The notes under the pieces are model-generated. The model was given only the letters and a program-made list of their open reading frames with translations. It made no database searches and was not told where the DNA came from. A DNA stretch of 64,000 nt from positions 6,055,195 through 6,119,194 of the forward strand of contig OY979721.1 in the NCBI GenBank assembly GCA_963855995.1, given 5' to 3'. Shown one piece after another: positions 1-64,000 of this stretch. Made by a program: the position numbers and the translations under genes. The DNA comes from Muricea muricata. Taxonomy: Eukaryota > Cnidaria > Anthozoa > Malacalcyonacea > Plexauridae. Position 1 is the stretch's first letter; each line of letters begins with the position of its first letter.

Positions 1-660
1 GAGCTTTAAATGAGGTTTTCAGTGCTAAAGTGAACGAGTTGAGCGCAATGATGTACTGCAATCACGGACCTAAAAGAGACTTTCTAAATGGAAAATGCAG
101 AACTTAGCATGTCGGGAATCATGTTTTCGGCGCTCAAACCATCGAGATGAGCGAAATGACATGTTGAAATGAGAAACCTATAACTTGCTTGTAGACTGAA
201 AAGAAACGATCTTAGAACCATCAAAATCGCGTTTTAAGCGTTCTAGAAGCGATTTGAGCGTAAAAACATGCTGAAATAACCAACTAAAAATTGCCGTTTT
301 AAATCAATCAGGGCGACGTTTTAGAGCTTGAAATGATGTTTTCAGTGCTAAAGTGAAAGAGTTGAGCGCAATGATGTACTGCAATCACGGACCTAAAAGA
401 GACTTTCTAAATGGAAATTGCAGAACTTAGCATGTCGGGAATCATGTTTTCGGAGCTCAAACCATCGAGATGAGCGAAATGACATGTTGAAATGAGAAAC
501 CTATAACTTGGTTGTAAACTGAAAAGAAACGATCTTAGAACCATCAAAATCACGTTTTAGGCGTTCTAGAAGCGATTTGAGCGTAAAAACATGCTCAAAT
601 AACCAACTAAAAATTGCCGTTTTAAATCGATCAGGGCGACGTTTTAGAGCTTAAAATGAG

Positions 661-768
661 GTTTTCAGTGCTAAAGTGAACGAGTTGAGCGCAATGATGT
701 ACTGCAATCACGGACCTAAAAGAGACTTTCTAAATGGAAATTGCAGAACTTAGCAAGTCGGGAATCAT
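661..768. repeat. Internal sub-repeat A of the monomer (108 bp)
   Basis: First third of the monomer, starting at a GTTTTC word (monomer position 15). Its first 46 bases match the corresponding start of sub-repeat B at about 32 of 46 positions without a gap (hand alignment). The match includes CGAGTTGAGCG against CGAGATGAGCG and then CAATGA against AAATGA. The remaining 62 bases match B at about half the positions. The A-to-B spacing is exactly 108 bases in monomers without indels. Confidence 0.75.
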
Positions 769-876
769 GTTTTCGGCGCTCAAACCATCGAGATGAGCGA
801 AATGACATGTTGAAATGAGAAACCTATAACTTGGTTGTAAACTGAAAAGAAACGATCTTAGAACCATCAAAATCAC
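769..876. repeat. Internal sub-repeat B of the monomer (108 bp)
   Basis: Middle third, starting at GTTTTCGGCG (monomer position 123). It aligns with A without gaps and with C with one 1-base gap. Against C the shared blocks are GTTTT-GGCG, then ATGAGCG against TTGAGCG, then ACATG followed two to three bases later by AAAT, giving about 33 of 48 matches. The tails of A and B also share ACCTA, CTTAG and AATCA at equivalent positions. This supports descent of the monomer from a shorter unit of about 108 bp. Confidence 0.75.
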
Positions 877-886
877 GTTTTAGGCG

Positions 887-894
887 TTCTAGAA
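887..894. other. Conserved 8-bp palindrome TTCTAGAA
   Basis: A perfect palindrome at monomer positions 241-248, repeated in almost every monomer. Exceptions are few: TTCCAGAA at about 10,577, 59,981 and 61,918, and altered forms such as TCTACAAG at about 48,687. It contains an XbaI recognition sequence, so the array should give a 323-bp ladder with that enzyme. It ends three bases before the dyad element. A role in protein binding is possible but unproven. Confidence 0.85.
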
Positions 895-896
895 GC

Positions 897-924
897 GATT
901 TGAGCGTAAAAACATGCTCAAATC
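897..924. other. Dyad-symmetry (hairpin-capable) element, one per monomer
   Basis: Arms ATTTGAGC (898-905) and GCTCAAAT (916-923) are exact reverse complements separated by a 10-nt A-rich spacer. In monomers reading CAAATCACC, as here, an outer G-C pair makes a 9-bp stem. In those reading CAAATAACC the stem is 8 bp. A G-T and a T-A pair could extend it inward. Many monomers keep both arms; others carry GATTTAAGC or AATTTTAGC in the left arm, which weakens the stem without matching changes on the right. So selection on the base pairing itself is not shown. Dyads of this kind are reported for centromeric satellites that lack CENP-B boxes. Confidence 0.8.
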
Positions 925-2532
925 ACCAACTAAAAATCGCCGCTTCAAATCGATCAGAGCAACGTTTTAGAGCTTAAAATGAGGTTTTCATTGCTAAAGT
1001 GAACGAGTTGAGCGCAATGATGTACTGCAATCACGGACCTAAAAGAGACTTTCTAAATGGAAATTGCAGAACTTAGCATGTCGGGAATCATGTTTTCGGC
1101 GGTCAAACCATCGACATGAGCGAAAGTACATGTTGAAATGAGAAACCTATAACTTGCTTGTAGACTGAAAAGAAACGATCTTAGAACCATAAAAATCGCG
1201 TTTTAAGCGTTCTAGAAGCGATTTGAGCGTAAAAACATGCTCAAATCACCAACTAAAAATCGCCGTTTTAAATCGATTAGGGCGACGTTTTAGAGCTTTA
1301 AATGAGGTTTTCAGTGCTAAAGTGAAAGAGTTGAGCGCAATGATGTACTGCAATCACGGACCTAAAAGAGACTTTCTAAATGGAAATTGCAGAACTTAGC
1401 ATGTCGGGAATCATGTTTTCGGCGCTCAAACTATCGAGATGAGCGAAATGACATGTTGAAATGAGAAACCTATAACTTGGTTGTAAACTGAAAAGAAACG
1501 ATCTTAGAACCATAAAAATCACGTTTAAGGCGTTTTAGAAGCGGTTTGAGCGTAAAAACATGCTCAAACAACCAACTAAAAATATCCGTTTTAAATCGAT
1601 CAGGGCGACGTTTTAGAGCTTAAAATGAGGTTTTCAATGCTAAAATGAACGAGTTGAGCGCAATGACGTTCTGCAATCACGGACCTAAAAGAGACTTTCT
1701 AAATGGAAATTGCAGAACTTAGCATGTCGGGAATCATGTTTTCGGAGCTCAAACCATCGAGATGAGCGAAATGACATGTTGAAATGAGAAACCTATAACT
1801 TGGTTGTAAACTGAAAAGAAACGATCTTAGAACCATCAAAATCAAGTTAAAGGCGTTCTAGAAGCGATTTGAGCGTAAAAACATGCTCAAATAACCAACT
1901 AAAAATTGCCGTTTTAAATCGATCAGGGCGACGTTTTAGAGCTTAAAATGAGGTTTTCAGTGCTAAAGTGAACGAGTTGAGCGCAATGATGTACTGCAAT
2001 CACGGACGTAAAAGAGACTTTCTAAATGGAAATTGCAGAACTTAGCAAGTCGGGAATCATGTTTTCGGCGCTCAAACCATCGAGATGAGCGAAATGACAT
2101 GTTGAAATGAGAAACCTATAACTTGGTTGTAAACTGAAAAGAAACGATCTTAGAACCATCAAAATCACGTTTTAAACGTTCTAGAAGCGATTTGAGCGTA
2201 AAAACATGCTCAAATCACCAACTAAAAATCGCCGCTTTAAATCGATCAGCGCAACGTTTTAGAGCTTAAAATGAGGTTTTCATTGCTAAAGTGAACGAGT
2301 TGAGCGCAATGATGTACTGCAATCACGGACCTAAAAGAGACTTTCTAAATGGAAATTGCAGAACTTAGCATGTCGGGAATCATGTTTTCGGCGGTCAAAC
2401 CATCGACATGAGCGAAAGTACATGTTGAAATGAGAAACCTATAACTTGCTTGTAGACTGAAAAGAAACGATCTTAGAACCATAAAAATCGCGTTTTAAGC
2501 GTTCTAGAAGCGATTTGAGCGTAAAAACATGC

Positions 2533-5500
2533 TCAAATAACCAACTTAAAATTGCCGTTTTAAATCGATCAGGGTGACGTTTTAGAGCTTAAAATGAGGT
2601 TTTCAGTGCTAAAGTGAACGAGTTGAGCGCAATGATGTACTGCAATCACGGACCTAAAAGAGACTTTCTGAATGGAAATTGCAGAACTTAGCATGTCGGG
2701 AATCATGTTTTCGGCGCTCAAACCATCGAGATGATAGGAATGACACGTTGAAATGAGAAACCTATAACTTGGTTGTAAACTGAAAAGAAAGGATCTTAGA
2801 ACCATCAAAATCACGTTTTAGGCGTTCTAGAAGCGATTTGAGCGTAAAAACATGCTCAAATAACCAACTTAAAATTGCCGTTGTAAATCGATCAGGGCGA
2901 CGTTTTAGAGCTTAAAATGAGGTTGTCAGTGCTAATGTGAACGAGTTGAGCGCAATGATGTACTGTAATCACGGACCTAAAAGAGACTTTCTAAATGGAA
3001 ATTGCAGAACTTACCAAGTCGGGAAATCATGTTTTCGGCGCTCAAACCATCGACATGAGCGAAATAACACGTTTACATAAGAAACCTATAACTTGCTTGT
3101 AGACTGAAAAGAAACGATCTTAGAACCATCAAAATAGTGTTTTAAGCCTTCTAGAAGCGATTTGAGCGTAAAAACATGCTCAAATCACCAACTAAAAATC
3201 GCCGTTTTAAATCGATCAGGGCGACGTTTTAGAGCTTAAAATGAAGTTTTCAGTGCTAAAGTGAACGAGTTGAGCGCAATGATGTACTGCAATCACGGAC
3301 TTGAAAGAGACCTTCTAAATGGAAATAGCAGAAGTTAGCAAGTCGGGAATCATGTTTTCGGCGCTCAAACCATCGAGACGAGCGAAATAACACGTTGACA
3401 TGAGAAACCTATAACTTGCTTGTAAACTGAAAAGAAACGATCTTAGAACCATCAAAATCGTGTTTTAAGCGTTCTAGAAGCGATTTGAGCGTAAAAACAT
3501 GCTCAAATAACCCACTTAAAATTGCCGTTTAAATCGATCAGGGCGACGTTTTAGAGCTTAAAATGAGGTTTTCAGTGCTAAAGTGAACGAGTTGAGCGAA
3601 ATGATGTACTGCAATCACGGACCTAAAAGAGACTTTCTAAATGGAAATTGCAGAACTTAGCAAGTCGGGAATCATGTTTTCGTCGCTCAAACCATCGAGA
3701 TGAGCGAAATGACATGTTGAAATGAGAAACCTATAACTTGGTTGTAAACTGAAAAGAAACGATCTTAGAACCATCAAAATCACGTTTTAGGCGTTCTAGA
3801 AGCGATTTGAGCGTAAAAACATGCTCAAATAACCAACTTAAAATTGCCGTTTTAAATCGATCAGGGTGACGTTTTAGAGCTTAAAATGAGGTTTTCAGTG
3901 CTAAAGTGAACGAGTTGAGCGCAATGATGTACTGCAATCACGGACCTAAAAGAGACTTTCTGAATGGAAATTGCAGAACTTAGCATGTCGGGAATCATGT
4001 TTTCGGCGCTCAAACCATCGAGATGATAGGAATGACACGTTGAAATGAGAAACCTATAACTTGGTTGTAAACTGAAAAGAAAGGATCTTAGAACCATCAA
4101 AATCACGTTTTAGGCGTTCTAGAAGCGATTTGAGCGTAAAAACATGCTCAAATAACCAACTAAAAATTGCCGTTTTAAATCGATCAGGGCGACGTTTTAG
4201 AGCTTAAAATGAGGTTTTCAGTGCTAATGTGAACGAGTTGAGCGCAATGATGTACTGCAATCACGGACCTAAAAGAGACTTTCTAAATGGAAATTGCAGA
4301 ACTTAGCAAGTCGGGAATCATGTTTTCGGCGCTCAAACCATCGACAAGAGCAAAATAACATGTTGACATTAAAAACCTATAACTTGCTTGTAGACTGAAA
4401 AGAAACGATCTTAGAACCATCAAAATTGCGTTTTAAGCCTTCTAAAAGCGATTTAAGCGTAAAAACATGCTCAAATCACCAATAAAAAATCGCCGTTTTA
4501 AATCGATCAGGGCGACGTTTTTGAGCTTAAAATTAAGTTTTCAGTGCTAAAGTGAACGAGTTGAGCGCAATGATGTACTGCAATCACGTACTTAAAAGAG
4601 ACCTTCTAAATGGAAATAGCAGAAGTTAGCAAGTCGGGAATCATGTTTTCGGCGCTCAAACCATCGAGATGATAGGAATGACATGTTGAAATGAGAAACC
4701 TATAACTTGGTTGTAAACTGAAAAGAAACGATCTTAGAACCATCAAAATCACGTTTTACGCGTTCTAGAAGCGATTTGAGCGTAAAAACATGCTCAAATA
4801 ACCAACTAAAAATTGCCGTTTTAAATCGATCAGGGCGACGTTTTAGAGCTTAAAATGAGGTTTTCAGTGCTAATGTGAACGAGTTGAGCGCAATGATGTA
4901 CTGCAATCACGGACCTAACCCAGACCTTCTAAATGGAAATAGCAGAAGTTAGCAAGTCGGGAATCATGTTTTCGGCGCTCAAACCATCGAGATGAGCGAA
5001 ATGACATGTTGAAATGAGAAACCTATAACTTGGTTGTAAACTGAAAAGAAACGATCTTAGAACCATCAAAATCACGTTTTAGGCGTTCTAGAAGCGATTT
5101 GAGCGTAAAAACATGCTCAAATCACCAACTAAAAATCGCCGTTTTAAATCGATCAGAGCGACGTTTTAGAGCTTAAAATGAGGTTTTCATTGCTAAAGTG
5201 AACGAGTTGAGCGCAATGATGTACTGCAATCACGGACCTAAAAGAGACTTTCTAAATGGAAATTGCAGAACTTAGCATGTCGGGAATCATGTTTTCGGCG
5301 GTCAAACCATCGACATGAGCGAAAAAACACGTTGACATTAGAAACCTATAACTTGCTTGTAGACTGAAAAGAAACGATCTTAGAACCATCAAAATTGCGT
5401 TTTAAGCGTTCTAGAAACGATTTGAGCGTAAAAACATGCACAAATCACCAACTAAAAATTGCCATTTTAAATCGATCAGGGCGACGTTTTAGAGCTTTAA

Positions 5501-5817
5501 ATGAGGTTTTCAGTGCTAAAGTGAACGAGTTGAGCGCAATGATGTACTGCAATCACGGACCTAAAAGAGACTTTCTAAATGGAAATTGCAGAACTTAGCA
5601 TGTCGGGAATCATGTTTTCGGCGCTCAAACCATCGAGATGAGCGAAATGACATGTTGAAATGAGAAACCTATAACTTGCTTGTAGACTGAAAAGAAACGA
5701 TCTTAGAACCATCAAAATTGCGCTTTAAGCGTTCTAGAAGCGATTTGAGCGTAAAAACATGCTCAAATCACCAACTAAAAATTGCCGTTTTAAATCGATC
5801 AGGGCGACGTTTTAGAG
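2533..5817. repeat. Mixed monomer zone with a duplicated monomer
   Basis: About ten monomers of several classes without one dominant period. The monomer at about 2,530-2,868 is almost exactly repeated at 3,822-4,160 (offset 1,292 bp), including the rare GGGTGACG, TTTCTGAATGG and AAAGGATCTT variants. The zone contains the only insertion I found in the window (GTCGGGAAATC near 3,021) and a compensating single-base deletion near 3,528 (GCCGTTTAAATC). It also has an AACCCAGACC variant monomer near 4,917. No gene is present. Confidence 0.8.
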
Positions 5818-8800
5818 CTTAAAATGAGGTTTTCAGGGCAAAAGTGAACGAGTTGAGCGCAATGATGTACTGCAATCACGGACCTAAAAGAGACTTTCTA
5901 AATGGAAATTGCAGAACTTAGCAAGTCGGGAATCATGTTTTCGGCGCTCAAACCATCGAGATGAGCGAAATGACATGTTGAAATGAGAAACCTATAACTT
6001 CGTTGTAAACTGAAAAGAAACGATCTTAGAACCATCAAAATCACGTTTTAGGCGTTCTAGAAGCGATTTGAGCGTAAAAACATGCTCAAATCACCAACTA
6101 AAAATCGCCGCTTTAAATCGATCAGAGCGACGTTTTAGAGCTTAAAATGAGGTTTTCATTGCTAAAGTGAACGAGTTGAGCGCAATGATGTACTGCAATC
6201 ACGGACCTAAAAGAGACTTTCTAAATGGAAATTACAGAACTTAGCATGTCGGGAATCATGTTTTCGGCGCTCAAACCATCCACATGAGCGAAATAACACG
6301 TTGACATGAGAAACCTATAACTTGCTTGTAGACTGAAAAGAAACGATCTTAGAACCATCAAAATAGCGTTTTAAGCCTTCTAGAAGCAATTTTAGCGTAA
6401 AAACATGCTCAAATCACCAACTAAAAATCGCCGTTTTAAATCGATCAGGGCGACGTTTTAGAGCTTAAAATGAGGTTTTCAGGGCAAAAGTGAACGAGTT
6501 GAGCGCAATGATGTACTGCAATCACGGACCTAACCCAGACCTTCTAAATGGAAATAGCAGAAGTTAGCAAGTCGGGAATCATGTTTTCGGCGCTCAAACC
6601 ATCGAGATGAGCGAAATGACATGTTGAAATGAGAAACCTATAATTTGGTTGTAAACTGAAAAGAAACGATCTTAGAACCATCAAAATCGTGTTTTAAGCG
6701 TTCTAGAAGCGATTTGAGCGTAAAAACATCCTCAAATCACCAACTAAAAATCGCCGTTTTAAATCGATCAGAGCGACGTTTTAGAGCTTAAAATGAGGTT
6801 TTCATTGCTAAAGTGAACGAGTTGAGCGCAATGATGTACTGCAATCACGGACCTAAAAGAGACTTTCTAAATGGAAATAGCAGAACTTAGCAAGTCGGGA
6901 ATCATGTTTTCGGCGCTCAAACCATCGACAAGAGCAAAATAACACGTTGACATTAAAAACCTATAACTTGCTTGTAGACTGAAAAGAAACGATCTTAGAA
7001 CCATCAAAATTGAGTTTTAAGCGTTCTAGAAGCGATTTGAGCGTAAAAACATGCTCAAATCACCAACTAAAAATCGCCGTTTTAAATCGATCAGGGCGAC
7101 GTTTTAGAGCTTAAAATGATGTTTTCAGTGCTAAAGTGAACGAGTTGAGCGCAATGATGTACTGCAATCACGGACTTAAAAGAGACCTTCTAAATGGAAA
7201 TAGCAGAAGTTAGCAAGTCGGGAATCATGTTTTCGGCGCTCAAACCATCGAGATGAGCGAAATAACACGTTGACAAGAAAAACCTATAACTTGCTTGTAA
7301 ACTGAAAAGAAGCGATCTTAGAACCATCAAAATCACGTTTTAGGCGTTCTAGAAGCGATTTGAGCGTAAAAACATGCTCAAATAACTAACTAAAAATTGC
7401 CGTTTTAAATCGATCAGGGCGACGTTTTAGAGCTTAAAATGAGGTTTTCAGTGCTAATGTGAACGAGTTGAGCGCAATGATGTACTGCAATCACGGACCT
7501 AAAAGAGACTTTCTAAATGGAAATTGCAGAACTTAGCAAGTCGAGAATCATGTTTTCGGAGCTCAAACCATCGAGAAGAGCAAAATAACACGTTGACATT
7601 AAAAACCTATAACTTGCTTGTAGACTGAAAAGAAACGATCTTAGAACCATCAAAATTGCGTTTTAAGCCTTCTAGAAGCAATTTTAGCGTAAAAACATGC
7701 TCAAATCACCAACTAAAAATCGCCGTTTTAAATCGATCAGGGCGACGTTTTAGAGCTTAAAATGAGGTTTTCAGGGCAAAAGTGAACGAGTTGAGCGCAA
7801 TGATGTACTGCAATCACGGACCTAACCCAGACCTTCTAAATGGAAATAGCAGAAGTTAGCAAGTCGGGAATCATGTTTTAGGCGCTCAAACCATCGAGAT
7901 GAGCGAAATGACATGTTGAAATGAGAAACCTATAACTTTGTTGTAAACTGAAAAGAAACGATCTTAGAACCATCAAAATCACGTTTTAGGCGTTCTAGAA
8001 GCGATTTGAGCGTAAAAACATGCTCAAATAACTAACTAAAAATTGCCGTTTTAAATCGATCAGGGCGACGTTTTAGAGCTTAAAATGAGGTTTTCAGTGC
8101 TAATGTGAACGAGTTGAGCGCAATGATGTACTGCAATCACGGACCTAAAAGAGACTTTCTAAATGGAAATTGCAGAACTTAGCAAGTCGAGAATCATGTT
8201 TTCGGAGCTCAAACCATCGAGAAGAGCAAAATAACACGTTGACATTAAAAACCTATAACTTGCTTGTAGACTGAAAAGAAACGATCTTAGAACCATCAAA
8301 ATTGCGTTTTAAGCCTTCTAGAAGCAATTTTAGCGTAAAAACATGCTCAAATCACCAACTAAAAATCGCCGTTTTAAATCGATCAGGGCGACGTTTTAGA
8401 GCTTAAAATGAGGTTTTCAGGGCAAAAGTGAACGAGTTGAGCGCAATGATGTACTGCAATCACGGACCTAACCCAGACCTTCTAAATGGAAATAGCAGAA
8501 GTTAGCAAGTCGGGAATCATGTTTTCGGCGCTCAAACCATCGAGATGAGCGAAATGACATGTTGAAATGAGAAACCTATAACTTTGTTGTAAACTGAAAA
8601 GAAACGATCTTAGAACCATCAAAATCACGTTTTAGGCGTTCTAGAAGCGATTTGAGCGTAAAAACATGCTCAAATCACCAACTAAAAATCGCCGCTTTAA
8701 ATCGATCAAAGCGACGTTTTAGAGCTGAAAATTAGGTTTTCATTGCTAAAGTGAACGAGTTGAGCGCAATGATGTACTGCAATCACGGACCTAAAAGAGA

Positions 8801-11800
8801 CTTTCTAAATGGAAATTACAGAACTTAGCAAGTCGGGAATCATGTTCTCGGCGCTCAAACCATCGACAAGAGCAAAATAACACGTTGACATTAAAAACCT
8901 TTAACTTGCTTGTAGACTGAAAAGAAACGATCTTAGAACCATCAAAATTGCGTTTTAAGCGTTCTAGAAGCGATTTGAGCGTAAAAACATGCTCAAATCA
9001 CCAACTAAAAATCGCCGTTTTAAATCGATCAGGGCGACGTTTTAGAGCTTAAAATGAGGTTTTCAGGGCAAAAGTGAACGAGTTGAGCGCAATGATGTAC
9101 TGCAATTACGGACCTAACCCAGACCTTCTAAATGGAAATAGCAGAAGTTAGCAAGTCGGGAATCATGTTTTCGGCGCTCAAACCATCGAGATGAGCGAAA
9201 TGACATGTTGAAATGAGAAACCTATAACTTGGTTGTAAACTGAAAAGAAACGATCTTAGAACCATCAAAATCACGTTTTAGGCGTTCTAGAAGCGATTTG
9301 AGCGTAAAAACATCCTCAAATCACCAACTAAAAATCGCCGTTTTAAATCGATCAGAGCGACGTTTTAGAGCTTAAAATGAGGTTTTCATTGCTAAAGTGA
9401 ACGAGTTGAGCGCAATGATGTACTGCAATCACGGACCTAAAAGAGACTTTCTAAATGGAAATTGCAGAACTTAGCAAGTCGGGAATCATGTTTTCGGCGG
9501 TCAAACCATCGACATGAGCGAAAAAACACGTTGACATTAGAAACCTATAACTTGCTTGTAGACTGAAAAGAAACGATCTTACAACCATCAAAATTGCGTT
9601 TTAAGCGTTCTAGAAACGATTTGAGCGTAAAAACATGCTCAAATCACCAACTAAAAATTGCCATTTTAAATCGATCAGGGCGACGTTTTAGAGCTTAAAA
9701 TGAGGTTTTCAGGGCAAAAGTGAACGAGTTGAGCGCAATGATGTACTGCAATCACGGACCTAAAAGAGACTTTCTAAATGGAATTTGCAGAACTTAGCAA
9801 GTCGGGAATCATGTTTTCGGCGCTCAAACCATCGAGATGAGCGAAATGACATGTTGAAATGAGAAACCTATAACTTGGTTGTAAACTGAAAAGAAACGAT
9901 CTTAGAACCATCAAAATCACGTTTTAGGCGTTCTAGAAGCGATTTAAGCGTAAAAACATCCTCAAATCACCAACTAAAAATCGCCGTTTTAAATCGATCA
10001 GAGCGACGTTTTAGAGCTTAAAATGAGGTTTTCATTGCTAAAGTGAACGAGTTGAGCGCAATGATGTACTGCAATCACGGACCTAAAAGAGACTTTCTAA
10101 ATGGAAATTGCAGAACTTAGCATGTCGGGAATCATGTTTTCGGCGGTCAAACCATCGACATGAGCGAAAGTACATGTTGAAATGAGAAACCTATAACTTG
10201 CTTGTAGACTGAAAAGAAACGATCTTAGAACCATAAAAATCGCGTTTTAAGCGTTCTAGAAGCGATTTGAGCGTAAAAACATGCTTAAATCACCAACTAA
10301 AAATCGCCGTTTTAAATCGATCAGGGCGACGTTTTAGAGCTTTAAATGAGGTTTTCAGTGCTAAAGTGAACGAGTTGAGCGCAATGATGTACTGCAATCA
10401 CGGACCTAAAAGAGACTTTCTAAATGGAAATTGCAGAACTTAGCATGTCGGGAATCATGTTTTCGGCGCTCAAACCATCGAGATGAGCGAAATGACATGT
10501 TGAAATGAGAAACCTATAACTTGCTTGTAGACTGAAAAGAAACGATCTTAGAACCATCAAAATTGCGTTTTAAGCGTTCCAGAAGCGATTTGAGCGTAAA
10601 AACATGCTCAAATCACCAACTAAAAATTGCCGTTTTAAATCGATCAGGGCGACGTTTTAGAGCTTAAAATGAGGTTTTCAGGGCAAAAGTGAACGAGTTG
10701 AGCGCAATGATGTACTGCAATCACGGACCTAAAAGAGACTTTCTAAATGGAAATTGCAGAACTTAGCAAGTCGGGAATCATGTTTTCGGCGCTCAAACCA
10801 TCGAGATGAGCGAAATGACATGTTGAAATGAGAAACCTATAACTTGGTTGTAAACTGAAAAGAAACGATCTTAGAACCATCAAAATCACGTTTTAGGCGT
10901 TCTAGAAGCGATTTTAGCGTAAAAACATGCTCAAATCACCAACTAAAAATCGCCGCTTTAAATCGATCAGAGCGACGTTTTAGAGCTTAAAATGAGGTTT
11001 TCATTGCTAAAGTGAACGAGTAGAGCGCAATGATGTACTGCAATCACGGACCTAAAAGAGACTTTCTAAATGGAAATTACAGAACTTAGCATGTCGGGAA
11101 TCATGTTTTCGGCGCTCAAACCATCCACATGAGCGAAATAACACGTTGACATGAGAAACCTATAACTTGCTTGTAGACTGAAAAGAAACGATCTTAGAAC
11201 CATCAAAATAGCATTTCAAGCCTTCTAGAAGCAATTTTAGCGTAAAAACATGCTCAAATCACCAACTAAAAATCGCCGTTTTAAATCGATCAGGGCGACG
11301 TTTTAGAGCTTAAAATGAGGTTTTCAGGGCAAAAGTGAACGAGTTGAGCGCAATGATGTACTGCAATCACGGACCTAAAAGAGACTTTCTAAATGGAAAT
11401 TGCAGAACTTAGCAAGTCGGGAATCATGTTTTCGGCGCTCAAACCATCGAGATGAGCGAAATGACATGTTGAAATGAGAAACCTATAACTTGGTTGTAAA
11501 CTGAAAAGAAACGATCTTAGAACCATCAAAATCACGTTTTAGGCGTTCTAGAAGCGATTTGAGCGTAAAAACATCCTCAAATCACCAACTAAAAGTCGCC
11601 GTTTTAAATCGATCAGAGCGACGTTTTAGAGCTTAAAATGAGGTTTTCATTGCTAAAGTGAACGAGTTGAGCGCAATGATGTACTGCAATCACGGACCTA
11701 AAAGAGACTTTCTAAATGGAAATTGCAGAACTTAGCATGTCGGGAATCATGTTTTCGGCGGTCAAACCATCGACATGAGCGAAAGTACATGTTGAAATGA

Positions 11801-12319
11801 GAAACCTATAACTTGCTTGTGTACTGAAAAGAAACGATCTTAGAACCATAAAAATCGCGTTTTAAGCGTTCTAGAAGCGATTTGAGCGTAAAAACATGCT
11901 CAAATCACAAACTAAAAATTGCCGTTTTAAATCGATCAGGGCGACGTTTTAGAGCTTAAAATGAGGTTTTCAGGGCAAAAGTGAACGAGTTGAGCGCAAT
12001 GATGTACTGCAATCACGGACCTAAAAGAGACTTTCTAAATGGAAATTGCAGAACTTAGCAAGTCGGGAATCATGTTTTCGGCGCTCAAACCATCGAGATG
12101 AGCGAAATGACATGTTGAAATGAGAAACCTATAACTTGGTTGTAAACTGAAAAGAAACGATTTTAGAACCATCAAAATCACGTTTTAGGCGTTCTAGAAG
12201 CGATTTGAGCGTAAAAACATGCTCAAATCACCAACTAAAAATCGCCGCTTTAAATCGATCAGAGCGACGTTTTAGAGCTTAAAATGAGGTTTTCATTGCT
12301 AAAGTGAACGAGTTGAGCG
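5818..12319. repeat. Dimer-dominated zone marked by CAGGGCAAAAG monomers
   Basis: Monomers with GGGCAAAAG at 5,836, 6,482, 7,774, 8,420, 9,066, 9,712, 10,681, 11,327 and 11,973 are spaced by 2, 4, 2, 2, 2, 3, 2 and 2 monomers. In most intervals they are separated by monomers starting GGTTTTCATTGCTAAAG (about 6,157, 6,805, 8,738, 9,386, 10,032, 11,000, 11,647, 12,293); the dimers at 7.3-8.4 kb have a GTGCTAATG monomer there instead. This is a basic 646-bp dimer with occasional trimer slips. Several dimers carry the AACCCAGACC block. No indels occur here, and every marker offset is an exact multiple of 323. Confidence 0.85.
7316..8607. repeat. Two near-identical tandem 646-bp dimers
   Basis: Copies at about 7,316-7,961 and 7,962-8,607 share the rare AATAACTAACT (7,381 and 8,027), AGTCGAGAATC, TTCGGAGCTC and GAGAAGAGC variants, then GGGCAAAAG and AACCCAGACC. 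By eye they differ at only a base or two (for example TTTTAGGCGC near 7,879 against TTTTCGGCGC). They must be a very recent duplication inside the dimer zone. Confidence 0.85.
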
Positions 12320-14903
12320 CAATGATGTACTGCAATCACGGACCTAAAAGAGACTTTCTAAATGGAAATTACAGAACTTAGCATGTCGGGAATCATGTTT
12401 TCGGCGCTCAAACCATCCACATGAGCGAAATAACACGTTGACATGAGAAACCTATAACTTGCTTGTAGACTGAAAAGAAACGATCTTAGAACCATCAAAA
12501 TAGCGTTTTAAGCCTTCTAGAAGCAATTTTAGCGTAAAAACATGCTCAAATCACCAACTAAAAATCGCCGTTTTAAATCGATAAGGGCGACGTTTTAGAG
12601 CTTAAAATGATGTTTTCAGTGCTAAAGTGAACGAGTTGAGCGCAATGATGTACTGCAATCACGGACTTAAAAGAGACCTTCTAAATGGAAACAGCAGAAG
12701 TTAGCAAGTCGGGAATCATGTTTTCGGCGCTCAAACCATCGAGATGAGCGAAATAACACGTTGACAAGAGAAACCTATGACTTGCTTGTAAACTGAAAAG
12801 AAACGATCTTAGAACCATCAAAATCGTGTTTTAAGCATTCTAGAAGCGATTTGTGCGTGAAAACATGCTCAAATAACCAACTTAAAATTGCCGTTTTAAA
12901 TCGATCAGGGCGACGTTTTAGAGCTTAAAATGAGGTTGTCAGTGCTAATGTGAACGAGTTGAGCGCAATGATGTACTGCAATCACGGACCTAAAAGAGAC
13001 TTTCTAAATGGAAATTGCAGAACTTACCAAGTCGGGAATCATGTTTTCGGCGCTCAAACCATCGACATGAGCGAAATAACACGTTTACATAAGAAACCTA
13101 TAACTTGCTTGTAGACTGAAAAGAAACGATCTTAGAACCATCAAAATAGCGTTTTAAGCCTTCTAGAAGCGATTTGAGCGTAAAAACATGCTCAAATCAC
13201 CAACTAAAAATCGCCGTTTTAAATCGATCAGGGCGACGTTTTAGAGCTTAAAATGAAGTTTTCAGTGCTAAAGTGAACGAGTTGAGCGCAATGATGTACT
13301 GCAATCACGGACTTAAAAGAGACCTTCTAAATGGAAATAGCAGAAGTTAGCAAGTCGGGAATCATGTTTTCGGCGCTCAAACCATCGAGATGAGCGAAAT
13401 AAGACGTTGACAAGAGAAACCTATAACTTGCTTGTAAACTGAAAAGAAACGATCTTAGAACCATCAAAATCGTGTTTTAAGCGTTCTAGAAGCGATTTGA
13501 GCGTAAAAACATGCTCAAATAACCAACTTAAAATTGCCGTTTTAAATCGATCAGGGCAACGTTTTAGAGCTTAAAATGAGGTTTTCAGTGCTAAAGTGAA
13601 CGAGTTGAGCGAAATGATGTACTGCAATCACGGACCTAAAAGAGACTTTCTAAATGGAAATTGCAGAACTTAGCAAGTCGGGAATCATGTTTTCGTCGCT
13701 CAAACCATCGAGATGAGCGAAATGACATGTTGAAATGAGAAACCTATAATTTGGTTGTAAACTGAAAAGAAACGATCTTAGAACCCTCAAAATCACGTTT
13801 TAGGCGTTCTAGAAGCGATTTGAGCGTAAAAATATGCTCAAATAACCAACTTAAAATTGCCGTTTTAAATCGATCAGGGCGACGTTTTAGAGCTTAAAAT
13901 GAGGTTTTCAGTGCTAAAGTGAACGAGTTGAGCGCAATGATGTACTGCAATCATGGACCTAAAAGAGACTTTCTAAATGGAAATTGCAGAACTTAGCAAG
14001 TCGGGAATCATGTTTTCGTCGCTCAAACCATCGAGATGATAGGAATGACATGTTGAAATGAGAAACCTATAACTTGGTTGTAAACTGAAAAGAAACGATC
14101 TTAGAACCATCAAAATCACGTTTTAGGCGTTCTAGAAGCGATTTGAGCGTAAAAACATGCTCAAATAACCAACTACAAATTGCCGTTTTAAATCGATCAG
14201 GGCGACGTTTTAGAGCTTAAAATGAGGTTTTCAGTGCTAATGTGAACGAGTTGAGCGCAATGATGTACTGCAATCACGGACCTAAAAGAGACTTTCTAAA
14301 TGGAAATAGCAGAACTTAGCAAGTCGGGAATCATGTTTTCGGCGCTCAAACCATCGACAAGAGCAAAATAACACGTTGACATTAAAAACATATAACTTGC
14401 TTGTAGACTGAAAAGAAACGATCTTAGAACCATCAAAATTGCGTTTTAAGCCTTCTAGAAGCGATTTAAGCGTAAAAACATGCTCAAATCACCAACTAAA
14501 AATCGCCGTTTTAAATCGATCAGGGCGACGTTTTAGAGCTTAAAATGCAGTTTTCAGTGCTAAAGTGAACGAGTTGAGCGCAATGATGTACTGCAAACAC
14601 GGACTTAAAAGAGACCTTCTAAATGGAAATAGCAGAAGTTAGCAAGTCGGGAATCATGTTTTCGGCGCTCAAACCATCGAGATGAGCGAAACAACACGTT
14701 GACAAGAGAAACCTATAACTTGCTTGTAAACTGAAAAGAAACGATCTTAGAACCATCAAAATTGCGTTTTAAGCCTTCTAGAAGCGATTTAAGCGTAAAA
14801 ACATGCTCAAATCACCAACTAAAAATCGCCGTTTTAAATCGATCAGGGCGACGTTTTAGAGCTTAAAATGCAGTTTTCAGTGCTAAAGTGAACGAGTTGA
14901 GCG
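12320..14903. repeat. Octamer HOR unit, copy 1 (2,584 bp)
   Basis: Eight monomers that begin in a monomer with AAATTACAGAAC and ATCCACATGAGC (AATTAC at 12,367). They run through the GGAAACAGC monomer (12,691), the GAGGTTGTCAG/CTTACCAAG monomer (12,934), GAGCGAAATG (13,607), a GATAGGAATG monomer and the GACAAGAGC/AAAACATATAAC monomer. The unit restarts at 14,904, where AATTAC reappears at 14,951, exactly 8 x 323 later. The same unit, or its start, recurs near 25.89 kb and 30.41 kb, so it is a building block of the middle of the array. Confidence 0.85.
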
Positions 14904-17160
14904 CAATGATGTACTGCAATCACGGACCTAAAAGAGACTTTCTAAATGGAAATTACAGAACTTAGCATGTCGGGAATCATGTTTTCGGCGCTCAAACCAT
15001 CCACATGAGCGAAATAACACGTTGACATGAGAAACCTATAACTTGCTTGTAGACTGAAAAGAAACGATCTTAGAACCATCAAAATAGCGTTTTAAGCCTT
15101 CTAGAAGCAATTTTAGCGTAAAAACATGCTCAAATCACCAACTAAAAATCGCCGTTTTAAATCGATAAGGGCGACGTTTTAGAGCTTAAAATGATGTTTT
15201 CAGTGCTAAAGTGAACGAGTTGAGCGCAATGATGTACTGCAATCACGGACTTAAAAGAGACCTTCTAAATGGAAACAGCAGAAGTTAGCAAGTCGGGAAT
15301 CATGTTTTCGGCGCTCAAACCATCGAGATGAGCGAAATAACACGTTGACAAGAGAAATCTATGACTTGCTTGTAAACTGAAAAGAAACGATCTTAGAACC
15401 ATCAAAATCGTGTTTTAAGCATTCTAGAAGCGATTTGTGCGTGAAAACATGCTCAAATAACCAACTTAAAATTGCCGTTTTAAATCGATCAGGGCGACGT
15501 TTTAGAGCTTAAAATGAGGTTGTCAGTGCTAATGTGAACGAGTTGAGCGCAATGATGTACTGCAATCACGGACCTAAAAGAGACTTTCTAAATGGAAATT
15601 GCATAACTTACCAAGTCGGGAATCATGTTTTCGGCGCTCAAACCATCGACATGAGCGAAATAACACGTTTACATAAGAAACCTATAACTTGCTTGTAGAC
15701 TGAAAAGAAACGATCTTAGAACCATCAAAATAGCGTTTTAAGCCTTCTAGAAGCGATTTGAGCGTAAAAACATGCTCAAATCACCAACTAAAAATCGCCG
15801 TTTTAAATCGATCAGGGCGACGTTTTAGAGCTTAAAATGAAGTTTTCAGTGCTAAAGTGAACGAGTTGAGCGAAATGATGTACTGCAATCACGGACCTAA
15901 AAGAGACTTTCTAAATGGAAATTGCAGAACTTAGCAAGTCGGGAATCATGTTTTCGTCGCTCAAACCATCGAGATGAGCGAAATGACATGTTGAAATGAG
16001 AAACCTATAACTTGGTTGTAAACTGAAAAGAAACGATCTTAGAACCCTCAAAATCACGTTTTAGGCGTTCTAGAAGCGATTTGAGCGTAAAAATATGCTC
16101 AAATAACCAACTTAAAATTGCCGTTTTAAATCGATCAGGGCGACGTTTTAGAGCTTAAAATGAGGTTTTCAGTGCTAAAGTGAACGAGTTGAGCGCAATG
16201 ATGTACTGCAATCATGGACCTAAAAGAGACTTTCTAAATGGAAATTGCAGAACTTAGCAAGTCGGGAATCATGTTTTCGTCGCTCAAACCATCGAGATGA
16301 TAGGAATGACATGTTGAAATGAGAAACCTATAACTTGGTTGTAAACTGAAAAGAAACGATCTTAGAACCATCAAAATCACGTTTTAGGCGTTCTAGAAGC
16401 GATTTGAGCGTAAAAACATGCTCAAATAACCAACTACAAATTGCCGTTTTAAATCGATCAGGGCGACGTTTTAGAGCTTAAAATGAGGTTTTCAGTGCTA
16501 ATGTGAACGAGTTGAGCGCAATGATGTACTGCAATCACGGACCTAAAAGAGACTTTCTAAATGGAAATAGCAGAACTTAGCAAGTCGGGAATCATGTTTT
16601 CGGCGCTCAAACCATCGACAAGAGCAAAATAACACGTTGACATTAAAAACATATAACTTGCTTGTAGACTGAAAAAAAACGATCTTAGAACCATCAAAAT
16701 TGCGTTTTAAGCCTTCTAGAAGCGATTTAAGCGTAAAAACATGCTCAAATCACCAACTAAAAATCGCCGTTTTAAATGGATCAGGGCGACGTTTTAGAGC
16801 TTAAAATGCAGTTTTCAGTGCTAAAGTGAACGAGTTGAGCGCAATGATGTACTGCAAACACGGACTTAAAAGAGACCTTCTAAATGGAAATAGCAGAAGT
16901 TAGCAAGTCGGGAATCATGTTTTCGGCGCTCAAACCATCGAGATGAGCGAAACAACACGTTGACAAGAGAAACCTACAACTTTCTTGTAAACTGAAAAGA
17001 AACGATCTTAGAACCATCAAAATTGCGTTTTAAGCCTTCTAGAAGCGATTTAAGCGTAAAAACATGCTCAAATCACCAACTAAAAATCGCCGTTTTAAAT
17101 CGATCAGGGCGACGTTTTAGAGCTTAAAATGCAGTTTTCAGTGCTAAAGTGAACGAGTTG
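14904..17160. repeat. Octamer HOR unit, copy 2, lacking exactly one monomer
   Basis: This copy follows copy 1 at an offset of 2,584 bp up to about 15,840. There a GAAGTTTTCAG start is joined directly to the GAGCGAAATG monomer (15,868). From that point the offset to copy 1 is 2,261 bp (7 x 323), so exactly one monomer was lost by in-register unequal exchange. Other variants, such as ACCCTCAAAATC, AATATGCTC, ACTACAAATTG and AACATATAAC, follow in the same order as in copy 1. Confidence 0.85.
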
Positions 17161-20100
17161 AGCGCAATGATGTACTGCAAACACGGACTTAAAAGAGACC
17201 TTCTAAATGGAAATAGCAGAAGTTAGCAAGTCGGGAATCATGTTTTCGGCGCTCAAACCATCGAGATGAGCGAAACAACACGTTGACAAGAGAAACCTAT
17301 AACTTGCTTGTAAACTGAAAAGAAACGATCTTAGAACCATCAAAATCGTGTTTTAAGCGTTCTAGAAGCGATTTGAGCGTAAAAACATGCTCAAATAACC
17401 AACTTAAAATTGCCGTTTTAAATCGATCAGGGCGACGTTTTAGAGCTTAAAATGAGGTTTTCAGTGCTAAAGTAAACGAGTTGAGCGCAATGATGTACTG
17501 CAATCACGGACCTAAAAGAGACTTTCTAAATGGAAATTCCAGAACTTAGCATGTCGGGAATCATGTTTTCGGCGCTCAAACCATCGAGATGATAGGAATG
17601 ACATGTTGAAATGAGAAACCTATAACTTGGTTGTAAACTGAAAAGAAACGATCTTAGAACCATCAAAATCACGTTTTAGGCGTTCTAGAAGCGATTTGAG
17701 CTTAAAAACATGCTCAAATAACCAACTAAAAATTGCCGTTTTAAATCGATCAGGGCGACGTTTTAGAGCTTAAAATGAGGTTTTCAGTGCTAATGTGAAC
17801 GAGTTGAGCGCAATGATGTACTGCAATCACGGACCTAAAAGAGACTTTCTAAATGGAAATAGCAGAACTTAGCAAGTCGGGAATCATGTTTTCGGCGCTC
17901 AAACCATCGAGATGAGCGAAACAACACGTTGACAAGAGAAACCTATAACTTGCTTGTAAACTGAAAAGAAACGATCTTAGAACCATCAAAATCGTGTTTT
18001 AAGCGTTCTAGAAGCGATTTGAGCGTAAAAACATGCTCAAATAACCAACTTAAAATTGCCGTTTCAAATCGATCAGGGCGACGTTTTAGAGCTTAAAATG
18101 AGGTTTTCAGTGCTAAAGTAAACGAGTTGAGCGCAATGATGTACTGCAATCACGGACCTAAAAGAGACTTTCTAAATGGAAATTGCAGAACTTAGCATGT
18201 CGGGAATCATGTTTTCGGCGCTCAAACCATCGAGATGATAGGAATGACATGTTGAAATGAGAAACCTATAACTTGGTTGTAAACTGAAAAGAAACGATCT
18301 TAGAACCATCAAAATCACGTTTTAGGCGTTCTAGAAGCGATTTGAGCTTAAAAACATGCTCAAATAACCAACTAAAAATTGCCGTTTTAAATCGATCAGG
18401 GCGACGTTTTAGAGCTTAAAATGAGGTTTTCAGTGCTAATGTGAACGAGTTGAGCGCAATGATGTACTGCAATCACGGACCTAAAAGAGACTTTCTAAAT
18501 GGAAATAGCAGAACTTAGCAAGTCGGGAATCATGTTTTCGGCGCTCAAACCATCGACAAGAGCAAAATAACACGTTGACATTAAAAGCATATAACTTGCT
18601 TGTAGACTGAAAAGAAACGATCTTAGAACCATAAAAATTGAGTTTTAAGCGTTCTAGAAGCGATTTAAGCGTAAAAACATGCTCAAATCACCAACTAAAA
18701 ATCGCCGTTTTAAATCGATCAGGGCGACGTTTTAGAGCTTAAAATGATAATTTCAGTGGTAAAGTGAACGAGTTGAGCGCAATGATGTACTGCAATCACG
18801 GACTTAAAAGAGACCTTCTAAATGGAAATAGCAGAAGTTAGCAAGTCGGGAATCATGTTTTCGGCGCTCAAACCATCGAGATGAGCGAAATAACACGTTG
18901 ACAAGAAAAACCTATAACTTGCTTGTAAACTGAAAAGAAACGATCTTAGAACCATCAAAATCACGTTTTAGGCGTTCTAGAAGCGATTTGAGCGTAAAAA
19001 CATGCTCAAATAACCAACTTAAAATTGCCGTTGTAAATCGATCAGGGCGACGTTTTAGAGCTTAAAATGAGGTTGTCAGTGCTAATGTGAACGAGTTGAG
19101 CGCAATGATGTACTGCAATCACGGACCTAAAAGAGACTTTCTAAATGGAAATTGCAGAACTTACCAAGTCGGGAATCATGTTTTCGGCGCTCAAACCATC
19201 GACATGAGCGAAATAACACGTTTACATAAGAAACCTATAACTTGCTTGTAGACTGAAAAGAAACGATCTTAGAACCATCAAAATAGCGTTTTAAGCCTTC
19301 TAGAAGCGATTTGAGCGTAAAAACATGCTCAAATCACCAACAAAAAATCGCCGTTTTAAATCGATCAGGGCGACGTTTTAGAGCTTAAAATGAGGTTTTC
19401 AGTGCTAAAGTGAACGAGTTGAGCGCAATGATGTACTGCAATCACGGACTTAGAAGAGACCTTCTAAATGGAAATAGCAGAAGTTAGCAAGTCGGGAATC
19501 ATGTTTTCGGCGCTCAAACCATCGAGATGAGCGAAATAACACGTTGACATAAGAAACCTATAACTTGCTTGTAGACTGAAAAGAAACGATTTTAGAACCA
19601 TAAAAAATGCGTTTTAAGCGTTCTAGAAGCGATTTGAGCGTAAAAATATGCTCAAATCACCAACTAAAAATCGCCGTTTTAAATCGATCAGGGCGACGTT
19701 TTAGAGGTTAAAATGATGTTTTCAGTGCTAAAGTGAACGAGTTGAGCGCAATGATGTACTGCAATCACGTACTTAAAAGAGACTTTCTAAATGGAAATTG
19801 CAGAACTTAGCATGTCGGGAATCATGTTTTCGGCGCTCAAACCATCGAGATGATAGGAATGACATGTTGAAATGAGAAACCTATAACTAGGTTGTAAACT
19901 GAAAAGAAACGATCTTAGAACCATCAAAATCACGTTTTAGGCGTTCTAGAAGCGATTTGAGCGTAAAAACATGCTCAAATAACCAACTACAAATTGCCGT
20001 TTTAAATCGATCAGGGCGACGTTTTAGAGCTTAAAATGAGGTTTTCAGTGCTAATGTGAATGAGTTGAGCGCAATGATGTACTGCAATCACGGACCTAAA

Positions 20101-22397
20101 AGAGACTTTCGAAATGGAAATAGCAGAACTTAGCAAGTCGGGAATCATGTTTTCGGCGCTCAAACCATCGACAAGAGCAAAATAACTCGTTGACATTAAA
20201 AACCTATAACTTGCTTGTAGACTGAAAAGAAACGATCTTAGAACCATTAAAATTGAGTTTTAAGCGTTCTAGAAGCGATTTGAGCGTAAAAACTTGCTCA
20301 AATCACCAACTAAAAATCGCCGTTTTAAATCGATCAGGGCGACGTTTTAGAGCTTAAAATGATGTTTTCAGTGCTAAAGTGAACGAGTTGAGCGCAATGA
20401 TGTACTGCAATCACGGACTTAAAAGAGACCTTCTAAATGGAAATAGCAGAAGTTAGCAAGTCGGGAATCATGTTTTCGGCGCTCAAACCATCGAGATGAG
20501 CGAAATAACACGTTGACAAGAGAAACCTATAACTTGCTTGTAAACTGAAAAGAAACGATCTTAGAACCATCAAAATCACGTTTTAGGCGTTCTAGAAGCG
20601 ATTTGAGCGTAAAAACATGCTCAAATAACCAACTAAAAATTGCCGTTTTAAATCGATCAGGGCGACGTTTTAGAGCTTAAAATGAGGTTTTCAGTGCTAA
20701 TGTGAACGAGTTGAGCGCAATGATGTAGTGCAATCACGGACCTAAAAGAGACTTTCTAAATGGAAATTGCAGAACTTAGCAAGTCGGGAATCATGTTTTC
20801 GGCGCTCAAACCATCGACAAGAGCAAAATAACACGTTGACATTAAAAACATATAACTTGCTTGTAGACTGAAAAGAAACGATCTTAGAACCATCAAAATT
20901 GCGTTTTAAGCCTTCTAGAAGCGATTTAAGCGTAAAAACATGCTCAAATCACCAACTAAAAATCGCCGTTTTAAATCGATCAGGGCGACGTTTTAGAGCT
21001 TAAAATGCAGTTTTCAGTGCTAAAGTGAACGAGTTGAGCGCAATGATGTACTGCAAACACGGACTTAAAAGAGACCTTCTAAATGGAAATAGCAGAAGTT
21101 AGCAAGTCGGGAATCATGTTTTCGGCGCTCAAACCATCGAGATGAGCGAAAAAACACGTTGACAAGAGAAACCTATAACTTTCTTGTAAACTGAAAAGAA
21201 ACGATCTTAGAACCATCAAAATTGCGTTTTAAGCCTTCTAGAAGCGATTTAAGCGTAAAAACATGCTCAAATCACCAACTAAAAATCGCCGTTTTAAATC
21301 GATCAGGGCGACGTTTTAGAGCTTAAAATGCAGTTTTCAGTGCTAAAGTGAACGAGTTGAGCGCAATGATGTACTGCAAACACGGACTTAAAAGAGACCT
21401 TCTAAATGGAAATAGCAGAAGTTAGCAAGTCGGGAATCATGTTTTCGGCGCTCAAACCATCGAGATGAGCGAAACAACACGTTGACAAGAGAAACCTATA
21501 ACTTGCTTGTAAACTGAAAAGAAACGATCTTAGAACCATCAAAATCGTGTTTTAAGCGTTCTAGAAGCGATTTGAGCGTAAAAACATGCTCAAATAACCA
21601 ACTTAAAATTGCCGTTTTAAATCGATCAGGGCGACGTTTTAGAGCTTAAAATGAGGTTTTCAGTGCTAAAGTAAACGAGTTGAGCGCAATGATGTACTGC
21701 AATCACGGACCTAAAAGAGACTTTCTAAATGGAAATTGCAGAACTTAGCATGTCGGGAATCATGTTTTCGGCGCTCAAACCATCGAGATGATAGGAATGA
21801 CATGTTGAAATGAGAAACCTATAACTTGGTTGTAAACTGAAAAGAAACGATCTTAGAACCATCAAAATCACGTTTTAGGCGTTCTAGAAGCGATTTGAGC
21901 TCAAAAACATGCTCAAATAACCAACTAAAAATTGCCGTTTTAAATCGATCAGGGCGACGTTTTAGAGCTTAAAATGAGGTTTTCAGTGCTAATGTGAACG
22001 AGTTGAGCGCAATGATGTACTGCAATCACGGACCTAAAAGAGACTTTCTAAATGGAAATAGCAGAACTTAGCAAGTCGGGAATCATGTTTTCGGCGCTCA
22101 AACCATCGACAAGAGCAAAATAACACGTTGACATTAAAAACCTATAACTTGCTTGTAGACTGAAAAGAAACGATCTTAGAACCATCAAAATTGCGTTTTA
22201 AGCATTCTAGAAGCGATTTGAGCGTAAAAATATGCTCAAATCACCAACTAAAAATCGCCGTTTTAAATCGATCAGGGCGACGTTTTAGAGCTTAAAATGC
22301 AGTTTTCAGTGCTAAAGTGAACGAGTTGAGCGCAATGATGTACTGCAAACACGGACTTAAAAGAGACCTTCTAAATGGAAATAGCAGAAGTTAGCAA
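17161..22397. repeat. Block with 14-monomer offset, copy 1 (17,876-20,825) plus linking monomers
   Basis: About 17,876-20,825 is matched at 22,398-25,347 with an offset of 4,522 bp (14 x 323). Examples are GTTTCAAATCG (18,061 and 22,583), the GATAATTTCAGTGG monomer, GGTTGTCAG (19,071 and 23,593), TTAGAGGTTAAAATG, ACTAGGTTG and TTTCGAAATGG. Only about nine of the fourteen monomers match. The monomers before (17.16-17.87 kb) and after (20.83-22.40 kb) are GCAGTTTTCAG, AAACACGG and GTAAACGAG types that also recur locally. Marker offsets contain no net indel. Confidence 0.8.
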
Positions 22398-25347
22398 GTC
22401 GGGAATCATGTTTTCGGCGCTCAAACCATCGAGATGAGCGAAACAACACGTTGACAAGAGAAACCTATAACTTGCTTGTAAACTGAAAAGAAACGATCTT
22501 AGAACCATCAAAATCGTGTTTTAAGCGTTCTAGAAGCGATTTGAGCGTAAAAACATGCTCAAATAACCAACTTAAAATTGCCGTTTCAAATCGATCAGGG
22601 CGACGTTTTAGAGCTTAAAATGAGGTTTTCAGTGCTAAAGTAAACGAGTTGAGCGCAATGATGTACTGCAATCACGGACCTAAAAGAGACTTTCTAAATG
22701 GAAATTGCAGAACTTAGCATGTCGGGAATCATGTTTTCGGCGCTCAAACCATCGAGATGATAGGAATGACATGTTGAAATGAGAAACCTATAACTTGGTT
22801 GTAAACTGAAAAGAAACGATCTTAGAACCATCAAAATCACGTTTTAGGCGTTCTAGAAGCGATTTGAGCTTAAAAACATGCTCAAATAACCAACTAAAAA
22901 TTGCCGTTTTAAATCGATCAGGGCGACGTTTTAGAGCTTAAAATGAGGTTTTCAGTGCTAATGTGAACGAGTTGAGCGCAATGATGTACTGCAATCACGG
23001 ACCTAAAAGAGACTTTCTAAATGGAAATAGCAGAACTTAGCAAGTCGGGAATCATGTTTTCGGCGCTCAAACCATCGACAAGAGCAAAATAACACGTTGA
23101 CATTAAAAACATATAACTTGCTTGTAGACTGAAAAGAAACGATCTTAGAACCATAAAAATTGAGTTTTAAGCGTTCTAGAAGCGATTTAAGCGTAAAAAC
23201 ATGCTCAAATCACCAACTAAAAATCGCCGTTTTAAATCGATCAGGGCGACGTTTTAGAGCTTAAAATGATAATTTCAGTGGTAAAGTGAACGAGTTGAGC
23301 GCAATGATGTACTGCAATCACGGACTTAAAAGAGACCTTCTAAATGGAAATAGCAGAAGTTAGCAAGTCGGGAATCATGTTTTCGGCGCTCAAACCATCG
23401 AGATGAGCGAAATAACACGTTGACAAGAAAAACCTATAACTTGCTTGTAAACTGAAAAGAAACGATCTTAGAACCATCAAAATCACGTTTTAGGCGTTCT
23501 AGAAGCGATTTGAGCGTAAAAACATGCTCAAATAACCAACTTAAAATTGCCGTTGTAAATCGATCAGGGCGACGTTTTAGAGCTTAAAATGAGGTTGTCA
23601 GTGCTAATGTGAACGAGTTGAGCGCAATGATGTACTGCAATCACGGACCTAAAAGAGACTTTCTAAATGGAAATTGCAGAACTTACCAAGTCGGGAATCA
23701 TGTTTTCGGCGCTCAAACCATCGACATGAGCGAAATAACACGTTTACATAAGAAACCTATAACTTGCTTGTAGACTGAAAAGAAACGATCTTAGAACCAT
23801 CAAAATAGCGTTTTAAGCCTTCTAGAAGCGATTTGAGCGTAAAAACATGCTCAAATCACCAACTAAAAATCGCCGTTTTAAATCGATCAGGGCGACGTTT
23901 TAGAGCTTAAAATGAGGTTTTCAGTGCTAAAGTGAACGAGTTGAGCGCAATGATGTACTGCAATCACGGACTTAGAAGAGACCTTCTAAATGGAAATAGC
24001 AGAAGTTAGCAAGTCGGGAATCATGTTTTCGGCGCTCAAACCATCGAGATGAGCGAAATAACACGTTGACATAAGAAACCTATAACTTGCTTGTAGACTG
24101 AAAAGAAACGATTTTAGAACCATAAAAAATGCGTTTTAAGCGTTCTAGAAGCGATTTGAGCGTAAAAATATGCTCAAATCACCAACTAAAAATCGCCGTT
24201 TTAAATCGATCAGGGCGACGTTTTAGAGGTTAAAATGATGTTTTCAGTGCTAAAGTGAACGAGTTGAGCGCAATGATGTACTGCAATCACGTACTTAAAA
24301 GAGACTTTCTAAATGGAAATTGCAGAACTTAGCATGTCGGGAATCATGTTTTCGGCGCTCAAACCATCGAGATGATAGGAATGACATGTTGAAATGAGAA
24401 ACCTATAACTAGGTTGTAAACTGAAAAGAAACGATCTTAGAACCATCAAAATCACGTTTTAGGCGTTCTAGAAGCGATTTGAGCGTAAAAACATGCTCAA
24501 ATAACCAACTACAAATTGCCGTTTTAAATCGATCAGGGCGACGTTTTAGAGCTTAAAATGAGGTTTTCAGTGCTAATGTGAATGAGTTGAGCGCAATGAT
24601 GTACTGCAATCACGGACCTAAAAGAGACTTTCGAAATGGAAATAGCAGAACTTAGCAAGTCGGGAATCATGTTTTCGGCGCTCAAACCATCGACAAGAGC
24701 AAAATAACTCGTTGACATTAAAAACCTATAACTTGCTTGTAGACTGAAAAGAAACGATCTTAGAACCATTAAAATTGAGTTTTAAGCGTTCTAGAAGCGA
24801 TTTGAGCGTAAAAACTTGCTCAAATCACCAACTAAAAATCGCCGTTTTAAATCGATCAGGGCGACGTTTTAGAGCTTAAAATGATGTTTTCAGTGCTAAA
24901 GTGAACGAGTTGAGCGCAATGATGTACTGCAATCACGGACTTAAAAGAGACCTTCTAAATGGAAATAGCAGAAGTTAGCAAGTCGGGAATCATGTTTTCG
25001 GCGCTCAAACCATCGAGATGAGCGAAATAACACGTTGACAAGAGAAACCTATAACTTGCTTGTAAACTGAAAAGAAACGATCTTAGAACCATCAAAATCA
25101 CGTTTTAGGCGTTCTAGAAGCGATTTGAGCGTAAAAACATGCTTAAATAACCAACTAAAAATTGCCGTTTTAAATCGATCAGGGCGACGTTTTAGAGCTT
25201 AAAATGAGGTTTTCAGTGCTAATGTGAACGAGTTGAGCGCAATGATGTAGTGCAATCACGGACCTAAAAGAGACTTTCTAAATGGAAATTGCAGAACTTA
25301 GCAAGTCGGGAATCATGTTTTCGGCGCTCAAACCATCGACAAGAGCA
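22398..25347. repeat. Block with 14-monomer offset, copy 2
   Basis: Near-identical to 17,876-20,825; I noticed only isolated differences, for example GCTTAAATAACC near 25,142 against GCTCAAATAACC. The match ends where this copy has GCAAAAAACACG, a single-base deletion at about 25,350, in place of GCAAAATAACACG. Its last 1.5 kb is also the start of a second block repeated further right, so two duplication layers overlap here. Confidence 0.8.
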
Positions 25348-27350
25348 AAAAACACGTTGACATTAAAAACCTATAACTTGCTTGTAGACTGAAAAGAAAC
25401 GATCTTAGAAAAATCAAAATTGAGTTTTAAGCGTTCTAGAAGCGATTTGAGCGTAAAAACATGCTCAAATCACCAACTAAAAATCGCCGTTTTAAATCGA
25501 TCAGGGCGACGTTTTAGAGCTTAAAATGATGTTTTCAGTGCTAAAGTGAACAAGTTGAGCGCAATGATGTACTGCAATCACGGACTTAAAAGAGACCTTC
25601 TAAATGGAAATAGCAGAAGTTAGCAAGTCGGGAATCATGTTTTCGGCGCTCAAACCATCGAGATGAGCGAAACAACACGTTGACAAGAGAAACCTATAAC
25701 TTGCTTGTAAACTGAAAAGAAACGATCTTAGAACCATCAAAATTGCGTTTTAAGCCTTCTAGAAGCGATTTAAGCGTAAAAACATGCTCAAATCACCAAC
25801 TAAAAATCGCCGTTTTAAATCGATCAGGGCGACGTTTTAGAGCTTAAAATGCAGTTTTCAGTGCTAAAGTGAACGAGTTGAGCGCAATGATGTACTGTAA
25901 TCACGGACCTAAAAGAGACTTTCTAAATGGAAATTACAGAACTTAGCATGTCGGGAATCATGTTTTCGGCGCTCAAACCATCCACATGAGCGAAATAACA
26001 CGTTGACATGAGAAACCTATAACTTGCTTGTAGACTGAAAAGAAACGATCTTAGAACCATCAAAATAGCGTTTTAAGCCTTCTAGAAGCAATTTTAGCGT
26101 AAAAACATGCTCAAATCACCAACTAAAAATCGCCGTTTTAAATCGATAAGGGCGACGTTTTAGAGCTTAAAATGATGTTTTCAGTGCTAAAGTGAACGAG
26201 TTGAGCGCAATGATGTACTGCAATCACGGACTTAAAAGAGACCTTCTAAATGGAAACAGCAGAAGTTAGCAAGTCGGGAATCATGTTTTCGGCGCTCAAA
26301 CCATCGAGATGAGCGAAATAACACGTTGACAAGAGAAACCTATGACTTGCTTGTAAACTGAAAAGAAACGATCTTAGAACCATCAAAATCGTGTTTTAAG
26401 CATTCTAGAAGCGATTTGTGCGTGAAAACATGCTCAAATAACCAACTTAAAATTGCCGTTTTAAATCGATCAGGGCGACGTTTTAGAGCTTAAAATGAGG
26501 TTGTCAGTGCTAATGTGAACGAGTTGAGCGCAATGATGTACTGCAATCACGGACCTAAAAGAGACTTTCTAAATGGAAATTGCAGAACTTAGCAAGTCGG
26601 GAATCATGTTTTCGGCGCTCAAACCATCGACATGAGCGAAATAACACGTTTACATAAGAAACCTATAACTTGCTTCTAGACTGAAAAGAAACGATCTTAG
26701 AACCATCAAAATAGCGTTTTAAGCCTTCTAGAAGCGATTTGAGCGTAAAAACATGCTCAAATCACCAACTAAAAATCGCCGTTTTAAATCGATCAGGGCG
26801 ACGTTTTAGAGCTTAAAATGAAGTTTTCAGTGCTAAAGTGAACGAGTTGAGCGCAATGATGTACTGCAATCACGGACTTAAAAGAGACCTTCTAAATGGA
26901 AATAGCAGAAGTTAGCAAGTCGGGAATCATGTTTTCGGCGCTCAAACCATCGAGATGAGCGAAATAAGACGTTGACAAGAGAAACCTATAACTTGCTTGT
27001 AAACTGAAAAGAAACGATCTTAGAACCATCAAAATCGTGTTTTAAGCGTTCTAGAAGCGATTTGAGCGTAAAAACATGCTCAAATAACCAACTTAAAATT
27101 GCCGTTTTAAATCGATCAGGGCAACGTTTTAGAGCTTAAAATGAGGTTTTCAGTGCTAAAGTGAACGAGTTGAGCGAAATGATGTACTGCAATCACGGAC
27201 CTAAAAGAGACTTTCTAAATGGAAATTGCAGAACTTAGCAAGTCGGGAATCATGTTTTCGTCGCTCAAACCATCGAGATGAGCGAAATGACATGTTGAAA
27301 TGAGAAACCTATAACTTGGTTGTAAACTGAAAAGAAACGATCTTAGAACC
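23885..27350. repeat. Block repeated at offset 4,521 bp, copy 1
   Basis: About 10.7 monomers that recur at 28,406-31,871. Shared rarities include GGACTTAGAAGAG, TTAGAGGTT, GAAATGGAAATAGC after TTTC, GCAAAAAACACG, GAAAAATCAAAATTGAG, GAACAAGTTGAGC (about 25,549 and 30,070), AATTAC (25,932 and 30,453) and GGAAACAGC. The offset is 14 monomers minus one base because of the 25,350 deletion. Both edges sit inside monomers: at the left GCCGTTTTAAATCG is replaced by GCCGTTGTAAATCG, and at the right ACCATCAAAATTGCG by ACCCTCAAAATCACG. Confidence 0.8.
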
Positions 27351-28405
27351 ATCAAAATTGCGTTTTAAGCCTTCTAGAAGCGATTTAAGCGTAAAAACAT
27401 GCTCAAATCACCAACTAAAAATCGCCGTTTTAAATCGATCAGGGCGACATTTTAGAGCTTAAAATGCAGTTTTCAGTGCTAAAGTGAACGAGTTGAGCGC
27501 AATGATGTACTGCAAACACGGACTTAAAAGAGACCTTCTAAATGGAAATAGCAGAAGTTAGCAAGTCGGGAATCATGTTTTCGGCGCTCAAACCATCGAG
27601 ATGAGCGAAACAACACGTTGACAAGAGAAACCTATAACTTGCTTGTAAACTGAAAAGAAACGATCTTAGAACCATCAAAATCGTGTTTTAAGCGTTCTAG
27701 AAGCGATTTGACCGTAAAAACATGCTCAAATAACCAACTTAAAATTGCCGTTTTAAATCGATCAGGGCGACGTTTTAGAGCTTAAAATGAGGTTTTCAGT
27801 GCTAAAGTAAACGAGTTGAGCGCAATGATGTACTGCAATCACGGACCTAAAAGAGACTTTCTAAATGGAAATTGCAGAACTTAGCATGTCGGGAATCATG
27901 TTTTCGGCGCTCAAACCATCGAGATGATAGGAATGACATGTTGAAATGAGAAACCTATAACTTGGTTGTAAACTGAAAAGAAACGATCTTAGAACCATCA
28001 AAATCACGTTTTAGGCGTTCTAGAAGCGATTTGAGCTTAAAAACATGCTCAAATCACCAACTAAAAATCGCCGTTTTAAATCGATAAGGGCGACGTTTTA
28101 GAGCTTAAAATGATGTTTTCAGTGCTAAAGTGAACGAGTTGAGCGCAATGATGTACTGCAATCACGGACTTAAAAGAGACCTTCTAAATGGAAACAGCAG
28201 AAGTTAGCAAGTCGGGAATCATGTTTTCGGCGCTCAAACCATCGAGATGAGCGAAATAACACGTTGACAAGAGAAACCTATGACTTGCTTGTAAACTGAA
28301 AAGAAACGATCTTAGAACCATCAAAATCGTGTTTTAAGCATTCTAGAAGCGATTTGTGCGTGAAAACATGCTCAAATAACCAACTTAAAATTGCCGTTGT
28401 AAATC
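27351..28405. repeat. Linking monomers with a shared recombinant junction
   Basis: About three monomers between two block copies. Near 28,035-28,090 a GAGCTTAAAAACATG sequence, typical of one class, runs straight into CAAATCACC and TCGATAAGGGCG of another class. The same hybrid junction occurs near 34,171-34,230. The two TCGATAAGG words lie 6,136 bp apart (19 monomers minus one base). The GGAAACAGC monomer follows both junctions. Confidence 0.75.
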
Positions 28406-31400
28406 GATCAGGGCGACGTTTTAGAGCTTAAAATGAGGTTTTCAGTGCTAAAGTGAACGAGTTGAGCGCAATGATGTACTGCAATCACGGACTTAGAAGA
28501 GACCTTCTAAATGGAAATAGCAGAAGTTAGCAAGTCGGGAATCATGTTTTCGGCGCTCAAACCATCGAGATGAGCGAAATAACACGTTGACATAAGAAAC
28601 CTATAACTTGCTTGTAGACTGAAAAGAAACGATTTTAGAACCATAAAAAATGCGTTTTAAGCGTTCTAGAAGCGATTTGAGCGTAAAAATATGCTCAAAT
28701 CACCAACTAAAAATCGCCGTTTTAAATCGATCAGGGCGACGTTTTAGAGGTTAAAATGATGTTTTCAGTGCTAAAGTGAACGAGTTGAGCGCAATGATGT
28801 ACTGCAATCACGTACTTAAAAGAGACTTTCTAAATGGAAATTGCAGAACTTAGCATGTCGGGAATCATGTTTTCGGCGCTCAAACCATCGAGATGATAGG
28901 AATGACATGTTGAAATGAGAAACCTATAACTAGGTTGTAAACTGAAAAGAAACGATCTTAGAACCATCAAAATCACGTTTTAGGCGTTCTAGAAGCGATT
29001 TGAGCGTAAAAACATGCTCAAATAACCAACTACAAATTGCCGTTTTAAATCGATCAGGGCGACGTTTTAGAGCTTAAAATGAGGTTTTCAGTGCTAATGT
29101 GAATGAGTATAGCGCAATGATGTACTGCAATCACGGACCTAAAAGAGACTTTCGAAATGGAAATAGCAGAACTTAGCAAGTCGGGAATCATGTTTTCGGC
29201 GCTCAAACCATCGACAAGAGCAAAATAACTCGTTGACATTAAAAACCTATAACTTGCTTGTAGACTGAAAAGAAACGATCTTAGAACCATTAAAATTGAG
29301 TTTTAAGCGTTCTAGAAGCGATTTGAGCGTAAAAACTTGCTCAAATCACCAACTAAAAATCGCCGTTTTAAATCGATCAGGGCGACGTTTTAGAGCTTAA
29401 AATGATGTTTTCAGTGCTAAAGTGAACGAGTTGAGCGCAATGATGTACTGCAATCACGGACTTAAAAGAGACCTTCTAAATGGAAATAGCAGAAGTTAGC
29501 AAGTCGGGAATCATGTTTTCGGCGCTCAAACCATCGAGATGAGCGAAATAACACGTTGACAAGAGAAACCTATAACTTGCTTGTAAACTGAAAAGAAACG
29601 ATCTTAGAACCATCAAAATCACGTTTTAGGCGTTCTAGAAGCGATTTGAGCGTAAAAACATGCTCAAATAACCAACTAAAAATTGCCGTTTTAAATCGAT
29701 CAGGGCGACGTTTTAGAGCTTAAAATGAGGTTTTCAGTGCTAATGTGAACGAGTTGAGCGCAATGATGTAGTGCAATCACGGACCTAAAAGAGACTTTCT
29801 AAATGGAAATTGCAGAACTTAGCAAGTCGGGAATCATGTTTTCGGCGCTCAAACCATCGACAAGAGCAAAAAACACGTTGACATTAAAAACCTATAACTT
29901 GCTTGTAGACTGAAAAGAAACGATCTTAGAAAAATCAAAATTGAGTTTTAAGCGTTCTAGAAGCGATTTGAGCGTAAAAACATGCTCAAATCACCAACTA
30001 AAAATCGCCGTTTTAAATCGATCAGGGCGACGTTTTAGAGCTTAAAATGATGTTTTCAGTGCTAAAGTGAACAAGTTGAGCGCAATGATGTACTGCAATC
30101 ACGGACTTAAAAGAGACCTTCTAAATGGAAATAGCAGAAGTTAGCAAGTCGGGAATCATGTTTTCGGCGCTCAAACCATCGAGATGAGCGAAACAACACG
30201 TTGACAAGAGAAACCTATAACTTGCTTGTAAACTGAAAAGAAACGATCTTAGAACCATCAAAATTGCGTTTTAAGCCTTCTAGAAGCGATTTAAGCGTAA
30301 AAACATGCTCAAATCACCAACTAAAAATCGCCGTTTTAAATCGATCAGGGCGACGTTTTAGAGCTTAAAATGCAGTTTTCAGTGCTAAAGTGAACGAGTT
30401 GAGCGCAATGATGTACTGCAATCACGGACCTAAAAGAGACTTTCTAAATGGAAATTACAGAACTTAGCATGTCGGGAATCATGTTTTCGGCGCTCAAACC
30501 ATCCACATGAGCGAAATAACACGTTGACATGAGAAACCTATAACTTGCTTGTAGACTGAAAAGAAACGATCTTAGAACCATCAAAATAGCGTTTTAAGCC
30601 TTCTAGAAGCAATTTTAGCGTAAAAACATGCTCAAATCACCAACTAAAAATCGCCGTTTTAAATCGATAAGGGCGACGTTTTAGAGCTTAAAATGATGTT
30701 TTCAGTGCTAAAGTGAACGAGTTGAGCGCAATGATGTACTGCAATCACGGACTTAAAAGAGACCTTCTAAATGGAAACAGCAGAAGTTAGCAAGTCGGGA
30801 ATCATGTTTTCGGCGCTCAAACCATCGAGATGAGCGAAATAACACGTTGACAAGAGAAACCTATGACTTGCTTGTAAACTGAAAAGAAACGATCTTAGAA
30901 CCATCAAAATCGTGTTTTAAGCATTCTAGAAGCGATTTGTGCGTGAAAACATGCTCAAATAACCAACTTAAAATTGCCGTTTTAAATCGATCAGGGCGAC
31001 GTTTTAGAGCTTAAAATGAGGTTGTCAGTGCTAATGTGAACGAGTTGAGCGCAATGATGTACTGCAATCACGGACCTAAAAGAGACTTTCTAAATGGAAA
31101 TTGCAGAACTTACCAAGTCGGGAATCATGTTTTCGGCGCTCAAACCATCGACATGAGCGAAATAACACGTTTACATAAGAAACCTATAACTTGCTTGTAG
31201 AATGAAAAGAAACGATTTTAGAACCATCAAAATAGCGTTTTAAGCCTTCTAGAAGCGATTTGAGCGTAAAAACATGCTCAAATCACCAACTAAAAATCGC
31301 CGTTTTAAATCGATCAGGGCGACGTTTTAGAGCTTAAAATGAAGTTTTTAGTGCTAAAGTGAACGAGTTGAGCGCAATGATGTACTGCAATCACGGACTT

Positions 31401-31871
31401 AAAAGAGACCTTCTAAATGGAAATAGCAGAAGTTAGCAAGTCGGGAATCATGTTTTCGGCGCTCAAACCATCGAGATGAGCGAAATAAGACGTTGACAAG
31501 AGAAACCTATAACTTGCTTGTAAACTGAAAAGAAACGATCTTAGAACCATCAAAATCGTGTTTTAAGCGTTCTAGAAGCGATTTGAGCGTAAAAACATGC
31601 TCAAATAACCAACTTAAAATTGCCGTTTTAAATCGATCAGGGCAACGTTTTAGAGCTTAAAATGAGGTTTTCAGTGCTAAAGTGAACGAGTTGAGCGAAA
31701 TGATGTACTGCAATCACGGACCTAAAAGAGACTTTCTAAATGGAAATTGCAGAACTTAGCAAGTCGGGAATCATGTTTTCGTCGCTCAAACCATCGAGAT
31801 GAGCGAAATGACATGTTGAAATGAGAAACCTATAACTTGGTTGTAAACTGAAAAGAAACGATCTTAGAACC
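28406..31871. repeat. Block repeated at offset 4,521 bp, copy 2
   Basis: Second copy of the 23,885-27,350 block, including its single-base deletion at about 29,871 (GCAAAAAACACG). By eye it differs at few positions, for example GAGTATAGCGC near 29,106, CTTACCAAG near 31,112 where copy 1 has CTTAGCAAG, TAGAATG near 31,200, and GTTTTTAGTG near 31,346. From about 30,410 rightward it is also a full octamer unit of the 12,320 type. Confidence 0.8.
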
Positions 31872-32990
31872 CTCAAAATCACGTTTTAGGCGTTCTAGAA
31901 GCGATTTGAGCGTAAAAATATGCTCAAATAACCAACTTAAAATTGCCGTTTTAAATCGATCAGGGCGACGTTTTAGAGCTTAAAATGAGGTTTTCAGTGC
32001 TAAAGTGAACGAGTTGAGCGCAATGATGTACTGCAATCATGGACCTAAAAGAGACTTTCTAAATGGAAATTGCAGAACTTAGCAAGTCGGGAATCATGTT
32101 TTCGTCGCTCAAACCATCGAGATGATAGGAATGACATGTTGAAATGAGAAACCTATAACTTGGTTGTAAACTGAAAAGAAACGATCTTAGAACCATCAAA
32201 ATCACGTTTTAGGCGTTCTAGAAGCGATTTGAGCGTAAAAACATGCTCAAATAACCAACTACAAATTGCCGTTTTAAATCGATCAGGGCGACGTTTTAGA
32301 GCTTAAAATGAGGTTTTCAGTGCTAATGTGAACGAGTTGAGCGCAATGATGTACTGCAATCACGGACCTAAAAGAGACTTTCTAAATGGAAATAGCAGAA
32401 CTTAGCAAGTCGGGAATCATGTTTTCGGCGCTCAAACCATCGACAAGAGCAAAATAACACGTTGACATTAAAAACATATAACTTGCTTGTAGACTGAAAA
32501 GAAACGATCTTAGAACCATCAAAATTGCGTTTTAAGCCTTCTAGAAGCGATTTAAGCGTAAAAACATGCTCAAATCACCAACTAAAAATCGCCGTTTTAA
32601 ATCGATCAGGGCGACGTTTTAGAGCTTAAAATGCAGTTTTCAGTGCTAAAGTGAACGAGTTGAGCGCAATGATGTACTGCAAACACGGACTTAAAAGAGA
32701 CCTTCTAAATGGAAATAGCAGAAGTTAGCAAGTCGGGAATCATGTTTTCGGCGCTCAAACCATCGAGATGAGCGAAACAACACGTTGACAAGAGAAACCT
32801 ATAACTTGCTTGTAAACTGAAAAGAAACGATCTTAGAACCATCAAAATTGCGTTTTAAGCCTTCTAGAAGCGATTTAAGCGTAAAAACATGCTCAAATCA
32901 CCAACTAAAAATCGCCGTTTTAAATCGATCAGGGCGACGTTTTAGAGCTTAAAATGCAGTTTTCAGTGCTAAAGTGAACGAGTTGAGCGC
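30622..32990. repeat. Block repeated at 11-monomer offset (3,553 bp), copy 1
   Basis: Matches 34,175-36,543. GGAAACAGC words are at 30,777 and 34,330, and GGTTGTCAG words at 31,020 and 34,573. It contains the ordered octamer series (GATAAGG, GAAACAGC, GTTGTCAG, GAAGTTTTCAG, GAGCGAAATG, ACCCTC, GATAGGAATG, AACATATAAC, GCAGTTTTCAG). The odd-numbered offset shows that the array is not locked to an even dimer register. Confidence 0.8.
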
Positions 32991-34174
32991 AATGATGTAC
33001 TGCAAACACGGACTTAAAAGAGACCTTCTAAATGGAAATAGCAGAAGTTAGCAAGTCGGGAATCATGTTTTCGGCGCTCAAACCATCGAGATGAGCGAAA
33101 CAACACGTTGACAAGAGAAACCTATAACTTGCTTGTAAACTGAAAAGAAACGATCTTAGAACCATCAAAATCGTGTTTTAAGCGTTCTAGAAGCGATTTG
33201 AGCGTAAAAACATGCTCAAATAACCAACTTAAAATTGCCGTTTTAAATCGATCAGGGCGACGTTTTAGAGCTTAAAATGAGGTTTTCAGTGCTAAAGTAA
33301 ACGAGTTGAGCGCAATGATGTACTGCAATCACGGACCTAAAAGAGACTTTCTAAATGGAAATTGCAGAACTTAGCATGTCGGGAATCATGTTTTCGGCGC
33401 TCAAACCATCGAGATGATAGGAATGACATGTTGAAATGAGAAACCTATAACTTGGTTGTAAACTGAAAAGAAACGATCTTAGAACCATCAAAATTGCGTT
33501 TTAAGCCTTCTAGAAGCGATTTAAGCGTAAAAACATGCTCAAATCACCAACTAAAAATCGCCGTTTTAAATCGATCAGGGCGACGTTTTAGAGCTTAAAA
33601 TGCAGTTTTCAGTGCTAAAGTGAACGAGTTGAGCGCAATGATGTACTGCAAACACGGACTTAAAAGAGACCTTCTAAATGGAAATAGCAGAAGTTAGCAA
33701 GTCGGGAATCATGTTTTCGGCGCTCAAACCATCGAGATGAGCGAAACAACACGTTGACAAGAGAAACCTATAACTTGCTTGTAAACTGAAAAGAAACGAT
33801 CTTAGAACCATCAAAATCGTGTTTTAAGCGTTCTAGAAGCGATTTGAGCGTAAAAACATGCTCAAATAACCAACTTAAAATTGCCGTTTTAAATCGATCA
33901 GGGCGACGTTTTAGAGCTTAAAATGAGGTTTTCAGTGCTAAAGTAAACGAGTTGAGCGCAATGATGTACTGCAATCACGGACCTAAAAGAGACTTTCTAA
34001 ATGGAAATTGCAGAACTTAGCATGTCGGGAATCATGTTTTCGGCGCTCAAACCATCGAGATGATAGGAATGACATGTTGAAATGAGAAACCTATAACTTG
34101 GTTGTAAACTGAAAAGAAACGATCTTAGAACCATCAAAATCACGTTTTAGGCGTTCTAGAAGCGATTTGAGCTT
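32991..34174. repeat. Linking monomers of GTAAACGAG and GCAGTTTT classes
   Basis: Nearly four monomers alternating GCAGTTTTCAG/AAACACGGACTT, GAGGTTTTCAGTGCTAAAGTAAACG/GATAGGAATG and their hybrids. They resemble 17.1-17.7 kb and 21.3-21.9 kb. The stretch ends at the hybrid GAGCTTAAAAACATG junction before the next octamer-type unit. No feature other than satellite is seen. Confidence 0.75.
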
Positions 34175-36543
34175 AAAAACATGCTCAAATCACCAACTAA
34201 AAATCGCCGTTTTAAATCGATAAGGGCGACGTTTTAGAGCTTAAAATGATGTTTTCAGTGCTAAAGTGAACGAGTTGAGCGCAATGATGTACTGCAATCA
34301 CGGACTTAAAAGAGACCTTCTAAATGGAAACAGCAGAAGTTAGCAAGTCGGGAATCATGTTTTCGGCGCTCAAACCATCGAGATGAGCGAAATAACACGT
34401 TGACAAGAGAAACCTATGACTTGCTTGTAAACTGAAAAGAAACGATCTTAGAACCATCAAAATCGTGTTTTAAGCATTCTAGAAGCGATTTGTGCGTGAA
34501 AACATGCTCAAATAACCAACTTAAAATTGCCGTTTTAAATCGATCAGGGCGACGTTTTAGAGCTTAAAATGAGGTTGTCAGTGCTAATGTGAACGAGTTG
34601 AGCGCAATGATGTACTGCAATCACGGACCTAAAAGAGACTTTCTAAATGGAAATTGCAGAACTTACCAAGTCGGGAATCATGTTTTCGGCGCTCAAACCA
34701 TCGACATGAGCGAAATAACACGTTTACATAAGAAACCTATAACTTGCTTGTAGACTGAAAAGAAACGATCTTAGAACCATCAAAATAGCGTTTTAAGCCT
34801 TCTAGAAGCGATTTGAGCGTAAAAACATGCTCAAATCACCAACTAAAAATCGCCGTTTTAAATCGATCAGGGCGACGTTTTAGAGCTTAAAATGAAGTTT
34901 TCAGTGCTAAAGTGAACGAGTTGAGCGCAATGATGTACTGCAATCACGGACTTAAAAGAGACCTTCTAAATGGAAATAGCAGAAGTTAGCAAGTCGGGAA
35001 TCATGTTTTCGGCGCTCAAACAATCGAGATGAGCGAAATAAGACGTTGACAAGAGAAACCTATAACTTGCTTGTAAACTGAAAAGAAACGATCTTAGAAC
35101 CTTCAAAATCGTGTTTTAAGCGTTCTAGAAGCGATTTGAGCGTAAAAACATGCTCAAATAACCAACTTAAAATTGCCGTTTTAAATCGATCAGGGCAACG
35201 TTTTAGAGCTTAAAATGAGGTTTTCAGTGCTAAAGTGAACGAGTTGAGCGAAATGATGTACTGCAATCACGGACCTAAAAGAGACTTTCTAAATGGAAAT
35301 TGCAGAACTTAGCAAGTCGGGAATCATGTTTTCGTCGCTCAAACCATCGAGATGAGCGAAATGACATGTTGAAATGAGAAACCTATAACTTGGTTGTAAA
35401 CTGAAAAGAAACGATCTTAGAACCCTCAAAATCACGTTTTAGGCGTTCTAGAAGCGATTTGAGCGTAAAAATATGCTCAAATAACCAACTTAAAATTGCC
35501 GTTTTAAATCGATCAGGGCGACGTTTTAGAGCTTAAAATGAGGTTTTCAGTGCTAAAGTGAACGAGTTGAGCGCAATGATGTACTGCAATCATGGACCTA
35601 AAAGAGACTTTCTAAATGGAAATTGCAGAACTTAGCAAGTCGGGAATCATGTTTTCGTCGCTCAAACCATCGAGATGATAGGAATGACATGTTGAAATGA
35701 GAAACCTATAACTTGGTTGTAAACTGAAAAGAAACGATCTTAGAACCATCAAAATCACGTTTTAGGCGTTCTAGAAGCGATTTGAGCGTAAAAACATGCT
35801 CAAATAACCAACTACAAATTGCCGTTTTAAATCGATCAGGGCGACGTTTTAGAGCTTAAAATGAGGTTTTCAGTGCTAATGTGAACGAGTTGAGCGCAAT
35901 GATGTACTGCAATCACGGACCTAAAAGAGACTTTCTAAATGGAAATAGCAGAACTTAGCAAGTCGGGAATCATGTTTTCGGCGCTCAAACCATCGACAAG
36001 AGCAAAATAACACGTTGACATTAAAAACATATAACTTGCTTGTAGACTGAAAAGAAACGATCTTAGAACCATCAAAATTGCGTTTTAAGCCTTCTAGAAG
36101 CGATTTAAGCGTAAAAACATGCTCAAATCACCAACTAAAAATCGCCGTTTTAAATCGATCAGGGCGACGTTTTAGAGCTTAAAATGCAGTTTTCAGTGCT
36201 AAAGTGAACGAGTTGAGCGCAATGATGTACTGCAAACACGGACTTAAAAGAGACCTTCTAAATGGAAATAGCAGAAGTTAGCAAGTCGGGAATCATGTTT
36301 TCGGCGCTCAAACCATCGAGATAAGCGAAACAACACGTTGACAAGAGAAACCTATAACTTTCTTGTAAACTGAAAAGAAACGATCTTAGAACCATCAAAA
36401 TTGCGTTTTAAGCCTTCTAGAAACGATTTAAGCGTAAAAACATGCTCAAATCACCAACTAAAAATCGCCGTTTTAAATCGATCAGGGCGACGTTTTAGAG
36501 CTTAAAATGCAGTTTTCAGTGCTAAAGTGAACGAGTTGAGCGA
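34175..36543. repeat. Block repeated at 11-monomer offset, copy 2
   Basis: Second copy of 30,622-32,990 with scattered private substitutions: AACAATCGAG near 35,020, ACCTTCAAAATC near 35,100, GAGATAAGCG near 36,320, ACTTTCTTG near 36,357 and AGAAACGATTTAAG near 36,419. Its right edge lies within GTTGAGCG at about 36,537, where the sequence switches to GAAATG and restarts an upstream tetramer. Confidence 0.8.
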
Positions 36544-37833
36544 AATGATGTACTGCAATCACGGACCTAAAAGAGACTTTCTAAATGGAAATTGCAGAAC
36601 TTAGCAAGTCGGGAATCATGTTTTCGTCGCTCAAACCATCGAGATGAGCGAAATGACATGTTGAAATGAGAAACCTATAACTTGGTTGTAAACTGAAAAG
36701 AAACGATCTTAGAACCCTCAAAATCACGTTTTAGGCGTTCTAGAAGCGATTTGAGCGTAAAAATATGCTCAAATAACCAACTTAAAATTGCCGTTTTAAA
36801 TCGATCAGGGCGACGTTTTAGAGCTTAAAATGAGGTTTTCAGTGCTAAAGTGAACGAGTTGAGCGCAATGATGTACTGCAATCATGGACCTAAAAGAGAC
36901 TTTCTAAATGGAAATTGCAGAACTTAGCAAGTCGGGAATCATGTTTTCGTCGCTCAAACCATCGAGATGATAGGAATGACATTTTGAAATGAGAAACCTA
37001 TAACTTGGTTGTAAACTGAAAAGAAACGATCTTAGAACCATCAAAATCACGTTTTAGGCGTTCTAGAAGCGATTTGAGCGTAAAAACATGCTCAAATAAC
37101 CAACTACAAATTGCCGTTTTAAATCGATCAGGGCGACGTTTTAGAGCTTAAAATGAGGTTTTCAGTGCTAATGTGAACGAGTTGAGCGCAATGATGTACT
37201 GCAATCACGGACCTAAAAGAGACTTTCTAAATGGAAATAGCAGAACTTAGCAAGTCGGGAATCATGTTTTCGGCGCTCAAACCATCGACAAGAGCAAAAT
37301 AACACGTTGACATTAAAAACATATAACTTGCTTGTAGACTGAAAAGAAACGATCTTAGAACCATCAAAATTGCGTTTTAAGCCTTCTAGAAGCGATTTAA
37401 GCGTAAAAACATGCTCAAATCACCAACTAAAAATCGCCGTTTTAAATCGATCAGGGCGACGTTTTAGAGCTTAAAATGCAGTTTTCAGTGCTAAAGTGAA
37501 CGAGTTGAGCGCAATGATGTACTGCAAACACGGACTTAAAAGAGACCTTCTAAATGGAAATAGCAGAAGTTAGCAAGTCGGGAATCATGTTTTCGGCGCT
37601 CAAACCATCGAGATGAGCGAAACAACACGTTGACAAGAGAAACCTATAACTTTCTTGTAAACTGAAAAGAAACGATCTTAGAACCATCAAAATTGCGTTT
37701 TAAGCCTTCTAGAAACGATTTAAGCGTAAAAACATGCTCAAATCACCAACTAAAAATCGCCGTTTTAAATCGATCAGGGCGACGTTTTAGAGCTTAAAAT
37801 GCAGTTTTCAGTGCTAAAGTGAACGAGTTGAGC
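35250..37833. repeat. Tandem tetramer (2 x 1,292 bp)
   Basis: Copies lie at about 35,250-36,541 and 36,542-37,833. GAGCGAAATG occurs at 35,246 and 36,538, exactly 4 x 323 apart. Both copies carry ACCCTCAAAATC, AATATGCTC, CAATCATGGACC, ACTACAAATTG, AACATATAAC, ACTTTCTTG and AGAAACGATTTAAG. Differences include GACATTTTGAAATG near 36,979 and GAGATGAGCG against GAGATAAGCG. The duplication breakpoint lies within homologous monomer sequence, so the monomer register is unbroken. Confidence 0.85.
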
Positions 37834-39640
37834 GCAATGATGTACTGCAAACACGGACTTAAAAGAGACCTTCTAAATGGAAATAGCAGAAGTTAGCAAG
37901 TCGGGAATCATGTTTTCGGCGCTCAAACCATCGAGATGAGCGAAACAACACGTTGACAAGAGAAACCTATAACTTGCTTGTAAACTGAAAAGAAACGATC
38001 TTAGAACCATCAAAATCGTGTTTTAAGCGTTCTAGAAGCGATTTGAGCGTAAAAACATGCTCAAATAACCAACTTAAAATTGCCGTTTTAAATCGATCAG
38101 GGCGACGTTTTAGAGCTTAAAATGAGGTTTTCAGTGCTAAAGTAAACGAGTTGAGCGCAATGATGTACTGCAATCACGGACCTAAAAGAGACTTTCTAAA
38201 TGGAAATTGCAGAACTTAGCATGTCGGGAATCATGTTTTCGGCGCTCAAACCATCGAGATGATAGGAATGACATGTTGAAATGAGAAACCTATAACTTGG
38301 TTGTAAACTGAAAAGAAACGATCTTAGAACCATCAAAATCACGTTTTAGGCGTTCTAGAAGCGATTTGAGCTTAAAAACATGCTCAAATAACCAACTAAA
38401 AATTGCCGTTTTAAATCGATCAGGGCGACGTTTTAGAGCTTAAAATGAGGTTTTCAGTGCTAATGTGAACGAGTTGAGCGCAATGATGTACTGCAATCAC
38501 GGACCTAAAAGAGACTTTCTAAATGGAAATAGCAGAACTTAGCAAGTCGGGAATCATGTTTTCGGCGCTCAAACCATCGACAAGAGCAAAATAACACGTT
38601 GACATTAAAAACCTATAACTTGCTTGTAGACTGAAAAGAAACGATCTTAGAACCATCAAAATTGCGTTTTAAGCATTCTAGAAGCGATTTGAGCGTAAAA
38701 ATATGCTCAAATCACCAACTAAAAATCGCCGTTTTAAATCGATCAGGGCGACGTTTTAGAGCTTAAAATGCAGTTTTCAGTGCTAAAGTGAACGAGTTGA
38801 GCGCAATGATGTACTGCAAACACGGACTTAAAAGAGACCTTCTAAATGGAAATAGCAGAAGTTAGCAAGTCGGGAATCATGTTTTCGGCGCTCAAACCAT
38901 CGAGATGAGCGAAACAACACGTTGACAAGAGAAACCTATAACTTGCTTGTAAACTGAAAAGAAACGATCTTAGAACCATCAAAATCGTGTTTTAAGCGTT
39001 CTAGAAGCGATTTGAGCGTAAAAACATGCTCAAATAACCAACTTAAAATTGCCGTTTTAAATCGATCAGGGCGACGTTTTAGAGCTTAAAATGAGGTTTT
39101 CAGTGCTAAAGTAAACGAGTTGAGCGCAATGATGTACTGCAATCACGGACCTAAAAGAGACTTTCTAAATGGAAATTGCAGAACTTAGCATGTCGGGAAT
39201 CATGTTTTCGGCGCTCAAACCATCGAGATGATAGGAATGACATGTTGAAATGAGAAACCTATAACTTGGTTGTAAACTGAAAAGAAACGATCTTAGAACC
39301 ATCAAAATCACGTTTTAGGCGTTCTAGAAGCGATTTGAGCGTAAAAACATGCTCAAATAACCAACTAAAAATTGCAGTTTTAAATCGATCAGGGCGACGT
39401 TTTAGAGCTTAAAATGAGGTTTTCAGTGCTAATGTGAACGAGTTGAGCGCAATGATGTACTGCAATCACGGACCTAAAAGAGACTTTCTAAATGGAAATA
39501 GCAGAACTTAGCAAGTCGGGAATCATGTTTTCGGCGCTCAAACCATCGACAAGAGCAAAATAACACGTTGACATTAAAAACCTATAACTTGCTTGTAGAC
39601 TGAAAAGAAACGATCTTAGAACCATCAAAATTGCGTTTTA
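37803..39640. repeat. Tandem trimer (969-bp offset)
   Basis: Copies are at about 37,803-38,771 and 38,772-39,640. AGTAAACG occurs at 38,141 and 39,110, exactly 3 x 323 apart. Each copy is a GCAGTTTTCAG/AAACACGG monomer, a GTAAACGAG/GATAGGAATG monomer and a GCTAATG/GACAAGAGC monomer. Private differences are GAGCTTAAAAAC (copy 1) against GAGCGTAAAAAC, ATTGCAGTTTT in copy 2, and GCGTTTTAGAAG in copy 2. Confidence 0.85.
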
Positions 39641-41791
39641 AGCGTTTTAGAAGCGATTTGAGCGTAAAAACATGCTCAAATCACCAACTAAAAATCGCCG
39701 TTTTAAATCGATCAGGGCGACGTTTTAGAGCTTAAAATGAGGTTTTCAGGGCAAAAGTGAACGAGTTGAGCGCAATGATGTACTGCAATCACGGACCTAA
39801 AAGAGACTTTCTAAATGGAAATTGCAGAACTTAGCAAGTCGGGAATCATGTTTTCGGCGCTCAAACCATCGACAAGAGCAAAAAACACGTTGACATTAAA
39901 AACCTTTAACTTGCTTGTAGACTGAAAAGAAACGATCTTAGAAACATCAAAATTGCGTTTTAAGCCTTCTAGAAGCGATTTGAGCGTAAAAACATGCTCA
40001 AATAACCAACTAAAAATCGCCGTTTTAAATCGATCAGGGCGACGTTTTAGAGCTTAAAATGAAGTTTTCAGTGATAAAGTGAACGAGTTGAGCGCAATGA
40101 TGTACTGAAATCACGGACTTAAAAGAGACCTTTTAAATTGAAATAGCAGAAGTTAGCAAGTCGGGAATCATGTTTTCGGCGCTCAAACCATCGAGATGAG
40201 CGAAATAACACGTTGACAAGAGAAACCTATAACTTGCTTGTAAACTGAAAAGAAACGATCTTAGAACCATCAAAATCACGTTTTAGACGTTCTAGAAGCG
40301 ATTTGAGCGTAAAAACATGCTCAAATAACCAACTAAAAATTGCCGTTTTAAATCGACCAGGGCGACGTTTTAGAGCTTAAAATGAGGTTTTCAGTGCTAA
40401 TGTGAACGAGTTGAGCGCAATGATGTACTGCAATCACTGACCTAAAAGAGACTTTCTAAATGGAAATTGCAGAACTTAGCAAGTCGGGAATCATGTTTTC
40501 GGCGCTCAAACCATCGACAAGAGCAAAAAACACGTTGACATTAAAAACCTTTAACTTGCTTGTAGACTGACAAGAAACGATCTTAGAACCATCAAAATTG
40601 CGTTTTAAGCCTTCTAGAAGCGATTTAAGCGTAAAAACATGCTCAAATCACCAATTAAAAATCGCCGTTTTAAATCGATCAGGGCGACGTTTTAGAGCTT
40701 AAAATGAAGTTTTCAGTGCTAAAGTGAACGAGTTGAGTGCAATGATGTACTGAAATCACGGACTTAAAAGAGACCTTCTAAATGGAAATAGCAGAAGTTA
40801 GCAAGTCGGGAATCATGTTTTCGGCGCTCAAACCATCGAGATGAGCGAAATAACACGTTGACAACAGAAACCTATAACTTGCTTGTAAACTGAAAAGAAA
40901 CGATCTTAGAACCATCAAAATCACGTTTTAGACGTTCTAGAAGCGATTTGAGCGTAAAAACATGCTCAAATAACCAACTAAAAATTGCCGTTTTAAATCG
41001 ACCAGGGCGACGTTTTAGAGCTTAAAATGAGGTTTTCAGTGCTAATGTGAACGAGTTGAGCGCAATGATGTACTGCAATCACTGACCTAAAAGAGACTTT
41101 CTAAATGGAAATTGCAGAACTTAGCAAGTCGGGAATCATGTTTTCGGCGCTCAAACCATCGACAAGAGCAAAAAACACGTTGACATTAAAAACCTTTAAC
41201 TTGCTTGTAGACTGACAAGAAACGATCTTAGAACCATCAAAATTGCGTTTTAAGCCTTCTAGAAGCGATTTAAGCGTAAAAACATGCTCAAATCACCAAT
41301 TAAAAATCGCCGTTTTAAATCGATCAGGGCGACGTTTTAGAGCTTAAAATGAAGTTTTCAGTGCTAAAGTGAACGAGTTGAGCGCAATGATGTACTGAAA
41401 TCACGGACTTAAAAGAGACCTTCTAAATGGAAATAGCAGAAGTTAGCAAGTCGGGAATCATGTTTTCGGCGCTCAAACCATCGAGATGAGCGAAATAACA
41501 CGTTGACAACAGAAACCTATAACTTGCTTGTAAACTGAAAAGAAACGATCTTAGAACCATCAAAATCACGTTTTAGACGTTCTAGAAGCGATTTGAGCGT
41601 AAAAACATGCTCAAATAACCAACTAAAAATTGCCGTTTTAAATCGACCAGGGCGACGTTTTAGAGCTTAAAATGAGGTTTTCAGTGCTAATGTGAACGAG
41701 TTGAGCGCAATGATGTACTGCAATCACTGACCTAAAAGAGACTTTCTAAATGGAAATTGCAGAACTTAGCAAGTCGGGAATCATGTTTTCG
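39641..41791. repeat. Tandem 645-bp dimers (start words at 40,050, 40,695 and 41,340)
   Basis: After a CAGGGCAAAAG monomer (39.73-40.05 kb), a dimer repeats with starts 645 bp apart. It consists of a GAAGTTTTCAG/GTACTGAAATCAC monomer and a GCTAATG/AATCACTGACC monomer. The latter carries the GCAAAAAACACG single-base deletion, hence 645 rather than 646. In the third dimer the deletion-bearing half is replaced by GATAGGAATG sequence at about 41,792. The dimers also share GACCAGGGCG and TTTAGACGTTC; the second and third share CAACAGAAACC, where the first has CAAGAGAAACC. Confidence 0.85.
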
Positions 41792-44700
41792 GCGCTCAAA
41801 CCATCGAGATGATAGGAATGACATGTTGAAATGAGAAACCTATAACTTGGTTGTAAACTGAAAAGAAACGATCTTAGAACCATCAAAATCACGTTTTAGG
41901 CGTTCTAGAAGCGATTTGAGCGTAAAAACATGCTCAAATAACCAACTAAAAATTGCCGTTTTAAATCGATCAGGGCGACGTTTTAGAGCTTAAAATGAGG
42001 TTTTCAGTGCTAATGTGAACGAGTTGAGCGCAATGAAGTACTGCAATCACGGACCTAAAAGAGACTTTCTAAATGGAAATTGCAGAACTTAGCATGTCGG
42101 GAATCATGTTTTCGGCGCTCAAACCATCGAGATGATAGGAATGACATGTTGAAATGAGAAACCTATAACTTGGTTGTAAACTGAAAAGAAACGATCTTAG
42201 AACCATCAAAATCACGTTTTACGCGTTCTAGAAGCGATTTGAGCGTAAAAACATGCTCAAATAACCAACTAAAAATTGCCGTTTTAAATCGATCAGGGCG
42301 ACGTTTTAGAGCTTAAAATGAGGTTTTCAGTGCTAATGTGAACGAGTTGAGCGCAATGAAGTACTGCAATCACGGACCTAAAAGAGACTTTCTAAATGGA
42401 AATAGCAGAACTTAGCAAGTCGGGAATCATGTTTTCGGCGCTCAAACCATCGACAAGAGCAAAATAACACGTTGACATTAAAAACCTATAACTTGCTTGT
42501 AGACTGAAAAGAAACGATCTTAGAACCATCAAAATTGAGTTTTAAGCGTTCTAGAAGCGATTTGAGCGTAAAAACATGCTCAAATCACCAACTAAAAATC
42601 GCCGTTTTAAATCGATCAGGGCGACATTTTAGAGCTTAAAATGAGGTTTTCAGGGCAAAAGTGAACGAGTTGAGCGCAATGATGTACTGCAATCACGGAC
42701 CTAAAAGAGACTTTCTAAATGGAAATTGCAGAACTTAGCAAGTCGGGAATCATGTTTTCGGCGCTCAAACCATCGAGATGATAGGAATGACATGTTGAAA
42801 TGAGAAACCTATAACTTGGTTGTAAACTGAAAAGAAAAAAACTTAGAACCATCAAAATCACGTTTTAGGCGTTCTAGAAGCGATTTGAGCGTAAAAACAT
42901 GCTCAAATAACCAACTACAAATTGCCGTTTTAAATCGATCAGGGCGACGTTTTAGAGCTTAAAATGAGGTTTTCAGTGCTAATGTGAACGAGTTGAGCGC
43001 AATGATGTACTGCAATCACGGACCTAAAAGAGACTTTCTAAATGGAAATAGCAGAACTTAGCAAGTCGGGAATCATGTTTTCGGCGCTCAAACCAACGAC
43101 AAGAGCAAAATAACACGTTGACATTAAAAACCTATAACTTGCTTGTAGACTGAAAAGAAACGATCTTAGAACCATCAAAATTGAGTTTTAAGCGTTCTAG
43201 AAGCGATTTGAGCGTAAAAACATGCTCAAATCACCAACTAAAAATCGCCGTTTTAAATCGATCAGGGCGACGTTTTAGAGCTTAAAATGATGTTTTCAGT
43301 GCTAAAGTGAACGAGTTGAGCGCAATGATGTACTGCAATCACGGACTTAAAAGAGACCTTCTAAATAAAAATAGCAGAAGTTAGCAAGTCGGGAATCATG
43401 TTTTCGGCGCTCAAACCATCGAGATGAGCGAAATAACACGTTGACAAGAGAGACCTATAACTTGCTTGTAAACTGAAAAGAAACGATCTTAGAACCATCA
43501 AAATCACGTTTTAGGCGTTCTAGAAGCGATTTGAGCGTAAAAACATGCTCAAATAACCAAATAAAAATTGCCGTTTTAAATCGATCAGGGCGACGTTTTA
43601 GAGCTTAAAATGAGGTTTTCAGGGCAAAAGTGAACGAGTTGAGCGCAATGATGTACTGCAATCACGGACCTAAAAGAGACTTTCTAAATGGAAATTGCAG
43701 AACTTAGCAAGTCGGGAATCATGTTTTCGGCGCTCAAACCATCGAGATGATAGGAATGACATGTTGAAATGAGAAACCTATAACTTGGTTGTAAACTGAA
43801 AAGAAACGATCTTAGAACCATCAAAATCACGTTTTAGGCGTTCTAGAAGCGATTTGAGCGTAAAAACATGCTCAAATAACCAACTACAAATTGCCGTTTT
43901 AAATCGATCAGGGCGACGTTTTAGAGCTTAAAATGAGGTTTTCAGTGCTAATGTGAACGAGTTGAGCGCAATGATGTACTGCAATCACGGACCTAAAAGA
44001 GACTTTCTAAATGGAAATAGCAGAACTTAGCAAGTCGGGAATCATGTTTTCGGCGCTCAAACCATCGACAAGAGCAAAATAACACGTTGACATTAAAAAC
44101 CTATAACTTGCTTGTAGACTGAAAAGAAACGATCTTAGAACCATCAAAATTGAGTTTTAAGCGTTCTAGAAGCGATTTGAGCGTAAAAACATGCTCAAAT
44201 CACCAACTAAAAATCGCCGTTTTAAATCGATCAGGGCGACGTTTTAGAGCTTAAAATGATGTTTTCAGTGCTTAAGTGAACGAGTTGAGTGCAATGATGT
44301 ACTGCAATCACGGACTTAAAAGAGACCTTCTAAATGGAAATAGCAGAAGTTAGCAAGTCGGGAATCATGTTTTCGGCGCTCAAACCATCGAGATGAGCGA
44401 AATAACACGTTGACAAGAGAAACCTATAACTTGCTTGTAAACTAAAAAGAAACGATCTTAGAACCATCAAAATCACGTTTTAGGCGTTCTAGAAGCGATT
44501 TGAGCGTAAAAACATGCTCAAATAACCAACTAAAAATTGCCGTTTTAAATCGATCAGGGCGACGTTTTAGAGCTTAAAATGAGGTTTTCAGTGCTAATGT
44601 GAACGAGTTGAGCGCAATGATGTACTGCAATCACGGACCTAAAAGAGACTTTCTAAATGGAAATAGCAGAACTTAGCAAGTCGGGAATCATGTTTTCGGC

Positions 44701-46506
44701 GCTCAAACCATCGACAAGAGCAAAATAACACGTTGACATTAAAAACCTATAACTTGCTTGTAGACTGAAAAGAAACGATCTTAGAACCATCAAAATTGAG
44801 TTTTAAGCGTTCTAGAAATGATTTGAGCGTAAAAACATGCTCAAATCACCAACTAAAAATCGCCGTTTTAAATCGATCAGGGCGACGTTTTAGAGCTTAA
44901 AATGATGTTTTCAGTGCTAAAGTGAACGAGTTGAGCGCAATGATGTACTGCAATCACGGACTTAAAAGAGACCTTCTAAATGGAAATAGCAGAAGTTAGC
45001 AAGTCGGGAATCAGGTTTTCGGCGCTCAAACTATCGAGATGAGCGAAATAACACGTTGACAAGAAAAACCTATAACTTGCTTGTAAACTGAAAAGAAACG
45101 ATCTTAGAACCATCAAAATCACGTTTTAGGCGTTCTAGAAGCGATTTGAGCGTAAAAACATGCTCAAATAACCAACTAAAAATTGCCGTTTTAAATCGAT
45201 CAGGGCGACGTTTTAGAGCTTAAAATGAGGTTTTCAGTGCTAATGTGAACGAGTTGAGCGCAATGATGTACTGCAATCACGGACCTAAAACAGACTTTCT
45301 AAATGGAAATAGGAGAACTTAGCAAGTCGGGAATCATGTTTTCGGCGCTCAAACCATCGACAAGAGCAAAATAACACGTTGACATTAAAAACCTATAACT
45401 TGCTTGTAGACTGAAAAGAAACGATCTTAGAACCATCAAATTGCGTTTTAAGCCTTCTAGAAGCGATTTCAGCGTAAAAACATGCTCAAATCACCAATAA
45501 AAAATCGCCGTTTTAAATCGATCAGGGCGACGTTTTAGAGCTTAAAATGAAGTTTTCAGTGCTAAAGTGAACGAGTTGAGCGCAATAATGTACTGAAATC
45601 ACGGACTTAAAAGAGACCTTCTAAATGGAAATAGCAGAAGTTAGCAAGTCGGGAATCATGTTTTCGGCGATCAAACCATCGAGATGAGCGAAATAACACG
45701 TTGACAAGACAAACCTATAACTTGCTTGTAAACTGAAAAGAAACGATCTTAGAACCATCAAAATCGTGTTTTAAGCGTTCTAGAAGCGATTTGAGCGTAA
45801 AAACATGCTCAAATAACCAACTTAAAATTGCCGTTTTAAATCGATCAGGGCGACGTTTTAGAGCTTAAAATGACGTTTTCAGTGCTAAAGTAAACGAGTT
45901 GAGCGCAATGATGTACTGCAATCACGGACCTAAAAAAGACTTTCTAAATGGAAATTGCAGAACTTAGCATGTCGGGAATCATGTTTTCGGCGCTCAAACC
46001 ATCGAGATGATAGGAATGACATGTTGAAATGAGAAACCTATAACTTGGTTGTAAACTGAAAAGAAACGATCTTAGAACCATCAAAATCACGTTTTAGGCG
46101 TTCTAGAAGCGATTTGAGCGTAAAAACAAGCTCAAATAACCAACTAAAAATTGCCGTTTTAAATCGATCAGGACGACGTTTTAGAGCTTAAAATGAGGTT
46201 TTCAGTGCTAATGTGAACGAGTTGAGCGCAATGATGTACTGCAATCACGGACCTAAAAGAAACTTTCTAAATGGAAATAGCAGAACTTAGCAAGTCGGGA
46301 ATCATGTTTTCGCTGCTCAAACCATCGACAAGAGCAAAATAACACGTTGACATTAAAAACCTATAACTTGCTTGTAGACTGAAAAGAAACGATCTTAGAA
46401 CCATCAAAATTGCGTTTTAAGCGTTCTAGAAGCGATTTAAGCGTAAAAACATGCTCAAATCACCAATTAAAAATCGCCGTTTTAAATCGATCAGGGCGAC
46501 GTTTTA
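41340..46506. repeat. 16-monomer higher-order repeat, copy 1 (5,167 bp)
   Basis: Sixteen monomers repeated immediately as a tandem second copy. The offset of 5,167 is 16 x 323 minus one base, the missing base being at about 45,440 (CCATCAAATTGCG). Private markers in order: GAAAAAAACTT (42,834), CAACGACAAGAG, AAATAAAAATAGC, GAGAGACC, CCAAATAAAAATT, GTGCTTAAGTG, CTAGAAATGATTTG, ATCAGGTTTTCGG, AATAGGAGAAC, GCAATAATG, GGCGATCAAACC, AAACAAGCTC and GGACGACG. This is the longest and cleanest HOR of the window. Confidence 0.92.
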
Positions 46507-49500
46507 GAGCTTAAAATGAAGTTTTCAGTGCTAAAGTGAACGAGTTGAGCGCAATGATGTACTGAAATCACGGACTTAAAAGAGACCTTCTAAATATAAA
46601 TAGCAGAAGTTAGCAAGTCGGGAATCATGTTTTCGGCGCTCAAACCATCGAGATGAGCGAAATAACACGTTGACAACAGAAACCTATAACTTGCTTGTAA
46701 ACTGAAAAGAAACGATCTTAGAACCATCAAAATCACGTTTTAGACGTTCTAGAAGCGATTTGAGCGTAAAAACATGCTCAAATAACCAACTAAAAATTGC
46801 CGTTTTAAATCGACCAGGGCGACGTTTTAGAGCTTAAAATGAGGTTTTCAGTGCTAATGTGAACGAGTTGAGCGCAATGATGTACTGCAATCACTGACCT
46901 AAAAGAGACTTTCTAAATGGAAATTGCAGAACTTAGCAAGTCGGGAATCATGTTTTCGGCGCTCAAACCATCGAGATGATAGGAATGACATGTTGAAATG
47001 AGAAACCTATAACTTGGTTGTAAACTGAAAAGAAACGATCTTAGAACCATCAAAATCACGTTTTAGGCGTTCTAGAAGCGATTTGAGCGTAAAAACATGC
47101 TCAAATAACCAACTAAAAATTGCCGTTTTAAATCGATCAGGGCGACGTTTTAGAGCTTAAAATGATGTTTTCAGTGCTAATGTGAACGAGTTGAGCGCAA
47201 TGAAGTACTGCAATCACGGACCTAAAAGAGACTTTCTAAATGGAAATTGCAGAACTTAGCATGTCGGGAATCATGTTTTCGGCGCTCAAACCATCGAGAT
47301 GATAGGAATGACATGTTGAAATGAGAAACCTATAACTTGGTTGTAAACTGAAAAGAAACGATCTTAGAACCATCAAAATCACGTTTTAGGCGTTCTAGAA
47401 GCGATTTGAGCGTAAAAACATGCTCAAATAACCAACTAAAAATTGCCGTTTTAAATCGATCAGGGCGACGTTTTAGAGCTTAAAATGAGGTTTTCAGTGC
47501 TAATGTGAACGAGTTGAGCGCAATGAAGTACTGCAATCACGGACCTAAAAGAGACTTTCTAAATGGAAATAGCAGAACTTAGCAAGTCGGGAATCATGTT
47601 TTCGGCGCTCAAACCATCGACAAGAGCAAAATAACACGTTGACATTAAAAACCTATAACTTGCTTGTAGACTGAAAAGAAACGATCTTAGAACCATCAAA
47701 ATTGAGTTTTAAGCGTTCTAGAAGCGATTTGAGCGTAAAAACATGCTCAAATCACCAACTAAAAATCGCCGTTTTAAATCGATCAGGGCGACATTTTAGA
47801 GCTTAAAATGAGGTTTTCAGGGCAAAAGTGAACGAGTTGAGCGCAATGATGTACTGCAATCACGGACCTAAAAGAGACTTTCTAAATGGAAATTGCAGAA
47901 CTTAGCAAGTCGGGAATCATGTTTTCGGCGCTCAAACCATCGAGATGATAGGAATGACATGTTGAAATGAGAAACCTATAACTTGGTTGTAAACTGAAAA
48001 GAAAAAAACTTAGAACCATCAAAATCACGTTTTAGGCGTTCTAGAAGCGATTTGAGCGTAAAAACATGCTCAAATAACCAACTACAAATTGCCGTTTTAA
48101 ATCGATCAGGGCGACGTTTTAGAGCTTAAAATGAGGTTTTCAGTGCTAATGTGAACGAGTTGCGCGCAATGATGTACTGCAATCACGGACCTAAAAGAGA
48201 CTTTCTAAATGGAAATAGCAGAACTTAGCAAGTCGGGAATCATGTTTTCGGCGCTCAAACCAACGACAAGAGCAAAATAACACGTTGACATTAAAAACCT
48301 ATAACTTGCTTGTAGACTGAAAAGAAACGATCTTAGAACCATCAAAATTGAGTTTTAAGCGTTCTAGAAGCGATTTGAGCGTAAAAACATGCTCAAATCA
48401 CCAACTAAAAATCGCCGTTTTAAATCGATCAGGGCGACGTTTTAGAGCTTAAAATGATGTTTTCAGTGCTAAAGTGAACGAGTTGAGCGCAATGATGTAC
48501 TGCAATCACGGACTTAAAAGAGACCTTCTAAATAAAAATAGCAGAAGTTAGCAAGTCGGGAATCATGTTTTCGGCGCTCAAACCATCGAGATGAGCGAAA
48601 TAACACGTTGACAAGAGAGACCTATAACTTGCTTGTAAACTGAAAAGAAACGATCTTAGAACCATCAAAATCACGTTTTAGGCGTTCTACAAGCGATTTG
48701 AGCGTAAAAACATGCTCAAATAACCAAATAAAAATTGCCGTTTTAAATCGATCAGGGCGACGTTTTAGAGCTTAAAATGAGGTTTTCAGGGCAAAAGTGA
48801 ACGAGTTGAGCGCAATGATGTACTGCAATCACGGACCTAAAAGAGACTTTCTAAATGGAAATTGCAGAACTTAGCAAGTCGGGAATCATGTTTTCGGCGC
48901 TCAAACCATCGAGATGATAGGAATGACATGTTGAAATGAGAAACCTATAACTTGGTTGTAAACTGAAAAGAAACGATCTTAGAACCATCAAAATCACGTT
49001 TTAGGCGTTCTAGAAGCGATTTGAGCGTAAAAACATGCTCAAATAACCAACTACAAATTGCCGTTTTAAATCGATCAGGGCGACGTTTTAGAGCTTAAAA
49101 TGAGGTTTTCAGTGCTAATGTGAACGAGTTGAGCGCAATGATGTACTGCAATCACGGACCTAAAAGAGACTTTCTAAATGGAAATAGCAGAACTTAGCAA
49201 GTCGGGAATCATGTTTTCGGCGCTCAAACCATCGACAAGAGCAAAATAACACGTTGACATTAAAAACCTATAACTTGCTTGTAGACTGAAAAGAAACGAT
49301 CTTAGAACCATCAAAATTGAGTTTTAAGCGTTCTAGAAGCGATTTGAGCGTAAAAACATGCTCAAATCACCAACTAAAAATCGCCGTTTTAAATCGATCA
49401 GGGCGACGTTTTAGAGCTTAAAATGATGTTTTCAGTGCTTAAGTGAACGAGTTGAGTGCAATGATGTACTGCAATCACGGACTTAAAAGAGACCTTCTAA

Positions 49501-51605
49501 ATGGAAATAGCAGAAGTTAGCAAGTCGGGAATCATGTTTTCGGCGCTCAAACCATCGAGATGAGCGAAATAACACGTTGACAAGAGAAACCTATAACTTG
49601 CTTGTAAACTAAAAAGAAACGATCTTAGAACCATCAAAATCACGTTTTAGGCGTTCTAGAAGCGATTTGAGCGTAAAAACATGCTCAAATAACCAACTAA
49701 AAATTGCCGTTTTAAATCGATCAGGGCGACGTTTTAGAGCTTAAAATGAGGTTTTCAGTGCTAATGTGAACGAGTTGAGCGCAATGATGTACTGCAATCA
49801 CGGACCTAAAAGAGACTTTCTAAATGGAAATAGCAGAACTTAGCAAGTCGGGAATCATGTTTTCGGCGCTCAAACCATCGACAAGAGCAAAATAACACGT
49901 TGACATTAAAAACCTATAACTTGCTTGTAGACTGAAAAGAAACGATCTTAGAACCATCAAAATTGAGTTTTAAGCGTTCTAGAAATGATTTGAGCGTAAA
50001 AACATGCTCAAATCACCAACTAAAAATCGCCGTTTTAAATCGATCAGGGCGACGTTTTAGAGCTTAAAATGATGTTTTCAGTGCTAAAGTGAACGAGTTG
50101 AGCGCAATGATGTACTGCAATCACGGACTTAAAAGAGACCTTCTAAATGGAAATAGCAGAAGTTAGCAAGTCGGGAATCAGGTTTTCGGCGCTCAAACTA
50201 TCGAGATGAGCGAAATAACACGTTGACAAGAAAAACCTATAACTTGCTTGTAAACTGAAAAGAAACGATCTTAGAACCATCAAAATCACGTTTTAGGCGT
50301 TCTAGAAGCGATTTGAGCGTAAAAACATGCTCAAATAACCAACTAAAAATTGCCGTTTTAAATCGATCAGGGCGACGTTTTAGAGCTTAAAATGAGGTTT
50401 TCAGTGCTAATGTGAACGAGTTGAGCGCAATGATGTACTGCAATCACGGACCTAAAACAGACTTTCTAAATGGAAATAGGAGAACTTAGCAAGTCGGGAA
50501 TCATGTTTTCGGCGCTCAAACCATCGACAAGAGCAAAATAACACGTTGACATTAAAAACCTATAACTTGCTTGTAGACTGAAAAGAAACGATCTTAGAAC
50601 CATCAAATTGCGTTTTAAGCCTTCTAGAAGCGATTTCAGCGTAAAAACATGCTCAAATCACCAATAAAAAATCGCCGTTTTAAATCGATCAGGGCGACGT
50701 TTTAGAGCTTAAAATGAAGTTTTCAGTGCTAAAGTGAACGAGTTGAGCGCAATAATGTACTGAAATCACGGACTTAAAAGAGACCTTCTAAATGGAAATA
50801 GCAGAAGTTAGCAAGTCGGGAATCATGTTTTCGGCGATCAAACCATCGAGATGAGCGAAATAACACGTTGACAAGAGAAACCTATAACTTGCTTGTAAAC
50901 TGAAAAGAAACGATCTTAGAACCATCAAAATCGTGTTTTAAGCGTTCTAGAAGCGATTTGAGCGTAAAAACATGCTCAAATAACCAACTTAAAATTGCCG
51001 TTTTAAATCGATCAGGGCGACGTTTTAGAGCTTAAAATGACGTTTTCAGTGCTAAAGTAAACGAGTTGAGCGCAATGATGTACTGCAATCACGGACCTAA
51101 AAGAGACTTTCTAAATGGAAATTGCAGAACTTAGCATGTCGGGAATCATGTTTTCGGCGCTCAAACCATCGAGATGATAGGAATGACATGTTGAAATGAG
51201 AAACCTATAACTTGGTTGTAAACTGAAAAGAAACGATCTTAGAACCATCAAAATCACGTTTTAGGCGTTCTAGAAGCGATTTGAGCGTAAAAACAAGCTC
51301 AAATAACCAACTAAAAATTGCCGTTTTAAATCGATCAGGACGACGTTTTAGAGCTTAAAATGAGGTTTTCAGTGCTAATGTGAACGAGTTGAGCGCAATG
51401 ATGTACTGCAATCACGGACCTAAAAGAAACTTTCTAAATGGAAATAGCAGAACTTAGCAAGTCGGGAATCATGTTTTCGGTGCTCAAACCATCGACAAGA
51501 GCAAAATAACACGTTGACATTAAAAACCTATAACTTGCTTGTAGACTGAAAAGAAACGATCTTAGAACCATCAAAATTGCGTTTTAAGCGTTCTAGAAGC
51601 GATTT
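46507..51605. repeat. 16-monomer higher-order repeat, copy 2
   Basis: It carries all private markers of copy 1 in the same order, for example GAAAAAAACTT at 48,001, and the CCATCAAATTGCG deletion near 50,607. I counted about eight to ten differences over about 5.1 kb by eye. Among them are AAATATAAATAGC near 46,594, GATG against GAGG near 47,164, TTGCGCGC near 48,163, CTACAAGC near 48,687, and GGTGCTC against GCTGCTC near 51,480. This is roughly 99.8% identity. The copy ends near 51,605, where GATTTAAGC is replaced by GATTTGAGC and a CAGGGCAAAAG monomer follows. Confidence 0.92.
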
Positions 51606-53694
51606 GAGCGTAAAAACATGCTCAAATCACCAACTAAAAATCGCCGTTTTAAATCGATCAGGGCGACGTTTTAGAGCTTAAAATGAGGTTTTCAGGGCAA
51701 AAGTGAACGAGTTGAGCGCAATGATGTACTGCAATCACGGACCTAACCCAGACCTTCTAAATGGAAATAGCAGAAGTTAGCAAGTCGGGAATCATGTTTT
51801 CGGCGCTCAAACCATCGAGATGAGCGAAAAAACACGTTGACATGAGAAACCTATAACTTGCTTGTAGACTGAAAAGAAACGATCTTAGAACCATCAAAAT
51901 CGTGTTTTAAGCGTTCTAGAAGCGATTTGAGCGTAAAAACATGCTCAAATCACCAATAAAAAATCGCCGTTTTAAATCGATCAGGGCGACGTTTTAGAGC
52001 TTAAAATGAAGTTTTCAGTGTTAAGTGAACGAGTTTAGCGCAATGATGTACTGAAATCACGGACTTAAAAGAGACCTTCTAAATGGAAATAGCAGAAGTT
52101 AGCAAGTCGGGAATCATGTTTTCGGCGCTCAAACCATCGAGATGAGCGAAATAACACGTTGACAAGAGAAACCTATAACTTGCTTGTAAACTAAAAAGAA
52201 ACGATCTTAGAACCATCAAAATCGTGTTTTAAGCGTTCTAGAAGCGATTTGAGCGTGAAAACATGCTCAAATAACCAACTTAAAATTGCCGTTTCAAATC
52301 GATCAGGGCGACGTTTTAGAGCTTAAAATGAGGTTTTCAGTGCTAAAGTGAACGAGTTGAGCGCAATGATGTACTGCAATCACGGACCTAAAAGAGACTT
52401 TCTAAATGGAAATTGCAGAACTTAGCAAGTCGGGAATCATGTTTTCGGCGCTCAAACCATCGACATGAGCGAAATAACACGTTGACATGAGAAACCTATA
52501 ACTTGCTTGTAGACTAAAAAGAAACGATCTTAGAACCATCAAAATTGCGTTTTAAGCGTTCTAGAAGCGATTTGAGCGTAAAAACATGCACAAATAACCA
52601 ACTAAAAATTGCCGTTTTAAATCGATCAGGGCAACGTTTTAGAGCTTGAAATGATGTTTTCAGTGCTAAAGTGAAAGAGTTGAGCGCAATGATGTACTGC
52701 AATCACGGACCTAAAAGAGACCTTCTAAATGGAAATAGCAGAAGTTAACAAGTCGGGAATCATGTTTTCGGCGCTCAAACCATTGAGATGAGCGAAATAA
52801 CACGTTGACAACAGAAACCTATAACTTGCTTGTAAACTGAAAAGAAACGATCTTAGAACCATCAAAATCACGTTTTAGGCGTTCTAGAAGCGATTTGAGC
52901 GTAAAAACATGCTCAAATAACCAACTAAAAATTGCCGTTTTAAATCGATCAGGGCGACGTTTTAGAGCTTAAAATGAGGTTTTCAGTGCTAATGTGAACG
53001 AGTTGAGCGCAATGATGTACTGCAATCACGGACCTAAAAGAGACTTTCTAAATGGAAATTGCAGAACTTAGCAAGTCGGGAATCATGTTTTCGGCGCTCA
53101 AACCATCGACAAGAGCAAAAAACACGTTGACATTAAAAACCTATAACTTGCTTGTAGACTGAAAAGAAACGATCTTAGAACCATCAAAATTGCGTTTTAA
53201 GCCTTCTAGAAGCGATTTAAGCGTAAAAACATGCTCAAATCACCAACTAAAAATCGCCGTTAAAATCGATCAGGGCGACGTTTTAGAGCTTAAAATGCAG
53301 TTTTCAGTGCCAAAGTGAACGAGTTGAGCGCAATGATGTACTGCAATCACGGACTTAAAAGAGACCTTCTAAATGGAAATAGCAGAAGTTAGCAAGTCGG
53401 GAATCATGTTTTCGGCGCTCAAACCATCGAGATGAGCGAAATAACACGTTGACAAGAGAAACCTATAACTTGCTTGTAAACTGAAAAGAAACGATCTTAG
53501 AACCATCAAAATCACGTTTTAGGCGTTCTAGAAGCGATTTGAGCGTAAAAACATGCTCAAATAACCAACTAAAAATTGCCGTTTTAAATCGATCAGGGCG
53601 ACGTTTTAGAGCTTAAAATGAGGTTTTCAGTGCTAATGTGAACGAGTTGAGCGCAATGATGTACTGCAATCACGGACCTAAAAGAGACTTTCTA
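51606..53694. repeat. Transition monomers after the 16-mer HOR
   Basis: About 6.5 monomers of mixed class. They begin with a CAGGGCAAAAG/AACCCAGACC/GCGAAAAAACACG monomer (51.7 kb) and a GAAGTTTTCAG/TACTGAAATC monomer. This series recurs in very similar order at 56.85-57.7 kb. Single-base deletions lie near 52,020 (CAGTGTTAAGTG), 53,113 (GCAAAAAACACG) and 53,259 (CCGTTAAAATCG), an unusually dense cluster. A monomer near 52.6 kb with GCTTGAAATGATG and GTGAAAGAG resembles the second monomer of the window (324-646). Confidence 0.75.
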
Positions 53695-56275
53695 AATGGA
53701 AATAGCAGAACTTAGCAAGTCGGGAATCATGTTTTCGGCGCTCAAACCATCGACAAGAGCAAAATAACACGTTGACATTAAAAACCTATAACTTGCTTGT
53801 AGACTGAAAAGAAACGATCTTAGAACCATCAAAATTGAGTTTTAAGCGTTCTAGAAATGATTTGAGCGTAAAAACATGCTCAAATCACCAACTAAAAATC
53901 GCCGTTTTAAATCGATCAGGGCGACGTTTTAGAGCTTAAAATGATGTTTTCAGTGCTAAAGTGAACGAGTTGAGCGCAATGATGTACTGCAATCACGGAC
54001 TTAAAAGAGACCTTCTAAATGGAAATAGCAGAAGTTAGCAAGTCGGGAATCAGGTTTTCGGCGCTCAAACCATCGAGATGAGCGAAATAACACGTTGACA
54101 AGAAAAACCTATAACTTGCTTGTAAACTGAAAAGAAACGATCTTAGAACCATCAAAATCACGTTTTAGGCGTTCTAGAAGCGATTTGAGCGTAAAAGCAT
54201 GCTCAAATAACCAACTAAAAATTGCCGTTTTAAATCGATCAGGGCGACGTTTTAGAGCTTAAAATGAGGTTTTCAGTGCTAATGTGAACGAGTTGAGCGC
54301 AATGATGTACTGCAATCACGGACCTAAAAGAGACTTTCTAAATGGAAATAGCAGAACTTAGCAAGTCGGGAATCATGTTTTCGGCGCTCAAACCATCGAC
54401 AAGAGCAAAATAACACGTTGACATTAAAAACCTATAACTTGCTTGTAGACTGAAAAGAAACGATCTTAGAACCATCAAATTGCGTTTTAAGCCTTCTAGA
54501 AGCGATTTCAGCGTAAAAACATGCTCAAATCACCAATAAAAAATCGCCGTTTTAAATCGATCAGGGCGACGTTTTAGAGCTTAAAATAAAGTTTTCAGTG
54601 CTAAAGTGAACGAGTTGAGCGCAATGATGTACTGAAATCACGGACTTAAAAGAGACCTTCTAAATGGAAATAGCAGAAGTTAGCAACTCGGGAATCATGT
54701 TTTCGGCGCTCAAACCATCGAGATGAGCGAAATAACACGTTGACAAGAGAAACCTATAACTTGCTTGTAAACTGAAAAGAAACGATCTTAGAACCATCAA
54801 AATCGTGTTTTAAGCGTTCTAGAAGCGATTTGAGCGTAAAAACATGCTCAAATAACCAACTTAAAATTGCCGTTTTAAATCGATCAGGGCGACGTTTTAG
54901 AGCTTAAAATGACGTTTTCAGTGCTAAAGTAAACGAGTTGAGCGCAATGATGTACTGCAATCACGGACCTAAAAGAGACTTTCTAAATGGAAATAGCAGA
55001 ACTTAGCAAGTCGGGAATCATGTTTTCGGCGCTCAAACCATCGACAAGAGCAAAATAACACGTTGACATTAAAAACCTATAACTTGCTTGTAGACTGAAA
55101 AGAAACGATCTTAGAACCATCAAAATTGAGTTTTAAGCGTTCTAGAAATGATTTGAGCGTAAAAACATGCTCAAATCACCAACTAAAAATCGCCGTTTTA
55201 AATCGATCAGGGCGACGTTTTAGAGCTTAAAATGATGTTTTCAGTGCTAAAGTGAACGAGTTGAGCGCAATGATGTACTGCAATCACGGACTTAAAAGAG
55301 ACCTTCTAAATGGAAATAGCAGAAGTTAGCAAGTCGGGAATCAGGTTTTCGGCGCTCAAACCATCGAGATGAGCGAAATAACACGTTGACAAGAAAAACC
55401 TATAACTTGCTTGTAAACTGAAAAGAAACGATCTTAGAACCATCAAAATCACGTTTTAGGCGTTCTAGAAGCGATTTGAGCGTAAAAGCATGCTCAAATA
55501 ACCAACTAAAAATTGCCGTTTTAAATCGATCAGGGCGACGTTTTAGAGCTTAAAATGAGGTTTTCAGTGCTAATGTGAACGAGTTGAGCGCAATGATGTA
55601 CTGCAATCACGGACCTAAAAGAGACTTTCTAAATGGAAATAGCAGAACTTAGCAAGTCGGGAATCATGTTTTCGGCGCTCAAACCATCGACAAGAGCAAA
55701 ATAACACGTTGACATTAAAAACCTATAACTTGCTTGTAGACTGAAAAGAAACGATCTTAGAACCATCAAATTGCGTTTTAAGCCTTCTAGAAGCGATTTC
55801 AGCGTAAAAACATGCTCAAATCACCAATAAAAAATCGCCGTTTTAAATCGATCAGGGCGACGTTTTAGAGCTTAAAATAAAGTTTTCAGTGCTAAAGTGA
55901 ACGAGTTGAGCGCAATGATGTACTGAAATCACGGACTTAAAAGAGACCTTCTAAATGGAAATAGCAGAAGTTAGCAAGTCGGGAATCATGTTTTCGGCGC
56001 TCAAACCATCGAGATGAGCGAAATAACACGTTGACAAGAGAAACCTATAACTTGCTTGTAAACTGAAAAGAAACGATCTTAGAACCATCAAAATCGTGTT
56101 TTAAGCGTTCTAGAAGCGATTTGAGCGTAAAAACATGCTCAAATAACCAACTTAAAATTGCCGTTTTAAATCGATCAGGGCGACGTTTTAGAGCTTAAAA
56201 TGACGTTTTCAGTGCTAAAGTAAACGAGTTGAGCGCAATGATGTACTGCAATCACGGACCTAAAAGAGACTTTCT
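53695..56275. repeat. Tandem tetramer derived from the 16-mer HOR
   Basis: Copies are at about 53,695-54,985 and 54,986-56,275. CTAGAAATG occurs at 53,851 and 55,142, an offset of 1,291 (4 x 323 minus the CCATCAAATTGCG deletion). Both copies have ATCAGGTTTTCGG, GTAAAAGCATGC, CCAATAAAAAATCG, AAAATAAAGTTTTC and AAAATGACGTTTTC. The series matches about 44.65-45.95 kb and 49.8-51.1 kb in the 16-mer, so this tetramer was cut from an ancestor of that HOR and amplified separately. Confidence 0.85.
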
Positions 56276-58424
56276 AAATGGAAATTGCAGAACTTAGCAT
56301 GTCGGGAATCATGTTTTCGGCGCTCAAACCATCGAGATGATAGGAATGACATGTTGAAATGAGAAACCTATAACTTGGTTGTAAACTGAAAAGAAACGAT
56401 CTTAGAACCATCAAAATCAGGTTTTAGGCGTTCTAGAAGCGATTTGAGCGTAAAAACAAGCTCAAATAACCAACTAAAAATTGCCGTTTTAAATCGATCA
56501 GGACGACGTTTTAGAGCTTAAAATGAGGTTTTCAGTGCTAATGTGAACGAGTTGAGCGCAATGATGTACTGCAATCACGGACCTAAAAGAAACTTTCTAA
56601 ATGGAAATAGCAGAACTTAGCAAGTCGGGAATCATGTTTTCGGTGCTCAAACCATCGACAAGAGCAAAATAACACGTTGACATTAAAAACCTATAACTTG
56701 CTTGTAGACTGAAAAGAAACGATCTTAGAACCATCAAAATTCCGTTATAAGCGTTCTAGAAGCGATTTGAGCGTAAAAACATGCTCAAATCACCAACTAA
56801 AAATCGCCGTTTTAAATCGATCAGGGCGACGTTTTAGAGCTTAAAATGAGGTTTTCAGGGCAAAAGTGAACGAGTTGAGCGCAATGATGTACTGCAATCA
56901 CGGACCTAACCCAGACCTTCTAAATGGAAATAGCAGAAATTAGCAAGTCGGGAATCATGTTTTCGGCGCTCAAACCATCGAGATAGCGAAAAAACACGTT
57001 GACATGAGAAACCTATAACTTGCTTGTAGACTGAAAAGAAACGATCTTAGAACCATCAAAATCGTGTTTTAAGCGTTCTAGAAGCGATTTAAGCGTAAAA
57101 ACATGCTCAAATCACCAATAAAAAATCGCCGTTTTAAATCGATCAGGGCGACGTTTTAGAGCTTAAAATGAAGTTTTCAGTGCTAAAGTGAACGAGTTGA
57201 GCGCAATGATGTACTGAAATCACGGACTTAAAAGAGACCTTCTAAATGGAAATAGCAGAAGTTAGCAAGTCGGGAATCATGTTTTCGGCGCTCAAACCAT
57301 CGAGATGAGCGAAATAACACGTTGACAAGAGAAACCTATAACTTGCTTGTAAACTAAAAAGAAACGATCTTAGAACCATCAAAATCGTGTTTTAAGCGTT
57401 CTAGAAGCGATTTGAGCGTGAAAACATGCTCAAATAACCAACTTAAAATTGCCGTTTCAAATCGATCAGGGCGACGTTTTAGAGCTTAAAATGAGGTTTT
57501 CAGTGCTAAAGTGAACGAGTTGAGCGCAATGATGTACTGCAATCACGGACCTAAAAGAGACTTTCTAAATGGAAATTGCAGAACTTAGCAAGTCGGGAAT
57601 CATGTTTTCGGCGCTCAAACCATCGACATGAGCGAAATAACACGTTGACATGAGAAACCTATAACTTGCTTGTAGACTGAAAAGAAACGATCTTAGAACC
57701 ATCAAAATCGTGTTTTAAGCGTTCTAGAAGCGATTTAAGCGTAAAAACATGCTCAAATCACCAACTAAAAATCGCCGTTTTAAATCGATCAGGGCGACGT
57801 TTTAGAGCTTAAAATGAGGTTTTCAGATCAAAAGTGAACGAGTTGAGCGCAATGATGTACTGCAATCACGGACCTAACCCAGACCTTCTAAATGGAAATA
57901 GCAGAAGTTAGCAAGTCGGGAATCATGTTTTCGGCGCTCAAACCATCGAGATAGCGAAAAAACACGTTGACATGAGAAACCTATAACTTGCTTGTAGACT
58001 GAAAAGAAACGATCTTAAAACCATCAAAATCGTTATTTAAGCGTTCTAGAAGCGATTTAAGCGTAAAAACATGCTCAAATCACCAATAAAAAATCGCCGT
58101 TTTAAATCGATCAGGGCGACGTTTTAGAGCTTAAAATGAAGTTTTCAGTGCTAAAGTGAACGAGTTGAGCGCAATGATGTACTGAAATCACGGACTTAAA
58201 AGAGACCTTCTAAATGGAAATAGCAGAAGTTAGCAAGTCGGGAATCATGTTTTCGGCGCTAAAACCATCGAGATGAGCGAAATAACACGTTGACAAGAGA
58301 AACCTATAACTTGCTTGTAAACTAAAAAGAAACGATCTTAGAACCATCAAAATCGTGTTTTAAGCGTTCTAGAAGCGATTTGAGCGTGAAAACATGCTCA
58401 AATAACCAACTTAAAATTGCCGTT
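56276..58424. repeat. End of a 16-mer fragment, then a tandem trimer (968-bp offset)
   Basis: 56,276-56,750 still follows the 16-mer (AAACAAGCTC, GGACGACG, AAGAAACTTTC, CGGTGCTC). It ends with an unusual ATTCCGTTATAAGCG word near 56,738. A trimer starting at 56,851 restarts at 57,819 (968 bp). It has CAGGGCAAAAG or CAGATCAAAAG, then AACCCAGACC, then the GAGATAGCG single-base deletion, then a GAAGTTTTCAG monomer with GTAAACTAAAAAG. The second copy is partial and ends near 58,424. Confidence 0.8.
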
Positions 58425-61400
58425 GTAAATCGATCAGGGCGACGTTTTAGAGCTTAAAATGAGGTTGTCAGTGCTAATGTGAACGAGTTGAGCGCAATGA
58501 TGTACTGCAATCACGGACCTAAAAGAGACTTTCTAAATGGAAATTGCAGAACTTACCAAGTCGGGAATCATGTTTTCGGCGCTCAAACCATCGACATGAG
58601 CGAAATAACACGTTTACATAAGAAACCTATAACTTGCTTGTAGACTGAAAAGAAACGATCTTAGAACCATCAAAATAGCGTTTTAAGCCTTCTAGAAGCG
58701 ATTTGAGCGTAAAAACATGCTCAAATCACCAACTAAAAATCGCCGTTTTAAATCGATCAGGGCGACGTTTTAGAGCTTAAAATGAGGTTTTCAGTGCTAA
58801 AGTGAACGAGTTGAGCGCAATGATGTACTGCAATCACGGACTTAAAAGAGACCTTCTAAATGGAAATAGCAGAAGTTAGCAAGTCGGGAATCATGTTTTC
58901 GGCGCTCAAACCATCGAGATGAGCGAAATAACACGTTGACATAAGAAACCTATAACTTGCTTGTAGACTGAAAAGAAACGATCTTAGAACCATAAAAAAT
59001 GCGTTTTAAGCGTTCTAGAAGCGATTTGAGCGTAAAAATATGCTCAAATCACCAACTAAAAATCGCCGTTTTAAATCGATCAGGGCGACGTTTTAGAGCT
59101 TAAAATGATGTTTTCAGTAATAAAGTGAACGAGTTGAGCGCAATGATGTACTGCAATCACGGACTTAAAAGAGACCTTCTAAATGGAAATAGCAGAAGTT
59201 AGCAAGTCGGGAATCATGTTTTCGGCGCTCAAATTATCGAGATGAGCGAAATAACACGTTGACAAGAGAAACCTATAACTTGGTTGTAAACTGAAAAGAA
59301 ACGATCTTAGAACATCAAAATCACGTTTTAGGTGTTCTAGAAGCGATTTGAGCGTAAAAACATGCTCAAATAACCAACTAAAAATTGCCGTTTTAAATCG
59401 ATCAGGGCGACGTTTTAGAGCTTAAAATGAAGTTTTCAGTGCTAAAGTGAACGAGTTGAGCGCAATGATGTACTGCAATCACGGACTTAAAAGAGACCTT
59501 CTAAATGGAAATAGCAGAAGTTAGCAAGTCGGGAATCATGTTTTCGTCGCTCAAACCATCGAGATGAGCGAAATGACATGTTGAAATGAGAAACCTATAA
59601 CTTGGTTGTAAACTGAAAAGAAACGATCTTAGAACCATCAAAATCGTGTTTTAAGCGTTCTAGAAGCGATTTGAGCGTAAAAACATGCTCAAATAACCAA
59701 CTTAAAATTGCCGTTTTAAATCGATCAGGGCGACGTTTTAGAGCTTAAAATGAGGTTTTCAGTGCTAAAGTGAACGAGTTGAGCGCAATGATGTACTGCA
59801 ATCACGGACTTAAAAGAGACCTTCTAAATGGAAATAGCAGAAGTTAGCAAGTCGGGAATCATGTTTTCGGCGCTCAAACCATCGAGATGAGCGAAATAAC
59901 ACGTTGACAAGAGAAACCTATAACTTGCTTGTAAACTGAAAAGAAACGATCTTAGAACCATCAAAATCACGTTTTAGGCGTTCCAGAAGCGATTTGAGCG
60001 TAAAAACATGCTCAAACAACCAACTAAAAATTGCCGTTTTAAATCGATCAGGGCGACGTTTTAGAGCTTAAAATGAGGTTTTCAGTGCTAATGTGAACGA
60101 GTTGAGCGCAATGATGTACTGCAATCACGGACCTAAAAGAGACTTTCTAAATGGAAATTGCAGAACTTAGCAAGTCGGGAATCATGTTTTCGGCGCTCAA
60201 ACCATCGAGATGAGCGAAATAACACGTTGACATAAGAAACCTATAACTTGCTTGTAGACTGAAAAGAAACGATCTTAGAACCATAAAAAATGCGTTTTAA
60301 GCGTTCTAGAAGCGATTTGAGCGTAAAAATATGCTCAAATCACCAACTAAAAATCGCCGTTTTAAATCGATCAGGGCGACGTTTTAGAGCTTAAAATGAT
60401 GTTTTCAGTAATAAAGTGAACGAGTTGAGCGCAATGATGTACTGCAATCACGGACTTAAAAGAGACCTTCTAAATGGAAATAGCAGAAGTTAGCAAGTCG
60501 GGAATCATGTTTTCGGCGCTCAAATTATCGAGATGAGCGAAATAACACGTTGACAAGAGAAACCTATAACTTGGTTGTAAACTGAAAAGAAACGATCTTA
60601 GAACATCAAAATCACGTTTTAGGTGTTCTAGAAGCGATTTGAGCGTAAAAACATGCTCAAATAACCAACTAAAAATTGCCGTTTTAAATCGATCAGGGCG
60701 ACGTTTTAGAGCTTAAAATGAAGTTTTCAGTGCTAAAGTGAACGAGTTGAGCGCAATGATGTACTGCAATCACGGACTTAAAAGAGACATTCTAAATGGA
60801 AATAGCAGAAGTTAGCAAGTCGGGAATCATGTTTTCGTCGCTAAAACCATCGAGATGAGCGAAATGACATGTTGAAATGAGAAACCTATAACTTGGTTGT
60901 AAACTGAAAAGAAACGATCTTAGAACCATCAAAATCGTGTTTTAAGCGTTCTAGAAGCGATTTGAGCGTAAAAACATGCTCAAATAACCAACTTAAAATT
61001 GCCGTTTTAAATCGATCAGGGCGACGTTTTAGAGCTTAAAATGAGGTTTTCAGTGCTAAAGTGAACGAGTTAAGCGAAATGATGTACTGTAATCACGGAC
61101 CTAAAAGAGACTTTCTAAATGGAAATTGCAGAACTTAGCAAGTCGGGAATCATGTTTTCGTCGCTCAAACCATCGAGATGAGCGAAATGACATGTTGAAA
61201 TGAGAAACCTATAACTTGGTTGTAAACTGAAAAGAAACGATCTTAGAACCCTCAAAATCACGTTTTAGGTGTTCTAGAAGCGATTTGAGCGTAAAAACAT
61301 GCTCAAATAACCAACTAAAAATTGCCGTTTTAAATCGATCAGGGCGACGTTTTAGAGCTTAAAATGAAGTTTTCAGTGCTAAAGTGAACGAGTTGAGCGC

Positions 61401-62000
61401 AATGATGTACTGCAATCACGGACTTAAAAGAGACCTTCTAAATGGAAATAGCAGAAGTTAGCAAGTCGGGAATCATGTTTTCGGCGCTCAAACCATCGAG
61501 ATGAGCGAAATAACACGTTGACAAGAGAAACCTATAACTTGCTTGTAAACTGAAAAGAAACGATCTTAGAACCATCAAAATCGTGTTTTAAGCGTTCTAG
61601 AAGCGATTTGAGCGTAAAAACATGCTCAAATAACCAACTTAAAATTGCCGTTTTAAATCGATCAGGGCGACGTTTTAGAGCTTAAAATGAGGTTTTCAGT
61701 GCTAAAGTGAACGAGTTGAGCGCAATGATGTACTGCAATCACGGACTTAAAAGAGACCTTCTAAATGGAAATAGCAGAAGTTAGCAAGTCGGGAATCATG
61801 TTTTCGGCGCTCAAACCATCGAGATGAGCGAAATAACACGTTGACAAGAGAAACCTATAACTTGCTTGTAAACTGAAAAGAAACGATCTTAGAACCATCA
61901 AAATCACGTTTTAGGCGTTCCAGAAGCGATTTGAGCGTAAAAACATGCTCAAATAACCAACTAAAAATTGCCGTTTTAAATCGATCAGGGCGACGTTTTA
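58425..62000. repeat. Tetramer HOR (1,291-bp offset) and a 6-monomer echo
   Basis: A GTTGTCAG/CTTACCAAG monomer (58,463) of the octamer family opens the zone. Then about 58,876-60,166 repeats at 60,167-61,067: CAGTAATAAAG at 59,116 and 60,407, CATAAAAAATGCG, CAAATTATCGAG, GAACATCAAAATC (single-base deletion) and TTTTAGGTGTTC. From about 61,260 the array steps back, and TTCCAGAAGC at 59,981 is repeated at 61,918 (1,937 bp, 6 monomers minus one base). No non-satellite sequence is present. Confidence 0.8.
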
Positions 62001-64000
62001 GAGCTTAAAATGAGGTTTTCAGTGCTAATGTGAACCAGTTGAGCGCAATGATGTACTGCAATCACGGACCTAAAAGAGACTTTCTAAATGGAAATTGCAG
62101 AACTTAGCAAGTCGGGAATCATGTTTTCGGCGCTCAAACCATCGACAAGAGCAAAAAACACGTTGACATTAAAAACCTATAACTTGCTTGTAGACTGAAA
62201 AGAAACGATCTTAGAACCATCAAAATTGAGTTTTAAGCGTTCTAGAAGCGATTTGAGCGTAAAAACATGCTCAAATCACCAACTAAAAATCGCCGTTTTA
62301 AATCGATCAGGGCGACGTTTTAGAGCTTAAAATGATGTTTTCAGTGCTAAAGTGAACGAGTTGAGCGCAATGATGTACTGCAATCACGGACTTAAAAGAG
62401 ACCTTCTAAATGGAAATAGCAGAAGTTAGCAAGTCGGGAATCATGTTTTCGGCGCTCAAACCATCGAGATGAGCGAAATAACACGTTGACAAGAGAAACC
62501 TATAACTTGCTTGTAAACTGAAAAGAAACGATCTTAGAACCATCAAAATCACGTTTTAGGCGTTCTAGAAGCGATTTGAGCGTAAAAACATGCTCAAATA
62601 ACCAACTAAAAATTGCCGTTTTAAATCGATCAGGGCGACGTTTTAGAGCTTAAAATGAGGTTTTCAGTGCTAATGTGAACGAGTTGAGCGCAATGATGTA
62701 CTGCAATCACGGACCTAAAAGAGACTTTCTAAATGGAAATTGCAGAACTTAGCAAGTCGGGAATCATGTTTTCGGCGCTCAAACCATCGACAAGAGCAAA
62801 AAACACGTTCACATTAAAAACCTATAACTTGCTTGTAGACTGAAAAGAAACGATCTTAGAACCATCAAAATTGAGTTTTAAGCGTTCTAGAAGCGATTTG
62901 AGCGTAAAAACATGCTCAAATCACCAACTAAAAATCGCCGTTTTAAATCGATCAGGGCGACGTTTTAGAGCTTAAAATGATGTTTTCAGTGCTAAAGTGA
63001 ACGAGTTGAGCGCAATGATGTACTGCAATCACGGACTTAAAAGAGACCTTCTAAATGGAAATAGCAGAAGTTAGCAAGTCGGGAATCATGTTTTCGGCGC
63101 TCAAACCATCGAGATGAGCGAAATAACACGTTGACAAGAGAAACCTATAACTTGCTTGTAAACTGAAAAGAAACGATCTTAGAACCATCAAAATCACGTT
63201 TTAGGCGTTCTAGAAGCGATTTGAGCGTAAAAACATGCTCAAATAACCAACTAAAAATTGCCGTTTTAAATCGATCAGGGCGACGTTTTAGAGCTTAAAA
63301 TGAGGTTTTCAGTGCTAATGTGAACGAGTTGAGCGCAATGATGTACTGCAATCACGGACCTAAAAGAGACTTTCTAAATGGAAATTGCAGAACTTAGCAA
63401 GTCGGGAATCATGTTTTCGGCGCTCAAACCATCGACAAGAGCAAAAAACACGTTGACATTAAAAACCTATAACTTGCTTGTAGACTGAAAAGAAACGATC
63501 TTAGAACCATCAAAATTGAGTTTTAAGCGTTCTAGAAGCGATTTGAGCGTAAAAACATGCTCAAATCACCAACTAAAAATCGCCGTTTTAAATCGATCAG
63601 GGCGACGTTTTAGAGCTTAAAATGATGTTTTCAGTGCTAAAGTGAACGAGTTGAGCGCAATGATGTACTGCAATCACGGACTTAAAAGAGACCTTTTAAA
63701 TGGAAATAGCAGAAGTTAGCAAGTCGGGAATCATGTTTTCGGCGCTCAAACCATCGAGATGAGCGAAATAACACGTTGACAAGAGAAACCTATAACTTGC
63801 TTGTAAACTGAAAAGAAACGATCTTAGAACCATCAAAATCACGTTTTAGACGTTCTAGAAGCGATTTGAGCGTAAAAACATGCTCAAATAACCAACTAAA
63901 AATTGCCGTTTTAAATCGATCAGGGCGACGTTTTAGAGCTTAAAATGAGGTTTTCAGTGCTAATGTGAACGAGTTGAGCGCAATGATGTACTGCAATCAC
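62001..64000. repeat. Regular 645-bp dimers running off the window
   Basis: Three full dimers start at 62,001, 62,646 and 63,291, and the next starts at 63,936. Each is a GAGGTTTTCAGTGCTAATG monomer with GACAAGAGCAAAAAACACG (322 bp, one base short), followed by a GATGTTTTCAGTGCTAAAG/GGACTTAAAAGAGACC monomer (323 bp). The two halves also differ at AATAACC/TTGCC against AATCACC/TCGCC. Private changes are few: GAACCAGTTG near 62,034, ACGTTCACATT near 62,807, ACCTTTTAAATGG near 63,694 and TTTAGACG near 63,846. This is the most regular dimeric stretch and may continue beyond the window. Confidence 0.9.

Follow-up and report, generated by a model that had tools for sequence, protein, structure and literature searches.

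The 323-bp satellite monomer of Muricea muricata is well supported, as judged from its letters and those of its relatives, as a fossil trimer: three diverged copies of a unit of about 108 bp that appear to have become a single amplification unit. Stepwise duplication and divergence (21.5 to 108 to 323 bp), followed by amplification of the 323-bp block, very probably produced this monomer. A sequence-only reading of the same DNA had proposed both the fossil trimer and an older satellite of about 108 bp from which it came. The trimer is upheld by similarity, direction of change, separate clades and frozen order of the thirds, whereas the older satellite was not found.

Organization and distribution of the 323-bp array

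The stretch analyzed, referred to here as the window (64,000 nucleotides, positions 6055195-6119194 of contig C6, in a genome of 453 Mb and 74 contigs), consists from 1 to 64000 (+) of an uninterrupted 323-bp satellite in a single orientation (TRF period 323, 198.2 copies). The 197 monomers cut from it had a consensus of 323 bp; 177 were of exactly this length, 18 were 322 bp, and one each was 324 and 321 bp. Mean identity was 0.960 to the consensus and 0.940 between pairs, and such a long head-to-tail array with high monomer identity is satellite DNA. Higher-order blocks, sought by comparing the identity of monomers up to 40 repeats apart, were weak and irregular, the largest shares of pairs with at least 98% identity being 0.177, 0.164, 0.124 and 0.124 at distances of 16, 14, 4 and 28 monomers. 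The CpG observed/expected ratio of the window consensus was 1.56, and CpG positions were more variable (0.065 vs 0.037).

According to the probes, the array lies in the interior of C6 (16.98 Mb) and extends over about 1.74 Mb. It begins between 5.12 and 5.15 Mb and ends at 6.889 Mb; all 24 probes between 5.15 and 6.86 Mb were covered by it, and the satellite was absent from all nine C6 probes outside it (5.00-5.12 and 6.90-8.00 Mb). The orientation of the array flips between 6.51 and 6.53 Mb (probes L010-L014, L018, L019, L021, L022 and L050-L065). The few monomers sampled at 5.15-5.27 Mb were farther from the consensus than most of those at 5.34-6.5 Mb.

The satellite is present on more than one chromosome, as probes and fetched places showed it on C1, C2, C3, C5, C6, C7, C8 and C10. 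Satellite-positive probes numbered one of eight on C5, one of ten on C7 (plus a 45-bp fragment), one of six on C8 and two of six on C10, and none of the ten probes on C4 had a match at E 0.01 or better. A 34-letter pattern fitting thirds A and B (see below) had 30,151 matches in the genome, and the reversed control had 0. Relatives of the window monomers were taken from the probes and from the first-listed places among these 30,151 matches.

The three thirds of the monomer

The following features were placed in the example monomer at 661-983, all on the forward strand:

661..768 (+), third A, 108 bp, by alignment
769..876 (+), third B, 108 bp, by alignment
877..983 (+), third C, 107 bp, with a one-base gap near column 17 relative to A and B
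686..691 (+), TGAGCG core of third A, offset 26
794..799 (+), TGAGCG core of third B, offset 26
901..906 (+), TGAGCG core of third C, offset 25

Each third opens with GTTTT (at 661, 769 and 877). The sequence-only reading had described thirds of 108, 108 and 107 bp aligned in register, with these GTTTT and TGAGCG landmarks, and all of this was found again. Its hand-made identities (about 70% for A-B and 69% for B-C over the first part, roughly half over the remainder) were reproduced at 70.8% for both pairs over the first 48 columns and at 50% (A-B) and 42% (B-C) over the remainder; for A-C the values were 62.5% and 45%, with one gap in C in each case. Its additional point, that 108+108+107 gives 323 exactly, carries no weight as evidence, since the sum follows from the placement of the cuts.

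In the raw window, identity at lag 108 was 0.475. The background, taken from 943 lags up to 1000 that avoid multiples of 107.7, was 0.266 +- 0.027, which puts lag 108 at z 7.9. Lag 108 was the top lag below 323 in all six 10-kb blocks (1-60000), and the signal therefore belongs to the array and not to a single monomer. Lags 108 and 215 were both prominent in the raw 64 kb, and TRF independently reported a period of 108 over 117-63905. Gapped identities between the consensus thirds were 0.574 (A-B), 0.625 (B-C) and 0.565 (A-C), and the score of the aligned thirds was not matched by any of the 2000 dinucleotide shuffles made for each pair. Identical bases in A, B and C occupied 44 of 108 columns, compared to 8.3 +- 2.7 in 20,000 shuffles (largest 21); the count used a fitted gap in C, for which the shuffles received no equivalent adjustment. 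The thirds are thus homologous internal copies, in register above shuffled controls, and both checks that had been suggested for the trimer (self-alignment of the consensus against shuffles, and an excess at lag 107-108) came out in its favor.

Order of the thirds and search for a free 108-bp repeat

No third-third junction departed from the A-B-C-A order among the 1943 junctions of the window and 113 fetched loci, which are not all independent because several fetched loci overlap the window. Genome-wide, exact patterns for A-A, B-B and C-C neighbors at about 108 bp had 0 matches each, and diverged copies would escape such patterns. Within the window, the same A, B and C cores gave 162, 26 and 105 pairs at 323 bp and 0 at 108, so the exact patterns work. 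A looser A-A pattern at 108 had two matches among the fetched loci, both in L110, where a third C (assigned from junction order) bears an A-like core.

The older satellite of about 108 bp was therefore not recovered from the genome with exact patterns. As no free 108-bp array was found, its former existence is something that we infer, with a single triplication as an equal rival; a free 108-bp satellite in this genome's past is plausible. An ancestral 108-bp layer at the array edge was also considered and was rejected, because in six edge monomers (C6, 5.15-5.27 Mb; 0.892-0.944 identity to the consensus) the thirds were no closer to each other than those of the core.

Descent of the thirds

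Relatives on several contigs yielded 14 subfamily consensi, of which eight rest on one to three monomers each. One third was omitted because of gaps, so that the tree held 41 of the 42 thirds, and in it A, B and C formed separate clades of 14, 14 and 13 members with support of 0.94, 0.31 and 0.98, respectively, that of B being weak. The trimer therefore predates the split of the sampled subfamilies.

If the thirds come from a common unit, mutations are expected to move lineages away from the state kept by the other thirds. Where a lineage differed from the group consensus, the base at 108 bp agreed with the older state in 352 cases and with the newer one in 184 (0.657), and lag 108 ranked first of 158 lags (mean 0.506, sd 0.050). 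When the tested group was excluded from the consensus, the counts were 156 to 70 and lag 108 again ranked first of 158; with neighbors taken from the lineage itself they were 145 to 76, and lag 108 ranked second of 158, behind lag 131. A column-wise test on the thirds gave 390 to 198 (0.663, compared to 0.508 +- 0.055 for 101 shifts, largest 0.632). Changes have thus carried the copies apart from a shared older state. Mean identity of the thirds was 0.590 in the group consensus, 0.581 in the first 10 kb of the window and 0.430-0.569 in the other lineages, where a basis of one to three monomers in itself lowers the figures of the consensi concerned. The thirds of the group consensus are barely closer than those of the window, and the reconstruction thus covers little of the way back.

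A sub-period of about 21.5 bp

The strongest Fourier components of the consensus were harmonics 30, 45 and 15, corresponding to 10.77, 7.18 and 21.53 bp, so that 323 is 15 x 21.53 and 108 is 5 x 21.5. This periodicity within the 108-bp unit is an addition of the present analysis, as the sequence-only reading went down to the 108-bp level and missed the one below it. None of 5000 column shuffles preserving the trimer reached the harmonic sum of 12.43, and one of 5000 did when the A+T/G+C pattern was preserved as well. Under the latter control the single harmonics 15, 30 and 45 were weaker than the sum (reached by 42, 722 and 26 of 5000). The feature is listed as:

661..983 (+), fifteen diverged sub-units of about 21.5 bp, five per third (from Fourier analysis, elastic fit and reverse-complement profile; the fit was made to the array consensus and not to the example monomer)

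The fitted unit is about CGTTTTAAGCGCTAAAACATG, a near-palindrome that closely resembles its reverse complement. Units from different positions within the 108 bp share 0.381 identity, compared to 0.314 in controls (reached by 0 of 600) or 0.335 in controls that keep A+T/G+C (reached by 4 of 600). The reverse-complement profile of the monomer shows the same comb (reached by 23 and 25 of 3000 controls), a result that is not independent of the spectrum, and no single reverse-complement match within the monomer was unusual (the best was reached by 151 of 3000 controls). A dispersed satellite fragment on C2 (L112 1518-1604) carries a 41-bp tandem duplication, equal to two units of about 21 bp.

In the leave-one-out direction tests, lags 20, 129 and 89 in one and lags 131, 129, 20 and 22 in the other were among the five best, and their closeness to multiples of 21.5 may be taken as suggestive only. 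At 21.5 bp itself the direction test gives a weak signal (mean 0.540 vs 0.506); this was the best period tried, yet 13.5 bp gave 0.538. Exact tandem copies of one unit, GTTTTAGAGCTTAAAA, at a spacing of 19-23 bp numbered 0 genome-wide. A 22-bp tandem repeat of 5.4 copies adjoins a satellite fragment on C1 (L106 1502-1619).

Several subfamilies differ in monomer length. One of 297 bp on C1 had 99% matches over 3.5 kb, and others were of 320-322 bp on C2 and 264 bp on C10. The lengths 297 and 264 bp, and a spacing of 269 bp, fall 26, 59 and 54 bp below 323, which are not multiples of 21.5 or 108. It was also observed that L107, L103 and L111 (periods of 297, 264 and about 269 bp) have in common a shortened third C of about 80 bp, and that in L103 and L111 only the second half of third A matches.

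Proposed origin of the monomer and alternative explanations

In the proposed stepwise history, a near-palindromic unit of about 21.5 bp (about two helical turns) would have been multiplied about fivefold to give the unit of about 108 bp. Three adjacent units of this kind, after or while diverging, would have been locked into one 323-bp block, and only this block would then have been amplified and homogenised by unequal exchange in 323-bp register. This would have led to the long 323-bp arrays on several chromosomes, among them the one of about 1.74 Mb on C6, at sites that are probably centromeres. Within this scheme we infer how the exchange took place, which of the two early steps came first and the centromeric role.

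The founder monomer could also have been made by a single local triplication of about 108 bp, with no 108-bp satellite array ever having existed, and to this we give somewhat under an even chance. Local triplication without a long 108-bp array accounts for the data as well, and it agrees with the lack of A-A, B-B and C-C neighbors at about 108 bp, both genome-wide (exact pattern) and in the 1943 junctions. This absence is weak, however, since turnover would erase an old array and exact patterns miss diverged copies; moreover, many satellites are described as having gained longer units from shorter repeats through successive rounds of duplication (PMC5615363). A direct passage from fifteen 21.5-bp units to 323 bp, with no 108-bp stage, would fit the 21.53-bp comb, which stood out above the other periods tested in the consensus, but it is very unlikely: identity at lag 108 (0.486) is much higher than at the other multiples of 21.5 (0.32-0.36 at the best lag within about 2 bp), and the order of columns along the thirds is common to them.

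The periodicities might instead reflect selection for DNA shape (helical-phase A/T tracts, nucleosome fit) and not descent from sub-units. The A+T/G+C pattern alone peaks at 10.77 bp, harmonic 30 alone is not unusual when this pattern and the trimer are kept (722 of 5000), and the columns common to the three thirds vary less in the array (0.0285 vs 0.046-0.054, P 0.007). We nevertheless regard this explanation as unlikely, as shape does not call for the same letters at lag 108 (44 three-way columns) or for older states in agreement with the other thirds, and the 21.5-bp comb outlasts the shape-preserving shuffle (1 of 5000). It is also doubtful that the monomer is to be seen as fifteen near-palindromic units of 21.53 bp, two helical turns each, kept in phase by selection for centromeric chromatin while their letters drifted, with DNA geometry setting the lengths of 21.5, 107.7 and 323 bp. 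Base composition raises the background identity of an A+T-rich sequence such as this, but as the cause of the likeness of the thirds, chance or composition is refuted by the shuffles (0 of 2000 per pair) and the lag background (z 7.9 against 943 lags), and has a negligible probability.

Comparison with known satellites

Alpha satellite retains monomeric arrays of about 171 bp. Unlike this system, no monomeric 108-bp array was found here with exact patterns, and about 40% of sites differ between the thirds. The proposed trimer would be similar to the higher-order repeats of primate alpha satellite in that adjacent diverged monomers became the amplification unit (as described in PMC5615363).

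That monomers can grow from shorter repeats is documented (PMC5615363). Histories of this type are well known from other animals and plants. The centromeric satellites of mouse, tilapias and sparids are described as having grown from a unit of about 9 nt (PMC5615363). The stepwise history suggested for the 323-bp monomer would resemble these in the repeated duplication and divergence of a short unit, and differs from them in the units (21.5, 108 and 323 bp) and the phylum, the likeness being by description and not by sequence. Helical-phase A/T tracts and near-palindromic units are also features of the dyad-symmetric satellites of insects, for which PMC8122249 describes curved DNA; here these features are read from the sequence.

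The literature search found no account of this 323-bp satellite with a 108-bp unit, none on octocoral satellite DNA and centromeres, and none that was cnidarian by title. The present analysis offers a probable growth history (21.5, 108 and 323 bp) that can be read in an octocoral satellite, and with one genome holding several subfamilies spread over different contigs, the order of ages becomes testable by ancestral states, beyond similarity.

Possible centromeric role and genome context

The satellite is likely to have a centromeric role, as the long interior array on C6 and the interior matches on C5, C7, C8 and C10 fit centromeres. What we take to be the core of the CENP-B box, TTCGNNNNANNCGGG, had 10 matches in the window with up to two mismatches, compared to 114 expected, and a CENP-B-box satellite was rejected because these matches were fewer than by chance. 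An origin from RNA genes (tRNA, rRNA) was likewise rejected, as no Rfam match was present in the window at gathering thresholds, and a search for plasmid relatives found none.

At the start of C6, CCCTAA telomere repeats extend from base 1 over 5.4 kb (L009 1-5873). After them come about 490 bp of a telomere-like repeat with an 8-bp unit, AACCCTTA, at 100% matches. Two further tandem repeats, with periods of 181 and 355 bp, were observed at contig starts (L025, C2:1-1200, and L031, C10:1-1200). Contig sizes are bimodal, with 124, 72 and 61 Mb followed by 19 Mb or less among those sampled. Contig C74 (19,292 bp) carries mitochondrial genes, named by eye from translations under code 4, with a single tRNA-Met. 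It also contains a long frame that appears, by eye from its translation, to be MutS-like with an HNH-like end; a mitochondrial mutS is a mark of octocorals.
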